NCBI RefSeq assembly: GCF_003073135.1 | Contig: NZ_PGDQ01000003.1 | Location: 1 to 64,000, forward strand | Reading direction: 5' to 3' | Length of the DNA: 64,000 nt | DNA from: Euzebya rosea | GTDB taxonomy: Bacteria; Actinomycetota; Nitriliruptoria; Euzebyales; Euzebyaceae | The notes under the pieces: model-generated | What the model saw: the letters and a program-made list of their open reading frames with translations, nothing else | The model's database searches: none | Told to the model about the DNA's origin: nothing | Position numbers and translations under genes: made by a program | Part shown: in pieces, positions 1-64,000 of the stretch | Layout of the letters: each line of letters starts with the position of its first letter | Numbering within the stretch: position 1 is the first letter of the stretch

Positions 1-3000
1 CTGGTGGGTGCCCTCGGTGAGTGCGTTGGCCTGGTCGTTGGTGACGTTCATCACCGGCTTGTTCTTCCACGCCGTGAGGCACAGGTAGGTGCCGCCGTTG
101 GGGATCCAGTGGCGGACCGAGTTGTCGTCCACGTAGTGGGTGGTGCCGTCGGGTTGGCGGATGACGTGGCCGCGGGCAGCGGTGACCACGCAGGAGGCCG
201 CAGCCCCTTCGGCAAGCTGGTCCGCCTGTGCCGACGTCAGCTGCACGACGTCCTTTCCTTTCCAGGCGGTCAGGCACAGGTAGGTGCCGCCGTCGGGGAT
301 GTGATGACGGACGTTGGACTCGTCGACGTACCACGAGCGGCCGTCGGGCACCCGGATGACCCGATCACGCATGTCGGGCATGTCCTGCTCGGCAAGGGCG
401 TGACGGAAGATCTCGTAGGGGCCGAGCAGCGTGCCCGACACCTCGTGGGAAAGCTCGACCCGCCCGACGCGACCCGAAACCGACCCGAACGCCTCCAGCG
501 CCACCGTCGCGACGATGGCCGAGGGCGGGGGACTGTCGTAGCGCAGCGTCCACGGCATGCGGATACCCATGGCGACCTCGCCGCTGAGGATCCGACGGCT
601 GTCGAGCGGGCCGACGCCGATCAACAGCGCACCCTCGAGCTTCGCGAAGGGCCGGAACTGTGCCTGGCCGGACAGGTTGATGCCGTCGTGCACGCGGAAG
701 CCCGAGGTGTCGGACTCGTAGGCGACGCCGGTCAGCCCGATGCCGTCCAACCCTGCTCGGAATCCCACGACCCGCTCTGCCGAGGTGTACGTGATCCGCG
801 CCGAGGCGATCTCGGAGTGGCCCGACACGTCGGCGCCAACCACGATCGTCGGGACGAAGATGACGCCGAGGGCGAACGGTCCGAAGCTGATCGCGGTCCC
901 GACCGGCAGCTTCGGCAGGTCGATCCGGCCGTACTCCTGCTCGTAGCTCTGGCCCGAGCGCCCCGCGAACCGGGCGTCCATGCCGATCGACATCCGAACG
1001 CCGGTCTCGATGCTGGACTGGTCGGTGTTGATGTCGAAGAAGGGGTCGAAGGAGACGGCCATCGAGCCGTCGATGCGAATCTGGGCGTCGGTGCAGTTCT
1101 CCGGCTTGGCCGTCGAGCAGCCCAGGTCACCGAAGTCCACGACCCGCTCGGAGGCCCGTGCCGACCGCTGTGCCGGCGTGGAGCGGATGACGCCGTCCTC
1201 CAGCACATCACCGATCTCGGCCGCCTTGACCCCGAGGACGACCGTGTCCGTATTCGTCGTCACGGCGAGGACCTCGACAACCCAGCCGCCGGGCAGGACA
1301 TCTGGATCGGGCTCCAGCGCGACGAGGTTGCCGGCAGTGATGCCGGCGCTCCTGGTCGTGCGCTCCAGGACGACGGTGTCGGCCGTGGCCGACATCACGC
1401 GCGCCTCGCGTGACTCGAGGGCGACGACGTCACCAGCCACCCGTGGCGGCGGAGGGGTCGCCGCGGCAACGGCGGCCTCCAGGGTTGCGTTGCAGACCGA
1501 CGGGGCGTCGCCGACGGCGACGATCTCGGCAGGCAGGAGCCGTCCGAGCTCGTGCTGCACGGCTGGGTCCAGGGTCCCGCAGGTATCGACCAGAAGGATT
1601 GGACCATCGGTGACGCTTCCGGTTGCGACGGCCGTCGCCAGCTCGTCGTGGCCGACCAGGTAGGCAGCGGTGGTGAAGTCCCCACGGGCCGACAGGCCGA
1701 ACCCGAACTCGGAGATGGCCGCTGCAGTCGTCAAGCGGGTCGGGCCCCACAGCCGGGTGACGGGCGCCCAGTCGGCCAGATGCCCAACGACGCCGTCGGA
1801 CACCGCAGCTGAACCACCCAGGACCACGACCCGGCTGGGGGACAGGTCGTCAAGGGCATCGGCCACGACGTCAGGCACCGGGCCGGCCCCCGGGACCAAC
1901 AGCATCGGTCCACCCGCCATGGTTCCACCGACGACCGCGTCCGGTCGCTGCTCACCTGCAGCGACGTACACGAGGTCCGACCCGTCGGGGTGGGATGTCA
2001 GGGCGATGGTGGCTGCGGTGTCGTACCGGGAGGGGCCCCACAGCCGACTGCGGCTGCGGCCGCCGGCCAGGTCGACCAGCAGGGATTCGCAGATCGCGCT
2101 CGTGCCGCCGAGCGCCGTGACCTCTCCAGCGCCGAGGTCCTGCACCAGGTCGACCACGACGCGCGGAGGGGTTCCGCATGGCGGGACGAGCACGACGGGT
2201 CCGTCGGCGAGCGGAGCCGCGGCCAACGCGTCGGCCACCAGGTCCTCGCGAGCCAGGTACAGCCGGTCAGCCCCGTGGGGAAACGCACGGCGTGCCAGCA
2301 TCACCGAGGTGGCGACGTCGTCGCCGCCGTCGATTCGCGTGGCGCCAGCCGGGACGTCGACCGTCGGTGCCGGCCCAACGGGCGGCGGTTCCTCCGTGGG
2401 AGGCGGGGGTGGGTCCCCCGCGGACGGCGGTGGCGGTCCGGCATCCGCGGCCGGCAGGCTGGCGGGCCCGGCGTGTGCATCCAACCGCACCCGACCGGGT
2501 CGGTCCGGATGCTCGTCGTAGTACGCGGCGTCCCCGTCGGCCAGGTAGACGAACGCCGCAACCTCCATCGACGATGGCCCCCCGATGCAGCTCGACGGGA
2601 TCGTCGTGGTCACTGTCGTCCCGTTGATCGTGGCCGGCACCGTGCACACGAGGCTGTCGTTGCCGATCTCGTACAGCCGGGCGGCCAGTTCGCCGTCGAT
2701 CCGGTCGACGTTGACGACCCGAGCCATGCTGCTGGTGACCAACTCCCAGGCATGGGTACCCGTGTCGTGCACGAAGCCGGTACCCGACGCGGCGACCGTC
2801 GTCAGCGACAGGGCGATGCCGTCCGCCCCGAGGTCAGCACACCACCTCGTGATGTCGACGGTCGACGGTCCACCGGTGGACCCGTCGCCGAGGTCCTCAA
2901 CGTCCCCCTCCGCGTCGGTCAGGCATCCGCCGGTCTGATCGAAGGTCGTCGGTTCCGGCTCGGTGGCTGCCCCACCCGAGGAGGCTCGCGTCCACGGTCC

Positions 3001-3087
3001 GGCGTCGGCCAGCACAGCTGGTCCGACCGCCACCACCTGTAGCAGCGCACAGATCAGTACCCCGGCCCACAGCACCCTCGAGCTCAT
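1..3087 (-). CDS. Exported cell-wall-binding repeat 2 protein, partial (C-terminus beyond left edge)
   Basis: An open frame of 1,029 codons runs from ATG at 3087 down to position 1 without a stop, so the gene is cut by the window edge. Residues 1-28 form a signal peptide (MSSRVLWAGVLICALLQ...). A Pro-rich linker lies near 215-240. Three CW_binding_2 (PF04122-like) repeats follow at about 247-345, 346-440 and 445-545, recognised by WGPSRYDTAA and WGPTRLTTAA, VVLGGSAAVSD, and (P)ILLVD motifs. A beta-rich region of unknown function covers about 560-890. At 910-1029+ are two copies of a 65-residue repeat (VIRxPDG...YVD...VRHxIPxGGTYLCLTAWK). A GGGAAG-like ribosome site and a TAGCGT box (minus strand, 3119-3124) precede it. 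Likely anchored to the envelope; ligand unknown. Confidence 0.85.
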   Translation of the reverse strand, partial: MSSRVLWAGVLICALLQVVAVGPAVLADAGPWTRASSGGAATEPEPTTFDQTGGCLTDAEGDVEDLGDGSTGGPSTVDITRWCADLGADGIALSLTTVAASGTGFVHDTGTHAWELVTSSMARVVNVDRIDGELAARLYEIGNDSLVCTVPATINGTTVTTTIPSSCIGGPSSMEVAAFVYLADGDAAYYDEHPDRPGRVRLDAHAGPASLPAADAGPPPPSAGDPPPPPTEEPPPVGPAPTVDVPAGATRIDGGDDVATSVMLARRAFPHGADRLYLAREDLVADALAAAPLADGPVVLVPPCGTPPRVVVDLVQDLGAGEVTALGGTSAICESLLVDLAGGRSRSRLWGPSRYDTAATIALTSHPDGSDLVYVAAGEQRPDAVVGGTMAGGPMLLVPGAGPVPDVVADALDDLSPSRVVVLGGSAAVSDGVVGHLADWAPVTRLWGPTRLTTAAAISEFGFGLSARGDFTTAAYLVGHDELATAVATGSVTDGPILLVDTCGTLDPAVQHELGRLLPAEIVAVGDAPSVCNATLEAAVAAATPPPPRVAGDVVALESREARVMSATADTVVLERTTRSAGITAGNLVALEPDPDVLPGGWVVEVLAVTTNTDTVVLGVKAAEIGDVLEDGVIRSTPAQRSARASERVVDFGDLGCSTAKPENCTDAQIRIDGSMAVSFDPFFDINTDQSSIETGVRMSIGMDARFAGRSGQSYEQEYGRIDLPKLPVGTAISFGPFALGVIFVPTIVVGADVSGHSEIASARITYTSAERVVGFRAGLDGIGLTGVAYESDTSGFRVHDGINLSGQAQFRPFAKLEGALLIGVGPLDSRRILSGEVAMGIRMPWTLRYDSPPPSAIVATVALEAFGSVSGRVGRVELSHEVSGTLLGPYEIFRHALAEQDMPDMRDRVIRVPDGRSWYVDESNVRHHIPDGGTYLCLTAWKGKDVVQLTSAQADQLAEGAAASCVVTAARGHVIRQPDGTTHYVDDNSVRHWIPNGGTYLCLTAWKNKPVMNVTNDQANALTEGTHQ

Positions 3088-3316
3088 CGACTTCCCGTTC
3101 CCGCAGTAGGAAACGAGCACGCTAGCAACTGCGCTGTCGCCCGTCGACGACAACGGCATGGACGTCCCCGAGGACGTCGAGCAAGTGGCGCCCGAGTCAC
3201 CCTGCGCATCGTGAGGGGTGGGAGAGGACATCGTGCTCGCGTGTCGCTGCTCGGTCGCAGTCGACACGCCTCTGAGGTCGCCGAACCCGGTACCTCGGGG
3301 GTAGCCTGCTGCCCCC

Positions 3317-3373
3317 ATGCCCGAGTCCATCCTGCGCAGCGCCCGAGGTCCCGCCGATGCCCGGCATCGCTGA
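3317..3373 (+). other. Possible 18-codon leader ORF overlapping the WYL gene start
   Basis: TAGCCT (3302-3307) lies nine bases before ATG 3317, the same geometry as many starts in this window. The frame encodes MPESILRSARGPADARHR and stops at 3371-3373, overlapping the ATG at 3357 of the next gene in another frame. It could be a leaderless leader peptide, or chance. The rest of the 3088-3356 gap shows nothing else I recognise. Confidence 0.2.
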
Positions 3374-4238
3374 CCTGTCCGCGGACGAGGTCCGCGATGC
3401 CCTGCGGCTGCTCGGTGCCGAGGACGCCGCCATCGCCAGCGGCAACCGGCGTGCGCTGCGCGACCAGCTGGTCGCCCCGGGCCGCGTGACCGACCTGCTG
3501 GACCGTGCCCCCGACGGTGCGGCCGAGGCGTTCCGCCGGATCGCCGTCGACGGTGCCGCTTCGGTCGAGGACCTGCTGTCCCGTGGCTGGGCCGGCGTCG
3601 GTCGGCTGCCCGAACCGCTGGACTGGCTGCAGCGTCGCGCCATGATCATCGTCGGCCGCGAGGGGCTGGTGCACGCCACCGACGCCGCCCGCGAGGGGTT
3701 CGCCACGATGGTCCTCGACCTGCCCGAGGAACCACCGATCGACGACGCCCCGCTGATGGTCGAGGCCGCCCGGACCGTCGTGATCGCACCCAACGAGGGG
3801 GCGCTCGACCGGGCGACCGCCGTGCCCGGCGCCGCCCTCCGCGCCGTCTCGGCCACCGTCGCCGTCAGCGACCGCTCGCCCGCCGCCGTCCACGCGGCGC
3901 TGGAGTCCGCCGGCGCCACGGTCTCCGCCGCCACCGCCGACGCCCCGCAGGCCATGACCCTCGGCCTGCCCGGCACCGAGCAGGAAGCCGTCGGCCCTCG
4001 CGCCATCCGCCGGCTGCTCGAGCAGTCCCTGGAGGAACAGCGGCAGGTCCGGCTGGAGTACTTCGCGTCCTCACGCGGCGGACAGGCCACCGAACGGGTC
4101 GTCGACCCGTGGACCTTCGCCGACGACCTCCTCAAGGGCTACTGCCACCTGCGCGAGGGCGAGCGGACCTTCGCCGTCGACCGGATCGGCCGGGCGAGGC
4201 TGCTCAGCACCCACCGCACCCACGAGCCGGCCGAGTAG
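3357..4238 (+). CDS. WYL-domain protein (probable transcriptional regulator)
   Basis: 293 residues. The C-terminal part, about 218-285, has the WYL-type beta barrel signature: RQVRLEYFASSRG, then RVVDPWTF, then LKGYCHLREGERTFAVDRI. The N-terminal 200 residues are helical and Ala-rich, similar in style to the regions that precede WYL-like barrels in helicase-associated proteins, but no clear helix-turn-helix is visible. WYL domains bind ligands or nucleic acid in bacterial regulators. ATG 3357 was chosen because no in-frame start exists closer to the promoter; a Shine-Dalgarno-like GAGG lies upstream. The ABC transporter genes start 34 bp downstream, so it may control or be co-transcribed with them. 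The actual target is unknown. Confidence 0.65.
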   Translation: MPGIADLSADEVRDALRLLGAEDAAIASGNRRALRDQLVAPGRVTDLLDRAPDGAAEAFRRIAVDGAASVEDLLSRGWAGVGRLPEPLDWLQRRAMIIVGREGLVHATDAAREGFATMVLDLPEEPPIDDAPLMVEAARTVVIAPNEGALDRATAVPGAALRAVSATVAVSDRSPAAVHAALESAGATVSAATADAPQAMTLGLPGTEQEAVGPRAIRRLLEQSLEEQRQVRLEYFASSRGGQATERVVDPWTFADDLLKGYCHLREGERTFAVDRIGRARLLSTHRTHEPAE

Positions 4239-4272
4239 CGCCACCGCCGCCGTCCACAGGGGAGGGGAATCC

Positions 4273-5205
4273 ATGACCGACCGGGTGATCATCACCAGCG
4301 GCCTCACCAAGGACTACGGCGACGGCCACGGCGTCTTCGACCTCGACCTGCACGTCGACGCCGGCGAGGTCTTCGGCTACCTCGGGCCGAACGGCTCGGG
4401 CAAGTCCACCACCATCCGCATGCTGCTGGACCTGGTCCGCCCCACCCGGGGCACGGCCACCGTCCTCGGCCACGACCCGCGCCACGGCGATCCAGCCATC
4501 CGCCGGCGGATCGCCTACGTGCCGGGCGAGCTGAACCTCTGGTCGGGCTGGACGGCCCGCGAGATCGTTGGCTACCTGGCCGCCATGCGCGGCGGCGTCG
4601 ACCCCTCCCGCATCGCCGACGTCGCCGACCGGCTGGACCTGGACCTCGACCGTGAGGTCGGCAACCTCTCCAAGGGCAACAAGCAGAAGGTCGGCCTCGT
4701 CGCCGCCTTCGCCCCCCGCGTCGAGCTGCTGGTCCTCGACGAACCGACCAGCGGGCTGGATCCGCTGCTGCAGGTCGAGTTCGTGCGCCTCGTCCGCGAG
4801 GCCGCTGCCGATGGCACCTCCGTCCTGCTGTCCTCCCACGTGCTCAGCGAGGTCGAGCACGTCGCCGACCGGGTCGGCATCATCCGTCGCGGCCGGCTGG
4901 TCGACGTGCTCGGGGTGGCCGAGCTGAAGGCGCAGGCGAGCCGGACCCTGGAGGTCACGTTCGCCCACGACCCACCGCCGGGGCTGGCCGACCTCCCCGG
5001 GGTGTCCGTCCTCGTCACCGATGGCCGCGTCGGCCGGTACGAGGTGGCCGGCGGCGCCGGACCCGACGGACGGCCGTTCGTGGACACCTTCGTCAAGGCG
5101 CTGGCGGCCCACACCGTCACGGGGCTTCGTGGTGAGGACGCCGACCTCGAGGCCATCTTCCTGCGCTACTACGCCGACGAGCCCACCGGTGGGGTCGAGC
5201 GGTGA
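4273..5205 (+). CDS. ABC transporter ATP-binding protein
   Basis: 310 residues, the usual length for the ATPase of ABC-2 type exporters. Walker A GPNGSGKST is at 38-46, the signature LSKGNKQK at 132-139 (K in place of the usual Q/G after LS), Walker B LLVLDE at 152-157 and the switch histidine at 189. The long C-terminal part after about 225 is typical of drug/lipid exporter ATPases. The start is fixed by a strong GGGGAGGGGAA site upstream. Its stop overlaps the GTG of the permease gene by four bases (GTGA), so the two are translationally coupled. Substrate cannot be read from sequence. Confidence 0.92.
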   Translation: MTDRVIITSGLTKDYGDGHGVFDLDLHVDAGEVFGYLGPNGSGKSTTIRMLLDLVRPTRGTATVLGHDPRHGDPAIRRRIAYVPGELNLWSGWTAREIVGYLAAMRGGVDPSRIADVADRLDLDLDREVGNLSKGNKQKVGLVAAFAPRVELLVLDEPTSGLDPLLQVEFVRLVREAAADGTSVLLSSHVLSEVEHVADRVGIIRRGRLVDVLGVAELKAQASRTLEVTFAHDPPPGLADLPGVSVLVTDGRVGRYEVAGGAGPDGRPFVDTFVKALAAHTVTGLRGEDADLEAIFLRYYADEPTGGVER

Positions 5206-5996
5206 CGCCCGTCCTCGGCCGCACTCTCGCCCGCGAACGCCGGCCGATCCTCGGCTGGGTCGTCGGCGTCGCGCTCATCACCCTGATCACCGTCGCGTCG
5301 TGGCCCGGCATCGCGGAGTCCAGCGCCGACTTCGAGGAGATCCTCGCCAACCTGCCGGCCGCCCTGACGGCGTTCTTCGGCGAGGGGATCGCCAGCTTCT
5401 CCGCCGCCGCCATCGTCGGCTCGCGGCTGTACGGCACGATCGGCATGGCCCTGTTCATCGGCTACGCCGTCTCGCGCGGCGCCCGCGGCATCGCGGGGGA
5501 GGAGGGCGACGGCACCCTCGAGCTGCTGGTCACCCTGCCGGTCAGCCGCACCGCCGTCGCCGTCGACAAGGTCGTCGCCATGCTCCTGGGACTGTCGGGT
5601 CTGGTGGTGCTCGAGCTGGTGATGCTGCTGGTCGCCATGCCGCTGGTCGACCTGGACTTCGCCGTCGGCAACGTCCTGGCGGCCTCGGTCGGCGTGTACC
5701 TGCTCAGCGCCCTCTTCGGAGGGCTGGCCTTCGCAGTCGGCGCCGCGACGGGCAGTCGGGGCGCCGCGGTCGGCATCGCGGGAGGGCTGGCCGGCGGGCT
5801 GTTCCTCCTGACCGGGTTCGCCTCCCTCGTCGACTGGCTCGAGCCGCTGTCGGCCATCAGCCCCTTCTCCGCCTACGACGGAACCGTCGTGCTGTCGGAG
5901 GGGCTGGGGGCCGGCACGCCGCTCGTGTTCGCCGCCCTCGTGGTGCTGCTGGTCGCGGTCGGCGTGGCCGCCTTCGACCGGCGGGACCTGTCCTGA
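5202..5996 (+). CDS. ABC-2 type transporter permease
   Basis: 264 residues with about six hydrophobic segments, the first at roughly 10-32, others near 72-95, 120-150, 155-180, 185-210 and 238-258. It begins on a GTG overlapping the stop of the ATPase gene. The internal segment with RGARGIAGEEGDGTLELLVTLPVSR is the cytoplasmic loop that ABC-2 permeases use to touch the ATPase coupling groove (the 'EeregTle.ll.tpvsR' pattern). Together with the upstream ATPase it would form an exporter of a hydrophobic compound, antibiotic or lipid. Substrate unknown. Confidence 0.88.
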   Translation: MTPVLGRTLARERRPILGWVVGVALITLITVASWPGIAESSADFEEILANLPAALTAFFGEGIASFSAAAIVGSRLYGTIGMALFIGYAVSRGARGIAGEEGDGTLELLVTLPVSRTAVAVDKVVAMLLGLSGLVVLELVMLLVAMPLVDLDFAVGNVLAASVGVYLLSALFGGLAFAVGAATGSRGAAVGIAGGLAGGLFLLTGFASLVDWLEPLSAISPFSAYDGTVVLSEGLGAGTPLVFAALVVLLVAVGVAAFDRRDLS

Positions 5997-6039
5997 CGGG
6001 GCCCCCACGGATGTCGCACCTCGATGCGATGATCGCGCC

Positions 6040-6861
6040 GTGACCGACGACCACGCTGCCGCACACCCCGACACCGACCACCCCGACGACCGCCCCTCTC
6101 GGGCACTCCTGGCCCGCCGGGTGGTCGGCTTCGACGACGCGTTGCACAAGCGGATGGCCTCCTCGACCGAGCGGCTGCCGTTCGGCTCGGTCCGCCTGAC
6201 CCCGGACCTGCCCCTGGTCTACTCCCTCAGCGGCATGCACATCGACCGTCCCGTCGCGCTGCCCGAGCTTCGCGCCGCGGTCGACCGCTGGATGGGCGAC
6301 CTGCCCAACCAGAGCCTGTGGACGACCCGCGCGGAGGTGGCCTGGTCCCTGGGCGGGGTCATGGCCGAGGACGGCTGGACGCTCAGCCGGGTCGTGTTCA
6401 TGGTCCACGATCGGACCACCGCCCCGAACGTCTCCCCCGTTGGGTTCCGCACCGTCGACGCGGCGGAGTACGCCGTCTTCACCCGCCCGTTCGTGCTGGA
6501 GGAGGAGTGGGGCAGCCCTCCGGTCGCCGAGGAGATGGTCCGTCGCGACGCACGCCTGGAGGCCCGCATGGACGCGAGGTTCGTGCTGGCCCCCGACGCC
6601 GACGCGGGCTGTCACGTCTACCGGCACGGCACCATCGCCCAGATCGAGGCCGTCGGGGTGTTGACGGAGTCACGCGGCCGCGGGCTCGGCGAGGGCCTGA
6701 TGGCCGCAGCCATGCGCGAGTGCGCGGACGCCGAGACGCTGTTCCTGATCGCCGACGCCGACGGCTGGCCGCAGCACTGGTACGGGAGGCTGGGGTTCCT
6801 GAAGGTCGCTGCCGGGTGGGAATGGAACCGAAAGCGCGAGTCAGCCGACCAGCACGCCTGA
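6040..6861 (+). CDS. GNAT-family N-acetyltransferase
   Basis: 273 residues, GTG start. The C-terminal half carries the acetyl-CoA motif A, GVLTESRGRGLGEGLM at about 207-222 (RxxG-x-G/A form), and the final GNAT strand-helix HWYGRLGFLKV near 247. The N-terminal half (1-130) is a diverged GNAT-like or substrate-binding region with Asp/His-rich start. No strong -10 or ribosome site is obvious. The acceptor substrate is unknown. It lies just after the ABC permease with a 43-bp gap and in the same direction. Confidence 0.75.
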   Translation: MTDDHAAAHPDTDHPDDRPSRALLARRVVGFDDALHKRMASSTERLPFGSVRLTPDLPLVYSLSGMHIDRPVALPELRAAVDRWMGDLPNQSLWTTRAEVAWSLGGVMAEDGWTLSRVVFMVHDRTTAPNVSPVGFRTVDAAEYAVFTRPFVLEEEWGSPPVAEEMVRRDARLEARMDARFVLAPDADAGCHVYRHGTIAQIEAVGVLTESRGRGLGEGLMAAAMRECADAETLFLIADADGWPQHWYGRLGFLKVAAGWEWNRKRESADQHA

Positions 6862-6869
6862 GCCGACGG

Positions 6870-7385
6870 TCAGGGGCGGGGGCCACCCTCGACGGGGCCG
6901 AGCAGCGTGGCGTGCTTGACCTTGAACCGGTGGATGGCACCCAGCCGCTGCAGCGCCGGGCCGGCCGGCTCGACCTCGCCGTCGTCGTGCACGGCCCGCA
7001 ACGACCAGCCGGGCAGGACGATCGTCTCGCCCTCGTGGGGGACCAGCCGCAGGGTCGGCGTGCCACCGGCCTGCTGCAGGACCACACCCTTCAGCGCCTC
7101 GTGGGGCAGGTCGATCCGTCCCGACAGCCGCCGGACGTGCACCCCCTCGTCGTCCACCGTGACCGACGTCACCAGCCAGCGGAGGCCGACGCGCAGCAGC
7201 AGGAGCCCGACCAGAAGGCCGACCCCCGTCCACACCATCCCGAACGGCGAGGTCAACGGCGTGATCTCGTTGCCGCCGAGGGCCGCCAGCCGTCGGGACA
7301 GCCCGATCCCGGCCACGACGACGGTCACGGCGCCGACCAGCAGCAGGCCGATCGACACCACCCGGGGGATGAACAGACGCGTCAC
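6870..7385 (-). CDS. Small membrane protein with PH-like domain
   Basis: 171 residues, GTG start at 7385. Two hydrophobic segments lie at about 8-30 and 48-66, followed by a soluble beta-rich domain at 68-165 (VTSVTVDDEGVHVRRL, IDLPHEALKGVVLQQ), the style of bacterial PH-like (bPH/YdbT-like) domains next to membrane segments. Function is unknown. The GTG sits eight bases after TACCGT on the minus strand (7394-7399), so the mRNA is probably leaderless. It is divergent from ffh with only 36 bp between the two starts. Confidence 0.6.
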   Translation of the reverse strand: MTRLFIPRVVSIGLLLVGAVTVVVAGIGLSRRLAALGGNEITPLTSPFGMVWTGVGLLVGLLLLRVGLRWLVTSVTVDDEGVHVRRLSGRIDLPHEALKGVVLQQAGGTPTLRLVPHEGETIVLPGWSLRAVHDDGEVEPAGPALQRLGAIHRFKVKHATLLGPVEGGPRP

Positions 7386-7393
7386 AGCCGCCC

Positions 7394-7411
7394 ACGGTAG
7401 ACCGCTACACT
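7394..7411. promoter_or_regulatory. Back-to-back leaderless promoters (PH-like gene and ffh)
   Basis: In a 36-bp gap, TACCGT on the minus strand (7394-7399) stands eight bases before the GTG at 7385, and TACACT on the plus strand (7406-7411) stands ten bases before the ffh ATG at 7422. The two -10 boxes are only six bases apart, so the two polymerases would compete for the same DNA. Confidence 0.5.
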
Positions 7412-7421
7412 CGTCGATCCC

Positions 7422-8951
7422 ATGTTCAACGCACTTCAGGAACGACTCGACGCCGTCTTCGACCGGTTCCGGGGGTCCAAGACCCTGTCGGAGGAGCAGG
7501 TCGGCGAGGGCCTGCGCGAGATCCGCCTTGCCCTACTCGAGGCCGACGTCAACTTCAAGGTCGTCAAGACCTTCGTCGGCCGCATCCGCGAACGCGCCGT
7601 GGGCGCCGAGGTCTCCGAGGCGCTGAACCCCGGGCAGCAGATCATCAAGATCGTCAACGAGGAGCTCGTGACGATCCTGGGCGAGCAGTCCGCGCCCCTC
7701 GACCTGGGCTCGGCGTCGCCAGCGGTGGTCATGATGGCCGGCCTCCAGGGTGCCGGCAAGACGACCGCGTCGGGCAAGCTGGCCAAGTACCTGAAGGCCA
7801 AGGGCCGCCAGCCCCTCCTCGTCGCCTGCGACCTCCAGCGTCCCGCGGCCGTCAAGCAGCTCAAGGTGCTGGGCGAGCGCATCGACGTGCCCGTCTACGC
7901 CCCCAAGCTGGAGGGCGACCCCGTCGAGGTGGCCCAGAACGCCATCGCCGAGGCCAAGCGCCTCAACTGCGGCGTGGTCATCGTCGACACGGCCGGCCGG
8001 ACCAACGTCGACGAGGAGATGATGCAGCAGGCGGCCGACATCAAGGCCGCGGTCAACCCGATCGAGACCCTGTTCGTCATCGACGCGATGATCGGCCAGG
8101 AGGCCGTCAACGTCGCCAAGGCCTTCCAGGAGGCCGTCGACTTCACCGGCGTCATCCTGTCCAAGCTGGACGGCGACGCCCGCGGTGGTGCCGCGCTGTC
8201 GGTGGCCGAGGTCACCGGCCGGCCCATCAAGTTCGCCTCGGTGGGGGAGAAGCTCGACGAGTTCGAGGCCTTCCACCCCGACCGCATGGCGGGCCGCATC
8301 CTCGGCATGGGTGACGTGCTGACCCTCATCGAGAAGGCCGAGGAGGTCTACGAGGAGGGGCAGCGCGAGGAGCAGGCCGAGAAGCTGATCAAGGGTGAGT
8401 TCACCCTCGAGGACTTCCTCAACCAGCTGCAGTCGGTCAAGCAGATGGGGCCCATCGGCAAGCTGCTGGAGATGATCCCCGGCATGGGCAAGGCCATGAA
8501 GGAGGCCCAGGCCGAGGTCGACGAGGACGACCTGAAGCGCATCGAGGCCATCATCCAGTCGATGACCCTCGAGGAACGGCGCAACCCCAAGATCCTCAAC
8601 GGCAAGCGGAAGAAGCGCGTCGCCAAGGGGTGTGGCCGGTCGTCCCAGGAGATCAACGAGCTGCTGCGCTCCTACGAGGAGATGCGCAAGATGATGAAGA
8701 ACCTCGGGCCGATGCTCGGGGGCATGGGGATGGGCGGCGGCGGGGGCGGCATGCTCGGGCAGGCCAAGGCCGCCCGGCAGCTGCAGAAGGCCATGGCCGG
8801 CGGAGAGGGTGACCTCATGGAGCAGCTCGCCGCCATGAACGCCGGTGACCCGATGTCGGGCATGCCGGGCATGGGTGGCCCCAGCGGCGGCGGCGCCGGA
8901 CCTCGGAGGAACAAGAAGGTCCCGAAGCGCAAGAAGAAGAAGCGCCGGTAG
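7422..8951 (+). CDS. ffh: Signal recognition particle protein Ffh (SRP54)
   Basis: 509 residues. The N domain occupies about 1-95, the G domain 96-300 with G1 GLQGAGKTT (107-115), DTAGR (189-193) and SKLDGDARGG (247-256), where S replaces the more usual T. The Met-rich M domain (about 325-460) binds 4.5S RNA and signal sequences. A Gly/Met-rich tail (LGGMGMGGGGGGML...) and a basic end (KKVPKRKKKKRR) follow; the length exceeds the typical ~450 because of this tail. Ffh directs nascent membrane and exported proteins to FtsY/SecYEG. Start supported by the promoter geometry at 7406. Confidence 0.97.
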   Translation: MFNALQERLDAVFDRFRGSKTLSEEQVGEGLREIRLALLEADVNFKVVKTFVGRIRERAVGAEVSEALNPGQQIIKIVNEELVTILGEQSAPLDLGSASPAVVMMAGLQGAGKTTASGKLAKYLKAKGRQPLLVACDLQRPAAVKQLKVLGERIDVPVYAPKLEGDPVEVAQNAIAEAKRLNCGVVIVDTAGRTNVDEEMMQQAADIKAAVNPIETLFVIDAMIGQEAVNVAKAFQEAVDFTGVILSKLDGDARGGAALSVAEVTGRPIKFASVGEKLDEFEAFHPDRMAGRILGMGDVLTLIEKAEEVYEEGQREEQAEKLIKGEFTLEDFLNQLQSVKQMGPIGKLLEMIPGMGKAMKEAQAEVDEDDLKRIEAIIQSMTLEERRNPKILNGKRKKRVAKGCGRSSQEINELLRSYEEMRKMMKNLGPMLGGMGMGGGGGGMLGQAKAARQLQKAMAGGEGDLMEQLAAMNAGDPMSGMPGMGGPSGGGAGPRRNKKVPKRKKKKRR

Positions 8952-9029
8952 CGCGCAGCGAGGACACGAGCGTCAGCGAGGCTCGTAGCGGAGCGCTGGG
9001 GGCCTGAGGGTTGCGGAGCAACTCTCAGG
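8950..9029 (+). terminator. Nested hairpins downstream of ffh
   Basis: Immediately after ffh, AGCGC (8950-8954) pairs with GCGCT (8993-8997) around an inner stem ACGAGC/GCTCGT (8966-8971 with 8981-8986). A second hairpin pairs CCTGAGGGTTGC (9003-9014) with GCAACTCTCAGG (9018-9029), twelve pairs with one G-U. No T tract follows. It may end ffh transcription or form the start of a structured leader for the gene at 9215. The rest of the gap up to 9214 holds nothing I recognise. Confidence 0.45.
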
Positions 9030-9214
9030 GTGAGAAACCGAGCGTCGGGCATGCGACACAACCGAGGCTCAAGTCAGCCGGGATGTGGCCGAGGTACTGG
9101 GTGAAGTTCGGTAGCCGTTCGGAGCAGTCCCGTGTCCTGTCGAGTGCATGTCCTCGCGCGCGTCGGGTCGGTAGCTGCGCTTCGGGCACGTGACGTCTCG
9201 GCGATCGTCGCGTC

Positions 9215-11833
9215 GTGGTGGTGAGCGCGCGCGGGCAGGGGGGTGTCTGGCTCGTCACCGGTGCGCTGGTGGTCCTGAGCTCGGCGCTGCTGCTGGGGCT
9301 CGACCTGCAGAGGCTGCCGCTCGCGACACCGCCGTTCGTCGCCCCGGTCTGGGTGTTCGCGCTGGCGTTCGCGGCGACCGAGCACTTCGTCATCCACCTG
9401 CACCGCAGGCGTGACGCCCACTCCCTCTCGATGTCCGAGCTGCCGCTGCTGCTCGGCTACAGCATGCTGGGCCCCATCGCCCTGATCGGTGCTCGGCTGC
9501 TCGGGTCGGCCTTCACGCTGGGGGTCCTGAAACGGCAGGAGCTCACCAAGCTCGCGCTCAACCTGGCGCTGTTCGCCGCAGAGGCCACGCTCGGCCTCCT
9601 GATCTTCAGGAGCGTGCTGAACGGCCATGCGCCGCTCGGTCCGCGCGCATGGGCGGCTGCGGTCCTCTCGATACTCGCCACGAACCTCCTCGGCACCGTG
9701 TCGGTGTCCAGCGTGATCTGGCTGACCGAGGGGCGTGTGCAGCTCGGGATGCTTCGCCAGGTCGTGTCCATCGGCTCGATCCTGGCGATCGGCAACGCGG
9801 CGCTGGGCGCGTTCGTGCTCGGCATCGCCTGGACCGCCCCCGCCGCACTGCCCCCGCTCGCAGCGGTGACGGCGTTCCTGTACGTCGGCTACCGGGCGTA
9901 CCTGTCGCTACGGGAGCGACACGCCAACCTCCAGACGCTCTACCAGTTCACCAGCGCCACAGCCCGGTCCGGTGACACGCGTGATGCAGCCGCGGCGATG
10001 CTCGACGAGGTCTGCCAGCTGCTCCGCTGCGACATCGCCGAGTTCGTGCTGGTCGGCGAGGACGGTCGCATCGTCCTGCGCATGCGCCAGCAGGACGGTC
10101 TGCTGCTGCACGACGACGACCTGCCGGTGGCATCTCCCGCAGCGGTCAAGTGGTGCCTGGCGCGCGTGTCCGGCGGGCCGGCCCTGTTCCCGCACGGAAA
10201 GGGTCCGCACACTGCGCTGACGCACTACCTCGCCGATGTGCCCGTGAAGGACGCGGTCCTTGCGTCCCTGGACCTCGAGCTGGTCGAGCGACTTCGCGGG
10301 GTCATCACCGCCGCCAACCGCAGCAGCCAGATCAGCACGTTCGACGAGGGCGACGCCCAGCTCGTCGGTGCCCTGGCCCGCCATGCCGGTGTTGCGCTGG
10401 AGAACGGACAGCTGGTCGAACGGCTGCGTCACGAAGCGGCTGACAAGGCTCGGCAGGCCAGCCACGACAGCCTGACCCAGCTGCCGAACCGCACCCTGCT
10501 GCAGCGCGAGCTGGGTCTGGCCTGTGACCGGTCGCGTCGGGACGGGAGCCGCTTCGCGGTGCTGCTGCTGGACCTCGACAACTTCAAGCAGGTCAACGAC
10601 ACGCTCGGTCACGGGACCGGCGACCTGCTGCTGCAGGAGGTGGCGGCGAGGCTGCAGCGGCTGCTGCGGCCGGGGGACATCGTGAGCCGCCTCGGCGGGG
10701 ACGAGTTCGCGCTGCTCGTCGCTGACGTCGACGACGATGGTGCCCTCGCGATCGCCGACCGGATCACGGCCGAGCTGCAGCAGCCGTGTGTGCTCCACGG
10801 GATCGCGGTCGACGTGCGCGCCAGCATCGGTGTGGCCCTGTGCCCCGATCACGCGACGGATCCCGACAACCTCATGCAGCGCGCCGACGTCACCATGTAC
10901 GCCGCCAAGGCAGCCGGCGGTCGGCCGCGCCTGTACGACCCGTCGCTGGACGTCTTCACGCATCGTCGCCTGGCGTTGGCGGCGGAACTACGCACCGCCC
11001 TCAACCAGGGGGCGCTCGAGGTCCACTACCAGCCACGGGTGCGGCTCGCGGACGGCATGGTGACGGGGGTCGAGGCGCTGGCGAGGTGGACCCACCCGGA
11101 GTTCGGCTCGATCTCACCCCAGGAGTTCATCCCCATCGCGGAGGAGACCGGCCTGATCGACGAGGTGACGCGCATCGTGCTGGCCAGGGCCATCGCCGAC
11201 GCGACTCGCTGGCACTGCGACGGGCAGCGAATCGGACTGTCGGTCAACATCGCGGCCCGCAGCGTCATGGACCAGTCGTTCCCCTCCGATGTGGCCGAGG
11301 TCCTGCAGCAGACGGCGTTCCCGGGCGAGCTGCTGACCCTCGAGGTCACGGAGTCCAGCATGCTGACCGACCCTGCCCGCGCCGTGGCGACGCTGGAGGC
11401 GTTGGCCGCGATGGGGGTCCGGCTTGCGATCGACGACTTCGGCACGGGCTTCTCGTCGATGGCGTACCTCAAGCGGTTGCCGCTGCACGAGATCAAGGTC
11501 GACCAAGGGTTCGTGCGCCACATGCTGAGCGACGAGAACGACCGGGTGATCGTGCAGAGCATCGTCGACCTTGCGCACAACCTCGGTATGGCCTGCGTCG
11601 CCGAGGGCGTCGAGGACGACGACACCGTCCTTGCGCTGATGGCGCTCGGGTGCGAGGAGGCCCAGGGATACCTGTGGTCGAGGCCACTGCCCGCCGACGA
11701 GCTGCTCGCCTGGCTCGGGAACTCCACCCCGAGCCTGCGTGAGCCTCAGGTCCTCCGCGACAGCCACAGCAAGCGCGACCGGCGTTGGGGAGTGCGCCAC
11801 CCCGGCGCGCAGGGCGCCATGTGGACACGCTGA
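9215..11833 (+). CDS. Membrane diguanylate cyclase/phosphodiesterase (GAF-GGDEF-EAL)
   Basis: 872 residues; consecutive in-frame GTGs at 9215, 9218 and 9221 make the exact start uncertain. Residues 8-235 contain about seven hydrophobic segments (a sensor membrane region), followed by a GAF-like domain at about 245-405. The GGDEF domain (415-575) has an intact GGDEF at 494-498 and the inhibitory I-site RPGD at 485-488 exactly five residues upstream. The EAL domain (595-845) has E620-A621-L622, the NIAARS asparagine, DDFGTGFSS and the loop-6 region needed for catalysis. Both domains look active, so it could make and break cyclic di-GMP depending on the membrane/GAF signal. Both neighbours are unrelated. 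Confidence 0.92.
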   Translation: MVVSARGQGGVWLVTGALVVLSSALLLGLDLQRLPLATPPFVAPVWVFALAFAATEHFVIHLHRRRDAHSLSMSELPLLLGYSMLGPIALIGARLLGSAFTLGVLKRQELTKLALNLALFAAEATLGLLIFRSVLNGHAPLGPRAWAAAVLSILATNLLGTVSVSSVIWLTEGRVQLGMLRQVVSIGSILAIGNAALGAFVLGIAWTAPAALPPLAAVTAFLYVGYRAYLSLRERHANLQTLYQFTSATARSGDTRDAAAAMLDEVCQLLRCDIAEFVLVGEDGRIVLRMRQQDGLLLHDDDLPVASPAAVKWCLARVSGGPALFPHGKGPHTALTHYLADVPVKDAVLASLDLELVERLRGVITAANRSSQISTFDEGDAQLVGALARHAGVALENGQLVERLRHEAADKARQASHDSLTQLPNRTLLQRELGLACDRSRRDGSRFAVLLLDLDNFKQVNDTLGHGTGDLLLQEVAARLQRLLRPGDIVSRLGGDEFALLVADVDDDGALAIADRITAELQQPCVLHGIAVDVRASIGVALCPDHATDPDNLMQRADVTMYAAKAAGGRPRLYDPSLDVFTHRRLALAAELRTALNQGALEVHYQPRVRLADGMVTGVEALARWTHPEFGSISPQEFIPIAEETGLIDEVTRIVLARAIADATRWHCDGQRIGLSVNIAARSVMDQSFPSDVAEVLQQTAFPGELLTLEVTESSMLTDPARAVATLEALAAMGVRLAIDDFGTGFSSMAYLKRLPLHEIKVDQGFVRHMLSDENDRVIVQSIVDLAHNLGMACVAEGVEDDDTVLALMALGCEEAQGYLWSRPLPADELLAWLGNSTPSLREPQVLRDSHSKRDRRWGVRHPGAQGAMWTR

Positions 11834-11930
11834 TGTCGCGACCTGGGCGGCCTCGGGTGCGGTCGTCGGCACGGTGGACCACGTTGGGCATCACTGGCGA
11901 TCAGCAGCCACGAAGCGGAAACGATCACCA

Positions 11931-12030
11931 CTGACGAAACGTCAGAAATACCGTTTGAGCTGGGGAAACACCCGATCCGAGACCGGCGCGGCGGTATACT
12001 CGAACACACGATCGAGACAGGTGAGAGGTG
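11931..12030 (+). promoter_or_regulatory. Promoter region of the DUF222/HNH gene
   Basis: A relatively AT-rich patch. CTGACG-AAA-CGTCAG (11931-11945) is a perfect 6-bp inverted repeat. TATACT (11995-12000) is the best -10 match in this gap. Just after it CTCGA and TCGAG flank ACACACGA. The transcript would have a leader of about 35 nt with GAGAGGTGGGG as ribosome site. The rest of 11834-11930 shows nothing recognisable. Confidence 0.4.
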
Positions 12031-12041
12031 GGGTCGGGCGT

Positions 12042-13496
12042 ATGGGGTCAGGGGTGGTGGAGGCGGGTGAGGTGACCGAGCTGGTCACCCACCTGCATGC
12101 CCTTGCCTCCCGGTTCGACCCCGATGCCATCCCCGACTGCGACGTCGCCGGGCTGGTTGCCGACCTGGGTCGTGCCGGCCGGATCGTTGATGGGATGCTC
12201 ACCAGGGCGGCCCGACGGACTGCCGAGGCCGACGCCCACGACACAGCTGGGGTGAGGGATGCGGTGACGTTGATCGCCACCGCCACCGGTACCACCCCTG
12301 CGGCGGCAAGGAAGGTGCTGCGCACCTCCGCACAGCTGGTCGACCAGCCCGAGGTGGACCGGGCGGTGACCGACGGGACCCTCTCCACCGACCAGGCGGT
12401 GGTGGTGTCCGACACCGTGGCTGATGCACCCGATCGTGCCGGTGAGCTGATCGTGGACGCCACCTCCCAGACGTTGCCGGAGCTGCGGAAGAAGGCGCGT
12501 GACATCCGCACCGCTGCTGATCCGGACCGGGAAGCAACCCGCCGTCGGCATCTGGCACGGCGGGCGTTTCGGTCGTGGACGGAGACCGATGGCGAGTGGA
12601 AGGCGTTCCTGCAGGCCCCCGGAGACCTGGGTGCCCGGATCGAGGCGGCACTACGGGGCGAGCACGATGCGGTGTTTCGTGCCGCCCACGCCGCCGGCCG
12701 GCGGGAGGACGATGCCTGCTACCGCTTCGATGCCCTCCTCAACCTGCTCGACCACCCCACCACAGGCCCGATCACCATCGACTCGTCCAGCCCGACTGGC
12801 GAGGATTCCCAAGCGGTCTCCACGACCACGCCGGCCCAGCCGACGTTCCCCGGAACCGACGACACCGCCGACCCGAGCAGCAACGCTGCGGACACGAGCG
12901 GGATCGGTACCAGCGACCCCCAGCGGGACCGCACCGGCCCGGACGGGCACAAGGGCTCGGATCCGACCACGAGCGATCCAAGCGCCGGATCGGGCGGCCA
13001 TCCGGCGTCGCGGCGACATCGGCCCTCCGGCAGGCAGACCAAGGTGATCATCCGCGTCGACGGCTCAGCCCTCGTCCGCGGCGAACTCGCCGACGACGAG
13101 ATCTGCGAGATCGCCGGCATCGGCCCCGTCGCCCTGTCTGCGGTGCGTGAGCAGATGCTGGATGCCCACATCGCCTACGTCATCACCAACGCCACCGATG
13201 TCACCGTCGCCCACCTCGGCCGACAGGTCACCGCCAAACAACGCACCGCACTCCACGCACGCGGCTACCGATGCGAGGTACCCGGCTGCACCGCCGATCA
13301 CCTGCTGGAGATCGACCACGTCACCGGATGGGCCATCACCCGAACCACCCGACTGGACGACCTTGCCTGGCTGTGTACGGCGCATCATCGGGACAAGACC
13401 AGACGCAACCACCAGCTCCACGGCCCACCCGGACAACGCATCTGGACCACCGAGAGCGGCGTGGAGATCAGCCGCGACCCACCCCTCGCCGCCTGA
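12042..13496 (+). CDS. DUF222 domain-containing HNH endonuclease-like protein
   Basis: 484 residues from ATG 12042; the frame stays open upstream but the added sequence is low-complexity and precedes the promoter, so it was left out. The DUF222 helical region covers about 15-235. A Pro/Ser/Thr-rich linker spans roughly 245-335. The HNH domain sits at about 405-465: CEVPGC, then LLEIDHVTGW, then LAWLCTAHHRDKTR. This is the 13E12/REP-like family found in many copies in actinobacteria; its biological role is not established, although the nuclease residues are intact here. It is convergent with the zincin gene at 13788. Confidence 0.85.
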   Translation: MGSGVVEAGEVTELVTHLHALASRFDPDAIPDCDVAGLVADLGRAGRIVDGMLTRAARRTAEADAHDTAGVRDAVTLIATATGTTPAAARKVLRTSAQLVDQPEVDRAVTDGTLSTDQAVVVSDTVADAPDRAGELIVDATSQTLPELRKKARDIRTAADPDREATRRRHLARRAFRSWTETDGEWKAFLQAPGDLGARIEAALRGEHDAVFRAAHAAGRREDDACYRFDALLNLLDHPTTGPITIDSSSPTGEDSQAVSTTTPAQPTFPGTDDTADPSSNAADTSGIGTSDPQRDRTGPDGHKGSDPTTSDPSAGSGGHPASRRHRPSGRQTKVIIRVDGSALVRGELADDEICEIAGIGPVALSAVREQMLDAHIAYVITNATDVTVAHLGRQVTAKQRTALHARGYRCEVPGCTADHLLEIDHVTGWAITRTTRLDDLAWLCTAHHRDKTRRNHQLHGPPGQRIWTTESGVEISRDPPLAA

Positions 13497-13612
13497 CGAG
13501 GCGGACGGCACGCGACGGAGTCCCAGCAGGACCATCGGGGCACTGCGCAGCCGAGGCCGACACCCCGAGCGCCGTACCCACGGTCGGCCCGATCCCGATC
13601 GGCACCCCGCCT

Positions 13613-13738
13613 GTCGCTGCAAGGTGCGACCGAGGAGACTGCTGACCGACCGGAGCCCACACGAGGATCCACAGACGCACCCTGTTGACCAGATGTCGGG
13701 AGTGGCCTTCCCCGGTCGAGTCGCTGCGAGGTGCGACC
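13613..13738. repeat. Twin 19-bp hairpin repeats between convergent genes
   Basis: GTCGCTGCAAGGTGCGACC (13613-13631) recurs with one mismatch at 13720-13738, 107 bp apart. Each copy is itself a small hairpin (GTCGC/GCGAC). They lie in the 291-bp gap between the convergent DUF222 and metallopeptidase genes, so they could be terminators or a short dispersed repeat. Nothing else is recognisable in 13497-13787. Confidence 0.45.
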
Positions 13739-13787
13739 AGCGCCCCTTTCCTCGACCACCCGGAACGATCCGACCGGGCCGTTCGGC

Positions 13788-14132
13788 TCAAGCCCATCCC
13801 CACTCGTGCAGGCGGTCGTCGTCGATGCCGAAGTGGTGGGCGATCTCGTGCACGACGGTGATCGCGACCTCCTCCACCAGCTCCTCCCGCGTCTCGCACA
13901 TGGCACACAGCGGCAGCCGGTAGATGCTGATCCGGTCTGGCAGGGCCCCGGCGTAGAAGTCGCGCTCCGTCAGCGGGATGCCCTCGTAGAGGCCCAACAG
14001 GTCCGGCTCGTCGGGGTGTTCGTCCTCGGTGACGATGACGACGTTGTCCAGCATGTCCAGCAGCGCCTGCGGCACCCGCTCGAGGCCGTCGTCGACCAGG
14101 CGGTCGAACGTCTCGCGATCAACGGCGTCCAC
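13788..14132 (-). CDS. Zincin-like metallopeptidase family protein
   Basis: 114 residues, GTG start at 14132 preceded by GGAGGTGA, one of the strongest ribosome sites in the window. The zinc motif H95-E96-I-A-H99 with a downstream D104 (HEIAHHFGIDDDRL) matches the minimal zincin family (PF06262, 'metallopeptidase family protein'). The N-terminal 75 residues carry the conserved LYEGIPLTER pattern seen in this family. Members are small, cytosolic and of unknown substrate. A short Cys pair (LCAMCET, 75-81) is also typical. Confidence 0.88.
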   Translation of the reverse strand: MDAVDRETFDRLVDDGLERVPQALLDMLDNVVIVTEDEHPDEPDLLGLYEGIPLTERDFYAGALPDRISIYRLPLCAMCETREELVEEVAITVVHEIAHHFGIDDDRLHEWGWA

Positions 14133-14232
14133 GACCGTCGTTCACCTCCGGTCCTCGTCGACAACGCGTGTGATCGGTGTGCCTGGCCACGTCCATGGGT
14201 CTCCCGGTCGAGGGTTGGTCGGCCGCTGACGC

Positions 14233-14238
14233 TACTCT
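14233..14238 (+). promoter_or_regulatory. -10 box for leaderless CaCA antiporter mRNA
   Basis: TACTCT ends exactly seven bases before the GTG at 14246, placing the start codon at the expected transcription start. This spacing was used to pick GTG 14246 over upstream in-frame codons. Confidence 0.5.
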
Positions 14239-14245
14239 GCGCCGG

Positions 14246-15187
14246 GTGTCCGACGCCCTCTTCCTGCTCGCTGGCCTTGCCGTCCTGACGTTCTCCGCCG
14301 ACCGCTTCGTCGAAGGGGCGGCCGGCGTCTCGACGCTGATGAACGTGCCCATCGTCGTGGTGGGTGCCGTCGTCATCGGGTTCGGGACCAGCGCCCCCGA
14401 GCTGCTCGTCTCGGCCCTCGCCAGCATCGACGGTCGCCAGGACATCGCGATCGGCAACATCGTCGGGTCCAACATGGCGAACCTGACGCTGGTCGCCGGT
14501 GCGGCTGCGGCCTTCGCGACCCTGCCGATCACCCTGCGGATCTGGCAACGCGAGATCCGGCTGATGCTGCTCGCCGTCGGCCTCCTCGCGCTGGTCAGCA
14601 TCGACCTGCGCATCGAGGCGTGGGAAGCCGTCGTCCTGCTCGTGGCCGCCGTGCTCGCCATCGGACAGATCATGCGCTGGGCGGCGCAGGACCGGGCCCA
14701 GGGCCAGGACGACCTGTCCGACGAGGTCGCCGAGTACGTCCAGGACCTGACCCTGCGACGGGCGTGGACGCTGACGGGCCTCGGCCTGCTCGGCACGCTC
14801 GGCGGGGCCCAGATGCTGGTCACGGGTGCGGCCGGCCTGGCCGCCACGCTGGGCGTGCCCGAGGCCGTCATCGGCCTGACCATCGTCGCGGTCGGCACCT
14901 CCCTGCCCGAGCTGGTCACCGCCGTGGCCGCCGCCCGCAAGGACGAACGCGACCTCATCGTCGGCAACGTGGTCGGCAGCAACATCTTCAACTCCCTGCC
15001 CGTCGCCGGCGTCGCCGGTCTGCTGGACACCACGCCGCTGGACGGCAAGCTGACCCTGAGCCTCGGCCTGATGGTCGGCGTGTGCGTCCTCTTCGCGATA
15101 TTCGCCCGGCGGGGCTTCCAGATCGAACGGACCGAGGGGCTCGTGCTGCTCGGCGCCTTCGTCGCGGCCACCGTCCTGACGTTCTGA
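14246..15187 (+). CDS. Calcium/sodium antiporter (CaCA superfamily, YrbG-like)
   Basis: 313 residues, about ten membrane segments arranged as an inverted repeat. The two alpha-repeat signatures are GFGTSAPELLVSA (about 46-58) with GNIVGSNMANL, and AVGTSLPELVTA (about 215) with VGNVVGSNIFNS. The Glu and Asn residues that bind cations in this superfamily are present in both halves. It exchanges Ca2+ for Na+ or H+ across the cytoplasmic membrane. The frame stays open upstream, but the TACTCT promoter supports GTG 14246. Confidence 0.9.
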   Translation: MSDALFLLAGLAVLTFSADRFVEGAAGVSTLMNVPIVVVGAVVIGFGTSAPELLVSALASIDGRQDIAIGNIVGSNMANLTLVAGAAAAFATLPITLRIWQREIRLMLLAVGLLALVSIDLRIEAWEAVVLLVAAVLAIGQIMRWAAQDRAQGQDDLSDEVAEYVQDLTLRRAWTLTGLGLLGTLGGAQMLVTGAAGLAATLGVPEAVIGLTIVAVGTSLPELVTAVAAARKDERDLIVGNVVGSNIFNSLPVAGVAGLLDTTPLDGKLTLSLGLMVGVCVLFAIFARRGFQIERTEGLVLLGAFVAATVLTF

Positions 15188-15349
15188 TACGCTGTTCGGA
15201 CGCCACGTGCGGGCGTGATCCGTCTCCACACCAGAGTGATCCCCACGCACGAGCCGTGTTTCGAAGGTGGCTCCCCACCTTGCGTTGCCGCCGGAGTCCT
15301 CCGGCGGTAGATCCAAACAACGCGTAGACCCCCGAAAGAGGTACACCAG
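15188..15349 (+). promoter_or_regulatory. rpsP promoter and three-hairpin leader
   Basis: TACGCT (15188-15193) directly follows the antiporter stop and is preceded by TG, an extended -10. The ~150-nt leader contains three stems: ACGCC/GGCGT (15200-15204 with 15212-15216), AAGGTGG/CCACCTT (15264-15270 with 15275-15281, loop CTCC) and CCGCCGGAG/CTCCGGCGG (15288-15296 with 15299-15307). CGAAAGAGG near 15340 is the ribosome site. A structured leader on the first ribosomal gene of an operon suggests translational or attenuation control, by inference. Confidence 0.5.
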
Positions 15350-15901
15350 ATGGCAGTTCGCATGCGCCTGCGGCGCGAGGGCAAGAAGAAGCAGCCGTTC
15401 TACCGTGTCGTCGTCGCCGACGCCCGGTCGCCCCGTGACGGTCGCTACATCGAGGACATCGGCTACTACCAGCCGCTGAACGACCCCTCGACCATCGAGA
15501 TCAACTCCGAGCGTGCGCTCTACTGGCTGGGCAACGGCGTGCAGCCGTCGGATCAGGTCAAGCAGCTCCTGCGCGTGACCGGCATCTGGGAGGAGTTCAA
15601 GCCGGGCGACCCCGGTCGCGACCGCACCGCCAAGATCGAGGAGCGTCGCAAGGCCGCGGAGGAGCGCGACAAGAAGATCGCCGAGGCCGAGGCTGCTGCC
15701 GCCAAGGAGCTGGCCGACAAGGCCGCCGCCGAGGAGGCCGAGCGCAAGGCTGCCGAGGAAGCCGCTGCCGCCGAGGCTGCTGCTGAGGAGTCCGGCGAGA
15801 CCGCCGAGGCCACCGAGGGTGACGAGGCTGCGGCCGAGGCTCCCGCCGAGGACGCGCCGGCCGAGGCCGACGCCGAGGCCGCCACCAGCGACGACGCGTA
15901 G
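15350..15901 (+). CDS. rpsP: 30S ribosomal protein S16 with long acidic tail
   Basis: 183 residues. Residues 1-80 are a normal S16: [26 protein letters not shown], then [12 protein letters not shown] and [18 protein letters not shown]. The usual protein ends near 80-100; here a further ~85 residues form an Ala/Glu-rich, probably helical and very acidic extension ([22 protein letters not shown]... to AEAATSDDA). It is the first gene of the rpsP-KH-rimM-trmD-lepB run. S16 is needed for 30S assembly. Confidence 0.96.
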
Positions 15902-15910
15902 GCGGTCGGT

Positions 15911-16153
15911 ATGGACATGACCTCCGACGTCCTGGACTTCATCGCCAAGAACCTCGTCGACCACCCCGACGACGTCGACATCACCACCACGGAAGAGGAG
16001 GACGGCACGATCGTCCTCGAGCTCCGGGTGCACCCCGACGACATGGGCAAGGTCATCGGCAAGCGCGGGCGCACCGCCAAGGCCATCCGCACGATGGTCA
16101 AGGCCGCCGCCACGCGCGAAGGCGTCAACGCCTCGGTGGAGATCATCGAGTAA
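15911..16153 (+). CDS. khpA: KH-domain RNA-binding protein (KhpA-like)
   Basis: 80 residues, a single KH domain with the GxxG loop GKRGRTAKAIR at about 52-62. In most actinobacteria and Firmicutes this gene lies between rpsP and rimM, as here. KhpA binds RNA, often with KhpB/Jag, and influences cell division and ribosome-related small RNAs in other bacteria. Nine bases separate it from rpsP, so it is co-transcribed. Confidence 0.92.
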   Translation: MDMTSDVLDFIAKNLVDHPDDVDITTTEEEDGTIVLELRVHPDDMGKVIGKRGRTAKAIRTMVKAAATREGVNASVEIIE

Positions 16154-16202
16154 CGGCGTCCTGCCGCTCCCGCCCCCGTCCGCACGATCGGATGGTGAAC
16201 CC

Positions 16203-16718
16203 ATGACCGAACACTCCGACCCCCGGGTCGTCGTCGGCCGCATCGGCAAGCCGTTCGGTCTGGGCGGCCAGGTGTACGTCTTCACCGACCCCGACCTCGA
16301 GGACTCCATCGAGGAAGGGGCGACCTACCTGGCCGAGGGCCACGGGTCGCTGGAGGTCGTCGCGGTGCGCACCCAGAAGGGGCGCACCGTCGTGGCCTTC
16401 GCCGGCGTGGACTCCCGCGAGGACGCCGAGGCGCTCCGCGGGACCATCCTGACGGTGGAGTCCGACCGCGTCGAGCTCGGCGAGGACATGATCTGGGTCG
16501 CCGACCTCAAGGGCCGCCAGGTCATCGACGACAACGGCGACCTCGTCGGCGTCGTCGAGACCGTCATCGACGGCCACGCCCACGACTACCTCGTCGTGGC
16601 CCGCCCCGACGGCGGCAGCGTGCAGCTGCCGATGGTCGAGGCCCTGCTGGACTGGGCAGCTGACCCGATCGTGGTCAGCCCGATCCCCGGCCTGCTGGAC
16701 CCCGACGAGGCCTGGTAG
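16203..16718 (+). CDS. rimM: 16S rRNA processing protein RimM
   Basis: 171 residues. The N-terminal RimM domain opens with VVVGRIGKPFGLGGQVYV (about 9-26), and the PRC-barrel domain begins near 95 (DMIWVADLKGRQVIDDNGDLVGVVE) and ends with VSPIPGLLDPDEAW. RimM binds S19 and helps mature the 30S head. Placed between khpA and trmD as in the classical operon. Confidence 0.95.
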   Translation: MTEHSDPRVVVGRIGKPFGLGGQVYVFTDPDLEDSIEEGATYLAEGHGSLEVVAVRTQKGRTVVAFAGVDSREDAEALRGTILTVESDRVELGEDMIWVADLKGRQVIDDNGDLVGVVETVIDGHAHDYLVVARPDGGSVQLPMVEALLDWAADPIVVSPIPGLLDPDEAW

Positions 16719-16724
16719 CCGCCC

Positions 16725-17426
16725 GTGCGGATCGACATCCTCACGATCTTCCCCGAGTGGTTCTCCGGGCCGCTGACGACCTCGCTGCTCGGCAAGGCCG
16801 TGGACCGGGGCATCCTCGAGCTCCGCGCGCACGACCTGCGCCGCTGGACCGACGACGCCCACCGCACCGTCGACGACGCGCCCTACGGGGGCGGCGCCGG
16901 CATGCTGATGGGCCCCGATCCGTTCTTCCGCGCCGTGGAGGAGCTGTACGGCTCGGTCGAGGCACGCCCGCGGACGTTGCTGATGACCCCCCGCGGGCGC
17001 CGGCTGGACCAGCCGACCGTGACCGGGATGGCCACCGAACCCGCCCTGCTGCTGCTGTGCGGCCGCTACGAGGGCATCGACGAACGGGTGCACCTGCACC
17101 TCGCCCACGACGAGATCTCCATCGGCGACGTGGTGCTGGCCGGGGGAGAGGTGGCGGCCGCCGTCGTCATCGAGGCGGTCACCCGCCTGGTGCCCGGGGT
17201 CATGGGCAACGCCGAGAGCGGCGTGAACGAGTCCTTCGCCGACGGGTTGCTCGAACACCCCCAGTACACGCGCCCGGCGACGTACCGTGGCTGGGGCTCT
17301 CCTGACATCCTGCGGTCGGGGGACCACGGCCGTGTCGCCGCCTGGCGCACGGCACACGCACGGACCCGCACGCGCCTGATGCGTCCAGACCTGCTCGCCG
17401 ACGAGAGACCCGACGACCGATCGTGA
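16725..17426 (+). CDS. trmD: tRNA (guanine37-N1)-methyltransferase TrmD
   Basis: 233 residues, GTG start six bases after rimM. SPOUT-family signature motifs: RIDILTIFPEWF at the start, PYGGGAGMLM (about 57-66), LCGRYEGIDERV (about 113-124), and GDVVLAGGE (about 137-145), which form the trefoil knot that binds S-adenosylmethionine. Makes m1G37 in tRNAs reading CNN/GGN-type codons and so prevents frameshifting. Its stop overlaps the GTG of the following signal peptidase gene. Confidence 0.96.
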   Translation: MRIDILTIFPEWFSGPLTTSLLGKAVDRGILELRAHDLRRWTDDAHRTVDDAPYGGGAGMLMGPDPFFRAVEELYGSVEARPRTLLMTPRGRRLDQPTVTGMATEPALLLLCGRYEGIDERVHLHLAHDEISIGDVVLAGGEVAAAVVIEAVTRLVPGVMGNAESGVNESFADGLLEHPQYTRPATYRGWGSPDILRSGDHGRVAAWRTAHARTRTRLMRPDLLADERPDDRS

Positions 17427-18211
17427 CCAGCTCCAGCCACACGCCGTCGCGACGCGAGTCGGTCCGACCTGCCGACCTGACGGGTCGGCAACGGGACGCG
17501 GCCACCGCAGGTGATCCCGACGCCGACGAGCAGGGTCCGGGGCTGGCGTTGCGGGCCCTGCGGAACGTCCGTGAGGGCGTGCAGCTGATCGTCGTGGCGC
17601 TGCTGATGGCCTTCGTGCTCAAGACCGTGGCCATCCAGGCCTTCTACATCCCGTCGGGCTCCATGCTGGACACCCTGCAGCTGCAGGACCGGGTGCTGGT
17701 GGAGAAGCTGACCTACCGCGTCCGCCCGCCCGAACGCGGGGAGATCATCGTCTTCCGGCGGCCGGGACTTGAGGACGACGGCTTCTCGCTGACCGCCACC
17801 GCCACGTCGTTCCTGGAGGGACTGGGCCTCGTCGAACCCGACGAGGACCGTGACCTGATCAAGCGGGTCATCGCCCTGCCCGGCGAGACGGTGGAGATGA
17901 TCGACGGGGTCGTGCACATCAACGGCACGCCGCTGGACGAGCCCTACACCCGGGCCGAGTCACGGGACTTCCCGCCCGTGACCGTGCCGGGCGGGCACTA
18001 CTACGTGCTCGGCGACAACCGCGGCAACTCCCTGGACAGCCGCTTCGCCCTGGGGACCATCCCCGAGGAGAACGTCATCGGTCGGGCGTTCGTCATCCTC
18101 TGGCCGCCCAGCAACGCCACCCTGCACATGGACCAGGACTACCCCAACGTGGGCGAGACCCCGGTCCCGCTGGGGGCCAGCAGCTCCGTCCCGGCGACCG
18201 ACGGTGGCTGA
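17423..18211 (+). CDS. lepB: Signal peptidase I (first copy)
   Basis: 262 residues. One membrane segment at about 52-70 precedes the catalytic region. Catalytic Ser80 lies in IPSGSM and the general base Lys148 in DLIKRVIALPGE; the conserved GDNRGNSLDSR box follows at about 195-205. The N-terminal 40 residues are charged and cytoplasmic. It cleaves Sec/Tat signal peptides on the outer face of the membrane. Translationally coupled to trmD by a GTGA overlap. A second SPase lies just past rplS, so the two enzymes flank L19. Confidence 0.95.
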   Translation: MTSSSHTPSRRESVRPADLTGRQRDAATAGDPDADEQGPGLALRALRNVREGVQLIVVALLMAFVLKTVAIQAFYIPSGSMLDTLQLQDRVLVEKLTYRVRPPERGEIIVFRRPGLEDDGFSLTATATSFLEGLGLVEPDEDRDLIKRVIALPGETVEMIDGVVHINGTPLDEPYTRAESRDFPPVTVPGGHYYVLGDNRGNSLDSRFALGTIPEENVIGRAFVILWPPSNATLHMDQDYPNVGETPVPLGASSSVPATDGG

Positions 18212-18217
18212 CCGCGG

Positions 18218-18362
18218 TTGACGACGCGGCCCCGGCGACCTATGCTCGCCGTTCGCGCCGCTTCCGGCGCCTCTTTTCCTGTCCTCGTTGTGCCGGGCGG
18301 CGCCTCCGCCGCGGAGGCAACGAACCCCCCGGCAAAGCCCCTGCTTGGAGCGTGAGCAACCA
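18218..18362 (+). promoter_or_regulatory. rplS promoter and structured leader
   Basis: TTGACG (18218-18223) and TATGCT (18241-18246) with a 17-bp spacer form the best sigma-70-type promoter seen in the window. The ~110-nt leader begins with GCGCCG-CTTC-CGGCGC (18255-18270) followed by CTCTTTTCCT, then a two-part stem: outer TGCCGGG/CCCGGCA (18291-18297 with 18328-18334) enclosing GCCTCCG/CGGAGGC (18302-18308 with 18312-18318). L19 leaders are autoregulatory in Firmicutes; an equivalent role here is inference. Confidence 0.65.
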
Positions 18363-18713
18363 ATGAATCGCACCGACTTCGTCGACGTCGAAACCCTCCG
18401 TGACGACGTCCCGGACTTCGGTCCCGGCGACACCCTGAAGGTCCACGTCCGCGTGACCGAAGGCGAGCGCTCCCGTATCCAGGTCTTCGAGGGCGACGTC
18501 ATCGCCCGCAAGGGTTCTGGTCCGCGCGAGACGTTCACCGTCCGCAAGATCTCCTTCAACGGCATCGGCGTGGAGCGCATCTTCCCGGTGCACGCCCCGA
18601 TCATCGACAAGATCGAGGTCACCCGTCACGGCAAGGTGCGTCGCGCCAAGCTGTACTACCTGCGCGACCGCGTCGGCAAGAAGGCCAAGATCAAGGAGAA
18701 GCGCGTCAACTGA
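18363..18713 (+). CDS. rplS: 50S ribosomal protein L19
   Basis: 116 residues from ATG 18363; the frame is open upstream but that part lies in the structured leader. Conserved L19 blocks: [62 protein letters not shown], and the basic C-terminus [18 protein letters not shown]19 sits at the 30S-50S interface. It has its own promoter in spite of being between two signal peptidase genes. Confidence 0.97.
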
Positions 18714-18721
18714 CACGCGCG

Positions 18722-18727
18722 TAGCCT
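18722..18727 (+). promoter_or_regulatory. -10 box for the second signal peptidase gene
   Basis: TAGCCT ends eight bases before GTG 18736, giving a leaderless-type start nine bases after the rplS stop. Confidence 0.45.
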
Positions 18728-18735
18728 CCTACTGC

Positions 18736-19485
18736 GTGGCGGACTTGCACCTGGACTCGAGTGAAGAGGGTTCCTCAGCGCTCGACTCCGAGGACTCCTC
18801 GGACTCGTCGCGTCGCCGACGGGGCCGCGACGACCGATCGGACAAGCGGGCCTTCTGGGCCGAGCTGCCGTTCCTGATCGTCGTCGCGCTCGTCCTGGCG
18901 ATGCTGCTGAAGACCTTCGTCGTCCAGGCCTTCTACATCCCGTCCTCGTCGATGGAACCCACGTTGATGGTCCAGGACCGGGTGCTCGTCACGAAGCTGG
19001 CGTACCTGTACCGGGAACCGCGCCGCGGTGAGATCGTGGTCTTCCGCGACTCGCCGGAGGAGACCATCGGCGGGACCGACGAGGGGGGCTTCGGTGACCT
19101 GGTGTCCTCCTTGGCCTCGGGCCTGGGGTTCGGCGCCGGTGACGAACGCGACTTCATCAAGCGCATCATCGGCCTGCCGGGCGAGACCATCGAGATGCGC
19201 GGCGGCGTCGTCTACATCGACGGTGAGCCCATCCCCGAGGCCGCCACGGCCGACGGCGGCTACCTCTCGCGTCCGGACCTGAACGACTTCGGTCCGGTCA
19301 CGATCGAGGAGGGCCACTACTTCATGATGGGCGACAACCGCCCCAACTCCTCCGACAGCCGCTTCGGGCTGGGCCAGATCCCCCGCGAGGACATCCTCGG
19401 TCGCGCGTTCGTCACCATCTGGCCCCTGGACCAGATCGGCACCCTCGACATCGCCGAGTACGACGCTGTGCCCGCCGAGCAGTGA
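18736..19485 (+). CDS. lepB: Signal peptidase I (second copy)
   Basis: 249 residues. A Ser/Asp/Glu/Arg-rich cytoplasmic tail (1-38) precedes a membrane segment at about 45-62. Catalytic Ser72 in IPSSSMEPTL and Lys142 in DFIKRIIGLPGE are intact, as is the GDNRPNSSDSR box. It resembles the canonical IPSxSMEPTL form more closely than the upstream copy does. The two may differ in substrate range; both appear catalytically competent. Confidence 0.95.
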   Translation: MADLHLDSSEEGSSALDSEDSSDSSRRRRGRDDRSDKRAFWAELPFLIVVALVLAMLLKTFVVQAFYIPSSSMEPTLMVQDRVLVTKLAYLYREPRRGEIVVFRDSPEETIGGTDEGGFGDLVSSLASGLGFGAGDERDFIKRIIGLPGETIEMRGGVVYIDGEPIPEAATADGGYLSRPDLNDFGPVTIEEGHYFMMGDNRPNSSDSRFGLGQIPREDILGRAFVTIWPLDQIGTLDIAEYDAVPAEQ

Positions 19486-19516
19486 GCGGTCCATTGCGCA
19501 CCCAGGGGCATCGGCA

Positions 19517-19837
19517 GTGAGCATGGAGGACCTCGAGCGGTACGAGAGCGAGCTCGAGCTGTCGCTGTACCGCGAGTACCGCGACGTGGTGGGCATGTTC
19601 ACCTGGGTCGTGGAGACCGAACGACGCTTCTACCTGGCCAACAACGTCGAGGTCACGCCCAGGGTCGTCGACGGGGACACCTGGTTCGAGGTCGAGCTGT
19701 CCGACGCGTGGGTGTGGGACATGTACCGCCCCGTCCGGTTCCTCCAGACCGTCAGGGTGCTGACCTTCCGCGATGTCAACGTCGAGAAGCTCGACCACTC
19801 CTCCCACCCGGCCGACGCCCGCGACCTGCTGTCGTAG
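19517..19837 (+). CDS. DUF2469 family protein
   Basis: 106 residues from GTG 19517 (ATG 19523 two codons later is an alternative). MEDLERYESELELSLYREYRDVVGMFTWVVETERRFYLAN and VEVTPRVVD are the hallmark of the actinobacterial DUF2469 family, almost always found near rnhB and yraN. Function unknown. In this window rnhB, which normally stands just before it, is absent. Confidence 0.92.
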   Translation: MSMEDLERYESELELSLYREYRDVVGMFTWVVETERRFYLANNVEVTPRVVDGDTWFEVELSDAWVWDMYRPVRFLQTVRVLTFRDVNVEKLDHSSHPADARDLLS

Positions 19838-19850
19838 GCCGGGCCGCCGA

Positions 19851-19856
19851 TAGGAT
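19851..19856 (+). promoter_or_regulatory. -10-like box before the 38-residue membrane protein
   Basis: TAGGAT ends ten bases before ATG 19867, similar to the ffh promoter spacing. Confidence 0.35.
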
Positions 19857-19866
19857 CGATCGCGCC

Positions 19867-19983
19867 ATGGGATTCAACGCCACACGCAAGTACCGCGACG
19901 CCAAGTGGCGTGACATCAGCCTGCTGATCGCCGCCATCGTCATCGTCGGCGGACTGCTGGCCTGGGCCGTCGGCGTCTTCTAG
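19867..19983 (+). CDS. Small single-span membrane protein (38 residues)
   Basis: The ORF encodes a basic, soluble N-terminus (MGFNATRKYRDAKWRD) and one membrane helix (about 17-37, ISLLIAAIVIVGGLLAWAV). It lies 29 bp after the DUF2469 gene in the same direction and has its own TANNNT box. I recall similarly short basic-plus-helix proteins at this locus in other actinobacteria, but could not check. Function unknown; possibly a membrane-associated adaptor. Codon use matches the neighbours. Confidence 0.55.
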   Translation: MGFNATRKYRDAKWRDISLLIAAIVIVGGLLAWAVGVF

Positions 19984-20021
19984 TTCCAGGGGTCGTGGGT
20001 CGTCGCCGACGGCCCCGTTGG

Positions 20022-21476
20022 TCAGCGAGGCGTGCTGTTGCCCGGCGTCGTGCGAGCGGTGGCCAGGACGAGCTCGGCCACGCGCCGCCCCTGGGTCAGG
20101 CCGTTGGTAATGCCCATCGGGTAGTGGATGCCGCCGTAGAGCCGTGAGATGGCGGCTTCGTCGGCCGCGTGGGTGAAGCTCTCGAACCGGCGTGCGGTGA
20201 GGGTGAAGGGCGTCGGGGTCCCGTTGACGACCGGGTTGCCGGTGACCACACGGCCCTCGCTGTGGCGGTCGACGAAGGGGCGGTTGCCCAGCAGGGTCGT
20301 CAGCGCATGTGCCGCGGCCGCCGAGCTGACGGAGTGGCCGGAGGTGTACTCCGGGAACGCCGGGGTGTTCACGAACGTCGTCCAGGTCGGGTCGATGTGC
20401 TGGCGGATGTAGGTGATCGGCCGCAGCAGGTTCGTCCGGTACTTCTCGATCCAGCACGACGTGAAGGCGTCGGCGACACAGATGGCCATCAGCGTCAGCG
20501 CCTCGGCCGTGTCGCCCAGGTCCTTGCCCAGGTCCTCCGACGCTGCGCTGGCGGCCTGCAGCCAGTGGCCGGACGGCAGCCCGGTCACCCCGTCGGGGTT
20601 GTCGCGCCAGTACATCGCGGTCATCCGCTGGGCGTCGGTCAGGTTGGCCTTCGCCTCGACCACCGCCATCGCCTGCTGGTGGAAGTCCGACCCCTCCGTC
20701 GGGCTGTACGGGATGTGGGGAACGGGGGCCGCAGGACAGATCGCACGGCCCTGGTCGTCACGGGTGACCTGCAGCGCGAACGGCCGCACGCGGTGCCAGT
20801 TCGGCTCGATCGCCGCACCGAAGTTGGGGTGCGTCACCTCCCACAGGCCCGGTCCGACCGGCGGCACGTACGTGGGGCCCGCGTTGCGCTGGGCGAAGCC
20901 GTCGCCAGCGGCCCATGTCACCAGCCAGCGCCCGACGGCCTCGCCGTGGCGGACCGCCGCGTTGACGTTGGCGGCCGAGACCCCGCGGGCGAGCGTCGTG
21001 TGGGTGGACTGGCGGTGGGCCTGCAGGCCGTCGCGGACGGCCTGCGTCCGCGAGTCCGGGACACCCACCGCTACAGCCGCGGCCACGTGGCCGATGGCGG
21101 CGTTGGCGGCGATGGGCCAGTGGATCTTCTTCGCCCCGGCCACAGGGGAGGCACCCAGGCCGTTCAGCCTCCCCCCGAGCGACCGTCGGTTGGGGACGCC
21201 GTCGACGATCGCCTCCCACCCGGCCAGCATCGTCAGGCCGTAGAACCGGGCGGCCATGGTCGGCCAGGCGAAGGCCTGGGCCTGCGAGCGGTACAGCGCG
21301 CCGACCCATCCGTGCAGCACGGCGGGGTCGTAGTGCTTGGCCAGCGTCGCCGGCGTCGCGAGGGCCGGCCCCGCCCCGACCATCGCGAGGCCGAGCCCGG
21401 CACCCACGCCCTGCAGCACCCGACGACGGCTCATCCCCGTCACGTGCGAACCGCCTGTGTCGTGCACAGCGTCCAT
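20022..21476 (-). CDS. Tat-exported PAP2/vanadium haloperoxidase-like protein
   Basis: 484 residues. A twin-arginine signal (SRRRVLQG at 16-23 and hydrophobic 24-40, ending ALA) predicts export in folded form. The active-site motif of vanadium haloperoxidases and PAP2 phosphatases is present: K345-X6-R352-P, S379-G-H381 within the YTSGHS block, and S444-R445-X5-H451. The Asp that usually follows the last His by four residues is Gly455. Without biochemical data it could be a haloperoxidase or an acid phosphatase. It is divergent from a TetR regulator and convergent with the small membrane protein. Confidence 0.85.
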   Translation of the reverse strand: MDAVHDTGGSHVTGMSRRRVLQGVGAGLGLAMVGAGPALATPATLAKHYDPAVLHGWVGALYRSQAQAFAWPTMAARFYGLTMLAGWEAIVDGVPNRRSLGGRLNGLGASPVAGAKKIHWPIAANAAIGHVAAAVAVGVPDSRTQAVRDGLQAHRQSTHTTLARGVSAANVNAAVRHGEAVGRWLVTWAAGDGFAQRNAGPTYVPPVGPGLWEVTHPNFGAAIEPNWHRVRPFALQVTRDDQGRAICPAAPVPHIPYSPTEGSDFHQQAMAVVEAKANLTDAQRMTAMYWRDNPDGVTGLPSGHWLQAASAASEDLGKDLGDTAEALTLMAICVADAFTSCWIEKYRTNLLRPITYIRQHIDPTWTTFVNTPAFPEYTSGHSVSSAAAAHALTTLLGNRPFVDRHSEGRVVTGNPVVNGTPTPFTLTARRFESFTHAADEAAISRLYGGIHYPMGITNGLTQGRRVAELVLATARTTPGNSTPR

Positions 21477-21515
21477 CTCCCAGCCTCCCTCTCAGCAAGT
21501 CGATGCCGTCATGAC

Positions 21516-21547
21516 TTGACGGACGTCCAGTAAGTTACTAGCGTCAC
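21516..21547 (+). promoter_or_regulatory. Promoter with palindromic operator, TetR/PAP2 intergenic
   Basis: TTGACG (21516-21521) and TAGCGT (21539-21544) with 17 bp between form the tetR promoter. The spacer contains GGACGTCC (21521-21528) and AGTAAGTTACT (21529-21539), a perfect 5-1-5 inverted repeat ending on the -10. TGACG and CGTCA flank the whole element. A TetR dimer bound here would block the promoter and could also affect the divergent PAP2 gene. Confidence 0.6.
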
Positions 21548-21592
21548 ACAGGAGACGCCAGAAGTTGCCGGCAGGCTCGAGGAGGGAGATGG

Positions 21593-22135
21593 ATGGCGCG
21601 CCAGAACCGCAAGCAGGCCCTCCTCGACGCGGCTCTCGAACACTTCGTCCAGCACGGGTACGAGGGCACCAGCGTCGGCACCCTGGCCGACGAGGTGGGC
21701 GTCAGCAAGGCCGCCGTCTCCTACCACTTCCCGGCCAAGGACGACCTCGCCGCCGAGCTCGCCGAACCGCTCCTCGATGCGCTGGACGCCGTCGTCCCGG
21801 AGGAGAACGCCCTCCTGTCGTGGCCCGAGGGCGTGCAGCACCTCATCGAGCGGTACCTCGACGTGCTGCTGACCTACCCGGAGGTGGCGACCTGGCTGGA
21901 GGGGGACCGGTCGGTGCGGATCAACTCGCCGATCGGTCGCCGGTTGACCCACATCAACCACCGCATGCGGCGGGCCCTCGTCGGCCGGCCGCTGGATCCT
22001 CGCGCGCGCGTGGCCGCCGCCGTCGCGCTCGGGGCCCTGTGGCGTCCCGTCCGCAACGTCCCGCTCGAGGACGTGTCGCGCAACCGGGACCTCATGATCG
22101 AGTCGGCGCTGGCGCCGCTGCGGGTGGTCCGATGA
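21593..22135 (+). CDS. TetR/AcrR family transcriptional regulator
   Basis: 180 residues. N-terminal helix-turn-helix at about 5-55: RKQALLDAALEHFVQHGYEGTSVGTLADEVGVSKAAVSYHF with the TetR-type recognition helix 'VSKAAVSYHF'. The C-terminal 120 residues are the ligand/dimer domain with no recognisable ligand. GGAGGGAG is the ribosome site. Divergent from the PAP2/haloperoxidase gene and preceded by a palindromic promoter, so it probably represses itself and perhaps that gene. Confidence 0.9.
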   Translation: MARQNRKQALLDAALEHFVQHGYEGTSVGTLADEVGVSKAAVSYHFPAKDDLAAELAEPLLDALDAVVPEENALLSWPEGVQHLIERYLDVLLTYPEVATWLEGDRSVRINSPIGRRLTHINHRMRRALVGRPLDPRARVAAAVALGALWRPVRNVPLEDVSRNRDLMIESALAPLRVVR

Positions 22136-22232
22136 CCCCCAGCGCGGTGTTGCCCAAGGTGTTCGTCGGCGCTCGGCCGGCGATGCTGCGACGGCCACCG
22201 TGGCCGTCCTGTCCAGAAAGGCACGGCCCGTC

Positions 22233-25200
22233 ATGCGAGCCGCACGGGGTAGTCACGTCCTGGCCGGAGGCACCCGGCACCACACGTCCGCACGCCGAGG
22301 CCTGATCGCCGCGCTCGCTGCGCTGCTGGTCCTCGGCCAGATGCTCGCCACCAGCGGCGGGGTGCTGGCCGCCCCGCGCCCGGGCGTGGTCGGCACGGTC
22401 GCGGTCGACGGCCTGGACGGCCTGGTCGTCGACCAAGCGGGTGCCGTCGAGCTGCACCTGACCGCCGACGAGCGCACCGACCACACGACGCCGCTGCGCG
22501 CGGTCGTCCGCATCACCGACGAGTCGGGGCGTCCGCTCAACGACGTCGGTGTGTCCATCGACGGCGTCGCCGTGGACGTCGACGGCGACGGACGTGTGGT
22601 CCTGCCGACGATGGACCAGCCGCCGCTCACCGTCGCCACCCACCCCGAGCTGGTCGACGACGCCGGGCTGTCCCTGACGCTCCACCTGCGCGCGCCGGAC
22701 ACCGCCACCCGGTTCCTGACGGCCCGGCTGGTGGAGTCCAACGAACACGCGGCCGAGGTGGTCCGGCGGGCCGGGCCGGACCGGATCGCCACCGCGGTCG
22801 CCGTGTCCGCTGGGGCCTTCCCCGGCGGTGCCGACACCGTCTGGGTCGCCCGCGCGGACGAGTTCGCCGACGCGCTCAGCGCCGGCCCCGCCGCAGGCCT
22901 GGCCGGTGGCCCGATCCTGTTGACCGCCGGCGACGCGCTGCCGGACGCCACGGCGACCGAGCTGGCCCGGCTGACCCCGACCCGCGTCGTCGTGCTCGGC
23001 GGCACCGCCGCGGTCGCCGACCCGGTCCTCGACCAGATCACCGCAGCGGTCCCCGGGGCCGAGGTCGTTCGGGTGGCCGGTCCCGACCGCTTCGCCACCG
23101 CCGCCGCGGTGGCCACCGACACCTTCACCGCCCCCGTCCCGATCGTGGTCGTCGCGACCGGGTCCAGCTTCGCCGACGCCCTCTCCGGCGGGGCCGCCGC
23201 CGGGCATCACGGTGGTCCGCTGCTGCTGGTCGACCGCGACACCGTTCCCGAGGCCACGGCGGCAGCGCTGCGTGCGCTCCAGCCCGCCCGGATCGTCGTG
23301 CTCGGCGGCACCGCCGCCATCAGCGACGTCGTCGCCGGCCAGCTGGCCGCGTTCGCGCCGGGCGGGGTGGCCAGGCACGCAGGACCGGACCGCTACAGCA
23401 CCTCCGCGGCGGTCGTCGCAGCCATGTTCGACCCGGCTGACGTCGACGCGGTGTTCGTCGCGACCGGTGACGGCTTCCCCGACGCCCTCTCCGGCACCCC
23501 GGCCGCCGTCCGGTCCGGTGGGCCCCTGATGCTGGTCGGGCACGACACGATCCCCACCCCCGTGGCCGAGCAGCTCGACCGGCTCGACGTCGGCACCGCC
23601 ACCGTGCTCGGCGGTCCGGCCGCGGTCGGTGACGGCGTCGCCCAGCACCTCGGCCGCATCGTCCGTGACATCGCCCCGGACCCCGACCGTTTCAGGGACG
23701 CAGCGGTCACCCCGGCGATGCCCTTCGCCGCCCGCGACGCCGTCGACCCCGGTGGCCCCGGCGGCGGGGGAGGGGGAGGTGCGGCACCGGTCGTCGTCGA
23801 CTCGCCCACACCCGGCGCACCCCTCAACCTGCGCCCCGGTGATCGCTTCCCCGTCCGGTTCACCACCTCGACCCCCGGGACCTACGTCATCGAGTACCGG
23901 GCGGCCGGCGACAGCACGTGGTTGCCGTTCCCAAACGGCACCGCCACCGGCAGCGTCGGGACGGGGCCGCAGGTCGTGCAGCTGAACGCCCCGCTCGCCC
24001 AGGGCGTGCTGGACCTCAGGGTCACGCTCCTGCCCGCGACGAGGGCCGCCGGCGCCGGCCCCGCCCAGCGTGCCGGTGCGTCGTCCACGTCGGTGGTCCT
24101 GCCTGCGGTGGTCACCGTGGCCCTGACGTTCCCGCCGCCCCTGATCTCCGCCCTCGTGGAGGACGTGGCCGACCAGTCCCAGCTGATCGCCGTGCGCCCG
24201 GTGGGTGGCCTTGCCGACGGCGTCCGTCTCGACATCGACCTCTCGTCGGCCGAGCGGGGTGGAGCGGACTACCCGCTGGATGCGGAGGTGACGCTGCTCA
24301 ACGGCAACGGCACCGCCACGTTGGTCGTCGTCCGGGACCGAACCGCCCGCATCGAGTACACCGCCGGCCCCGGTGACAGCGTCCCCGCGCCCGGCGTCAG
24401 CCCACTCCTGACGTTCCGGATCGACCACATCACCACGGCCAACGTCCACGAGACCCACGTCGGGCAGTTCTTCCGCTACGACATCATGCACGGCGTCCAG
24501 CGGGTGTTCGCGATCGGCAGCGGGCCCTCGATCGCGAGCCCGACCGCCTCCGACGTGGCGGCCGGCAGCGGCCACACGTTCCAGCTGCTGTCCTTCGCCA
24601 TGCGCGAACCGCTGGCACCCTACGAGCGGGTCGACATCGACCTGTCCGAGGCCGAGCAGACCGTCATCGACTACGCCGACGCCTTCGTCGCCCTGCAGGG
24701 CGACGGTGGGCACGGGGCGGCGCCGAACCACGGTCCGCCGCCCCCGCCGCCCGGCAGCGTCTTCATCGACGTCGACCACGACGAACGGGCGGTGGTCACC
24801 TTCATCGCCGGGCCCGACGGCATCCCCACCGTCCAGCCCGAGGGGCCGACGCTGACCGTCTTCGTCGGCGGCATCGTCGTGGCGGACACGGTGGCGACCA
24901 CCCCGGTGGACTTCGTCAGGCTCGCCACCGGCGAGGTCGCGACCACCACCTTCACCACCCAGCGCCGTGACGTCGTCGGCCTGTCCGCATCCGACCTCGC
25001 CGCGGCCACCCCTGGCCAGGTCCAGACCATCACGATGACCCTCGACGGGGACATGGAAGCCGGCGGCGGCCTCCAGGTCGAGCTGCCTCGCACCTCCCAG
25101 GTCGACTACTCCGACATCAACGCGGTCGTCGTCGACGGCAACGGCACGGTCTTCCCCTACACCTACGACGGGATCACCGTGCTCGCCTACGACTCCGCGG

Positions 25201-26522
25201 GCGACACCGATGGGGCCACGATCACCTTCGCCATCGAGGGAGTCGACACGGGCCCCGACGACAGCTCGCACGTCGTCCGCGCCCATCGCTACGACGGCGT
25301 GATCAGCCGCAGCGCCATCTTCAGCGTCGGGGCCGGGAGCGCCCTCGCGGGGCTGACGGTGACCGACCTGCCCGACGACGCCACCGACCTGTACCAGTCG
25401 ATGTCGTTCCTGCTCACCGACGACCTCGCCGAGGGCGACACGGTGACCATCGACCTGTCCGCGGCGGAAGCCGGCCTGGTCGCCTACGACGGCGCCCTCA
25501 CCGACTCCTACGCCTTCGGTGGTGCCGACCCCGGCACCCCGTCGCTGGTGACCGTCGACGGCGTGTCCGCCGTCCTCACCTGGACCGCCGGACCCGGCGG
25601 CCTGCCCTCGGGCTCGGAGGTGTACGTCAACGCCTACGGCCACCGGACCGATGCCGGCACCGACACCTACGACGTGCCGTTCACCCTCGGCGACGGCCGC
25701 ACCGCGAGCACCTCGTTCGCCGTGCGGCCCCAGGCCGGCTTCGACGCCATCTCGGCGACCTCCCTCGAGTCCGGCGCCAACGGACAGGCCCAGACGCTTC
25801 GGGCCGTGATCCGGGGTGCGCTCGGCCCGAACGAGAGCATCTCCATCTCCCTGTCCGGAGCGGAACGAGGTGGCGGCCGCTACGGCGGGGCGACCACACG
25901 GGTCACCTCTCCGGGCGGCGGCACCAGCTCGATGTTCGTCTGGGTGGGCGAGTACGCCGACGTGACCTACACCGCCCCGGAGGGCGGCCTGGCCGACGGC
26001 AGCGAGATCGTCATCGAGGTGGACGGGGTCAACACCGACGCCGTGGACGAGACCCACCTGACGGAGTGGTACCGCTACGACTCCGGCGGCTACGGCCGAG
26101 CGCTGTTCGACATCGGGGCCGGCAGCGACTTCGTCGGGGTCCCCTACCTGAGCGACCTCGGCGTCAACCAGTCCGACCAGTACCAGTTCGGCACCTTCGG
26201 CCTGGTGGCCCCGCTCGGACCGGGCGAGACCGTGACCTTCGACCTGTCGGCGGCGCAGGCGGCCGGCGTGGACTACTCCGCAGCGTTCGAGGACTACCTC
26301 TACCCGTCGGGAACCGTGGACGTGGAGGTGGTCGGTGCCGAGGCAACCCTGACCTACACCGCTGACCCCGAGGGGTTGGAGGCGGGCGAACCGGTGTACT
26401 TCGAGGTGTTCGGCATCTCCACCGACACCCGTACCGGGACCCATTCCGTCCCGGTCACCGCCCCCGCGGCCAGCACGACGATCACCTTCCAGGTCGTCCC
26501 CGGGCACGGGTTCGGCGGCTGA
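22233..26522 (+). CDS. Large exported CW_binding_2 protein with six ~130-residue repeats
   Basis: 1,429 residues from ATG 22233 (AGAAAGG upstream; GTG 22200 is an alternative). A signal peptide ends near residue 47 (LLVLGQML...VLAAP). An Ig-like region covers about 55-170. Three CW_binding_2 repeats lie at about 175-470 (AGPDRIATA, AGPDRFATA, AGPDRYSTS with ADALSAG, VVLGGTAA). A Gly-rich hinge (about 508) leads to a beta domain, then six tandem repeats of about 130 residues to the end. Their shared core, DLS-x-AE near 667, 800, 947 (degenerate), 1070, 1204 and 1333, is followed by a TYTA-GP-GL-xxG region. A cell-surface protein; the six repeats match no family I know. Confidence 0.88.
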   Translation: MRAARGSHVLAGGTRHHTSARRGLIAALAALLVLGQMLATSGGVLAAPRPGVVGTVAVDGLDGLVVDQAGAVELHLTADERTDHTTPLRAVVRITDESGRPLNDVGVSIDGVAVDVDGDGRVVLPTMDQPPLTVATHPELVDDAGLSLTLHLRAPDTATRFLTARLVESNEHAAEVVRRAGPDRIATAVAVSAGAFPGGADTVWVARADEFADALSAGPAAGLAGGPILLTAGDALPDATATELARLTPTRVVVLGGTAAVADPVLDQITAAVPGAEVVRVAGPDRFATAAAVATDTFTAPVPIVVVATGSSFADALSGGAAAGHHGGPLLLVDRDTVPEATAAALRALQPARIVVLGGTAAISDVVAGQLAAFAPGGVARHAGPDRYSTSAAVVAAMFDPADVDAVFVATGDGFPDALSGTPAAVRSGGPLMLVGHDTIPTPVAEQLDRLDVGTATVLGGPAAVGDGVAQHLGRIVRDIAPDPDRFRDAAVTPAMPFAARDAVDPGGPGGGGGGGAAPVVVDSPTPGAPLNLRPGDRFPVRFTTSTPGTYVIEYRAAGDSTWLPFPNGTATGSVGTGPQVVQLNAPLAQGVLDLRVTLLPATRAAGAGPAQRAGASSTSVVLPAVVTVALTFPPPLISALVEDVADQSQLIAVRPVGGLADGVRLDIDLSSAERGGADYPLDAEVTLLNGNGTATLVVVRDRTARIEYTAGPGDSVPAPGVSPLLTFRIDHITTANVHETHVGQFFRYDIMHGVQRVFAIGSGPSIASPTASDVAAGSGHTFQLLSFAMREPLAPYERVDIDLSEAEQTVIDYADAFVALQGDGGHGAAPNHGPPPPPPGSVFIDVDHDERAVVTFIAGPDGIPTVQPEGPTLTVFVGGIVVADTVATTPVDFVRLATGEVATTTFTTQRRDVVGLSASDLAAATPGQVQTITMTLDGDMEAGGGLQVELPRTSQVDYSDINAVVVDGNGTVFPYTYDGITVLAYDSAGDTDGATITFAIEGVDTGPDDSSHVVRAHRYDGVISRSAIFSVGAGSALAGLTVTDLPDDATDLYQSMSFLLTDDLAEGDTVTIDLSAAEAGLVAYDGALTDSYAFGGADPGTPSLVTVDGVSAVLTWTAGPGGLPSGSEVYVNAYGHRTDAGTDTYDVPFTLGDGRTASTSFAVRPQAGFDAISATSLESGANGQAQTLRAVIRGALGPNESISISLSGAERGGGRYGGATTRVTSPGGGTSSMFVWVGEYADVTYTAPEGGLADGSEIVIEVDGVNTDAVDETHLTEWYRYDSGGYGRALFDIGAGSDFVGVPYLSDLGVNQSDQYQFGTFGLVAPLGPGETVTFDLSAAQAAGVDYSAAFEDYLYPSGTVDVEVVGAEATLTYTADPEGLEAGEPVYFEVFGISTDTRTGTHSVPVTAPAASTTITFQVVPGHGFGG

Positions 26523-26557
26523 TCGACCCGACCGGCGACCCCCGCGCCGGTTGTCCA

Positions 26558-26588
26558 CAGGCGCCGCCGGGTTTTCCGGCGGCGCCTG
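26558..26588 (+). terminator. Terminator after the large surface protein
   Basis: CAGGCGCCGCCGG (26558-26570) pairs perfectly over 13 bp with CCGGCGGCGCCTG (26576-26588) around loop GTTTT. It ends 12 bases before the TACGGT box of yraN, insulating the two transcripts. Confidence 0.8.
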
Positions 26589-26600
26589 CTGGCGTCTTCC

Positions 26601-26606
26601 TACGGT
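26601..26606 (+). promoter_or_regulatory. -10 box of the yraN-comM-dprA operon
   Basis: TACGGT ends six bases before the yraN ATG at 26613, immediately after a terminator. Confidence 0.5.
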
Positions 26607-26612
26607 GCGGAC

Positions 26613-26978
26613 ATGCACGACCGACAGCAGCTCGGCGCCCATGGCGAGGCCCTCGCGGCCGACCACCTGCGTGCCGCCGGCCACGACATCCTCCACCGCA
26701 ACTGGCGCACCTCCGTCGAGGGGGTGCGCGGTGAGCTCGACCTCGTCACCCTCGACCGGGGCACGCTGGTCGTGGTCGAGGTCAAGACCCGCCGCAGCAC
26801 CCTCGCCGGCACGGCCAGCGAGGCGGTCGGCTGGCAGAAGCGGCGTCGCCTGCGGCGGCTGACCGGCCTGTACCTGGCCGAACATCCGCACCGTGGACCG
26901 GTCCGCGGTGACGTCGTGGCCCTCGACCTCGCCGACGACGGGCGCTGGGCCATCACCCACCACCGGGGTGCGTGGTGA
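26613..26978 (+). CDS. yraN: UPF0102 family protein YraN
   Basis: 121 residues. The nuclease-like core motif GELDLVTLDRGTLVVVEVKTRRS (about 43-64) has the E-D-ExK arrangement of the restriction-endonuclease fold seen in UPF0102. N-terminus QLGAHGEALAADHLRAAGHDIL is also typical. Role unconfirmed; conserved next to comM and dprA, suggesting a DNA-processing task. Overlaps comM by four bases. Confidence 0.93.
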   Translation: MHDRQQLGAHGEALAADHLRAAGHDILHRNWRTSVEGVRGELDLVTLDRGTLVVVEVKTRRSTLAGTASEAVGWQKRRRLRRLTGLYLAEHPHRGPVRGDVVALDLADDGRWAITHHRGAW

Positions 26979-28459
26979 GCATCGGCGTCGCCCGCTCCGT
27001 GGCACTGCTCGGGCTGCAGGCCACCCCGGTCACCGTCGAAGCGCACGTCGGCGTCGGGCTTCCCGGCCTGACGGTGCTCGGCGGCACGGGGCCGTCGTTC
27101 AGGCAGGCGGGGGACAGGGTGCGGGCTGCGTTGGGTGCGGTCGGGCACTCCGTCATCCAGCGCAAGGTCCTGATCAACCTCGCCCCCGCCGACGTCGACA
27201 AGCGCGGTGCCCGGTTCGACCTGGCGATGGTCGTGGCCGTCCTGCGAGCCCTCGGTGAGCTGCCCGCGGGGGACCAGGTGTTCGTGGGCGAGGTCGCCAT
27301 CGACGGTGGGGTGCGAGGGGTCCCCGGGGTGCTGCCGAGCATCCGCGGGCTCCACGACGTGGTGGTCCCGCTCGCCAACGTCCACGAGGCTGCCGTCGGC
27401 GGGGCGTCCGCGCCCGTCGGCGTCGCGTCGGTCGAGGAGCTGCTCGCGATCCTGAAGGGGGAGGTCGAGGTGCTCCGGCCACCGCTGCCACCGGCCGACC
27501 CGCTCGACCCACCGCCGGACATGGCCGATGTGGTCGGGCAGCCCGAGGCGCGCCGCGCGATCGAGGTCGCGGCTGCCGGCGGCCACCACGTGCTGCTGCT
27601 CGGCCCGCCCGGATCCGGCAAGTCGATGCTGGCCAAGCGGCTGCCCGGGCTGCTGCCGGACCTCGACCACGAGGCCGCGTTGACGGTGGCGGCGGTGCGA
27701 TCGGTCAGCGGCCGCGTCGGCGCGGTCGACCGACTCGACGTCCGTCCACCGTTCGCCGCCCCGCACCACTCCTCCTCCGCCGCTGCCCTGCTGGGTGGGG
27801 GCAGCGGCATCGCCCGGCCGGGCGCGGTCAGCCACGCCACCCACGGCGTGCTGTTCCTCGACGAGCTGTTCGAGTGGAAGCGCCACGTCCTCGACGGGCT
27901 GCGGGAGCCGCTGGAGGAGGGGAACGTCCGGATCGCGCGGGCGGCGGCCACCGTGACCTACCCTGCGCAGGTGCTGCTGGTCGGGGCCAGCAACCCGTGC
28001 CCGTGCGGGCCGGCCCGCACCGGCTGTCGCTGCCGTCCCGACCACGTCGAGCGGTACCGAGCCCGGCTGACCGGCCCGCTGGCCGACCGCTTCGACCTGG
28101 CCCCGCTGGTGGAGGAGGTCCCGGCCGACGCCCTGGCCAGCGGCGCCCGCGGCGAACCGACCGAGGCGGTCCGCGGACGGGTGGCCCGGGCGCGGCAACG
28201 TGCGCTGGACCGGTTCGGGGTCCTCAACGCCCGTGCCGCTGCTGGCGTCGTGCGAGACACGATGTCCCGCGACGCGTTGCGTGTGCTGGTCGACGCGGCC
28301 CGACGCGGTCGACTCAGCGCCCGCGGGTTCGACCGGGCGATGCGCGTCGCCCGAACCTGCGCCGACCTGGCCGGCAGCGACGTGGTCGGCCCCGACGACG
28401 CCCTCGAGGCGGTGGCCCATCGCGGGCGGCTGGACCGGGTGTGGGAGGTGGCGGCATGA
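26975..28459 (+). CDS. comM: YifB/ComM family Mg-chelatase-like AAA ATPase
   Basis: 494 residues. An N-terminal ChlI-like domain (about 10-150, EAHVGVGLPGLTVLGG) precedes the AAA core with Walker A GPPGSGKSMLAKRLPGLLP (about 209-227) and Walker B VLFLDELFEW (about 291-300). The C-terminal Mg-chelatase-like domain holds the CxCGxxxxxxxCxC zinc-like cluster CPCGPARTGCRC. ComM is a helicase that promotes branch migration during natural transformation. GTG 26975 gives the usual 4-base overlap; GTG 26972 also possible. Next gene is dprA. Confidence 0.95.
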   Translation: MSIGVARSVALLGLQATPVTVEAHVGVGLPGLTVLGGTGPSFRQAGDRVRAALGAVGHSVIQRKVLINLAPADVDKRGARFDLAMVVAVLRALGELPAGDQVFVGEVAIDGGVRGVPGVLPSIRGLHDVVVPLANVHEAAVGGASAPVGVASVEELLAILKGEVEVLRPPLPPADPLDPPPDMADVVGQPEARRAIEVAAAGGHHVLLLGPPGSGKSMLAKRLPGLLPDLDHEAALTVAAVRSVSGRVGAVDRLDVRPPFAAPHHSSSAAALLGGGSGIARPGAVSHATHGVLFLDELFEWKRHVLDGLREPLEEGNVRIARAAATVTYPAQVLLVGASNPCPCGPARTGCRCRPDHVERYRARLTGPLADRFDLAPLVEEVPADALASGARGEPTEAVRGRVARARQRALDRFGVLNARAAAGVVRDTMSRDALRVLVDAARRGRLSARGFDRAMRVARTCADLAGSDVVGPDDALEAVAHRGRLDRVWEVAA

Positions 28460-29589
28460 ACGCCGAGCTCCCACCGGAGGCCCTGCAGGACGCGGTGGCC
28501 CGCCTGATCGCGCTGGGGTGCAGCCCGGAGGACCTGGGGCGGGCACGGACGGCGTGCGGCCCCCAGGCCAGCCCGTCGGCGGTCGTCGCAGTCCTCCAGC
28601 GACGGGCAGGTCACCGCCAGGACCGGCTGCCCGGCCTGTCCCACGGCCCCGGTGGGACCGGCCGGACCTCGGGGGTCCGCCCGGACGGTGTGGTCGACGA
28701 GCTGCTGGTGCACGGTGGACGGCCCGGGATGCCCGAGCGGCTGGCCGCGGCATGGGAGGAGGGCGGCCCGCTGTGGGTGCACCGCAGACGTATCGGGCCC
28801 GGGACGGCACCCCGGCGGACGGTCGGCATCGTCGGGACGCGACGGCCGACCCTCGACGGGGCCGAGCTGGCCCGCACCCTGGCGGCGGGCCTCGCCGAGG
28901 CGGGAATCGAGGTCGTCTCCGGGTTCGCCAGGGGCATCGACCAGGCGGCCCACCGGGGCGCGCTGTCGGTACCGGGGGGCTCGACCACCGCCGTGCTCGG
29001 CACCGGCATGGACGTCGACTACCCCGCGCGGTCCGGCGAGCTGCGCCTCGCCATCATGGCCAGCGGTGGGCTGATCAGCGAGTACGCCCACGACCGTGGT
29101 GTGCGGCATCCCACGCAGTTCATCGCCCGCAACCGGATCCTCGCCGGGCTGTCGGACGCGATCGTCGTCATCGAGGCCGGACAGCGGTCCGGCGCGCTGA
29201 GCACCGCCCGGTGGGCCGCCGACTTCGGCCGCGACGTCATGGTCGTGCCGGCCAGCCCGTCCACGCCGTCGGCGGCCGGGGCGCTGGCGCTGCTCCGCGA
29301 CGGGGCCGTCCCCGTCCGCCACGCCGCCGACGTGCTCGACGTGCTGGGTGATCCGGTCGGTTCGGTGGACGACGAACCGGTCGGTGCGGCCATCGGGGTG
29401 GCGGCACGCGGCCTCGGGTGCGACGCCGAGCTGCTGGCCGACCGGCTCGGCCCGGTCCCCGCGAGCGTGTCGGCGTTGTCGGGGGCCACCGGGCTCCCCG
29501 TGCGGCAGGTCCTCGTCGCCGTCGCCCGGCTGGAGGAGGCCGGGCTGGTGCGCCAGGTTCCCGCGGGGGTGGTCGCGGTGCGACGCTGA
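28456..29589 (+). CDS. dprA: DNA-processing protein DprA
   Basis: 377 residues from ATG 28456, which overlaps the comM stop (ATGA). The Rossmann-like domain runs from about 115 to 290: VGIVGTRRPT, then SGFARGIDQAAHRGAL, then TTAVLGTGMDVDYPA and FIARNRILAGLSDAIVVIEAGQRSGALSTAR. A C-terminal winged helix (about 315-375, LSGATGLPVRQVLVAVARLEEAGLV) completes the standard form. DprA loads RecA on incoming single-stranded DNA. With yraN and comM this suggests a competence-related operon. Confidence 0.95.
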   Translation: MNAELPPEALQDAVARLIALGCSPEDLGRARTACGPQASPSAVVAVLQRRAGHRQDRLPGLSHGPGGTGRTSGVRPDGVVDELLVHGGRPGMPERLAAAWEEGGPLWVHRRRIGPGTAPRRTVGIVGTRRPTLDGAELARTLAAGLAEAGIEVVSGFARGIDQAAHRGALSVPGGSTTAVLGTGMDVDYPARSGELRLAIMASGGLISEYAHDRGVRHPTQFIARNRILAGLSDAIVVIEAGQRSGALSTARWAADFGRDVMVVPASPSTPSAAGALALLRDGAVPVRHAADVLDVLGDPVGSVDDEPVGAAIGVAARGLGCDAELLADRLGPVPASVSALSGATGLPVRQVLVAVARLEEAGLVRQVPAGVVAVRR

Positions 29590-29620
29590 TCGTTGGCTCC
29601 GCCCTGCGCCTGCGCGGTCA

Positions 29621-29675
29621 TGGGCGGTGCTCTGTCGTGGGCGGTGCTCTGGGTGCCCGGCCGTGGGCGGTGCTT
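29621..29675 (+). repeat. Three direct repeats upstream of xerC
   Basis: TGGGCGGTGCT occurs at 29621, 29638 and 29664 in the 119-bp gap between dprA and xerC, spaced 17 and 26 bp. The first two copies share TGGGCGGTGCTCTG. Possible binding sites or a small slipped repeat. Confidence 0.45.
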
Positions 29676-29708
29676 GGACAACGTCTGGCGAACGGGCAGG
29701 CTGGCGAG

Positions 29709-30650
29709 GTGAGCGATGACCCGCTTCCCCGCGCATGGGTCGCCGCGCTGGACGAGTTCCGGCGCCACCTCGCCATGGAACGAGGGCTGTCGGACAACAC
29801 CGTCGAGGCCTACCTGCGCGATGTCGGCCAGCTGGCGGAGTGGTGCGCCGACTTCGGCATCGTCGACCCCGACGAGGTCACCCTGCAGGTGCTGCGCCGG
29901 TTCGTCGCCGACGGCCGCCGACGCGGGCTCGCCCGGTCGTCCATCGCGCGCAAGCGGGCGTCGCTGCGGGCCTTCTTCGGGCTGCTCGTCAAGCGGGGAA
30001 GGGTGACCAGCGACCCGGCTGCGCTGCTGGACACCCCCAAGCTGGACAAGTCGTTGCCGAAGGTGCTGCGTCGTGACCAGGTCGACGCCCTGCTGCGGCA
30101 GCCCCCGGCCGACGACCCGGTCGGCCTTCGCGACCGGGCGATCCTCGAGCTGCTGTACGCCAGCGGCGCCCGGGTCAGCGAGCTCGTCGACCTCGACGCC
30201 GACCGGCTCGACCTGGTCCGAGCCCGCACCACCCTCCACGGCAAGGGCGACAAGCAACGGCTCGTCCCGCTCGGTGCCCCGTCGATCGCGGCGGTACAGG
30301 CCTGGCTCGATCGTGGCCGGCCCCACCTGCCGCGTCGGCCCGTCGGTGTCTCGGGCGGTCCCGATGACGGGCACGCCGAGGCGGTCTTCCTCGCCCGGCG
30401 AGGGGGACGGATCAGCCGCGACGAGGTCTACCGGATGGTCCGTGCCCACGGGATGGCCGCCGGGATCGGGCACGTCACCCCCCACCTGCTGCGCCACAGC
30501 TTCGCCACCCACCTGCTCGAGGGCGGCGCCGACCTGCGCAGCGTCCAGGAGCTGCTGGGCCACGTCGCGCTGGCCACCACGCAGACCTACACCCACGTCT
30601 CCCGTGCACACCTGCGCTCGGTCTACACTCAGGCACACCCGCGGGCGTGA
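29709..30650 (+). CDS. xerC: Tyrosine recombinase XerC
   Basis: 313 residues from GTG 29709 (GAGG upstream), a normal XerC length; a longer open frame exists upstream but lacks similarity. SAM-like N-terminal domain about 10-95. Catalytic domain: Arg in YASGARVSELVDLD, Lys in LHGKGDKQRLVPLG, HLLRHSFATHLLEGGADLRSVQELLGH with the H-x-x-R and the second His, and the nucleophile Tyr in TQTYTHVS. Resolves chromosome dimers at dif with XerD. Often located before whiG/rpsB in actinobacteria, as here. Confidence 0.95.
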   Translation: MSDDPLPRAWVAALDEFRRHLAMERGLSDNTVEAYLRDVGQLAEWCADFGIVDPDEVTLQVLRRFVADGRRRGLARSSIARKRASLRAFFGLLVKRGRVTSDPAALLDTPKLDKSLPKVLRRDQVDALLRQPPADDPVGLRDRAILELLYASGARVSELVDLDADRLDLVRARTTLHGKGDKQRLVPLGAPSIAAVQAWLDRGRPHLPRRPVGVSGGPDDGHAEAVFLARRGGRISRDEVYRMVRAHGMAAGIGHVTPHLLRHSFATHLLEGGADLRSVQELLGHVALATTQTYTHVSRAHLRSVYTQAHPRA

Positions 30651-30742
30651 GACAGGGGATGGGTCGGCCCGCCAAGACCCGACGGTCCGTGTCATCTCCC
30701 ACCACCGTCGCGACCTACCACCAGCTTGGCGGTCGATACCCG

Positions 30743-30748
30743 TAGACT
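30743..30748 (+). promoter_or_regulatory. -10 box of the whiG-like sigma gene
   Basis: TAGACT ends eight bases before GTG 30757, fixing the start against a longer upstream open frame. Confidence 0.5.
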
Positions 30749-30756
30749 CCGAAGAA

Positions 30757-31569
30757 GTGACCTCCACGGCACCGACTGACACGACCACGCCCACGTCCTC
30801 CATGGACCCGGGCGTGGTCGACCTGTGGACGCGGTTCAAGGACGACGCCGACCCCGACGCCCGCGAACGGCTGATCCTGCAGTACTCGCCGCTGGTGAAG
30901 TACGTCGCCGGCCGTGTGTCGGTCGGCCTTCCCAGCTCCGTCGAGCACGGCGACCTGGTCAGCTACGGCATGTTCGGCCTGATCGACGCGCTGGAGAAGT
31001 TCGACCTCTCCAAGGGCTTCAAGTTCGAGACCTACGCGATCACCCGGATCAAGGGCGCGATCATCGACGAGCTGCGGTCCATCGACTGGATCCCTCGCAG
31101 CGTCCGCACCAAGGCCAAGCGGGTCGAGAAGGCCCTGCGCGAGCTCGAGGCCAAGCTGGACCGCACCCCGACGGAGGAGGAGCTCGCCGAGGAGCTCGAG
31201 ATGTCGGTGGCCGACCTCCGCCAGGTGCTCACCCAAGTGTCGCTGACCTCCATCGCCGCCCTCGACGAGAGCATCCAGGGGGAGGAGGGGGACCGCCAGT
31301 CGTTGGTCGACACGCTCGCCGACGATGACGCCCCCGACCCGCAGGCTGCACTCGAGGACGCCGAGATCAGGCGCCTGCTCGCCGAGACGATCAACCGGAT
31401 GACGGACCGCGAGAAGACCGTGATCGTGCTGTACTACTTCGAGGGCATGACCCTCTCCCAGATCGGCGAGGTGCTCGGCGTGACCGAATCGCGGGTCTGC
31501 CAGATGCACACCAAGGCCGTCCTCGGCCTGCGCACCCGCATGGCCGCCCGCACGCGCTGGACGCGGTGA
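30757..31569 (+). CDS. whiG: FliA/WhiG-family RNA polymerase sigma factor
   Basis: 270 residues. Sigma region 2 covers about 35-105 (YSPLVKYVAGRVSVGLPSSVEHGDLVSYGMFGLIDALEKF... then YAITRIKGAIIDELRSIDWIPRSVR). Region 3 is near 110-165 and region 4 at about 205-255 (LYYFEGMTLSQIGEVLGVTESRVCQMHTKAV). The GLPS.V...DL pattern is that of the FliA/WhiG group. In Streptomyces WhiG commits aerial hyphae to sporulation; in flagellated relatives FliA drives late flagellar genes. Which applies here is not known. No anti-sigma gene adjoins it. Confidence 0.9.
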   Translation: MTSTAPTDTTTPTSSMDPGVVDLWTRFKDDADPDARERLILQYSPLVKYVAGRVSVGLPSSVEHGDLVSYGMFGLIDALEKFDLSKGFKFETYAITRIKGAIIDELRSIDWIPRSVRTKAKRVEKALRELEAKLDRTPTEEELAEELEMSVADLRQVLTQVSLTSIAALDESIQGEEGDRQSLVDTLADDDAPDPQAALEDAEIRRLLAETINRMTDREKTVIVLYYFEGMTLSQIGEVLGVTESRVCQMHTKAVLGLRTRMAARTRWTR

Positions 31570-31658
31570 CCGGCTGGACGCGCTGACGCGCTGATCGCCC
31601 CGGCGAGGTTGTCCACAGGTGGGCGTCGATGCGTCGCCCGCGTCGAGCCGTAGCTGCC

Positions 31659-31664
31659 TAGCGT
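31659..31664 (+). promoter_or_regulatory. -10 box of the M23-like gene
   Basis: TAGCGT ends seven bases before ATG 31672. GTG 31663 would lie inside the box, so ATG 31672 is preferred. Confidence 0.5.
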
Positions 31665-31671
31665 GCCGGTC

Positions 31672-32277
31672 ATGGTCGTTCGTCCGGGAGCCGTCCCCCT
31701 CCTCCTGCTGGTGGTCCTGGGTGTGCTCGCCGGCCCGAGGGCGACCGTGGCCGCCGGCCCGATCAGCGCGTCCACACCTCCCCTCCCGGCCAGCGGGCAC
31801 GTGCCGCTGGTGCAGGTCACCGCCTCGGGCGCCGTCCGTCCTGTCGTCGGCGCGGTCGTCCGACCCTTCGACCCGCCCGAGAACCCCTACGGCGCCGGTC
31901 ACCGAGGTGTCGACCTGGCGGCCACTCCCGGCGAACACGTTCGCGCGGCCCTTCCGGGCACCGTGGCGTTCGCCGGTCCGGTCGCGGGACGCGGGTGGGT
32001 CACCGTCGACCACGGTGGGGGACTGCGAACCACGTACGGCGACGTCGTCCCGTCGGTGGGGGTCGATGACGAGGTACGTGCCGGCGACGTGATCGGCCAG
32101 CTCGCCGACGGCGCCCGCCACCTGGACTGGGGCGCCCGGCTGGCGCGGATCGGCGGAGGGACCGAGGGGCCGGGCGACCCCGGCGACTACATCGACCCGC
32201 TCTCCCTGCTCGAACGCTGGCGCCCCCGCCTCACCTCTCCCGCGCGCGTCCCCCGCGGCGAGGCCGTCGAGCGCTGA
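31672..32277 (+). CDS. Exported M23 (LytM-like) peptidase-fold protein
   Basis: 201 residues. Signal peptide 1-28 ([19 protein letters not shown]). The LytM fold follows at about 58-190: H77 and D81 in GHRGVDLAA match two zinc ligands, but the usual third-ligand motif HxH reads H150-L-D152. The YxHL-type block is YGDVV. So the metal site is altered; it may be a regulatory, inactive family member or bind zinc with Asp. Gene order whiG-M23-rpsB is common in actinobacteria. The C-terminal codons and stop are part of a 61-bp duplication. Confidence 0.85.
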
Positions 32278-32362
32278 CCCGACCCGTCCGCCCCAGGCGG
32301 TCCCGCGCGCCCCCCGCGGCGAGGCCGTCGAGCGCTGACCGCCCCCGTCCGCCCCAGGCGGT
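32241..32362 (+). repeat. 61-bp tandem duplication spanning the M23 gene end
   Basis: The last ~12 codons, the stop, and 25 bp downstream (32241-32301) are repeated almost exactly at 32302-32362. Each copy ends with CCGCC-CCA-GGCGG, a short hairpin, so two weak terminators stand in tandem. Few mismatches suggest a recent duplication. Confidence 0.75.
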
Positions 32363-32407
32363 CTCGCGTGTCCTCCATGGCGTCAGCGGACCGGCGCGGT
32401 CCCGGCC

Positions 32408-32509
32408 GTCTCGTGCACCTCAGCCGCCATGCCGGCCGAGCTGCACAGTTGCTCGTGCGTCTCGTGCACCTTCATCGACCCGTCGGCCGAGGTGCACAAC
32501 TCGAGTTCC
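32408..32509. repeat. 51-bp imperfect tandem repeat before rpsB
   Basis: Two units, 32408-32458 and 32459-32509, share GTCTCGTGCACCT at their starts and GGCCGAG[C/G]TGCACA near their ends, with a diverged middle. The period is divisible by three; read on the minus strand it gives 17-residue units ending VHET. No convincing gene contains it. Confidence 0.55.
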
Positions 32510-32597
32510 CGGCCCGGCCGCCCCGAGTCCGGTGTGCCAGCCGCTCCGGAGGGCCCCTGACCGATCGTCCCGGATGGCCACCGCCCGACATCGCGTG

Positions 32598-32831
32598 TAC
32601 CATTCGGCGCCCGTCCGGGCCGGCACGTCGTCGTGCGCACGCATCGGACGGTTCAGGCTGCTCGCGGGCCATGTCGGCGATGCAGACCACCACATCACAC
32701 AGCGCGCGGCCGGGCCAGCGGTCCACCACATGGTGGAGGCCCGACCGGCGAGCGACGTCACCCCCGAGCGGGGCACCGTCGACCGTCAGGTACGCGCGCG
32801 AGGTCCAACCGCGAACACAAAGGAACAGATC
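32598..32831 (+). promoter_or_regulatory. rpsB promoter and long leader
   Basis: TACCAT (32598-32603) preceded by TG is a candidate extended -10, giving a leader of about 225 nt. It contains TCCACCA/TGGTGGA (32722-32728 with 32731-32737) inside an outer GGGCC/GGCCC pairing. AAGGAACAG is the ribosome site. rpsB leaders bind S2 in other bacteria; here that is inference. The remainder of 32363-32597 is the repeat region above and otherwise blank. Confidence 0.35.
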
Positions 32832-33779
32832 ATGGGCGTCGTCACCGTGCGGCAACTCCTGGAAGCCGGTGTCCACTTCGGACACCAGACCCGTCGCTGG
32901 AACCCCAAGATGAAGCGGTACATCTGGGGCGAGCGCAACGGCATCTACATCCTCGACCTGCAGCAGACCGTCGGCATGCTGGAGCGTGCCTACGAGTTCG
33001 TCGAGAACACCGTCGCCAGCGGCGGCACCGTGCTCTTCGTCGGCACCAAGAAGCAGGCGCAGGAAGCAGTCGAGCAGCAGGCCATGCGCGTGGGCATGCC
33101 CTACGTGAACTTCCGCTGGCTCGGCGGCATGCTGACCAACTTCGAGACCATCAAGACCCGCCTGACTCGCCTGCGCGAGCTCGAGGACATGGTCAACGAC
33201 GGCACCATCGAGCTGCTGACCAAGAAGGAAGGCCTCCTGCTCACCCGTGAGCTGGACAAGCTGCAGCGCAACCTGGGCGGCATCCGCACCATGACGAAGC
33301 TGCCGTCGGCCATCTGGGTCGTCGACACCGTCAAGGAGCACATCGCCGTCGCCGAGGCCAACCGCCTGGGCATCCCCGTCGTTGCCGTCGTGGACACCAA
33401 CTGCGACCCCGACGTCATCGACTACGTCATCCCGGGCAACGACGACGCGATCCGCTCCGGCGCGCTGCTGACCCACCTCATCGCCGACGCCTGCGCCACC
33501 GGGTACGCCCGTCGTGCGGCTCGCACCTCCGACGACGTCGTCGCCGAGCAGGCTGCCGCGGCTGCCGCGTCCACCCCGACGGAGTCCACCGAGGCCCCCG
33601 CCGCTCCGGCCCAGCCGGCCGCCGAGCCGCTGGCCGAGTGGGAGATCGCCCTGCAGCAGGAAGAGGCCGCGTCGGCCGCTGCCGCCGCCGGTGCATCCGC
33701 CTCCGAGGCCGACCAGGCCGACACCCAGCCCACCGAGGAGCCGGCCCCGGCCGCCCCGCAGGAAGAGGCCCAGGCGTAA
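32832..33779 (+). CDS. rpsB: 30S ribosomal protein S2 with Ala/Pro/Glu-rich tail
   Basis: 315 residues from ATG 32832; the frame is open for 300 bases upstream but only from ATG does the S2 signature [27 protein letters not shown] begin. Core S2 ends near 235 ([27 protein letters not shown]). The remaining ~75 residues are low-complexity Ala/Pro/Glu ([20 protein letters not shown]...). S2 completes the 30S subunit and anchors S1-like proteins. Pairs with tsf as in nearly all bacteria. Confidence 0.96.
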
Positions 33780-33819
33780 CGCCTGGCCACACCCCAACCA
33801 CGATCGAGAGAACCCAGAC

Positions 33820-34440
33820 ATGAGCGACGTCAAGATCAGCGCCGCCGACGTCAAGGCCCTTCGCGAGGCCACCGGCGCCGGCATGATGCTCTGCAAGAAC
33901 GCACTGGTGGAGGCCGGCGGCGACTTCGACGCTGCCGCCGACATCGTCCGCGCCAAGACCGGCCGCAAGGCCGCCGAGCGCGCCGGTGACCGCACCGCCA
34001 ACGAGGGGCTCGTGCACGCCTACCTGCACACCCCCACCCCCGGCATGCCGGCCAAGGTCGGCGTCATGCTGAAGCTGCACTGCGAGACCGACTTCGTGGC
34101 CAAGGAGGAGTCCTTCAAGGTCCTGGCCCAGGACATCGCGATGCACATCGCGGCGGCCAAGCCGGTTGCGGTCAGCGAGGACGAGGTCGACGAGGCGCTC
34201 AAGGAGAAGGAGGCCAACTTCGCTCGCCAGCAGGCGATCGAGGAGGGCAAGCCCGAGCACATCATCGACAAGATCGTCGAGGGTCGGGTCAACTCGCTGC
34301 TCAAGGAGCAGGTCCTCCTGAACCAGCCCTTCGTCAAGGACACCAGCAAGACCATCGAGCAGCTCGTCACCGAGGCCAGCGCTCGTACCGGTGAGAAGAT
34401 CGAGATCGGCGGGTTCGCCCGCTTCTCCATCGGCGCCTAG
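33820..34440 (+). CDS. tsf: Elongation factor Ts
   Basis: 206 residues from ATG 33820. N-terminal UBA domain [23 protein letters not shown] (8-30); the EF-Tu-contacting block is [13 protein letters not shown] (about 87-99). The protein is the short actinobacterial/thermophile type (about 200 residues) lacking much of the E. coli coiled-coil arm. It exchanges GDP on EF-Tu. A strong terminator follows. Confidence 0.96.
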
Positions 34441-34453
34441 CGCCACCAACGTC

Positions 34454-34487
34454 AACGCCCCTGCCCGACTCGTCGCGCAGGGGCGTT
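34454..34487 (+). terminator. Terminator after tsf
   Basis: AACGCCCCTGC (34454-34464) pairs perfectly over 11 bp with GCAGGGGCGTT (34477-34487), loop 12 nt, followed by CGTTCG. It ends the rpsB-tsf transcript before the pyrH leader (34488-34600). Confidence 0.8.
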
Positions 34488-34600
34488 CGTTCGCCCCGAC
34501 CCCCGGGACGTCCACTACCATCGCCGCCGGCCCCGACGCCGACCCCGCTCCGACGGGGCCCCCGCGCCACCGCCGTCCCATCCCAACGGAAAGATCCCTG

Positions 34601-35320
34601 ATGGCCGACTCGCCCAACAAGCAGTACCGCCGAGTGCTCCTCAAGCTGTCCGGTGAGGCGTTCGCCGACGAAGCGAACTCCATCTCGCCGCAGGTCGTGG
34701 CCTCCGTCGCCGACCAGCTGGTCGAGGTCGCCGGCCTTGGCGTCGAGATCGGGGTGGTCGTCGGCGGTGGCAACATCTTCCGTGGTGCCTCGCCCCAGGC
34801 CTCGGGCATGGAGCGCTCCAGCGCCGACCACATGGGCATGCTGGCCACCGTCATCAACGCCCTGGCCCTGCAGGACGCCTGCGAGAAGCGTGGACTGGAC
34901 ACCCGGGTGCAGTCCGCCGTCGCGATGCAGGAGCTCGCCGAGCCCTACATCCGCCGCCGCGCCGTGCGCCACCTGGAGAAGAAGCGGCTGGTCATCTTCG
35001 CCGCCGGCCTCGGTGCGCCGTACTTCTCCACCGACACCGCCGCCGCCCAGCGCGCGCTGGAGATCGGCGCCCAGGCCATCCTGAAGGGGACGAAGGTCGA
35101 CGGCGTCTACGATGCCGACCCGGCGATCCACCCGGACGCCACGAAGTACGACCGCCTCGACTACCTGCGGGTGCTCAAGGACGGGCTGAAGGTCATGGAC
35201 GCCACGGCCATCTCGTTGTGCATGGACAACGGCCTGCCGATCATCGTGTTCAACCTGCGGACGGAGGGCAACATCCGCCGGGCCGTGACGGGCGAGCCGA
35301 TCGGGACGATAGTTGAGTGA
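34601..35320 (+). CDS. pyrH: UMP kinase
   Basis: 239 residues from ATG 34601. Amino-acid kinase fold: [13 protein letters not shown] (about 7-19), [13 protein letters not shown] (about 48-60), and [13 protein letters not shown] (about 163-175). Makes UDP for nucleotide and cell wall synthesis and is hexameric with allosteric GTP/UTP sites in the family. AACGGAAAG is the ribosome site. Followed by frr, the standard order. Confidence 0.96.
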
Positions 35321-35392
35321 CACACACAGCTGAGCGATGGCTACAGCTGAGCAACGGGACGACACACAGAGCAGCCGGCAGGTCCCGGGCCG

Positions 35393-35974
35393 ATGGATCC
35401 AGCGAAGGACTACGACGTGACCGACGACATCCTCGACGACGCAGAGCTGAAGATGGACGGCGCCGTCGAGCACACCAAGGCCGAGTTCGCCAAGATCCGC
35501 ACGGGCCGTGCGAACCCCCAGCTGCTCACCGAGCTGCCGGTCGAGTACTACGGCACCATGACGCCGCTGCAGCAGATCGCCGGCGTCACCGCACCCGAGG
35601 CGCGCGTGCTGCTGATCTCCCCCTATGACCGCGGGGCGCTCAGCAACATCGAGAAGGCGATCATGATGTCCAGCCTCGGGCTGAACCCCAACAACGACGG
35701 CAACGTCATCCGCGTGGTGTTCCCCGACCTGACCGAGGAACGCCGCAAGGAGTTCGTCAAGATCGCCCGCGAGCGTGCGGAGGACGGCCGCATCGCCGTC
35801 CGCAACGCCCGCCGTGCCGCCAAGTCCGAGCTCGAGCGCCTCGAGGGCGAGAGCGAGATCACCGAGGACGACCTGCGTCGCGCCGAGGACGACCTGCAGA
35901 AGCGGACCGACGCGGCGACCGCCCGCATCGACGAGCTGCTGAAGGTCAAGGAGGCCGAGCTGCTGGAGGTCTGA
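35393..35974 (+). CDS. frr: Ribosome-recycling factor
   Basis: 193 residues from ATG 35393; GTG 35417 would give the more usual 185 residues. Signature: AEFAKIRTGRANPQLL, VEYYGTMTPLQQIAGVT, then NNDGNVIRVVFPDLTEERRKEFVK and a two-helix bundle rich in Arg/Glu. Splits post-termination ribosomes with EF-G. Runs directly into cdsA. Confidence 0.95.
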   Translation: MDPAKDYDVTDDILDDAELKMDGAVEHTKAEFAKIRTGRANPQLLTELPVEYYGTMTPLQQIAGVTAPEARVLLISPYDRGALSNIEKAIMMSSLGLNPNNDGNVIRVVFPDLTEERRKEFVKIARERAEDGRIAVRNARRAAKSELERLEGESEITEDDLRRAEDDLQKRTDAATARIDELLKVKEAELLEV

Positions 35975-35998
35975 CCACCTCCTGCATCCTCATCCTTC

Positions 35999-36853
35999 AT
36001 GGCGGTCCCCGAACCCGCTGACGGTGCCCCGGCGGCTGCGACGCCACGGGGCGGTCGCAACCTGCCCGTCGCGATCGGCGTGGGCCTGGGCCTTGCCGGT
36101 GCGTACATCGGCAGCCTCCTGCTCGAGCCGGTGCTGTTCCTGGTGTTCGTCGCCGTCAACGTCGTGATCGCGCTGTACGAGCTGGACGGCGCGTTCGCAC
36201 GGACCAAGGCACGTCCACCGACCATCGTCGCGGCGGTGGCGGCACCGGTGATGCTCCTCGGCACCTACTGGTGGGGGCCGGACGTGCAGGTCCACGGGCT
36301 GTACGTCGCGCTGCTCGCCGGCTTCGTCGTCGTCCTCGTGACCAACGCGGCCGGCCACGCGGTGTCCCGCATGGCGGCGCTGGCGCTGATGCTGGTGTGG
36401 GTCGTCGTCGCCGCCAGCTCGCTTGCGATGCTGCTGCGTCGTCCCGACGGGCACTGGTACGTCCTGGCCGGCACCGCGCTGACCGTCACCAACGACATCG
36501 GGGCCTACGCCTTCGGCCGCAACTTCGGCCGGCACAGGATCGCCCCCGCCGTCAGCCCGGGCAAGACGTGGGAGGGCTTCGCCGGCGCGATGGCCACCAC
36601 GCTGCTGATGGCGGCGCTGGTCACGACGCGTACCGTTCCGGGGGTCGACCTGGTCCCCGCCCTCGCCCTCGCGGCCGCGGTCGTGGTCGCCGCGACCCTC
36701 GGTGACTTCGCCGAATCGTTGGTCAAGCGTGATCTGGGTATCAAGGACCTCGGCGGCATCTTCCCCGGACACGGCGGCGTCATGGACCGCATCGACGCGC
36801 TGCTGTTCGCCCTGCCCGTCACCCACCTCGTCCTCCTCGCATTCGGGATCTGA
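35999..36853 (+). CDS. cdsA: Phosphatidate cytidylyltransferase
   Basis: 284 residues with about eight membrane segments starting near residue 20. The C-terminal CDP-DAG synthase signature is intact: SLVKRDLGIKDLGGIFPGHGGVMDRIDALLFALP (about 240-273). It forms CDP-diacylglycerol from CTP and phosphatidate at the membrane. In the frr-cdsA-rlmN-dxr-rseP order. Confidence 0.95.
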   Translation: MAVPEPADGAPAAATPRGGRNLPVAIGVGLGLAGAYIGSLLLEPVLFLVFVAVNVVIALYELDGAFARTKARPPTIVAAVAAPVMLLGTYWWGPDVQVHGLYVALLAGFVVVLVTNAAGHAVSRMAALALMLVWVVVAASSLAMLLRRPDGHWYVLAGTALTVTNDIGAYAFGRNFGRHRIAPAVSPGKTWEGFAGAMATTLLMAALVTTRTVPGVDLVPALALAAAVVVAATLGDFAESLVKRDLGIKDLGGIFPGHGGVMDRIDALLFALPVTHLVLLAFGI

Positions 36854-36858
36854 TACCG

Positions 36859-38121
36859 ATGTCCGACACGTCCGACGCCACGCCGACCACGTCACCCCCG
36901 TCCGGCGCCGTCACCACCCCTCCTGGCCCCGGCAAGACCCCGCCGGACCCCGGCAAGACCCCGCCGGACCCCTACACCGAGGCCGGACTCGATGTGCTGC
37001 TCGAGGGCCAGCCCGGGTACCGGCGCGGCCAGCTGACGGAGTGGCTGACCAAGGGGGTCGAGGACCCGCAGGAGATGACCAACCTGCCGGCGGCGCTGCG
37101 TGACGAGCTGTCGGCGGCGATGCAGACGCGTCCGCGGGTGGTCAAGGTCAGCGAGGCCGACGGCGGCCTGACCCGCAAGGTCCTGCTCGAGTGCGGCAAC
37201 GGCGAGCGCAAGGAGGAGATCGAGAGCGTCCTCATGCTCTACCCGAGGACCGAGAAGCGCGCGGCGCGGGCCACGGTGTGCATCTCCACCCAGGCGGGCT
37301 GCGCCATGGGCTGCCCGTTCTGCGCGACCGGGCAGATCGGCTTCCGCCGCCAGCTCGGCGTCGGCGAGACCCTTCGCCAGGTCACCGTCATGCAGCGCCT
37401 CCTGACCGACCCCGAGGGCAGCGCCGCCGACTGGCCCGAGCTGTCCCCCCTGCCCGACGGCGTGCCCGACCACGTCACCAACATCGTGTTCATGGGCATG
37501 GGCGAGCCGCTGGCCAACCTCGACGTGACCCTCGACTGCGTGAAGTGGCTGCACGGCCCGTTCGGCCTGTCGGCGCGCTCGATCACCGTCTCGACGGTCG
37601 GCTTGGTCCCCGGCATCCGCAAGCTCCAGGCGCTGGACCTGCCGATCACACTGGCGGTCAGCCTGCACGCCCCCGACGACGGCCTGCGCAACGACCTGGT
37701 CCCGGTCAACCGCCAGCATCCCCTCGAGGAGCTGCTCGCCGCCGCACGCGACTACCTGGAGGCCACCGGTCGCCGCGTCACCTTCGAGTACGTGATGATC
37801 GCCGACGTCAACACCGACGTCGCCCAGGCCCACCAGCTGCGCCGACTGCTCAGCCACCACATGCCCGGCGGCTCCGCGCACGTCAACCTCATCCCGATGA
37901 ACCCGACCCCGGCCGTGCCGTGGTCGGCGCCGACGGTGGAGCAGCAGCGGGCGTTCGCCGACGTGCTGGTCGACGGCGGCATCTCCGCCACCATCCGGGC
38001 CAACCGCGGCAACGACATCGACGCGGCCTGCGGACAGCTGTACGCCAACTACCAGGTCGCCAGCGGCAGGATCCTGCCCGTCGCCGTCGGGGCGGCCGAG
38101 CGGATCACCGGACGATCGTGA
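36859..38121 (+). CDS. rlmN: 23S rRNA/tRNA adenine-C2 methyltransferase RlmN
   Basis: 420 residues. A short N-terminal Pro-rich repeat (GKTPPDP twice, about 25-38) precedes the RlmN fold. Radical-SAM cysteines C148-x3-C152-x2-C155 in GCAMGCPFCATGQIGF; the methyl-carrying Cys lies in NRGNDIDAACGQL near 396. Methylates A2503 of 23S rRNA and A37 of tRNA. Its stop overlaps the dxr GTG. Confidence 0.96.
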   Translation: MSDTSDATPTTSPPSGAVTTPPGPGKTPPDPGKTPPDPYTEAGLDVLLEGQPGYRRGQLTEWLTKGVEDPQEMTNLPAALRDELSAAMQTRPRVVKVSEADGGLTRKVLLECGNGERKEEIESVLMLYPRTEKRAARATVCISTQAGCAMGCPFCATGQIGFRRQLGVGETLRQVTVMQRLLTDPEGSAADWPELSPLPDGVPDHVTNIVFMGMGEPLANLDVTLDCVKWLHGPFGLSARSITVSTVGLVPGIRKLQALDLPITLAVSLHAPDDGLRNDLVPVNRQHPLEELLAAARDYLEATGRRVTFEYVMIADVNTDVAQAHQLRRLLSHHMPGGSAHVNLIPMNPTPAVPWSAPTVEQQRAFADVLVDGGISATIRANRGNDIDAACGQLYANYQVASGRILPVAVGAAERITGRS

Positions 38122-39287
38122 GCCCCGTCGAACCCTCGCCCACCACGGGACGACGCACCGTCGCCCTCGTGGGGGCCACCGGGTCGATCGGCACCCAGAC
38201 CCTCGACGTCGTGGAGCGCTGGCCGGACCGGTTCGAGGTCGTGGCGCTGGCATGCGGCCGCTCGACGGACGTGATCGAGCAGGCCCGCAGGTCGGGTGCG
38301 TCGCTGGTCGGTGTGGCCGATGCCGACGCTGCCCGCGAGATCAGGGAGGCGCTGCCCGGCGTGGAGGTCGTCGACGGCCCGGACGCCGCGGCGATCGTGG
38401 CCGGCTGTGGCGCCGACGTCGTCGTCAACGGCATGGTCGGCTCGATCGGCCTGGCCCCGACGATGGCGGCCCTGCACGCCGGCAGCCAGCTGGCGCTGGC
38501 CAACAAGGAGTCCCTGATCGTCGGCGGCCAGCTGGTCCACGACGCGGCGGCCCCCGGCCAGGTCGTCCCCGTCGACTCCGAGCACTCCGCGATCGCCCAG
38601 TGCCTGCGCAGCGGCGGGGCCGAGGAGGTCGGACGGCTGGTCCTCACCGCCTCCGGCGGGCCCTTCCGCGGGCGGACCCGTGACGAGCTGAAGACGGTGA
38701 CCGTCGACGACGCGCTCGCCCACCCGACGTGGGACATGGGTGCGGTCATCACGATCAACTCCGCGACCCTCGCCAACAAGGGCCTGGAGGTCATCGAGGC
38801 CCACCTGCTGTTCGACATCGACTACGACCGCATCGACGTCGTCGTGCACCCGCAGTCGATCGTGCACTCGATGGTGGAGTTCGTCGACGGCGCCACGGTG
38901 GCCAAGCTGTCGCCGCCCGACATGCGGCTGCCGATCCAGCTGGCCCTGACCTGGCCGGAGCGGCTGGCGTTCGCGCCGACCACGATGGACTGGACGACGG
39001 CGCAGAACCTGACCTTCGAGCCCCTGGACGACGACACCTTCCCGATGGTCCGCCTGGCAGTTCAGGCCGGCCGAGCCGGCGGCACCGCGCCGGCGGCGTT
39101 CAACGCCGCCAACGAGGTGGCGGTGGAGACGTTTCTGCAACGAGGGCTGGACTTCCTCGGCATCACCGAGGTCGTCGCGGCAACCTTGGAGTCCCACGAC
39201 GTGCACGCGGCGGAATCGGTCGAGCAGGTGCTCGCCGCAGAGGCCGACGCACGACGCACCGCCGCAGCGCTGATCCGCCGACGGTGA
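38118..39287 (+). CDS. dxr: 1-deoxy-D-xylulose 5-phosphate reductoisomerase
   Basis: 389 residues from GTG 38118, overlapping the rlmN stop by four bases (an upstream in-frame extension is only shadow of rlmN). NADPH motif GATGSIGTQTL near 16-26; metal/substrate region ALANKESLIVGG, VPVDSEHSAIAQCL and SGGPFRG; HPQSIVHSMVEFVDG near 238. Second committed step of the MEP isoprenoid pathway; ispG lies 3.6 kb downstream. Confidence 0.97.
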   Translation: MSPVEPSPTTGRRTVALVGATGSIGTQTLDVVERWPDRFEVVALACGRSTDVIEQARRSGASLVGVADADAAREIREALPGVEVVDGPDAAAIVAGCGADVVVNGMVGSIGLAPTMAALHAGSQLALANKESLIVGGQLVHDAAAPGQVVPVDSEHSAIAQCLRSGGAEEVGRLVLTASGGPFRGRTRDELKTVTVDDALAHPTWDMGAVITINSATLANKGLEVIEAHLLFDIDYDRIDVVVHPQSIVHSMVEFVDGATVAKLSPPDMRLPIQLALTWPERLAFAPTTMDWTTAQNLTFEPLDDDTFPMVRLAVQAGRAGGTAPAAFNAANEVAVETFLQRGLDFLGITEVVAATLESHDVHAAESVEQVLAAEADARRTAAALIRRR

Positions 39288-39346
39288 CAGGGCCCGGTCG
39301 ACCGACCGGACCGGCCCGCCACACGACCAGGAGATGACCCAACCGC

Positions 39347-40525
39347 ATGTTCGTCGCGATCTTCGTCTTCACCATCGTGTTCTCCATCGCCCTGCACGAG
39401 TTGGGGCACTTCGTCACGGCGAAGGCGTTCGGCATGAAGGCCGAGCGGTACTTCATCGGCTTCGGGCCGACGGTCTGGTCCCGCCACGTCGGTGAGACCG
39501 AGTACGGCCTGAAGGCGATCCCCGCCGGCGGGTTCGTCAAGATCGCCGGGATGACCCCGTGGGAGGAGGTCGACCCCGCCGACGACGGCCGGCTGTTCTA
39601 CCAGCAAAAGCCGTGGAAGCGCGTCATCGTGCTGTCCGCCGGGTCGGCCACGCACCTCCTCCTGGCGTTCCTCCTCCTCATCGGCGGCCTGGCCTTCGTC
39701 GGCCTGCCGATGTCCACCAACGAGGTGGCCATGGTCGTGGAGGACAGCCCCGGCGCCGCCGCCGGCCTTCAGGCGGGCGACGTCATCGTGGCCGTCGACG
39801 GGCAGGAGGTCGACGGGTTCGCCCCGATCCGCGAGATCGTGGAGGGTGCGGCCGGCGAGACGCTGGCGCTGACGGTGGTACGTGACGGCGAGACCATCAC
39901 CACCGAGGCCGTGCTCGACGCCGACCACCCCGACCCCGAGCGGGCTGGCGCCGGGTTCCTCGGCGTTGCCCCGGAGGGTGCCGTGCAGCCCCTCGGCCTG
40001 GTCGACGGCACCCGGACGGCTTTCAGCCCCTCGGCGAGCGTGGAGATCACCGGGCGCGACTACTCGATGTGGTTCATGACCCGCGCGACCGTCGACGGGC
40101 TGACCCGCATCTTCAGCCTCGACGGGCTGACCTCGTTCTTCGGCTCCGTCGCCGGTGACGAACCCCGCCCCGCGGAGAGCGCCACGAGCCTGGTCGGGGC
40201 CGGGCAGATCGTCAACGAGCTCGGCAACCAGGGCGATGTCTTCGCCGTGCTGGTCGTGCTGGCCCAGCTGAACCTCGTGCTCGGGCTGCTGAACATGCTG
40301 CCGCTGCCCCCGCTGGACGGCGGTCACGTTGCCGTGCTGGCCGTCGAGGAGGGCGTCGAGGGCGTCCGCAAGCTGCGCAAGGACGGCCGCTCGCGTCCCA
40401 AGTTCCGCCTGAACCCGTCGGTGGTCACGCCGATCGCCCTCGCGGTCATCGCCTTCTTCGTGGTCCTCACGACCACCGCCCTCTACCTCGACATCACCCA
40501 GCCGGCGTCCCAGCTGGTCCAGTAG
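39347..40525 (+). CDS. rseP: Site-2 protease family RIP metalloprotease (RseP/Rip1-like)
   Basis: 392 residues. Zinc motif H17-E18-L-G-H21 in the first membrane segment; a single PDZ domain at about 118-205 (SPGAAAGLQAGDVIVAVDGQEV); last metal ligand in NMLPLPPLDGGH near 317-328. Cleaves membrane proteins in the bilayer, typically anti-sigma factors after a first cut. Adjacent dxr and downstream ispG are the classic dxr-rseP-ispG cluster, here split by a repeat tract and two minus-strand genes. Confidence 0.95.
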   Translation: MFVAIFVFTIVFSIALHELGHFVTAKAFGMKAERYFIGFGPTVWSRHVGETEYGLKAIPAGGFVKIAGMTPWEEVDPADDGRLFYQQKPWKRVIVLSAGSATHLLLAFLLLIGGLAFVGLPMSTNEVAMVVEDSPGAAAGLQAGDVIVAVDGQEVDGFAPIREIVEGAAGETLALTVVRDGETITTEAVLDADHPDPERAGAGFLGVAPEGAVQPLGLVDGTRTAFSPSASVEITGRDYSMWFMTRATVDGLTRIFSLDGLTSFFGSVAGDEPRPAESATSLVGAGQIVNELGNQGDVFAVLVVLAQLNLVLGLLNMLPLPPLDGGHVAVLAVEEGVEGVRKLRKDGRSRPKFRLNPSVVTPIALAVIAFFVVLTTTALYLDITQPASQLVQ

Positions 40526-40584
40526 CCGCCGCGCGCTGCCGGGTTGGTCCGGGTTGGTCCGCTGGCGCGGGTTGGTCCGCTGGC

Positions 40585-41037
40585 TGGGCGTGCGCGATCG
40601 GCAGCTCGGGCGGGTGGGGATCGCACACGGGGTCGGCTGCCGTGTGGCATGCACGCCCCCAGTGGGAGGGGATCACACACGCGGGTGGAGGGTGTGGGCG
40701 TTGGACGTCCGAGGCAGGTGGGGATCGCACACGCCGGGGCGCCGGGGGTCGGGGCCGGGGCGTCGGGGGTCGGGGCCGGTCAGCGGGTGGACCGCGTGCG
40801 CGCTGGCCCGTTGACTGGGCGTGCGCGATCGGCAGCTTGGGCGGGTGGGGATCGCACACGGGGTCGGCTGCCGTGTGGCATGCACGCCCCCAGTGGGAGG
40901 GGATGACACACGCGGGTGGAGGGTGTGGGCGTTGGACGTCCGAGGCGGGTGGGGATCGCACACGCCGGGAGTCGGGGCCGGTCAGCACGTGGAGGGTGTG
41001 CGAGTTGGACGTCCGAGGTGGGTGGGGATCGCACACG
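40585..41037. repeat. 231-bp tandem repeat built from 52-bp units
   Basis: The gap after rseP (40526-41117, 592 bp) is filled with repeats. A block starting at 40585 recurs from 40816 (period 231). Inside, a 16-bp core GTGGGGATCGCACACG occurs at 40614, 40718, 40845, 40949 and 41022, with variants GAGGGGAT[C/G]ACACACG at 40666 and 40897. Within each 231-bp copy the cores are exactly 52 bp apart. GTGCGCGATC (40590) also pairs with GATCGCACAC (40619). No gene is convincing here. Confidence 0.85.
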
Positions 41038-41117
41038 CCGGGGGTCGGGGCCGGGGCGTCGGGGGTCGGGGCCGGGGCGCCGGGGCCGAGGCGCAGGCGG
41101 GCCGGCTGGAGGGTGGG

Positions 41118-42086
41118 TCAGGCGGTGGTGGTGCGGGGGCAGGGGCCGACGGCAGCCCCGATGGCGTCGTGGTCGCTGCCGGGGAGGGGGACGTGGCCGC
41201 GGCTCCGGCCGCACCAGCCGCCGCCGACCATGATGTGGTCGATGCGCAGCCGCAGCGGCAGGAACAGCGGCTTGGTCGACGTGGGCAACGCCCACGAGGA
41301 CCGGATCACGTCGTCGACCACCGTCGTCAGCTGGCGGTAGCCGTACCCGCGGTCGGTCAGGTTCAGGTCGCCCGCGACGACGACCGGACCCTCGACGTCC
41401 GCCAGGCCGGCGGCCAGCGACTCGGCCAGTCGTTGCTGGGTCAGCAGGTCGGCTTCGTATCGGGTCGCGTGCGGTGGGTCACCGACCAGGCCTCGGCTGG
41501 TGGCCCACGGCCGCGGGAGGTGCATGGCCACCAGCACGAAGGGGGCGGGTGCGTCGACCCGGACCACGACCGACCGGGCCTCCTGCAGCCCGTCGAGGTC
41601 GGGCAGGCGCTGCAGCGGGTACCGCGACCACACGGTCACCCCGCCCAGACGCCGGGGGAGGGCCGTCGTGCGGTGCGGGTACACCGCCTGCAACCCCTCG
41701 ATCGCGAGGATCGGCGTCTCGACCGTCACCACGACGTCGGCGCCGGTGGCCAGCAGCTCGTCGGTTGCGGCATCGCCGTCGTTGGCCGACCGGATGTTGG
41801 CCGACACGATCTCCACCGTCGGACCGCGGGGCGCGTCGAGGTCCATGGGGGTCCACGGCAGCACCGTCCCGGCGACGCAGGCCAGCGCGAGGGTCGCGGC
41901 GGCCACCACGGTCGGCACGGCCCGACCGTCCACCGCCGGCGGGCGTCGTCGGTGCACCCACACCGCAGCGACCGCCGCGGCAAGCCCGATCACCGGCAGC
42001 AGGACGCCCACCAGCTCGCCCACGACGGGGACGCGGGGCAGCAGCAGGATGCTCCACGGCAGGAGGAGGGCGAGGGCGGTGCGCAC
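41118..42086 (-). CDS. Endonuclease/exonuclease/phosphatase (EEP) family membrane protein
   Basis: 322 residues. Three hydrophobic segments lie in the first 80 residues, then a periplasmic EEP domain: EIVSANIRSAND (about 92), GADVVVTVETP, VVAGDLNLTD (about 233-242), RIDHIMV (about 282-288) and GSDHDAI (about 303-309), all metal or phosphate contacts of DNase I-like phosphatases. Its targets may be phospholipids, sphingolipids or nucleic acids outside the cell. It reads toward the repeat tract. Confidence 0.9.
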   Translation of the reverse strand: MRTALALLLPWSILLLPRVPVVGELVGVLLPVIGLAAAVAAVWVHRRRPPAVDGRAVPTVVAAATLALACVAGTVLPWTPMDLDAPRGPTVEIVSANIRSANDGDAATDELLATGADVVVTVETPILAIEGLQAVYPHRTTALPRRLGGVTVWSRYPLQRLPDLDGLQEARSVVVRVDAPAPFVLVAMHLPRPWATSRGLVGDPPHATRYEADLLTQQRLAESLAAGLADVEGPVVVAGDLNLTDRGYGYRQLTTVVDDVIRSSWALPTSTKPLFLPLRLRIDHIMVGGGWCGRSRGHVPLPGSDHDAIGAAVGPCPRTTTA

Positions 42087-42131
42087 GTCCCCACCGCATC
42101 ACACCCTGCGGGGTCGCGGCCAATCGGCGGG

Positions 42132-42782
42132 TCAGGCCGCCTCGCCGGCCAGCCAGGGGCCGCCGAAGTGGGCGGTCATCGCGCGGTCCAGCCGAACAAG
42201 CCCCGGGCCGGACCAGGCCAGCTGGTGACCGAGGCGGTCGCAGCGGATGACCTGCTCGGCGACCTCCTGCTCGCTGACGGGCTCCTGGTTGCGGGGGTCC
42301 ACCATGACCGCCATCGCGTCGACGACCCATCCGACCCCGTCGTCGGACGCCACGGGATCACCGAGCGACACGTCCTCGCCGACCCGGGCGCCGCGTACCG
42401 GCCACACCGTCGTGCGGCAGTCGGCCGGCCCGTTCGCCGCGTCGACGCTGTGGACGACCAGCACTCGCTGCCGTAGGTCCCCGACGTCGGGCAGCACGGG
42501 CGGGATCGGGTCGTCCTGCGACCACGCCCGCCCGCCCAGCGAGATGGCCAGCCGGCGGGCCTGCAGCGCCATCGCCAGGGCACCCACCTCGATGATGGCG
42601 TCGTGGTGCCGGCCCTTGTCGAAGGGGCGGACGGTCGCGAGGAACAGCGGGCCGTCGGCGTCGAAGGCCACCATGGTCGGGCGGATGTCGAGGCCGGCGC
42701 GGAGGTCGTCGACGGCGAGGTCCACGAGCAGCTGCTGCTGGTCCTCCCAGGCGGGAGCGGTGGTGTGGCGTGATTGGTCCAT
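42132..42782 (-). CDS. Hypothetical protein
   Basis: 216 residues from ATG 42782. Soluble, acidic, no signal peptide and no recognised domain. Visible features: [37 protein letters not shown] (about 39-75), a centre rich in [12 protein letters not shown], and a C-terminal stretch ending in [10 protein letters not shown]. Located between the EEP gene (same strand, 45 bp) and the divergent ispG. It does not resemble any family I can name. Confidence 0.5.
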
Positions 42783-42910
42783 GGCCCGACACTGACCGAT
42801 CCGCGAGCCCGACGGCCGACGAGATGCCTCCACCTGTGGACAACCGGCCGACGACCGTGGCGCAGTGGACGAGTGGCACGGGCGCGGATCTGGGTAGGTT
42901 GGTGGCCACC

Positions 42911-44080
42911 ATGGTCACGTCGCTTCCGGTCCTGTCCACCGCTCCTGCCCAGCCCGAGCACCTCACCCCTCCCGTCCGTCGAACGACCCGCCAGATCGAC
43001 GTCGGCGGCGTCAAGGTCGGCGGCGACGCACCCATCAGCGTGCAGTCGATGACGACCACACCGACCCACGACGTCAACGCGACCCTGCAGCAGATCGCCG
43101 CGCTCAACGCCGCTGGCGTGGACATCGTGCGCGTGGCCGTCCCCCGACAGGAGGACGCCGACGCGCTGGCCGCGATCGCCAAGCAGTCCACCGTCCCCGT
43201 CGTCTCCGACATCCACTTCCAGTGGAAGTACGCGATGGCGGCCATCGAGGCAGGCGTGGCCAAGGTCCGGATCAACCCGGGCAACATCCACAAGGCCGGC
43301 GACACCTCCAAGGTGAAGGTCATCGGCGACGCCGCCAAGGACGCTGGCATCCCGATCCGCATCGGCGTCAACGGCGGGTCGCTCGAGGCACGCCTGCTGG
43401 AGAAGCACGGTGGCGTGACGCCGGCCGCGCTGGTCGAGAGTGCCCTCGACGAGGTGAAGATCCTCGAGGACGTCGACTTCACCGACATCGCGATCTCGGT
43501 CAAGCACTCCGACCCGTGGACGATGATCCAGACCTACCGGCTGCTCAGCGAGCAGACCGACTACCCCCTCCACCTCGGCGTCACCGAGTCGGGGCCGTTG
43601 AAGACCGGTCGGGTCAAGTCCGCCGTCGGCCTCGGTGCCCTCCTCAGCGAGGGCATCGGCGACACCATCCGCGTGTCGTTGTCCGCCGACCCCGTCGAGG
43701 AGGTCAAGGCCGGCATCGAGATCCTCGAGGCCCTGCACCTGCGCGAGCGTGGCCTCGATGTCGTCTCGTGCCCGTCCTGCGGTCGGGCCGAGGTGGACGT
43801 CTACACCCTCGCCGAGAACGTCCAGAAGGGCCTGGAGGGCATCGACGTGCCGCTCCGCGTCGCCGTCATGGGCTGCGTCGTCAACGGTCCGGGTGAGGCT
43901 CGCGAGGCCGACCTGGGCGTGGCCGCCGGCAAGGGCAAGGGCCAGATCCTGAAGAAGGGCGAGGTCCTGTGGACCGTCGCCGAGGACGAGATCGTCGAGA
44001 CGCTGGTCTACATGGCCAACGAGATGGCCGAGGAGATCCGCGCCGAACGCGGTGACGGTTCCCCCGCCGTCGTCAGCTAG
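42911..44080 (+). CDS. ispG: 4-hydroxy-3-methylbut-2-enyl diphosphate synthase (flavodoxin)
   Basis: 389 residues from ATG 42911 (TAGGTT box ends ten bases upstream; upstream in-frame codons read through the promoter). TIM-barrel start [20 protein letters not shown]; [4Fe-4S] ligands C287, C290 (SCPSCGR) and C322 ([10 protein letters not shown]) with E329 nearby. Reduces MEcPP to HMBPP in the MEP pathway. Its stop codon TAG forms the first half of the promoter of the next gene. Confidence 0.96.
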
Positions 44081-44083
44081 CCT
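44078..44083 (+). promoter_or_regulatory. -10 box using the ispG stop codon
   Basis: TAGCCT, of which TAG is the ispG stop, ends nine bases before the IMPase GTG at 44093. Confidence 0.45.
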
Positions 44084-44092
44084 GCGGGGCCA

Positions 44093-44941
44093 GTGAGCAG
44101 CATCGCCCGCACCGCCGCCCCCGCCCATCACGACGACGCTGCCCTGCGGCATGCCCGGCAGGTGGCCACGGCCATCGCCGTGGAAGCCGGTGACCTGGCG
44201 ATGAGCTGGTACCACCGCGGCGTGGCCACTGAGGAGAAGGGCCACGCCGACCTGGTGAGCGAGGCCGACCGCCAGGTCGAGGCGTTGGTCAAGCGACGCC
44301 TGATCGAGGCGTTCCCCGACGACGCCGTGGTGGGGGAGGAGGGGACGGGGCCCGACTCGGTCGCCCTCGACGATGCCCGGCGGTGGTACGTCGACCCCAT
44401 CGACGGGACGACCAACTTCCTCAAGGGCCTGCCCGACTGGGGCGTGTCCATCGGCCTTGCCGGCCCCGCCGACGAGCTGCTGGTCGGCGTGATCGTCCTG
44501 CCACGCCACGACACCGTGTTCAGCGCAGCACGGGGGATGGGCGCGACGCGCAACGGCGTGCCGATCCATGCCTCGACCGTCGACCGGGTCGACCGGACGC
44601 TGATGTGCTACGCGCTGACCCCCCGTGCGCCCGAGGCCTGGGGCGGTCAGGAGCGGATGCGGGCGGGCTACGTCGCCCTCGTCCAGCGAGCGCTCGGCAC
44701 GCGCATGCAGGGGTGCTCGGTCGCCGACCTGACCAGCGTCGCCAGCGGCCGCATCGACGCGACGTGGGCCGGCGGCATGGGCAAGTGGGACGTGGCAGCA
44801 GGGCTGACGATCGTGCTGGAGGCAGGGGCTCGGGTCACCGACGTCGACGGCAACGCCGTGACGACCGTCACGACGGACTTCCTGGCGTCCCCGCCCGCCG
44901 TGCACGACGAGCTGCGCCGCCTGATCACCATCGGGCCGTAG
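44093..44941 (+). CDS. Inositol monophosphatase family protein
   Basis: 282 residues, GTG start. Metal motifs: E82/E83 in VVGEEG, WYVDPIDGTTNF with D101 and D104, and WAGGMGKWDVAAGLTIVLEAG near 221-241. These are the Mg-binding sites of the IMPase/FBPase-like/CysQ superfamily. Substrate could be inositol phosphate (mycothiol or phosphatidylinositol synthesis), histidinol phosphate or PAP. Twelve bases after ispG. Confidence 0.92.
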   Translation: MSSIARTAAPAHHDDAALRHARQVATAIAVEAGDLAMSWYHRGVATEEKGHADLVSEADRQVEALVKRRLIEAFPDDAVVGEEGTGPDSVALDDARRWYVDPIDGTTNFLKGLPDWGVSIGLAGPADELLVGVIVLPRHDTVFSAARGMGATRNGVPIHASTVDRVDRTLMCYALTPRAPEAWGGQERMRAGYVALVQRALGTRMQGCSVADLTSVASGRIDATWAGGMGKWDVAAGLTIVLEAGARVTDVDGNAVTTVTTDFLASPPAVHDELRRLITIGP

Positions 44942-44944
44942 CAT
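44939..44944 (+). promoter_or_regulatory. -10 box using the IMPase stop codon
   Basis: TAGCAT, beginning with the IMPase stop, ends exactly seven bases before GTG 44952 of the channel gene. Confidence 0.45.
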
Positions 44945-44951
44945 CCCCCGG

Positions 44952-46022
44952 GTGAGTTCACCCCCGACGGAGATCAACGTCGGTCGCCTGCCGGTGACCC
45001 GACGCCTGTTCTTCGCGCTCGGGCTGTTCGTCACGGTGTCCGTCGCGGGCGTCGTGGCGTTGATGGCCACCCAGGGCGCGACCGTGGGTGACGCGATCTA
45101 CTTCGTGGTCATCACGGTGTTTGCCGTCGGCTTCACCGAGATCGTCGACCTCGACGCCACCGGCCGCGCCATCATCAGCGCGATCATCGTGCTCGGCGTG
45201 GGCAGCTTCACGTTCCTGACCGTCAACGTCATCGAGTTCCTGGTCGAGGGACACCTCCTCGACCTCGTGGGGAGACGCAGAATGAACCGGCAGCTCGAGG
45301 CCCTCGACCAGCACATGATCGTCTGCGGGTTCGGGCGTGTCGGACGGCAGGTGTCCGACGACCTCCTCCGCGACCAGACCCAGCAGGTGGTCATCGACGT
45401 GGACCCCGACCGCCTGCACTACGCCGCCGAGCGGGGGCTGCCCCACCTGCTCGGCAACGCCTCGGAGGAGTCGGTCCTCGATGACGCCGGAATCCGCAGG
45501 GCCTACGGCGTGGCTGCCGTCACCGAGGACGATGCCGAGAACGTCCTCATCGCGCTCACCGCGAAGCTGATGCGTCCCGACCTCTTCGTCGTGGTCAGGC
45601 TCAAGGACGCGCGCAACAGCTCCAAGGCCCATGCGGCTGGTGCGGACCGGGTGATCTCCCCGAGCGAGATCGGTGGCCATCGCATCGCGGCACTGCTGAC
45701 CAAGCCGTCGGTCGTGGACTTCCTCGACGTGGTCACCCACGCCTCCGACGTCGACATCGTCCTGGAGGAGATCGAGCTCCGAAGTGACGCCCCCGTCGTC
45801 GGCCTGACCCTTGCCACCGCTCGCCTGCGCGACACCTACGGCATCAACGTCGTCGCGATCCGCCGGGCCGGTGTGGCCGGCCTCAGCACCCGCCCCGACC
45901 CGGCCGTGCCCCTCGGAACGGGCGACGTGCTGGTCCTGATCGGCGCGCGGGAGGACCTCGACCGCCTCAACGCCGACAACGGCCGCCCGACCCACGAGCG
46001 ACGGCGCCCGGCCACCGGCTGA
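44952..46022 (+). CDS. Potassium channel with RCK (TrkA-N/TrkA-C) domains, altered filter
   Basis: 356 residues, GTG start. Two membrane segments at about 18-38 and 72-96 flank a pore loop whose filter reads T55-V-F-A58-V-G-F61-T62-E63, where canonical K+ channels have T-V-G-Y-G-D; the first Thr is Ala, Tyr is Phe and the second Gly is Thr. The RCK N domain (about 112-230) has GFGRVGRQVS and D(139)VDPDR for NAD/ligand; a TrkA-C domain follows at 255-340. Convergent with the M14 gene across a perfect hairpin. Confidence 0.88.
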   Translation: MSSPPTEINVGRLPVTRRLFFALGLFVTVSVAGVVALMATQGATVGDAIYFVVITVFAVGFTEIVDLDATGRAIISAIIVLGVGSFTFLTVNVIEFLVEGHLLDLVGRRRMNRQLEALDQHMIVCGFGRVGRQVSDDLLRDQTQQVVIDVDPDRLHYAAERGLPHLLGNASEESVLDDAGIRRAYGVAAVTEDDAENVLIALTAKLMRPDLFVVVRLKDARNSSKAHAAGADRVISPSEIGGHRIAALLTKPSVVDFLDVVTHASDVDIVLEEIELRSDAPVVGLTLATARLRDTYGINVVAIRRAGVAGLSTRPDPAVPLGTGDVLVLIGAREDLDRLNADNGRPTHERRRPATG

Positions 46023-46074
46023 TCCCGCCGGGCCCGAACCGGAGCCGAAGCAGCCACCGGCAGCCGAGAACCAG

Positions 46075-46106
46075 CGACGGCCGCCGGCAGGTGCCGGCGG
46101 CCGTCG
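46075..46106. terminator. Bidirectional terminator between channel and M14 genes
   Basis: CGACGGCCGCCGGCA (46075-46089) and TGCCGGCGGCCGTCG (46092-46106) form a perfect 15-bp stem with a 2-base centre between two convergent genes. Confidence 0.85.
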
Positions 46107-46124
46107 TGGTTGCGTCGTGGAGGG

Positions 46125-49100
46125 CTAGGACTCCAAGACGGCTTCGGCGGCGTCACACGCCGCCTGCGCGGCGAGGCAGACCACGACGGTGCCCGACTCG
46201 GCCGGCGCGAACGCCGACTCGAGGAAGGACATGGTCTCCGTCGGCAGGTCGTCGCCGTTGGCCAGCAGGATCGGGGCGTCGGTGGACGCCGACAGCGCGG
46301 CAGCGGTGAAGCCCGCCACCCACGACTGCGCGTCCTGTCCCTCGACCACGATCACGCGCTCGGCCGGGTTGCTCGCGTCGAAGCCACGTGCCTCGGCGAT
46401 CGCAACCGCGGTCGCGAACCGGTTGGGGCCCTGCACGCGATCCGTCGACAGACCCAGCGCCTCGACGGCGTCCAGGACCACATCGGCGATCGCTGCGGCG
46501 CCACCGATGGCGGTGACGTCGTCGGCCGACGTGGACTGGAGGTGGGTCGCCGCCGAGCCGTTCAGCTCGTCGGACTGGGTCAGCAGCAGGCCGGTGCCGG
46601 CCTGTGCCGCCCACCCACCGGCAGCCAGCGAGTCGGCGAACGCCTGGGTGGCGTCCGACGACCCGTCGGCGGGATAGGCCCGGGCCAGCAGGAGCCCGGC
46701 GTCGTCGGCAGCCGCCTCGGCGATCGCAACCGCCGTCTCGGTCCGGGTCGCACCAGCGATGCGGGTGACGGAGAAGCCCTCCGCCTCGAGCTCGTCGGTG
46801 ACGGCCTCGCTGATGGCCGCGGTGCCACCGAGGACGATGACGTCGTCGACACCGAGCCGCTGCAGCTCCGCGAGGACTTCCGGCTCCAGCTCGTCGGCCT
46901 CGTTCAGCAGCAGCGAACGGCCGTCGGTCTGCAGGGTCCCCGACGCAAGGGCGTCGGCGAAGACGGTGTCGGAGGCGACGAGTGCGCTGTCACCGGCCTG
47001 GGCGAACGCCCGCGTGCCGGGGTTGGTCAGCTTCGACAGCTCGATGGACAGGTCGGTCGGGTCGGCGTCGTCGACGCCGCCGGGGGTGATGGACAGGACC
47101 CGGTCGGGACCCTCCGTCGGCTCCTCGGTGGGCGTCTCGGTCGGGGTGACCGGACCGGGGTTGGGGCCCGGACCCGGGTTCGGGGTCGGGGTCGGCGTGG
47201 GGGTGGGGGTCGGCGTCGGGGTCGGCGTCGGTGCCGGCTCGAAGCGGACGGTCACCTGCTGGGGGTCCGACACGTTGCCGGACGCATCCACGGCGATCCA
47301 GCGCAGGACCGTCTGCTCGCTGATGGTCAGCGGCATGGGGATGTCACGGATGTAGCGCCGCTCGATGACCGGCGAGTCCAGGGTGGGCTCGCTGCCGTCG
47401 GTCGTGTAGTGGATGGTGGCCGGTTCGTCGGAATCGAAGGTGACGTCGACCGGTTCCTCGAACCACTGGTCGTCGGCGATGTTGGTGGAGGTGACCGGCG
47501 CCTGGGTGTCCTCGCCGAAGGCCTTGACGACCTCCAGCAGGCCGTACATGCCGCTGGCGAACTCCATCGCCTGGTAGAAGCCCTCCTCCTCGAAGTCGGG
47601 CTGGAACCCGGTGCTGTCCCAGGAGTCGTCGACGGCGTCGTAGATGCGCGCACCGACCTCGAAGTTGAACGCGAAGATGTCGGGGTCGCGACCGACCTCG
47701 GTCTCCTCGTCGACGTACTCGTAGTAGTGGTCGTCGGCGGAGTTGCCGGCGGCGGAGTACAGGACGTCGATGACGGGGCCGGCACGACCCGGCTCGATCA
47801 CCGTGCCGCGGAAGGACTTGATGTCCTGCAGGATCGACTCGGCGGTCACCTCGAAGTACTCCTCGATACCGGCCGTCGGACGCGGCAGGGTGACGCGTCC
47901 CTCCTGGATGTAGGACGCCGGGGCCCACATGAAGTACCCACCGTGGGAGTGGGTGTTCATCGCGAACTCGATGTTGGGGTAGGTCGCGGCCAGCCACATC
48001 TCGTTGCGGGCCTCGGGTTCGCTGCCCTCGGCAGGACCGGCGTAGGTGCCGCTCGTGCACGACGTCGTGCTAGCGCCGTCGTAGCCGTCGTGGGCGCTGC
48101 CCACCCGGTAGTTGCGGTTCAGGTCCACACCCATGGAGTTCCACCGACCCGTGTCGGAGTTGTCCGGGGTGCAGTAGTTGGTCATGCTCTTGCGCTGGAA
48201 GTTGTAGTCGTACATCGAGAAGTTCGTGCCGTCGGGGTTGACGGTCGGCACGATGAAGATGTCGAGGGTGTCGACCAGCGTGGTGGTGGCCGGGTCGGTG
48301 CCGTAGTTGGCGGTCAGGCGGTGGGCGGTCTCCAGGCACACCAGCGGGGTGACCCACTCACGCGCGTGCTCCTGGCAGTAGATCATCACGCCGGGCCGGG
48401 TTCCGTCGCGCTGGGCACCGATGCGGAGGGCCCGTACCTGGGCAGGTTCACGGGAGATGTGCTCGGGTGCGGAGAGGCGGTCGCTGAGGGGGTAGGTCCC
48501 GGCGAGGACGGGGCTGGTGCCGGCACTTCCCCGGTAGGTGTGCGCCGAGCCCATCGCCGCGACGGCCGGGTTGCCGTTGAGGGCGTCGACGACCTCCGCC
48601 GCGGTGGCGATGGCGTTGCTGTCGCCGTCGGTGGCCAGCGTGACGGTGATGGTCGTTCCGTCGACCGCCACGGCGGTGGTGGCGTCCGGCGTGCCCGGGT
48701 TCTCCAGGACCAGCGTCCAGTCGTTGCCCCCTTCGCTGCCGTAGGCGTCGCTCAGCAGGTACATGACCTGGTTCGAGCTGGTGCCCGCGGACTGGGCGAT
48801 CGCCTGGCGGCGGTAGCCGTTGGTGAGGTACGGCAGGTCGATCATCTCGGTGATGCCCGGGTTGTACGCGGCGATCTCGATGATCTCCTGGGTGATCTGG
48901 ACCGCGTCCATGTACCCCTCGTTGGTGAAGCCCCACTCGAACTCGGCGGGGAACGGGGTCACCGAGCCGGACGTCCACTGGCGGGTCGGCACGGTCGTGG
49001 ACTCACCGTCGTCGTTGCTGACGGTCACCTGGGCCGGCGGCGACACGACGCGCTCGGGCGAGCTGAAGCGGTGGTACATGTACTGCCCGGCGTCGGTGAA

Positions 49101-49697
49101 GCGCGACATCGGGAACTCCTGGCCGTTCGCGGTCACGGTGAGGACGTCGCCCGATCCCTCCTCGGAGTGCGCTTCCACGGAGATGAAGATCCCGACGCTG
49201 TTGGCGAACCAGTCGGCCCGCAGGACGTCGATGTAGCGATCCTCCACGACCGGGGCGGGTGAGGGGGTGCTCTCGGCGAAGGCCGCCATCTCGGCTTCCG
49301 CGACGACGCGTTCCTGCATCTCCTCCGGCTCGACGAGGACGTTGCCGTACAGGTCGTCCTGCAGGTCCTCCAGGGTGGGGGCGGGCGCGCTGTCCACGAT
49401 CCGTGCGAACCCGGGCAGCGCCTCGGCCTGGCCGTCGCTGGCGAGGACGCTCAGCTCCCAGCCCCCGTCGTCGGCGGCGTTCACCTCGGCGACGTCGTAG
49501 CCGGCCGTCTCCAGCATCTGGATGTGGGTGGAGTCGGGCACGTGGACCAGCAGGAACTGCGTCACGGACTCATCGGTGACCCGCTGGTCGGCGTCGGCAT
49601 CACCGGACAGGGGCAGGGTCGCCAGCAGCAACGCGGCGACCGGGATCAGTACCGCGATACGCGACACCAACCGTGTGCGGACAGGGGACAACGGCAT
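46125..49697 (-). CDS. Exported M14 zinc carboxypeptidase with CW_binding_2 anchor
   Basis: 1,190 residues. Signal peptide 1-36. A prodomain-like region is at about 40-270. The M14 catalytic core has zinc ligands H444 and E447 (HAREW), Arg near 527 (VDLNRNYR), the third-ligand His near 582 (NTHSHGG) and catalytic Glu near 677 (FNFEVG). A ~110-residue domain of flagellin-like beta character interrupts the core at about 325-430. A chitobiase-like Fn3 (CHB_HEX_C) domain covers 735-815, then (PT)n linker near 821-846 and three or four CW_binding_2 repeats to the end. GGAGTC is the ribosome site. Confidence 0.9.
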   Translation of the reverse strand: MPLSPVRTRLVSRIAVLIPVAALLLATLPLSGDADADQRVTDESVTQFLLVHVPDSTHIQMLETAGYDVAEVNAADDGGWELSVLASDGQAEALPGFARIVDSAPAPTLEDLQDDLYGNVLVEPEEMQERVVAEAEMAAFAESTPSPAPVVEDRYIDVLRADWFANSVGIFISVEAHSEEGSGDVLTVTANGQEFPMSRFTDAGQYMYHRFSSPERVVSPPAQVTVSNDDGESTTVPTRQWTSGSVTPFPAEFEWGFTNEGYMDAVQITQEIIEIAAYNPGITEMIDLPYLTNGYRRQAIAQSAGTSSNQVMYLLSDAYGSEGGNDWTLVLENPGTPDATTAVAVDGTTITVTLATDGDSNAIATAAEVVDALNGNPAVAAMGSAHTYRGSAGTSPVLAGTYPLSDRLSAPEHISREPAQVRALRIGAQRDGTRPGVMIYCQEHAREWVTPLVCLETAHRLTANYGTDPATTTLVDTLDIFIVPTVNPDGTNFSMYDYNFQRKSMTNYCTPDNSDTGRWNSMGVDLNRNYRVGSAHDGYDGASTTSCTSGTYAGPAEGSEPEARNEMWLAATYPNIEFAMNTHSHGGYFMWAPASYIQEGRVTLPRPTAGIEEYFEVTAESILQDIKSFRGTVIEPGRAGPVIDVLYSAAGNSADDHYYEYVDEETEVGRDPDIFAFNFEVGARIYDAVDDSWDSTGFQPDFEEEGFYQAMEFASGMYGLLEVVKAFGEDTQAPVTSTNIADDQWFEEPVDVTFDSDEPATIHYTTDGSEPTLDSPVIERRYIRDIPMPLTISEQTVLRWIAVDASGNVSDPQQVTVRFEPAPTPTPTPTPTPTPTPTPNPGPGPNPGPVTPTETPTEEPTEGPDRVLSITPGGVDDADPTDLSIELSKLTNPGTRAFAQAGDSALVASDTVFADALASGTLQTDGRSLLLNEADELEPEVLAELQRLGVDDVIVLGGTAAISEAVTDELEAEGFSVTRIAGATRTETAVAIAEAAADDAGLLLARAYPADGSSDATQAFADSLAAGGWAAQAGTGLLLTQSDELNGSAATHLQSTSADDVTAIGGAAAIADVVLDAVEALGLSTDRVQGPNRFATAVAIAEARGFDASNPAERVIVVEGQDAQSWVAGFTAAALSASTDAPILLANGDDLPTETMSFLESAFAPAESGTVVVCLAAQAACDAAEAVLES

Positions 49698-49870
49698 GTC
49701 TTGACTCCTTCAGCGACGGGACGGTCGCGGTGCGCGACCGCGGCGTGTCCAGCCCCTCGGGCGAGGCCGGGTGAACGCGAGGTGGACGCTAGAAGGGCCC
49801 CCGGTGGACCGGTATCAGCACGAGGTCGCGTCCTGTGTGTCCGCCGCGCGACAGTGTGTTCGAACGGTGT

Positions 49871-50929
49871 TCAGGCCTGCGGCGGCCGGGTCATCGCCTG
49901 GAGCACCCGGGCGGCCTTGACCCCGAGGTGCAGGTGCAGCCGCGCTTGGCCGTCGTCCAGGCGCATGCCGGTGATCTCCTCGATCCGACGGATGCGCTGG
50001 TACAGCGACGCCCGGTGCAGGTACAGGGTCGACGCGGTTGCCTTGACCTGCCCGCTGTTGTCGAGGAACGCCTCGAGGGTGTCCAGCAGCACCCCGTCCT
50101 CGATGCGCTGCAGCGCCCGGATCGCCTTGGGCACCATCGCCGACAGCTGATCGGGACCGAGGCCCGACAGCATGCCGAACACACCGAGGTCTCCCCACGA
50201 GGCGAGGGGGGCGAAGGCCGGCATGGTCCCGGCGATGCGCGCGGCCCCCATCGCCTGTCGGTAGGAGTACACCGCGCAGCTGAGGTTACGACGTTCGGCC
50301 CCGACGCCGACCGACGGCGGGTCCCCGATGGCGCCGGCCTCGGCCCATCGGGCGGTTGCCTCCTCCAGCAGCTGGCGTGCCACACCGCCGTCGGGCTCCT
50401 CGGTGCCGGGAGCGAGCGAGGGCACGAGCAGCACGCCGTGGGTCCGACGGGGAAGGTGGAGGATCCCGGCGCGGTCGGCCCGACGGACGCTGCGGCGCAG
50501 GACCTGGTGGATGAGGTCCGCCGTCAGGCCGTTGACGTGGCTGTCGTCCGCCCCGGCCATCACGACGACCGCGGTCACGGGTACGCCGACCGGGTAGGCG
50601 TTGTCGTCGATCAGGTCGGCGGCGGACTGGTGGCGGGATTCACGGTCGCCGAGCAGCAGGGTCCGGACGTCTCGTTCGTGCAGGCGCTGGATGCGCTCCA
50701 CGGTGCGACGGACCCGTTCCTGGCGAGAAGCCGGGGCGGGCTGGTCCAGGACGATCTCGTCGGGGACGGTGACCTCGTCGAGGACAGTGACCTCGGCGGG
50801 GACGGTGACCTCGTCGGGGACGGTGGCGGCCGACGTGCGCACGGACGTCGACGAACCATCGCCGTCCATGGCTGTCGAGCCGAGGGAGGACGGGCGGTCC
50901 TCGGCCTGTCGGTCGAATGGGGGACTCAT
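49871..50929 (-). CDS. PucR C-terminal HTH-family regulator
   Basis: 352 residues from ATG 50929; the frame is open further upstream but the addition is basic low-complexity. Near 20-60 lies a VP[D/A]EVTV repeat (four units) encoded by an 18-bp DNA repeat. The C-terminal 60 residues are the PucR-type helix-turn-helix (DTLEAFLDNSGQVKATASTLYLHRASLYQRIRRIEEITG). A GGDEF-like sensor/CdaR region precedes it. Same strand and 173 bp upstream of the M14 gene, so it may regulate it. That gap contains TAGCGT (minus, 49786-49791) as a -10 and a CCGGT/ACCGG inverted repeat. Confidence 0.8.
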   Translation of the reverse strand: MSPPFDRQAEDRPSSLGSTAMDGDGSSTSVRTSAATVPDEVTVPAEVTVLDEVTVPDEIVLDQPAPASRQERVRRTVERIQRLHERDVRTLLLGDRESRHQSAADLIDDNAYPVGVPVTAVVVMAGADDSHVNGLTADLIHQVLRRSVRRADRAGILHLPRRTHGVLLVPSLAPGTEEPDGGVARQLLEEATARWAEAGAIGDPPSVGVGAERRNLSCAVYSYRQAMGAARIAGTMPAFAPLASWGDLGVFGMLSGLGPDQLSAMVPKAIRALQRIEDGVLLDTLEAFLDNSGQVKATASTLYLHRASLYQRIRRIEEITGMRLDDGQARLHLHLGVKAARVLQAMTRPPQA

Positions 50930-51139
50930 CGGTCGGCGGGATCCGTGGGTTCCGGGGGACGGCGGCCGCATCCTACCCCTTCTCGAACCGTCGGTCTCAC
51001 GGGGTGCAGTCGCGCGGTCACGCACCGAGGTTCCTCTCCTCGACACCGTGTTCCACCCAGGCGACCCCCTCGGTCGCACTGCGGGTCACGACGCGGACAG
51101 AACCGGCGCGCTTGCCACGGCAAGGAGAAAGGGTGCTGC

Positions 51140-51290
51140 TACGCTGTTGAGTTGCCTGCCGCACCGGCGGCTGGCCGGCACGCCGATGACGTGTGTTGGA
51201 CAACTGACCGGGTGGCACGAAGTGGGCGCTTGCGCCCGCTTCTTTTGTTCTCCACTGCAGACTCGACCGAACCACCCGAAGGAGCACCCG
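51140..51290 (+). promoter_or_regulatory. rimP-nusA-infB promoter and attenuator-like leader
   Basis: TACGCT (51140-51145) is a candidate -10; CTTGCC-AC-GGCAAG just upstream is palindromic. In the leader GAAGTGGGCGC (51219-51229) pairs with GCGCCCGCTTC (51232-51242), 11 bp with one G-U, followed at once by TTTTGTT (51243-51249): an intrinsic terminator 40 nt before the rimP ATG. Since nusA is the second gene, autoregulation by attenuation is plausible. The rest of 50930-51139 shows nothing clear. Confidence 0.6.
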
Positions 51291-51749
51291 ATGGCCGCGA
51301 CGCTGACCGACACCATCGACGAGCTCGCCCGGCCGCTCGCCGACGAGGCAGCGCTGGACCTGGTCGACATCGAGGTGAAGGGCGGCGGCAGCCGCACCCG
51401 GATCCGCGTGATCGTGGACCGCAAGGGCGGTGTTGACGTCGGCACGTGCCAGAAGCTGTCGAAGCAGCTCGCCCGGCTGCTGGACGAACACGACCCCGTC
51501 AAGGACCGCTACACCCTCGAGGTCACCTCACCCGGCACCGACTGGCCGCTGCGCACGCAGCGCGACTTCGACCGCGTCGAGGGCCGCCTGGTCAAGGTCG
51601 TCCACGGCGACGACGAGGACTCCGCCGAGGTCATCGGCGAGATCGCCTCGACCACGGCCGAGGCCGTCGTCGTCCGCGACGAGGCCGGCGACACCCACGA
51701 GATCAGCTACGACCGCATCATGAAGGCCACACAGCAGCTCCCTTGGTGA
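51291..51749 (+). CDS. rimP: Ribosome maturation factor RimP
   Basis: 152 residues from ATG 51291, with GAAGGAG upstream; the open frame continues upstream but through the terminator hairpin. DUF150 N-terminal domain (DTIDELARPLADEAALDLVDIEVKGGGSRTRIRVIVDRKGGV) and C-terminal SH3-like domain (VEGRLVKVVHGDD...SAEVIGEI). Assembles the 30S subunit. First gene of the nusA-infB operon. Confidence 0.95.
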   Translation: MAATLTDTIDELARPLADEAALDLVDIEVKGGGSRTRIRVIVDRKGGVDVGTCQKLSKQLARLLDEHDPVKDRYTLEVTSPGTDWPLRTQRDFDRVEGRLVKVVHGDDEDSAEVIGEIASTTAEAVVVRDEAGDTHEISYDRIMKATQQLPW

Positions 51750-51792
51750 GCCTGGTGGTGAGGGACGAAGAGACATCGGAAGGACAGCCGCG

Positions 51793-52977
51793 ATGAAGGT
51801 AGAGATCCCAGCGCTCGAGGCGATCGCGCGTGAGAAGAGCCTGTCGTTCGAGACGGTGCTCGAGGCGATGGAGGGTGCACTGGCCAACGCCTACAAGCGG
51901 TCCAACGCCGAGGCGGAGGAGGCCCGCGTGGTCATCGACCGCTCCAGTGGCGAGGTCACGGTGTTCGCCCAGCGCCTCGACGAGGAGGGCAACGTCGTCG
52001 ACGAGTGGGTCGACACCCCCGCCGACGCCGGTGGCCGCATGATCGCCCAGACCGTCAAGCAGGTGCTGACCCAGCGCCTGCGCGAGGCCGAGCGCGAGCT
52101 GACCTACGGCGAGTACTCCGGTAAGCAGGGCGACCTGGTGTCGGGGACGATCCAGATCCACGACAACCGCGTCGTCGTCCTGGACCTGGGCAACGCCGAG
52201 GCCGTGCTGCCCCACGCCGAGCAGGTGTCCACCGAACGCTACGAGCACGGTGCCCGCATGCGCTGCATCGTCACCGAGGTTCGCAAGTCCCTGAAGGGCC
52301 CGCAGATCATCGTCAGCCGGTCCCACCCGGACCTGGTCGCGTCCTTGTTCGCCCTGGAGGTCCCCGAGATCGAGGCGGGCGTCATCGAGATCAAGGCGGT
52401 CGCCCGCGAGGCCGGCTACCGGACCAAGATCTCCGTGGCCACCAACGACCCGGCCGTCGACCCCGTCGGCGCCTGCGTCGGGCCCCGTGGCAGCCGGGTC
52501 CGGTCGATCGTCGAGGCGCTGAACCAGGAGAAGATCGACATCGTCACCTGGTCCGACGAGCCGGCCCAGCTGGTCGCCAACGCCCTGTCGCCGGCCAAGG
52601 TCAGCGAGGTGTACCTCTACCCGGAGGAGCAGACCGCGCTGGTCGTCGTGCCCGACTACCAGCTGTCGCTGGCCATCGGCCGCGAGGGGCAGAACGCCCG
52701 CCTGGCCGCCCGCCTGACCCGCTGGCGCATCGACATCAAGTCCGAGACCCAGTTCGCCGAGGAGCAGGCCGCCTTCCAGGCCGCCCTCGACCGCGGCGAG
52801 ATCGACGAGTACGGCAACCCCATCGCCCCGGCCGAACCCGGCGCCGAGCCGGCGGTGGCCCCCAGCGACGACGTCGTCGAGACCTCGACCGACACCCCCG
52901 TCGACACCCCCACCGACGTCCCCGCCCAGGCCGACCCGGCCGATGGTGGGGAAGCAGGGTCGGCAGGGGAGGAGTAG
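51793..52977 (+). CDS. nusA: Transcription termination/antitermination factor NusA
   Basis: 394 residues. N-terminal polymerase-binding domain about 1-105; S1 domain about 110-180 (GDLVSGTIQIHDNRVVVLDLGNAEAVLPHAEQV); KH1 and KH2 about 200-340 (RAAKTRI-like PVGACVGPRGSRVRSIVEALNQEKIDIVTW, then AIGREGQNARLAARLT). The C-terminus is an acidic, Pro/Ala-rich tail rather than the acidic repeats of Proteobacteria. Slows and pauses RNA polymerase and aids rRNA antitermination. Confidence 0.96.
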   Translation: MKVEIPALEAIAREKSLSFETVLEAMEGALANAYKRSNAEAEEARVVIDRSSGEVTVFAQRLDEEGNVVDEWVDTPADAGGRMIAQTVKQVLTQRLREAERELTYGEYSGKQGDLVSGTIQIHDNRVVVLDLGNAEAVLPHAEQVSTERYEHGARMRCIVTEVRKSLKGPQIIVSRSHPDLVASLFALEVPEIEAGVIEIKAVAREAGYRTKISVATNDPAVDPVGACVGPRGSRVRSIVEALNQEKIDIVTWSDEPAQLVANALSPAKVSEVYLYPEEQTALVVVPDYQLSLAIGREGQNARLAARLTRWRIDIKSETQFAEEQAAFQAALDRGEIDEYGNPIAPAEPGAEPAVAPSDDVVETSTDTPVDTPTDVPAQADPADGGEAGSAGEE

Positions 52978-53134
52978 TCTGGTCACTCGGCCGCCGCCCC
53001 CAACGGGACGACGTCGGCGCCACGGAGGCCCACACGCGCTGCACATGACACCCGCAGCCAGGGACACCGTCGCCGAGAGGCCGACACCCCGAACAACTTC
53101 ACGAACCCTCACCCCCACCTGCGGGCCCCGTCCG

Positions 53135-53182
53135 TACGGTGGGTTTGTGCGCCGCTGACAGCGGCGCGATCCATCCACAGGA
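53135..53182 (+). promoter_or_regulatory. Possible infB promoter and leader hairpin
   Basis: Between nusA and infB (52978-53182) there is no ylxR gene, which commonly stands here. TACGGT (53135-53140) could be a -10. GCGCCGC (53149-53155) pairs with GCGGCGC (53161-53167), loop TGACA. CACAGGAG precedes the infB start. The first 150 bp of the gap appear blank. Confidence 0.4.
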
Positions 53183-56125
53183 GTGGTTGCACTGAGCAAG
53201 GTCCGCATCTACGAACTCGCCAAGGAGACAGGTCTGTCCAACAAGGAGGTCCTGGATCGTGTCAGCGAGCTCGGAATCGAGGCGAAGTCGCATTCGTCCT
53301 CCGTATCGGAGGGTGATGCGCTGCGCTTCCGCGAGAGCCTGGGCAAGGCCGCGGCAGAGCGTGAAGCCGCAGAGAAGGAACGGCAGCGCCGTGAGGCCGA
53401 GGAGTACGAACGGGCCATGACGGAGGCGAAGCCGAAGGAGCGGACCGCAAGCCGCATCCTTCCCCCTCACCTGCGCAAGGCTGCGCAGGCCGAGGAAGCC
53501 GGCGAGTCGGCGGCACCGCCCGCGGCTCGCATGCGTCCTCCCGCCCAGCCGTTCCGGCCGGCCGACTCCGGCAGCACCAGCGTCGGCGGCCAGCCGACGC
53601 CGGCCGCGCCCTCGGCACCCGCTGGCGAGACCGCGCGCCCCGGGGGCCCGCCCCCGCGTCCGGCAGCCACACCGCCGCCGGCACGTCCCGGTGGTGCCCC
53701 GCCTGCGCGTCCGGCCAGCCCGCCGGCCCAGCAGCCCGCGGCCGCCCAGGCGACGCCCGGTGCCCCCGCTGGCGACCAGGCCCGCCCGGCTGGCAACACG
53801 CCGCTGGACCCCAGCCGTGCCGCGGCGATCGCCCGGCAGGGTGTCGTGTACCGGCCCGGCGAGAAGCCCAAGCAGCAGCAGCCGCCCCAGCAGCCCGCGC
53901 GACCGGCCCAGCCGGCCGCCCGTGGCCCGCAGGACGGCGGCCCGCGTGCCCCCCAGCAGCCCGGCCAGCCCCCCATGGGCACGCCCGGTGTTGCGACGTC
54001 GGGTCCGCCCCGTCCGGGCCAGCCGACGATCCCCGAGCGCATGCTCCGCGGCAAGGCCGTCGAGCCCGTGCGCAAGGTCGAGACCAAGCTGCCCCAGGAG
54101 GGATCGGGCAAGCGGTCCATCCCGCCGCCCCTCAAGGCCGCCCCCAAGGGTGGGCCGAGCCGTCCCGCGGGTGGCCCCGGCCGTCCCGGTGGCCCCGGCC
54201 GTCCCGGCGGTGGCCCCGCCGGTCCCGGTCGTCCCGCAGGTGCGCCTGCCGGTCCCGGTCGCGGCAAGAAGGGCAAGAAGCGCCGCGGTGACCTGTCGCC
54301 GCAGGAGCAGTTCGAGCAGAACAACCGTCCGCGCCGCGGTCGCCGTCAGAAGGAGGCCGTCAAGGCCGCCGTCGAGGGCCCCGTGGATGTCGTCCCCGGC
54401 GTGACCGTCAACGAGTTCGCCAAGGCGATCGGCGTCAACGCCGTCGACATCGTGGCCGTGCTGTTCCGCATGGGCGAGATGGTCACGGTGACCCAGTCCA
54501 TGTCCAACGACCTCATCGAGCTGGTCGCAGCGGAGATGGACGCGGAGATCAACTTCGTCGACGCCGACGACCTGCTGTTCGCCGACTACGACGAGGTCGA
54601 GGACGACCCCGCCGACCTGATCGACCGCCCGCCGGTCGTCACCGTCATGGGTCACGTCGACCACGGAAAGACCCTGCTGCTGGACTCCATCCGCAACGCC
54701 GACGTCGTGTCGGGCGAAGCGGGCGGCATCACCCAGCACATCGGTGCCTACCAGGTCACCCGCGACGGTCGGAAGATCACCTTCATCGACACCCCGGGTC
54801 ACGAGGCCTTCACGGCCATGCGTGCACGTGGTGCGTCCGTCACCGACGTCGCCATCCTCGTGGTGGCCGCCGACGACGGCGTGAAGCCGCAGACGGTCGA
54901 GGCGATCGACCACATCAAGGCGGCCGACGTGCCGCTGATGGTGGCGGTCAACAAGATCGACAAGGAGAACGCCGACCCCGTCAAGGTCCGCACCCAGCTG
55001 ACCGAGTACGAGCTCATCGCCGAGGAGTTCGGCGGCGACACCACCATGGTCAACGTCTCGGCCAAGACCGGCGAGAACCTCGACGAGCTGCTGGACCTCA
55101 TCCTCCTGCAGGCCGACGTCGAGGAGACCAAGGCCAACCCCAACCGCGATGCCCGCGGCACCGTCATCGAGGCGCACCTGGACCGCGGACGCGGTGCGGT
55201 GGCCACGGTGCTGGTCCAGAACGGCACGCTGCGGGTCGGCGACAACATGGTGGCCGGCGTGGCCTCCTGCAAGGTCCGCGCGATGTTCGACGACGTCGGC
55301 GAGCGCGTGACCGAGGCCGAGCCGTCCAAGCCCGTCATGGTCCTCGGCTGGTCCGACGTCCCCGACGCGGGCGACGAGTTCCGCGTGGTCGACGACGAGC
55401 GCACCGCCCGTGACATCGCTGGCGACCGCGCCGCCCGTGCCCGCAAGGAAGAGCTGGCCAACCGTCCCCGCCTGACCCTGGAGGGTCTCGGCGACGCGGT
55501 GAAGGAGGGTCAGCTGACCAACCTGAACCTGGTCGTCAAGGGTGACGTCTCCGGTACCGTCGAGGCGGTCGCCGCCGAGATGGACAAGCTCGACCTCGAG
55601 GGCGTTCGCACCCGCATCGTCCGCAAGGGCGTCGGTGCGGTCACCAACGACGACGTCGTGCTGGCCGACGCCTCCGACGCGATCATCATCGCCTTCAACG
55701 TTCGTCCCGAGGCCAACGCCCGGCAGACGATCGAGGAGACCGGCGTCGACCTGCGGCAGTACTCGATCATCTACAAGGCGATCGAGGACATCGAGGCGGC
55801 CGTCAAGGGCCTGCTGGCACCGACCTTCGAGGAGTTCACCGTCGGTCGCGCCGAGGTTCGCGAGGTCTTCAAGGTCCCGCGCGCCGGGTTCGTCTTCGGG
55901 TCCTACGTCACCGAGGGCACGATCAAGCGCAACGCCAACGTGCGCGTCATCCGTGACAGCGTGGTCGTCGCCGATGACACCATCGGTTCGCTCCGTCGCT
56001 TCAAGGACGACGTCGCCGAGGTCCGTGAGGGCTTCGAGTGCGGTATCGGCCTCGACAAGTTCCAGGACATCAAGGTCGGGGACGAGTTCGAGGTCTACGA
56101 GGAGCGAGAGGTCGCGCGCGACTAG
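53183..56125 (+). CDS. infB: Translation initiation factor IF-2
   Basis: 980 residues from GTG 53183. IF2-N domain starts SKVRIYELAKETGLSNKEVLDRV. A Pro/Ala/Gly/Arg-rich disordered region spans about 80-400 (many GRPGGPG and RPAAxP repeats), then a second IF2-N-like domain and the GTPase: GHVDHGKT (about 489-496), DTPGHEAF, NKID (about 592). The GGAG of the ribosome site lies too close to GTG 53183; CTG 53192, reading SKVRIYEL directly, is spaced correctly and may be the true start. Brings fMet-tRNA to the 30S. Confidence 0.95.
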   Translation: MVALSKVRIYELAKETGLSNKEVLDRVSELGIEAKSHSSSVSEGDALRFRESLGKAAAEREAAEKERQRREAEEYERAMTEAKPKERTASRILPPHLRKAAQAEEAGESAAPPAARMRPPAQPFRPADSGSTSVGGQPTPAAPSAPAGETARPGGPPPRPAATPPPARPGGAPPARPASPPAQQPAAAQATPGAPAGDQARPAGNTPLDPSRAAAIARQGVVYRPGEKPKQQQPPQQPARPAQPAARGPQDGGPRAPQQPGQPPMGTPGVATSGPPRPGQPTIPERMLRGKAVEPVRKVETKLPQEGSGKRSIPPPLKAAPKGGPSRPAGGPGRPGGPGRPGGGPAGPGRPAGAPAGPGRGKKGKKRRGDLSPQEQFEQNNRPRRGRRQKEAVKAAVEGPVDVVPGVTVNEFAKAIGVNAVDIVAVLFRMGEMVTVTQSMSNDLIELVAAEMDAEINFVDADDLLFADYDEVEDDPADLIDRPPVVTVMGHVDHGKTLLLDSIRNADVVSGEAGGITQHIGAYQVTRDGRKITFIDTPGHEAFTAMRARGASVTDVAILVVAADDGVKPQTVEAIDHIKAADVPLMVAVNKIDKENADPVKVRTQLTEYELIAEEFGGDTTMVNVSAKTGENLDELLDLILLQADVEETKANPNRDARGTVIEAHLDRGRGAVATVLVQNGTLRVGDNMVAGVASCKVRAMFDDVGERVTEAEPSKPVMVLGWSDVPDAGDEFRVVDDERTARDIAGDRAARARKEELANRPRLTLEGLGDAVKEGQLTNLNLVVKGDVSGTVEAVAAEMDKLDLEGVRTRIVRKGVGAVTNDDVVLADASDAIIIAFNVRPEANARQTIEETGVDLRQYSIIYKAIEDIEAAVKGLLAPTFEEFTVGRAEVREVFKVPRAGFVFGSYVTEGTIKRNANVRVIRDSVVVADDTIGSLRRFKDDVAEVREGFECGIGLDKFQDIKVGDEFEVYEEREVARD

Positions 56126-56146
56126 CGCAGCGCCTCCAGCAGCTCG

Positions 56147-56173
56147 ACGCCACCCGGCCATGCCGGGTGGCGT
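56147..56173. terminator. Terminator between infB and the winged-helix gene
   Basis: ACGCCACCCGGC (56147-56158) pairs perfectly with GCCGGGTGGCGT (56162-56173), 12 bp, loop CAT, followed by TCCTCATT. It lies between infB (+) and the convergent regulator (-), so works for both. Confidence 0.85.
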
Positions 56174-56176
56174 TCC

Positions 56177-56824
56177 TCATTCCCCGGGGTCGTCGGAGAT
56201 GCCGTCCGGGGGCGGGCCGGTCGGGAACACGTCGTTGAGGACCATGACCCGCACGGTGCCGGCTGTGCCGATGTCGTGTTGCTGCGCGCGGAACTCCTCG
56301 ACCACCTCCAGCAGCCGTGTGGTCAGCGCGGCCGTCTGCTCCAGCGTCAGGTTGAGCCGGGAGTTGGCGATCATCGTGGCGTCTCGCCACGCCGCTGGCC
56401 ACCGTTCCTGGTCGCGCTGCCAGGTCATCAGGCGCTGGTGTCGCGAGCGGCTCAGCTCCTCGACGACCATGCGAGCCTCGCTCCTCGTCCCGGGGGCGTC
56501 CATCAGCTCGCGCTCCAGCGACCAGCCCCCCGGCGTGCTACGCCAGTAGCGGTCGCGGGCGGTGCCGATGTCGGTGGCCTCCTCGATCAGGCCCACGTCG
56601 GCCAGCCGCCGGAGGTGGTAGCTGGTGGTGCCGCTCGACTCGTCCACCTCGCGGCCCAGGCTGCTGGCCGTGGCCGCACCGTGCGTCTCCAGCAGCTCGA
56701 GGAGCTGGAGGCGAAGCGGGTGGGCCATCGCCTTGAGCATCTCCGGGGTGAGCGGACGGCCGCGTTCGGTGGCGCGGTCGGCCTGATGTCGAGGCGGGGG
56801 TGGGGGTGGGGAGCCGGAGGTCAT
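56177..56824 (-). CDS. ArsR/PadR-like winged helix-turn-helix regulator
   Basis: 215 residues from ATG 56824 (a TTG further up is possible but would sit inside the operator). The HTH_20/ArsR-like domain covers about 25-95: LTPEMLKAMAHPLRLQLLELLETHGAATASSLGREVDESSGTTSYHLRRLADVGLIEEA. A C-terminal helical half follows with no recognised ligand. Divergent from the MFS gene with an operator-rich 134-bp gap between. It probably represses itself and the transporter. Confidence 0.9.
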   Translation of the reverse strand: MTSGSPPPPPPRHQADRATERGRPLTPEMLKAMAHPLRLQLLELLETHGAATASSLGREVDESSGTTSYHLRRLADVGLIEEATDIGTARDRYWRSTPGGWSLERELMDAPGTRSEARMVVEELSRSRHQRLMTWQRDQERWPAAWRDATMIANSRLNLTLEQTAALTTRLLEVVEEFRAQQHDIGTAGTVRVMVLNDVFPTGPPPDGISDDPGE

Positions 56825-56852
56825 GACGGAACTCGTTCGGGGGATCGTGAAC

Positions 56853-56936
56853 TGCAAACAGATGTTTGCAGAGAATTGTTTGCAAAGAGGTCTCTGCGGT
56901 CCTACGGTTGCCGAACCGCAGAGAACCCTCTGCGGT
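56853..56936. promoter_or_regulatory. Divergent operator/promoter of the winged-helix/MFS pair
   Basis: For the MFS gene: TTGCAA (56880-56885), 17 bp, TACGGT (56903-56908). Two kinds of repeat overlap it. TGCAAACA-GA-TGTTTGCA (56853-56870) is a perfect 8-2-8 palindrome, with a third half-site TGTTTGCA (56877-56884) on the -35. TCTCTGCGGT (56891-56900) and ACCGCAGAGA (56915-56924) form a perfect 10-bp inverted repeat around the -10, with another CTCTGCGGT at 56928-56936. Confidence 0.7.
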
Positions 56937-56958
56937 CGATGATAGGGGAGGGTGGGCC

Positions 56959-58239
56959 ATGGGCAGGCGTCAACGCACGGGGTTCGGCCGGCTCTGGCTG
57001 TCCACGGGTTCGGGCAACCTCGCCGACGGCATCCTCGTGGCGGGCCTCCCGGTCATGGCGACGACCGTGACGACGTCGCCGTCCCTCGTCGCGGGCGTGC
57101 AGGTGGCCTTCATGACTGCGGTCGCCGCGGCGACGCTGCCGTCCGGGGTCCTCGTTGACCGCCACGACCACCGCAGCCTGCTCGTCTGGTCCAACGTGCT
57201 GCGTGGCCTCGGGCTCGGGGCGGTCGTGGCGGCGGTGGTGCTGGGGGACTGGCGCCTCGGCGCCGTCTACGTCGCCGCACTCCTGGCCGGCTCCACGGAG
57301 ATGGTGGCGGACACGACCGCCGAGGTCGCGGTCCCGGCCCTGGTTCCCCGCACAGCCCTCGCCACGGCGCACTCGAGGCTCGTCGGCACCCAGCTGGCCA
57401 TGAACGACGGACTCGGTGCACCGATCGGCGGGTGGATCGCCGCAGGGTCGATGGGCGCCGGCATGGCCGTGCCCGCGGTGCTCTACGGGGTCGCGGCCGC
57501 GATCGTGCGTCCGCTTCGCCTGCCCGTCGTGGACCGCGCGCCCAGGCGACCGGCCGGGACCGAGGTGGCGGAGGGGTTCGCTGCGCTGCGTCGTGATCCG
57601 CTGCTGCTGCGCATGGGGACCGCGTCGATGGTGATGAACGCCGGGAACACGGCCTTCTTCGCCGTGGCGGTCCTCTTCGTCATCGGCCCGTTGGGACTGC
57701 CCCGGTCCGCCTACGGCCTCGTGCTCCTGGCCGCAGCGGTGGGTGGCCTGGTCGGCAGCAGCGTGGCCGACCGGATCGTCCGCGCGATCGGGGTCCGGCG
57801 GGTGCTGCAGCTGAGCCCGCTGGTCCTCGGTGGCGCGTACGGGCTGATGGGCCTGGTCAGCACCACCGGCGTGGCCGTCGTGTCGCTGGGCGTCCTCGGT
57901 GCGGCGGGCATCGTCTGGAACATCACCAGCCGGGTCGTCCGACAGCAGCGCGTGGCCGCACCGCTGCTGGGTCGGGTGAGCGCCTCGATGAAGCTGCTGG
58001 CCCTGGTGGCCGCCCCCGTCGGTGGTGTGCTCGGCGGGCTCGTCGCCGACCTGGCCGGCGTGCGGTGGGTCGGCGCGCTCGGCCTGTCGTGCGGTGTGGC
58101 GGCGGCAGTCGTGCTGTGGTCGGTGGACCCCGACCGGGAACCACTTGCGGATCGTCCCGACGCCACGGCCCGTCGGAGGATCATTCGACGGTCAACGCCC
58201 GTGGCACCACCGACGCCGCCGTTCCCGCCGATCCGCTGA
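56959..58239 (+). CDS. Major facilitator superfamily transporter
   Basis: 426 residues from ATG 56959 behind GGGGAGGGTGGG; an upstream frame extension runs through the operator. About twelve hydrophobic segments, the first near 15-38. MFS intracellular-loop signature LVDRHDHRSLLVWSN (about 62-76) and a second copy (ADRIVRAIGVRRVLQL) in the C-terminal half. Likely an efflux pump regulated by the divergent winged-helix protein; substrate unknown. It lies inside the infB-rbfA region, which in most bacteria is uninterrupted. Confidence 0.88.
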   Translation: MGRRQRTGFGRLWLSTGSGNLADGILVAGLPVMATTVTTSPSLVAGVQVAFMTAVAAATLPSGVLVDRHDHRSLLVWSNVLRGLGLGAVVAAVVLGDWRLGAVYVAALLAGSTEMVADTTAEVAVPALVPRTALATAHSRLVGTQLAMNDGLGAPIGGWIAAGSMGAGMAVPAVLYGVAAAIVRPLRLPVVDRAPRRPAGTEVAEGFAALRRDPLLLRMGTASMVMNAGNTAFFAVAVLFVIGPLGLPRSAYGLVLLAAAVGGLVGSSVADRIVRAIGVRRVLQLSPLVLGGAYGLMGLVSTTGVAVVSLGVLGAAGIVWNITSRVVRQQRVAAPLLGRVSASMKLLALVAAPVGGVLGGLVADLAGVRWVGALGLSCGVAAAVVLWSVDPDREPLADRPDATARRRIIRRSTPVAPPTPPFPPIR

Positions 58240-58273
58240 CCCCGGGCGGGGCGCACGGCCGGGGCGGCGGGGA

Positions 58274-58792
58274 TCAGGACGCCCAGAAGACCTCGACGCG
58301 CAGCAGGGCGTCACCATCGGGGAACGCCCGGGTCGACAACGCCAGCGTCGTGGCGTCGTCCAGCCTCGTGCTGGGTGTCGTGGCCGTGGCCCCGCCGGGG
58401 GAGGTGTCCTGTCCGGCACGGTTGGCCACGGCCCAGGCACGGATCGCCTCGATGTCGAGGTCCAGCGGTTCGGCCAGGGTGGTGGCCCGCGCGACGACCT
58501 CGTCGACGGACTCGTGCGGGAAGGTGACGGTCAGGGCGGTCAGCCGGTCGCCCTCGCGGGTGGCGTTGGCCCGGTCGATCCCGGTCAGCACGACCCCCCC
58601 GGGCAGCCTGACCTCGCCGGGTTCGGCCTCCATCGCCGTCAGGTCGCCGTCCCAGCCGACGTCGGCTGGCGCGTGGCCGTCGGTCAGGTCCCAGGTGTCC
58701 AGCGCGGTTCCTCCTCCCGACGTGGTGGTGCAGGCCACACCGAGCAGCAGCATCGACAGGGCGGCCACGACGGCCCGTTGCTTCGTCCTCAC
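58274..58792 (-). CDS. Putative lipoprotein, partner of the EF-hand protein
   Basis: 172 residues from GTG 58792, overlapping the stop of the upstream gene by four bases (GTGA). The signal has a lipobox-like LLLGVAC with the Cys near 21, suggesting a lipid-anchored envelope protein. The mature part is beta-rich (VRLPGGVVLTGIDRANATREGDRLTALTVTFPHESVDEV). No known family recognised. Tight coupling to the preceding WXG-like gene suggests that the two act together. Confidence 0.6.
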   Translation of the reverse strand: MRTKQRAVVAALSMLLLGVACTTTSGGGTALDTWDLTDGHAPADVGWDGDLTAMEAEPGEVRLPGGVVLTGIDRANATREGDRLTALTVTFPHESVDEVVARATTLAEPLDLDIEAIRAWAVANRAGQDTSPGGATATTPSTRLDDATTLALSTRAFPDGDALLRVEVFWAS

Positions 58793-60879
58793 TCGGCGGG
58801 ATCGTAGCGGAGGGGCCCGACGTCGGGCACGAGCCGCTGGGGGGCTGCCTGCTCCGGGATGGGCACGGCGACCAGCGGCCCGGCGGTGCCGGCGTGCACG
58901 TGGTCGATCCACGCGGGGAGCATGTCGGTCTCGATCCATTCCCAGCGGTGCTCGAAGATCGACACGTTGTTCAGCGGCAGGTCGACGCTGGCGCCGACTC
59001 GGTCCGGGGTGTCGATCGACACCGCGCCGAACGGCAGGTCGAACGGTCCGACCCGGTCGGGGTAGATCGTGACGCGGTCGGGGGTGTCGACGTACAGCCC
59101 GACCTCGACGGGCACGACCTCGCGGAACGGCCGCCCGCCGGGCACGGGGGAGGAGGCCAGCACCGACATGCCCATCGTCGTCGCCCAGGTGATCGGGCTG
59201 TGGTCCCTGATGGCGTCGTAGTCGTCGCCGATGATGGTGGACTGCTCGTGGCGCAGCAGGCTGGCGTTGCCGGCCTCGACCCGGTCGGGCACGCCGCTGT
59301 CGATGTCGTGCCACGCGTCGAGCTGCAGGGGCAGGATCATCCCGTCGTCGGCCAGCTGCTGGATGACCTCCATGCCCCCGACCCGATGGGCGACGTGCTG
59401 CCACGCGAGGTCGTCGAAGATCTGCTTCTGCATGTCCAGGAACGTCGTCTCGACGTACCTCAGCTCCCGGGCCATGGCGTCGGCGCCGGCCTCGGCCAGC
59501 TCGCCCGCCAGCTGCGATCCCAACGGACCCAGGTGTCGGGTGAGGATCTCCACGGCCTCCTCGACGGGGATCTCGTCCGACTCCAGGCCGACCCGCAGCA
59601 CGTGGAGGTCCTGGAACGCCGCGTAGAAGGTCCCGCCGGCCAGCGTGGCCATGCCGGACCACAGGTAGCGGTCGGGGTCGGCGGCGAACAGGTCCTGGTA
59701 GAGGGTCCACGCGTCCACGGCGATGCCATCGAGCGGCGCCAGCCCGAGCGCCGGGTCCCACGCATCGGCGTCGAGGCCGGCGAGCAGGTGGGTCAGCCAC
59801 CGCCACGAGGCGGGGTCGTTCGCGCTCGTGACCAGCGCCAGCAACGGCTCGACCAGGGTGGACCGCAACGCGGCCTGCAGCGGGGTCAGTGGTCCGACAA
59901 CGCCCGTCCCGATCACCGGGTTCCCCACCGCGAGCGCGTCGGCGAGCGCCCCGTCCAGTCCCTGGAGGCGCAACGCCCCGACCAAGGCCGCGCTGGCGGC
60001 AGGATCGGCCGCGGCGTCCATCAGCAACCGGCCGAGCAACGTCATCGCCGTAACCAGGTCGAGCTGGGCCATCCCGTTGTCGCCCAGCACGAAGGCCAGC
60101 GCCGCAGCCAGCTCGTCGGGGCCGACCGTGCCGTCACCGTCGGCGTCCAGCACGATCCCGGCCGACCCGTCCAGCAGTCCGCCGCCCGTCGCTGCCCTGC
60201 CGAACGACGGGCGCCCGGTCGGGTCCACGAGGCGGGCGTCGACGCGGATCGCCGTTCCCCGTGCGGCGTCGGCGTGCTCGCTGGCCAGGCCCCGCGCCCG
60301 CGCGCGCAGACGGGCCAGGGCACCCTCGGCCTCGGCGATCGACCGGTCGAGCCGCCCCACCACCAGGTCGGTGCGGTCGTACTGGCGCCATGCAGCAGAC
60401 CGTGCCTCGTCGGTGGCCTCGGGATCCCGCTGCACCCACCGCAGCCCCTCCAGCGCCGCCGTGCGGGCTCGCTGTGCCGCCGGCCGCGCCGCCTCGGCCT
60501 CGCGTTGCCTGTGGTCGGCGGCCTCCGCCAGGTCGAGCAGGGCCCCGGCTCGGGCCTGGAGGATGGTCAGGGCGTCGGCCCACGCCGACAGCGCCGACCC
60601 GGCCGATGCCGCCCTGCCGCTGCCGTGGAGGACGACCGCAGGCAGCTCGCCGAACACGGCGAGGAACCCGTCGGCGGAGGGCCCCGACCACTCGCTGGTG
60701 CCGGCCTCCAGCGCCACGTCGGCGGTGGCCGCCGCGACGTCGTCGGTGGCGGTTGCGGCACCGCCGAGCGCCTCGGCGACGTGCTGGATCGTGGTGGGGC
60801 TGCCGGGGGCGGGGTCTCCGTGCAGCACCGTCCAGTCGCGCCCGCGCGCGACCGCGACGTCAGCGAGCAGCAGTGCCAT
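58789..60879 (-). CDS. Large WXG-like protein with an EF-hand, unknown function
   Basis: 696 residues. No Sec signal. The N-terminal ~150 residues are helical with W-S-G near 63 (TSEWSGPSADGFLAVF), the pattern of T7SS/ESX-secreted N-termini. A canonical EF-hand calcium loop lies at 245-256 (DADGDGTVGPDE). The middle is Ala/Leu-rich helix; the C-terminal ~200 residues (DDYDAIRDHSPITWATTMGM, DTPDRVTIYPDRVGPFDLPFG, VSIDTPDRV) match no family I know. It could be a T7SS substrate or polymorphic-toxin-like protein; no catalytic motif is visible. Coupled by overlap to the lipoprotein gene. Confidence 0.6.
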   Translation of the reverse strand: MALLLADVAVARGRDWTVLHGDPAPGSPTTIQHVAEALGGAATATDDVAAATADVALEAGTSEWSGPSADGFLAVFGELPAVVLHGSGRAASAGSALSAWADALTILQARAGALLDLAEAADHRQREAEAARPAAQRARTAALEGLRWVQRDPEATDEARSAAWRQYDRTDLVVGRLDRSIAEAEGALARLRARARGLASEHADAARGTAIRVDARLVDPTGRPSFGRAATGGGLLDGSAGIVLDADGDGTVGPDELAAALAFVLGDNGMAQLDLVTAMTLLGRLLMDAAADPAASAALVGALRLQGLDGALADALAVGNPVIGTGVVGPLTPLQAALRSTLVEPLLALVTSANDPASWRWLTHLLAGLDADAWDPALGLAPLDGIAVDAWTLYQDLFAADPDRYLWSGMATLAGGTFYAAFQDLHVLRVGLESDEIPVEEAVEILTRHLGPLGSQLAGELAEAGADAMARELRYVETTFLDMQKQIFDDLAWQHVAHRVGGMEVIQQLADDGMILPLQLDAWHDIDSGVPDRVEAGNASLLRHEQSTIIGDDYDAIRDHSPITWATTMGMSVLASSPVPGGRPFREVVPVEVGLYVDTPDRVTIYPDRVGPFDLPFGAVSIDTPDRVGASVDLPLNNVSIFEHRWEWIETDMLPAWIDHVHAGTAGPLVAVPIPEQAAPQRLVPDVGPLRYDPAE

Positions 60880-60940
60880 CGGGGACCTCTACCGATCGGA
60901 CGCTGTCCACACCTCCCCCTGTGGCAGGAATCTCGATCGG

Positions 60941-60946
60941 TAGGCT
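60941..60946 (+). promoter_or_regulatory. -10 box of DUF503-rbfA-nrnA-truB-ribF
   Basis: TAGGCT ends seven bases before ATG 60954 of the DUF503 gene, starting the rbfA-to-ribF run. Confidence 0.5.
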
Positions 60947-60953
60947 GGCCCGC

Positions 60954-61289
60954 ATGCTCGCCGTCCTGGTCGAGATCGACCTCCACATCCCCGCCGCGCG
61001 AAGCCTGAAGGACAAGCGTGGCGTCATCCGGCGCCTGCAGGCACGTCTTCGTGACGACCTGCGGGTCTCGGTGGCGGAGATCGGCCATCAGGATCTCTGG
61101 CAGCGCTGCACCCTCGGTGTGGCCATCGCCTGCGGCAACGAGACCGTGGGCCGCGGTGTCGTCCAGGACGTCGAGCGCATCATCGCCAGGGCCGTCGAGG
61201 TGGAGCTCCTCGACATCCACGTGGATGTCGTGGCCACCGAGGAACACGGCTTCAGCGGCTCGTTCGACCCCGTGGGAGACCCCTCATGA
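60954..61289 (+). CDS. DUF503 family protein
   Basis: 111 residues from ATG 60954. Conserved DUF503 blocks: LAVLVEIDLHIPAARSLKDKRGVIRRLQARLRDDLRVSVAEIGHQDLWQRCTLGVA and GRGVVQDVERIIARAVEVELLDIHVDV. Commonly found between infB and rbfA (YlxP in Firmicutes) and implicated in ribosome biogenesis. Overlaps rbfA by ATGA. Confidence 0.93.
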   Translation: MLAVLVEIDLHIPAARSLKDKRGVIRRLQARLRDDLRVSVAEIGHQDLWQRCTLGVAIACGNETVGRGVVQDVERIIARAVEVELLDIHVDVVATEEHGFSGSFDPVGDPS

Positions 61290-61639
61290 GCAATCCGGAG
61301 AAGGCAAGACGGCTCGGCGAGCGGGTGAAGGAGATCGTGGGCCAGCTGATCCCCAAGCTGAAGGACCCACGCATCGGCTTCGTCACGGTCACCGACGTCC
61401 GCATGTCGCGTGACAACGACCGGGCGACCATCTACTACACGGTGCTGCCCGACACGCCCGAGGAACGGCAGCGTGCCCAGCAGGGCCTGGACTCCGCCAC
61501 CGGCCTGCTCCGACGGGACCTGGGCAGCGTCCTGACGGTCCGCCACACCCCCGAGCTGGTGTTCGCCATCGACGAGGTCGCCGACCAGGGCCGCAAGATC
61601 GACCAGATCCTGGCCGACCTGGACAACGATGACCGCTGA
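61286..61639 (+). CDS. rbfA: 30S ribosome-binding factor A
   Basis: 117 residues. KH-like fold of RbfA: RLGERVKEIVGQLIPKLKDPRIGFVTVTDVRMSRDNDRATIYYTVLPD, then RRDLGSVLTVRHTPELVFAIDE. Needed for late 30S assembly and cold adaptation. Coupled on both sides: starts in the DUF503 stop and ends inside the nrnA start. Confidence 0.95.
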   Translation: MSNPEKARRLGERVKEIVGQLIPKLKDPRIGFVTVTDVRMSRDNDRATIYYTVLPDTPEERQRAQQGLDSATGLLRRDLGSVLTVRHTPELVFAIDEVADQGRKIDQILADLDNDDR

Positions 61640-62648
61640 GGGACCGCTGGACGTCGAGCAGGCGATCGGGGCCGCGGCCGAGCTGCTCCGCGGCGCCCGG
61701 ACCGTCGTGGTGGTCGGTCACATCGACCCCGACGGCGATGCCCTCGGGTCGTTGCTGGCCACCTCCGCGGCCCTCGACGCCCTCGGTGTCGACGTGCACC
61801 CCTCGTGGGGCGGTCGCGACGCCGAGACCCTGCCGGCCCCGCTCGAGCCGGCGTTGTCCTTCCTGCCCCTGCGCGGACGGGTCCGGGCCCCGGAGGACCT
61901 GCCACCCCGCCCCGACGTGCTGGTCTGCTGCGACACCGCTGCCGCCACCCGCCTGGGCACCCTCCAGCCCCTGGTCGACGCCGCCGCGACCGTCGTCGTC
62001 ATCGACCACCACGCGGTCGGTGACGGGTTCGGTGACATCCGGATCGTCGACGACAGCGCCAGCTGCACCGGCGTCCTGGTCCTCCGGCTGATCGATGCGC
62101 TGGGGGTCGAGCTGACCCCGGCGATGGCCGACGCGCTGTACCTGGCGCTGCTGACCGACACCGGCCGGTTCTCCTTCTCCGCCACCAGCCCAGCGGACCA
62201 CCGCGTGGCCGCGAGGCTGCTGGAGGCAGGGGCAGACCAGGTCGGCGTCACCCGCGCGGTGTACGAGTCGGCGTCACCCGGCTACCTGGGCCTGGTGGCC
62301 CGGACCACCGGTCGGGCGCAGGTCACCCCCGAGCTGGTCTGGTCGTGGACGACCCGCGAGGACCTGGACCTCAGCGGCGCCGACCCGCACGAGACCGACG
62401 GGCTCATCGAGCTGCTGCGCCGGGTCGACACCGTCGACGTCGCCCTGCTGATGCGCGAGACCGAGAGCGGCCGCTGGCGCTCGTCCCTGCGGTCCCGCGG
62501 CAGCACCGATGTCGCGGCGATCGCACAGCGGCTCGGCGGCGGCGGGCACCACCTGGCCGCCGGGTTCACCGCCGACGGCGACCCGTCGGACATCGCCGAC
62601 CGCGTGCGCGCCGAGCTGCACACCCACGCTGGAGCAGGATCCCGATGA
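61629..62648 (+). CDS. nrnA: DHH/DHHA1 nanoRNase / pAp phosphatase NrnA
   Basis: 339 residues. DHH motifs: HIDPDGDALGSLLA (about 35-48), VIDHHAVGDGFGDI (about 124-137), DDSASCTGVLVLRLID; C-terminal DHHA1 motif GGGGHHLAAGF (about 302-312). Degrades 2-5 nt RNA oligomers and dephosphorylates pAp. Standard place between rbfA and truB. Confidence 0.95.
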   Translation: MTAEGPLDVEQAIGAAAELLRGARTVVVVGHIDPDGDALGSLLATSAALDALGVDVHPSWGGRDAETLPAPLEPALSFLPLRGRVRAPEDLPPRPDVLVCCDTAAATRLGTLQPLVDAAATVVVIDHHAVGDGFGDIRIVDDSASCTGVLVLRLIDALGVELTPAMADALYLALLTDTGRFSFSATSPADHRVAARLLEAGADQVGVTRAVYESASPGYLGLVARTTGRAQVTPELVWSWTTREDLDLSGADPHETDGLIELLRRVDTVDVALLMRETESGRWRSSLRSRGSTDVAAIAQRLGGGGHHLAAGFTADGDPSDIADRVRAELHTHAGAGSR

Positions 62649-63655
62649 CGGCCACGTCCCCAGGCACGAGTCCCTCCGACACGGGCCCTTCCGACACGGG
62701 CCCTTCCGACACGAGGCGGGCGGCCGACACCGGACCGCTGGCGCCCGACGTCGAGGGTGTCCTGGTGGTCGACAAACCCCTTGGCGTGACCAGCCACGAC
62801 GTCGTCGCCAGGGTGCGTCGCATCGTCGGATCCAGGCCCGGACGGCGGGGCAAGCGCAAGGGCCCCAAGGTCGGGCACGCCGGCACGCTGGATCCCGATG
62901 CCTCGGGAGTCCTCGTGGTCTGCATCGGCCGGGCAACCAAGCTCGTCCCGTACCTGCAGGCCTCCCAGAAGACCTACGACGCCCGCATGCGCCTCGGCCG
63001 CACCACCGACACCCTGGACAACGACGGGGTGGAGACCAGCCGCACCGACGCCTCCCACATCACCGAGGAGATGGTCTGCGAAGCGCTGCACGCCTTCGTC
63101 GGTGACATCGAGCAGATCCCGCCGATGGTCTCGGCCGTCAAGGTCGACGGCGAGCGCTTGTACGAGAAGGCCCGCCGCGGTGAGGAGGTCGAGCGCAAGT
63201 CCCGACCCGTCACCATCCACGACATCGTCATGGCCGACTTCGAGCCGGGCGAGCAGCCGAGCACGTCCTTCCTGGTGACCTGCACCGCCGGCACCTACGT
63301 GCGCACGCTTGCCGCCGACGTCGGCGATCGCCTGGGCGTCGGTGCGCACCTGACCGGACTCCGCCGGCTGGGATCGGGCCGGTTCTCCATCGAGGACGCC
63401 ACGTCGCTGGACACGCTGCAGGCGATGGCCGAGGAGGGCACGTTCGGCGACGCCGTCATGTCCATGGCCGACGCGATGGCGGACTACCCGGCGGTCGCGC
63501 TGGACGAGGAGCAGGCCGCCCTGGTCAGCAACGGTCGCGGCATCCCGGCGACCGGCCACGACGGCCCGGTCTCGATCCTCGATCCCTCCGGCGCGCTGAT
63601 CGCCGTGATGCGCGATCGCGGTCGGCTCGCCCGCCCCGAGGTGGTGTTCAATTGA
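62645..63655 (+). CDS. truB: tRNA pseudouridine(55) synthase TruB
   Basis: 336 residues from ATG 62645, overlapping the nrnA stop (ATGA). A short tandem PSDTG repeat (15-bp DNA unit, about 8-20) begins the protein. Catalytic Asp is in the motif II region GHAGTLDPDASGVLVV (about 79-94); other TruB blocks: KTYDARMRLGRTTDTLDNDG, QIPPMVSAVKVDGERLYEKAR, CTAGTYVRTLAADVG. Makes Psi55 in the tRNA T-loop. Confidence 0.95.
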   Translation: MTATSPGTSPSDTGPSDTGPSDTRRAADTGPLAPDVEGVLVVDKPLGVTSHDVVARVRRIVGSRPGRRGKRKGPKVGHAGTLDPDASGVLVVCIGRATKLVPYLQASQKTYDARMRLGRTTDTLDNDGVETSRTDASHITEEMVCEALHAFVGDIEQIPPMVSAVKVDGERLYEKARRGEEVERKSRPVTIHDIVMADFEPGEQPSTSFLVTCTAGTYVRTLAADVGDRLGVGAHLTGLRRLGSGRFSIEDATSLDTLQAMAEEGTFGDAVMSMADAMADYPAVALDEEQAALVSNGRGIPATGHDGPVSILDPSGALIAVMRDRGRLARPEVVFN

Positions 63656-63713
63656 GCGCCTGGCCGGACCGGCCCGTGCACGCAGTACCCCGACTGGCAG
63701 GACCTTCCCGCTG

Positions 63714-64000
63714 ATGGACGCAACGATCGCAATCGGACTCGAGGACGTCGAGGCAGCGCCGTCCGTGGTGGCCATCGGCTTCTTCGACGGTGTCCACAGG
63801 GGCCACCAGTCGCTGATCGCCCGCACCCTCAAGATCGCCTCGGAACGCGACGCCCGGGCGGTGGTCGTCACCTTCGACCGCCACCCGATGGAGGTCGTCA
63901 ACCCCGGCGCCCGGCCGCCGCTGCTGATGACGTTGGAGCAGCGCCTGGCGGCGCTCGCCGCCCAGGACGTCGACCTCGTCGTGGCGCTGCCGTTCGACGA
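63714..64000 (+). CDS. ribF: Bifunctional riboflavin kinase/FAD synthetase RibF, partial
   Basis: 95 codons from ATG 63714 to the window edge. Nucleotidyltransferase-type start: VVAIGFFDGVHRGHQSLI (about 18-35), VVTFDRHPMEVVNPGARPPLLMTLEQRLAAL (about 53-83). RibF converts riboflavin to FMN and FAD. Standard place after truB. C-terminal riboflavin kinase domain lies beyond the window. Confidence 0.93.
   Translation, partial: MDATIAIGLEDVEAAPSVVAIGFFDGVHRGHQSLIARTLKIASERDARAVVVTFDRHPMEVVNPGARPPLLMTLEQRLAALAAQDVDLVVALPFD

Follow-up and report, generated by a model that had tools for sequence, protein, structure and literature searches.

What kind of domain makes up the six tandem repeats that close a 1429-aa protein of Euzebya rosea, and what might such an array do at the cell surface? 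Both questions were addressed in a window of 64,000 nucleotides (contig NZ_PGDQ01000003.1, positions 1–64,000) and by comparison with related genomes. Literature searches (Euzebya or Nitriliruptor with cell-wall-binding repeats; Euzebya genome or surface) gave no paper on this protein among the matches listed.

Architecture of the protein and its repeats

The features of the locus are collected in Table 1. Relative to the orthologue in a same-genus genome (G003), dN was lower than dS in all nine segments of the protein, so that the frame at 22233–26522 is real; on the same grounds positive selection was dropped. Ahead of the ATG at 22233 stands a GAAAGG resembling a ribosome site, also present in the orthologue. 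An opposite-strand ORF of 1637 aa (22092–27005) failed the codon-position filter that the forward frame passed, and is therefore taken as a shadow ORF. The N-terminus has a charged start, the most hydrophobic 19-residue stretch of the protein (from residue 24) and an LAAP end, which together suggest a signal peptide. The CWB2 part scored 158 bits against PF04122 (curated cut-off 24.9) in three stretches and carries GGP[IL][LM]L motifs (GGPILL at residue 225, GGPLLL at 327 and GGPLML at 429), the second and third being conservative variants of ILL. A triple CWB2 set anchors Clostridioides difficile wall proteins through the ILL motif, according to excerpts of PMC4973711, and the three tandem domains and ILL-type motifs of such proteins recur here, while the attached domain, unlike CWB2 proteins generally, is in neither Pfam nor NCBIfam. 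As the 1429-aa protein contains no LPxTG sortase motif and no C-terminal stretch as hydrophobic as the N-terminal one (best 19-residue value 0.9 in the last 60 residues versus 1.9), CWB2 is the sole anchor seen; a sortase-anchored adhesin, for which motif and tail are both absent, was rejected. The signal-peptide-like start and the three CWB2 domains bear out the surface location proposed by the first-pass annotation.

Table 1 Features of the surface-protein locus, in window coordinates.
Feature	Position	Strand	Basis or remark
PAP2-superfamily protein, divergent, twin-arginine-like start	20022..21476	-	PF01569, E 3.7e-9
Promoter-like TTGACG-17-TAGCGT with overlapping imperfect palindrome	21514..21544	+	Identical in G003
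TetR-family regulator	21593..22135	+	PF00440, E 3.6e-15; order kept in G003
Gene of the 1429-aa surface protein	22233..26522	+	ATG start, stop included; translation, conserved start, dN < dS
Putative N-terminal signal peptide, ~residues 1–47	22233..22373	+	Approximate boundary; charged start, hydrophobic stretch, LAAP end
N-terminal segment, residues 48–165	22374..22727	+	No Pfam match; 60% identity to orthologue
Three tandem CWB2 (PF04122) cell-wall-binding domains	22728..23672	+	Pfam search
Glycine-rich linker GGPGGGGGGG	23745..23780	+	Sequence
Linker-to-repeat segment, residues 517–633	23781..24131	+	No family match; sequence only
R1, odd subtype, 133 aa	24132..24530	+	Alignment, tree
R2, even subtype, 147 aa, proline-rich insert	24531..24971	+	Alignment, tree
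R3, odd subtype, most diverged, 123 aa	24972..25340	+	Alignment, tree
R4, even subtype, 133 aa	25341..25739	+	Alignment, tree
R5, odd subtype, 130 aa	25740..26129	+	Alignment; nine-stranded beta-sandwich model
R6, even subtype, 130 aa	26130..26519	+	Alignment; R5–R6 model

The repeats abut without spacer over 24132–26519. The six tandem copies reported at first pass were thus confirmed, with lengths of 123–147 aa, while the array start given there (24230) falls inside R1, the true start lying ~100 bases earlier. Pairwise identity among the copies is 20–39%, and their homology was established from Smith–Waterman scores of the 15 copy pairs against 200 shuffles in both directions: 12 pairs scored above all shuffles both ways, and in the other three (R2–R3, R3–R4 and R3–R6) 7 to 11 of the 200 shuffles scored as high, R3 being linked to the family via R5 (z 12–13) and R1 (z ~9). 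The DLSxAE motif is exact in R1, R2 and R4, differs by a single letter in R5 (SLSGAE) and R6 (DLSAAQ), and is missing from R3, in agreement with the earlier description of a diverged third copy; the TYTA-GP-GLxxG and GI-TD-TH-V blocks described with it are real but only loose in the alignment. The odd- and even-numbered copies separate into two subtypes with moderate tree support (73/76 and 82/87), which gives the array the appearance of three two-domain units. No Lys, no Cys and only 3 Trp occur in the 796 residues of R1–R6.

Family and fold of the repeat domain

Searches of Pfam, NCBIfam, PHROG and PDB sequences gave no significant match to the repeat domain, and the original statement that it belongs to no named family stands, as the sequence searches for a confident Pfam or Ig-like family match found none. 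The Ig-like families Big_5, Big_9 and PKD stayed below cut-off (1 of 15 repeats each, best E 0.034–0.092); DUF6334 gave an isolated match to 1 of 15 repeats (E 0.0013) and 14.6 bits, versus a cut-off of 25, to the protein of contig L036 described below; and cohesin had no Pfam sequence match, its likeness lying in the fold alone (Z 9.9). On these searches R1–R6 are an unlisted domain family, absent from Pfam and NCBIfam, within a surface protein of ordinary type; adding it to protein libraries would be a modest annotation gain.

The beta-sandwich suggested at first pass is borne out by a confident AlphaFold model of R5 with nine strands (pLDDT 96.0, pTM 0.89). Structure comparison matched the model to YcnI, pilin, cohesin, BslA and integrin domains (Z 9.5–10.5, rmsd 2.6–2.9 Å over 106–118 residues), with YcnI at the top (Z 10.5, 2.7 Å over 113 residues, 13% identity); Foldseek, the check proposed with the annotation, also returned YcnI as best match (E 1.6e-4). 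Many of the top matches are surface-stalk or adhesion modules (pilins SpaD, LrpA and BcpA; cohesins; BslA). The modelled fold places the repeat within the Ig-like/cohesin-like/cupredoxin-like sandwich group, and as this group is very common the domain is unnamed by sequence rather than structurally strange. SpaD pilin (4hss), cohesin (2vo8), BslA (4bhu) and YcnI (7mek) have the same overall fold as the repeat, while at 3–13% identity a sequence relation is undetectable. Many pilins carry Lys–Asn isopeptide bonds or disulphides, both of which are excluded in the repeats by their lack of Lys and Cys. A two-domain model of R5–R6 showed the same strand order in its second half, with a poorly predicted junction (pLDDT 72.3, pTM 0.57), and a rigid two-domain rod was dropped on these values.

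Conservation, distribution and gene neighbourhood

The G003 orthologue has six copies in the same order at 66% identity, and the gene is absent at this locus in G001 and G002, two of the four genus genomes examined; the flanking comM, yraN, DUF2469 and TetR proteins are 92–97% identical to their orthologues. With dS similar across R1–R6 and CWB2 (0.60–0.74), dN was 0.129 in R1, 0.149 in R2 and 0.144 in CWB2, and 0.372, 0.491, 0.311 and 0.274 in R3 to R6. The inner two copies are therefore as conserved as the anchor, and the outer four show a rate of change about two- to fourfold higher, a pattern that relaxed constraint fits equally well as outside contact.

A profile built from a 15-row repeat alignment matched 3 of the 66 genomes of the class at E ≤ 0.001 (G000, G003 and G008, all among its sources), and 17 further genomes only at E 0.0375–0.98. 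Ten of the weak frames were inspected, and the weak matches were taken as chance, given the shadow frames and other proteins among them, the latter including presumably threonine-dehydratase-like, RNA-processing RimM-like and riboflavin-synthase-like ones. Across the phylum the profile search, which scored no more than 14 first-look candidates in each genome, matched 2 of 296 genomes (G000 and G008), and a single-protein search of relatives matched 3 of 61. The phyla of a Prolixibacteraceae genome (0/296) and of a Shewanellaceae genome (0/299) gave empty results that, lacking a positive control, are uninformative alone. Plasmid and phage sequences gave no match, viral contigs no confirmed one, and genome contigs searched with the 1429-aa protein likewise no confirmed one. 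A degenerate-pattern search of contigs returned five stretches, only one of which, L036 (contig PUKE01000078.1, binned as Nitriliruptoria bacterium B1Sed10_92), contains the domain. The L036 protein ends in three consecutive, diverged copies and is recovered by a profile built solely from the window's six copies (67.6 bits); unlike the 1429-aa protein, its partial ORF shows no CWB2. The GC content of L036 (44%, versus 60–76% in the bin's six other readable contigs sampled, a seventh being masked) and the dockerin/Big_4 gene adjoining its domain gene indicate that it is probably misbinned DNA of another organism, with Firmicutes as the likeliest source.

Only 97 bases separate the stop of the TetR gene from the surface-gene ORF, and the two may share a transcript. 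The palindrome upstream of the TetR gene matches at 16 of 22 positions, a score equalled by 323 of the 63979 windows scanned, and the sigma-70 promoter scan reported nothing at 21514..21544; the palindrome is a possible, weak candidate for a TetR site and was dropped as an operator on that account. The PAP2 gene, which G003 has and which G001 and G002 lack at this locus, is part of the same lineage-specific block as the TetR and surface genes.

Possible roles of the array

The likeliest identity of the protein is a stalk or adhesin anchored to the wall. We consider it probable that it is secreted and non-covalently wall-anchored, with a stalk of six sandwiches in three two-domain units. The signal peptide would direct export, the three CWB2 domains would hold the protein to a cell-wall polymer, and the glycine linker would provide freedom for the six domains to project outward. 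The inner pair R1–R2, under anchor-like constraint, is probably packed within the wall or surface layer, and the faster-changing R3–R6 are probably exposed, contacting other cells, surfaces or phages in an adhesive or shielding role; the adjacent TetR may regulate the gene.

A structural role in the surface layer, or as a spacer, with no specific ligand involved, would suit the anchor-like conservation of R1–R2 and the only NCBIfam match of the protein, clostridial S-layer SlpA, which is limited to the CWB2 part and scores 46.3 bits where the cut-off is 650. Absence of the gene from the locus in half of the genus genomes examined, each genome having ~155–163 CWB2 matches, points instead to an accessory protein, one of many, and not to the main layer, and we regard this role as unlikely. 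Among Nitriliruptoria CWB2 surface proteins, which are function-blind, this one would serve as a first dissected example. It is hardly credible that the repeats bind copper or are otherwise catalytic in the manner of YcnI (DUF1775), even with YcnI heading both structure comparisons, as SpaD, cohesin and integrin domains score no more than 1 Z unit away from it, in effect a tie. The YcnI copper site requires an N-terminal His, a Glu and a Trp (PMC8424229, in excerpt), whereas internal repeats have no free N-terminus or common first-residue His and few Trp; none of 15 repeats matched DUF1775 in Pfam at E up to 10 (weak matches filtered), and a monohistidine copper brace was dropped.

The closest parallel in plan is CwpV of C. 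difficile, whose repeat array aggregates cells and blocks phage infection after adsorption. Excerpts of PMC3080850 and PMC4737114 give the same surface role, long C-terminal array of ~80–130-residue repeats and overall order of signal peptide, three CWB2 domains, glycine-containing linker and tandem repeats. Five unrelated CwpV repeat types all protect, with greater loss as more repeats are removed (PMC4737114, in part), so that the same function could be served by repeats of unrelated sequence. The two proteins, contrasted by description only, nevertheless differ in phylum, in control (RecV versus an adjacent TetR), in repeats (4–9 of 79–120 aa, highly similar within a type, versus six longer and far less alike) and in linker (Ser/Gly-rich, versus one rich in Gly but not in Ser, with another 117-residue segment after it), as far as those excerpts describe CwpV. 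Its invertible switch, 195 bp long, flanked by 21-bp inverted repeats and located between promoter and ORF in the same accounts, cannot fit into the 97-base gap upstream of the surface gene; no 21-bp pair was found among 25 of the 29 inverted-repeat pairs listed for 21400–22400, and a phase switch was dropped because the upstream pairs are short or weakly matched. The CwpV cleavage sequence TFVNY was not found in the 1429-aa protein, where another site is possible, and PADLOC, which may lack a CwpV model, gave no match. A CwpV-like activity seems doubtful, and it is highly improbable that the repeats are a new cross-phylum sandwich family forming a TetR-controlled, CwpV-like phage shield with a fixed inner pair, a phage- or partner-driven outer set and a mobile PAP2–TetR–surface block. 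If the likeness to CwpV were functional, wall-anchored repeat arrays would protect against phages outside Firmicutes.

A six-copy repeat array in a predicted wall-anchored surface protein

The 1429-residue surface protein has a hydrophobic, signal-like N-terminus, a glycine run (residues 510–516) and no LPxTG motif. CWB2 was the sole Pfam family above cut-off (three stretches, 158 bits), while NCBIfam gave a single match, to the S-layer protein SlpA, which covers this region and falls far short of its cut-off; wall anchoring is predicted by homology. Six consecutive repeat domains start after residue 633. With each opening phrase taken as the beginning of a copy, R1–R6 are 133, 147, 123, 133, 130 and 130 residues long, with 20–39% mutual identity. 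The six tandem repeats described in the first-pass annotation were confirmed, with 12 of 15 pairs outscoring all 200 shuffles in both directions and the orthologue in the same-genus genome G003 containing the identical set of six copies in identical order. R3 occurs in each of the three remaining pairs and is linked to the array via R5 and R1. In a tree of 15 copies, every G003 copy groups with its window counterpart, which, with the shared order, indicates that the complete array predates the split of the two species. The same tree separates odd (R1, R3, R5) from even (R2, R4, R6) copies, a moderately supported split (73/76 and 82/87), and the array probably grew from a two-domain unit.

Lysine and cysteine are both absent from the protein (0/1429 residues) and its orthologue (0/1408), whereas lysine makes up 2.2% of residues in 25 other ORFs of the window, and the repeats contain 106 acidic versus 30 basic residues. 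An antisense open frame spanning the whole surface gene failed the codon-position filter.

Coordinates of the features discussed (window positions unless stated)
Feature	Position	Strand	Remark
PAP2 and TetR genes	20022–22135		
Antisense frame	22092–27005	−	1637 aa; probably a high-GC shadow
Surface protein gene	22233–26522	+	
Repeats R1–R6	24132–26519	+	
M14 protein	46125–49697	−	second CWB2 protein
G003 orthologue	L004:7552–11778		

Family, fold and distribution of the repeat domain

The 15 repeats had no convincing match in Pfam (12 families, one member each, best E 0.0013), PHROGs or NCBIfam (best E 0.17), nor was one found among PDB sequences (best E 0.29 with a single sequence, 0.052 with a profile), in support of the earlier claim that no named family fits. 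In the AlphaFold model, from an alignment of the window's six copies only, R5 is a sandwich of nine strands (pLDDT 96.0, pTM 0.89), as would be expected from the proposed beta-sandwich, and its one short helix lies at the DLSxAE motif; a joint R5–R6 model was poor. The Foldseek comparison suggested for one repeat, run with the R5 model against the PDB, ranked YcnI top (E 1.6e-4). A second structure comparison gave Z scores of 10.5 for YcnI, 10.1 for SpaD pilin, 9.9 for cohesin, 9.9 for integrin and 9.5 for BslA, and since these lie within about 1 Z unit, no one structural family is singled out. The viral library yielded no match at E ≤ 0.001. The overall observation is thus upheld and its reading supported: the domain family is absent from the libraries, its fold is common and the surface protein carrying it is of ordinary type.

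Profile searches of the class recovered the domain from 3 of 66 genomes, all of which contributed rows to the profile; among 296 genomes of the phylum no additional one was found. In one of them, Nitriliruptoria bacterium B1Sed10_92, the domain is confined to a 3.4-kb contig (PUKE01000078.1) of 44% GC, while six other readable contig stretches of the bin have 60–76% GC (a seventh sampled stretch read as masked and lies outside this comparison). A profile of the window copies only gave 67.6 bits and three near-full-length domains on this contig, making the kinship independent of later profile rows. Because the adjoining gene encodes a dockerin and Big_4 protein, the contig probably derives from a different organism and was probably misbinned in a Nitriliruptoria genome of 72–76% GC. 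The domain would then probably span phyla, these profile searches having covered the window's class and phylum.

Divergence, locus and proposed role

Between the window and G003, dS is ~0.6–0.74 across the anchor and all six repeats. R1 and R2 (dN 0.13 and 0.15) are constrained as tightly as the CWB2 anchor (0.14), whereas R3–R6 are not (0.37, 0.49, 0.31 and 0.27). Outside pressure could account for the faster change of R3–R6, but dN is below dS in the anchor and every repeat, so that relaxed constraint is an equally good reading.

The gene order DUF2469, PAP2 protein (divergent), TetR, surface gene, yraN and comM is common to the window and G003. Protein identity is 94% for DUF2469, 92% for TetR, 97% for yraN and 93% for comM, with 79% for PAP2 and 66% for the surface repeats. 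The filtered ORF lists of the same-genus genomes G001 and G002 show the ribosomal and comM genes with no PAP2, TetR or surface gene between them, so that these three genes form a lineage-specific block. The PAP2-superfamily protein has a twin-arginine-like start. Upstream of TetR, TTGACG-17-TAGCGT overlies an imperfect palindrome and is unchanged in G003; as the palindrome is unremarkable and a promoter scan of this region reported no site, control by TetR is a guess.

The best reading of the surface protein is a predicted CWB2-anchored stalk or adhesin. Its nearest working parallel is Clostridioides difficile CwpV, which shares its layout and, according to PMC4737114 and PMC3080850, causes aggregation and blocks phage infection post-adsorption in proportion to its repeats. 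However, the DNA switch that is a CwpV hallmark is absent at the window gene, as is the CwpV cleavage sequence from the protein, which is therefore not classed as CwpV.

The CWB2 surface repertoire of all four genus genomes is very large, with at least about 155–163 matches in each. The second CWB2 protein in the window is a zinc carboxypeptidase (M14) that also has chitobiase C-terminal-like and Fn3-associated domains and three CWB2 stretches.

Follow-up and report, generated by a model that had tools for sequence, protein, structure and literature searches.

Two overlapping genes on the reverse strand of the window, by which we mean the whole 64,000-nucleotide stretch of Euzebya rosea DNA analysed here, most likely encode a T7SS-exported protein and, to shield the producing cell from it, a lipoprotein anchored in the membrane; the same predicted pair recurs in many soil actinobacteria. 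The T7-type module of the large protein and its pairing with a lipoprotein are well supported; from these we infer export, toxicity, binding and neutralisation by the lipoprotein, and a target in the envelope. We consider it probable that the large protein is an envelope-acting antibacterial effector exported by a T7SS and that the lipoprotein is its cognate immunity protein. The features of the pair are collected in Table 1.

Table 1. Positions of the two genes and their features in the window
Feature	Position	Strand	Basis
Large gene, 696 aa, putative T7SS-exported effector	58789..60879	-	ORF and translation; ortholog in G003
N-terminal T7SS targeting module, residues 1-210	60250..60879	-	PF21725 similarity; common to other proteins of the genome
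W-S-G turn, residues 64-66	60682..60690	-	Sequence comparison in the genus
EF-hand-like loop DADGDGTVGPDE, residues 245-256, linker	60112..60147	-	Sequence; EF-hand_1 E 0.1
C-terminal effector domain, residues 332-696, DUF2515-related	58792..59886	-	Alignments A1/A2; AlphaFold model
GTGA stop/start overlap, coupling inferred	58789..58792	-	Sequence; same in G003
Small gene, 172-aa lipoprotein, putative immunity protein	58274..58792	-	Translation; remote family membership; AlphaFold model
Lipoprotein signal peptide, residues 1-20, and lipid-anchor Cys21	58730..58792	-	VRTKQRAVVAALSMLLLGVAC; hydropathy

The gene pair, its export module and the T7SS of the genome

The small gene starts at a GTG codon inside GTGA, where it overlaps the stop codon of the large gene. 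This overlap had been described in the sequence-only reading of the window and is seen again in the congener G003, in which the junction sequence GAGTGAGGACG is identical; translation of the lipoprotein is thus presumably coupled to that of the 696-residue protein. The large protein is 85% identical to its G003 ortholog. From codon substitutions between the two genomes, its gene has a dN/dS of 0.19, the lipoprotein gene one of 0.45 and the neighbouring genes values of 0.03-0.20; both genes are thus real. Among the genes compared, constraint is weakest on the small one.

The pair is flanked by housekeeping genes (named by sequence reading), with infB on one side and DUF503, rbfA, a DHH phosphoesterase gene, truB and ribF on the other. 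Because the infB-DUF503 interval is occupied by other genes in the congener G002, and no effector adjoins DUF503 in the congener G001, the pair is accessory at this site. Effector, lipoprotein and a T7SS-size ATPase are all present in the window's own genome and in G003, two of the four genus genomes compared; G001 and G002 have neither effector nor lipoprotein and only FtsK-like matches of about 50 bits, with no T7SS-size ATPase, so that this co-occurrence is one of two genomes against two, a small sample. MFS and ArsR-type genes adjoin the lipoprotein gene and were left out of the unit, as the MFS gene lies on the opposite strand and neither type was seen to recur beside related loci.

The N-terminal part of the large protein resembles the T7SS_signal family (PF21725; residues 26-180, E 2.8e-5, 24.6 bits against a gathering cut-off of 27). 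In a six-frame translation search the same model scored 27.2 bits, with a cut-off of 27 bits, and the G003 ortholog scored 27.9 bits. The module is marked by the motif DW..L.GDPAPG (DW..LHGDPAPG in the 696-residue protein) and by an invariant W-x-G, and at least three further proteins encoded in this genome carry it ahead of unrelated C-termini. It had been proposed that a WSG turn separates N-terminal helices as in T7SS/ESX substrates; consistent with this, the W and G of the motif do not vary among five T7-type N-termini compared in the genus, and the T7SS_signal similarity points the same way. The module would be a helical WXG-type hairpin. Hydropathy averaged over 19 residues peaks at 1.36 at residue 285 and shows no N-terminal hydrophobic segment; no Sec signal or membrane anchor is therefore evident, in agreement with the earlier statement that the protein lacks a signal peptide.

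A perfect EF-hand loop had also been singled out at residues 245-256. The loop is present, and EF-hand_1 matches it, as a single loop with its exit helix, at E 0.1; the ortholog in G003 retains it, a paralog has a degenerate version, and a PROSITE-like EF-hand pattern is matched in 1.1% of shuffles of the protein. As a linker feature that lies outside the shared effector domain and is seen only in this genus, it was rejected as a key functional feature and does not define the effector family.

The T7SS locus of the genome lies on contig C1. Its ATPase is a 1508-residue FtsK/SpoIIIE protein with an FHA domain that matches the EssC model at E 2.3e-135 and the EccCa model at E 3.2e-105, with scores under the curated cut-offs of both, and the locus may represent a separate T7SS subtype. 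Two clear WXG100 proteins (E 1.6e-13 and 3e-13), another T7SS_signal protein, and kinase, VWA and PASTA genes are found with it. EccC/EsxA-type genes, whose presence in the genome had been left as a check on the T7SS assignment, are thus represented by an FtsK/EssC-like ATPase and WXG100 proteins; a search for EccD gave no signal in any control genome and was therefore uninformative.

Several further observations were made in this genome. The T7SS locus (L018 1-19901) combines the FHA-bearing EssC-like ATPase with ParA-like proteins, Ser/Thr kinases and VWA genes, and flagellar genes adjoin it. Within it, beside a PASTA/SPOR protein, one ORF (L018 6975-8474) has a T7-type N-terminus and a C-terminus ending in HLDHVHVS, reminiscent of a cell-wall carboxypeptidase, with no Pfam match. 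A second cassette of similar layout (L020 5335-8881, which is contig C11 33334-36880) consists of a 92-aa Esx-like gene, a gene for a 728-aa T7SS_signal-like protein whose C-terminus is unrelated, and, starting from an ATGA overlap, a gene for a 358-aa lipoprotein; in G003 the large gene of this cassette is split in two ORFs (L023 7554-8648 and 8656-9741).

The C-terminal domain and its lipoprotein partner in related loci

The C-terminus had been called unassignable, which no longer holds: the 696-residue protein matches DUF2515 (PF10720; Bacillus YppC) at E 0.012, and its C-terminal domain alone does so at E 0.0012 (18.7 bits, below the gathering cut-off of 24.3). The same family is weakly matched by 67 of the 69 aligned members, the best reaching 4.8e-8 and scores rising to 32.3 bits. 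Residues 332-696 are, on this sequence similarity, a distant relative of DUF2515 and not a filed member. The domain alignment contains 19 invariant columns, among them M152, K154, I156, F157, D159, H164, N207, E214, Q215, R314 and W315 (alignment A2 domain numbering). An AlphaFold model of the domain (pLDDT 86.7, pTM 0.85) is mostly helical. Foldseek returned no match at E 0.001 or better in the PDB or among viral models, and the best VIA-align hit, a BAR domain at Z 5.9, is not meaningful for a helical bundle; a PDB sequence search gave weak, chance-level matches only. No enzyme fold was identified by Foldseek or VIA-align, and a known housekeeping fold, which had been named beforehand as a result that would count against the pair, was not matched in searches of the PDB and viral models with the C-terminal domain. 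These searches do not show the fold to be new.

A whole-protein query found no match in the genome contigs searched. With the C-terminal alignment as query, relatives were retrieved, and 80 loci were fetched from 229 candidates; no phage match was found. The domain sits behind several different T7-type N-termini, and a WXG100-like or T7SS_signal-like N-terminus precedes it in 54 of the 80 loci. These classes were assigned by sequence reading, with Pfam for representatives, and several N-termini score under the Pfam cut-off or give no match. All 16 genomes with T7-type forms that were tested contain an EccC/EssC-size match (at least 300 bits). The genome of Kribbella, whose effector copy has no WXG module, has no match of that size; this copy (L089 5812-7467) lies in an ORF that itself weakly matches the lipoprotein profile (E 5e-3). 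On the tree, the domains from the window and from G003 stand apart on a long, divergent branch, and the distribution of the pair is patchy within both the genus and the phylum.

The N-terminus of the window lipoprotein (VRTKQRAVVAALSMLLLGVAC) has an n-region, an h-region and a lipobox cysteine, and its hydropathy peaks at 1.86 at residue 7. The lipobox reads GVAC in the window, with an unusual G at -3, and TAAC in G003; relatives have LAGC, LTAC or LGGC. The lipoprotein family, for which there is no Pfam or NCBIfam model, is matched by profile directly downstream of the effector in 51 of the 54 T7-type loci. Two others (L080 and L092) have a divergent lipoprotein directly downstream, and at L086 the contig ends after the effector, with a lipoprotein fragment at another contig edge of the same genome. 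Where a lipobox start was identified, 41 of 49 related loci have the 4-base overlap seen in the window. The window lipoprotein itself appears to be a remote member of this family: hhalign gives E 2.9e-5, or 0.0038 once the Acidobacteriota sequence L077 is left out, and among the window ORFs it is the top hit of a family HMM built with no window sequence, at E 0.018 (E 0.015 for its ortholog).

Lipoprotein genes also occur as arrays and alone. Two or three tandem copies, with 26-84% identity, follow the effector at L046, L069, L075, L084 and L085; L125, L126 and L128 have a family gene with no effector nearby; and at L127 such a gene lies beside a 100-residue effector remnant. This pattern resembles that of immunity genes. 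With the 80 related loci, the tandem arrays and the orphan lipoprotein genes, the likeness to an effector/immunity pair that had been proposed from the window has, as far as sequence comparison goes, been strengthened. At L075, in Gordonia araii (2376-6214), the effector ORF continues in frame into a lipoprotein-domain copy that is followed by two tandem lipoprotein-family genes, a fusion that appears to have arisen by recombination within the array.

The AlphaFold model of the window lipoprotein (pLDDT 85.3) is alpha/beta. Its best Foldseek match has E 0.012, and VIA Z scores of 4-6 were obtained to TM1622, TiME, PsbP, LpqN and Tsi3, the last of which is an immunity protein; the model is suggestive of a Mog1/PsbP-like fold, without being conclusive.

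Sec-exported relatives and explanations for the pair

Forms of the domain with a Sec signal are found in Mycobacteriales (L031, L032 and L093-L116). Many lie directly 5' of a secretory lipase gene by sequence reading, with PF03583 confirmed at L031 and L032. These forms are one clade (SH-aLRT 99) whose neighbour, in a tree made by a quick method and with an uncertain root, is a T7SS_signal-type protein, so that a single switch of export route is likely. A profile search found a lipoprotein-family gene with none of 29 Sec-exported relatives. Since a whole clade is without the partner, the domain is not always paired with a lipoprotein, which is the weakest point of the effector/immunity reading; toxicity could have been lost there, or self-protection could be achieved in another way.

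In the mechanism that we favour, the 696-residue protein would be directed by its WXG-type hairpin to the EssC/EccC-like ATPase of the T7SS locus elsewhere in the genome, and the hairpin would be joined to the all-helical DUF2515-related domain by a linker that contains a calcium-binding-type loop. The domain would act extracytoplasmically, at the envelope of actinobacteria nearby; the location of the lipoprotein and the fact that Sec-exported forms exist suggest a target of this kind. The lipoprotein would be produced by coupled translation, sit on the outer face of the producer's membrane by its lipid anchor, and bind the effector domain so as to prevent intoxication of self or siblings. Traits of polymorphic toxins are present: within one genome the N-terminal module bears exchangeable C-termini, the C-terminal domain is joined to different N-terminal modules, and the candidate immunity gene lies immediately downstream and is elsewhere arrayed or orphaned.

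Other functions would also join an exported protein to a lipoprotein. Purifying selection on both proteins would suit a cell-wall or membrane enzyme that serves its producer, with the lipoprotein as activator, anchor or cofactor, and the partnerless Sec clade, often next to a lipase gene, suggests non-toxic use in some lineages; a housekeeping role of this kind is nevertheless rather unlikely, given the patchy distribution in genus and phylum, the shuffling of the domain across T7-type, Sec and OmpA/eCIS-associated contexts, and the arrays and orphans of lipoprotein genes. Those divergent arrays, and the orphan beside an effector remnant, would equally be unexpected of receptor genes, and they count against the idea that the exported protein captures a nutrient or metal for which the lipoprotein is the membrane receptor. 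There is a precedent for such scavenging in ExsI/ExiR of Corynebacterium glutamicum, a documented T7SS substrate with a membrane receptor that functions in iron uptake (PMC12607788); the gene pairing fits an exported protein with an obligatory surface partner, and the invariant H, D, E and M residues could bind metal. However, the pair has no transporter gene, and ExsI is a small WXG100 protein with no comparable C-terminal domain, so that we regard scavenging, although it deserves to be taken seriously as an alternative, as unlikely.

The Mog1/PsbP/LpqN-like fold is common to T6SS Eag chaperones. The weak matches of the lipoprotein model to this fold, together with the overlap of the genes, raise the possibility that the lipoprotein is a secretion partner or chaperone of the effector instead of an immunity protein. 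This is highly improbable: a lipid-anchored protein exported by Sec would be across the membrane from a T7SS substrate still awaiting export and could not chaperone it there, other effector loci instead encode small helical partner-like proteins upstream (92 aa at L020, 118 aa at L092), and orphan and tandem lipoprotein copies would not be expected.

Extending the effector/immunity reading beyond the window, we tentatively propose, at somewhat less than even confidence, that the DUF2515-like domain represents a new class of envelope toxin, with a fold and target unseen before. Many actinobacteria would deliver this toxin through their T7SS, and immunity lipoproteins of a new family would neutralise it. 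In one lineage (Gordonia, Rhodococcus, Nocardia) the immunity partner would have been lost, Sec would have taken over export, and a secreted lipase would have become the partner of the domain.

Comparison with known systems

Characterised T7SS toxins come largely from Bacillota. A T7SS toxin with an extracytoplasmic immunity protein is a known kind of system, and lipoproteins or other extracytoplasmic immunity proteins are known for T7SS effectors that act outside the cytoplasm (PMC10730906, PMC12419801). Among the closest known systems, TslA/TilA of Staphylococcus aureus, a T7SS phospholipase and its immunity lipoprotein (PMC10730906), combines, as is predicted for the window pair, a substrate acting outside the cytoplasm with an adjacent immunity lipoprotein in divergent multi-copy arrays; however, in TslA, which has a lipase domain, the order of domains is reversed, and TilA belongs to DUF576, whereas the window pair has its T7 module at the N-terminus, a DUF2515-like effector domain and a lipoprotein with no family model. 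Arrays or orphans like those of the lipoprotein genes described here have been reported for TilA, EsaG and TelC-toxin immunity genes (PMC10730906). TelC/TipC of Streptococcus intermedius, built around an LXG lipid II phosphatase (PMC6193138, PMC12419801), shares with the predicted architecture of the window pair the N-terminal helical T7SS module, the C-terminal envelope toxin and the extracytoplasmic immunity protein; the window pair differs in being actinobacterial and in having a C-terminal domain with no significant Foldseek match to solved structures.

The N-termini of the window protein and its relatives match the T7SS_signal (PF21725) and WXG100 (PF06013) modules at or near the cut-off, yet neither the C-terminal domain nor the partner lipoprotein is described for these families in the literature found. 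DUF2515 is not mentioned in the open-licence literature found, nor is there a description in it of the effector domain, the lipoprotein family or their phylum-wide pairing, of which an earlier account may exist. Actinomycete toxins linked to T7SS have already been described, one being an alarmone synthetase that Amycolatopsis exports (PMC12691689). What the present pair adds is a putative link between a DUF2515-like domain family of unknown function and T7SS export across Actinomycetota. It comes with a conserved candidate immunity family, so that effector and lipoprotein can be examined directly in a two-gene toxicity and protection assay, and the T7SS-exported and Sec-exported forms of one domain offer a natural comparison.

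A further context of the domain was observed in Halomonas (L087 5371-10860), where it follows an OmpA-like domain and adjoins a gene whose product combines eCIS core and non-specific endonuclease domains, an arrangement that suggests contractile injection.
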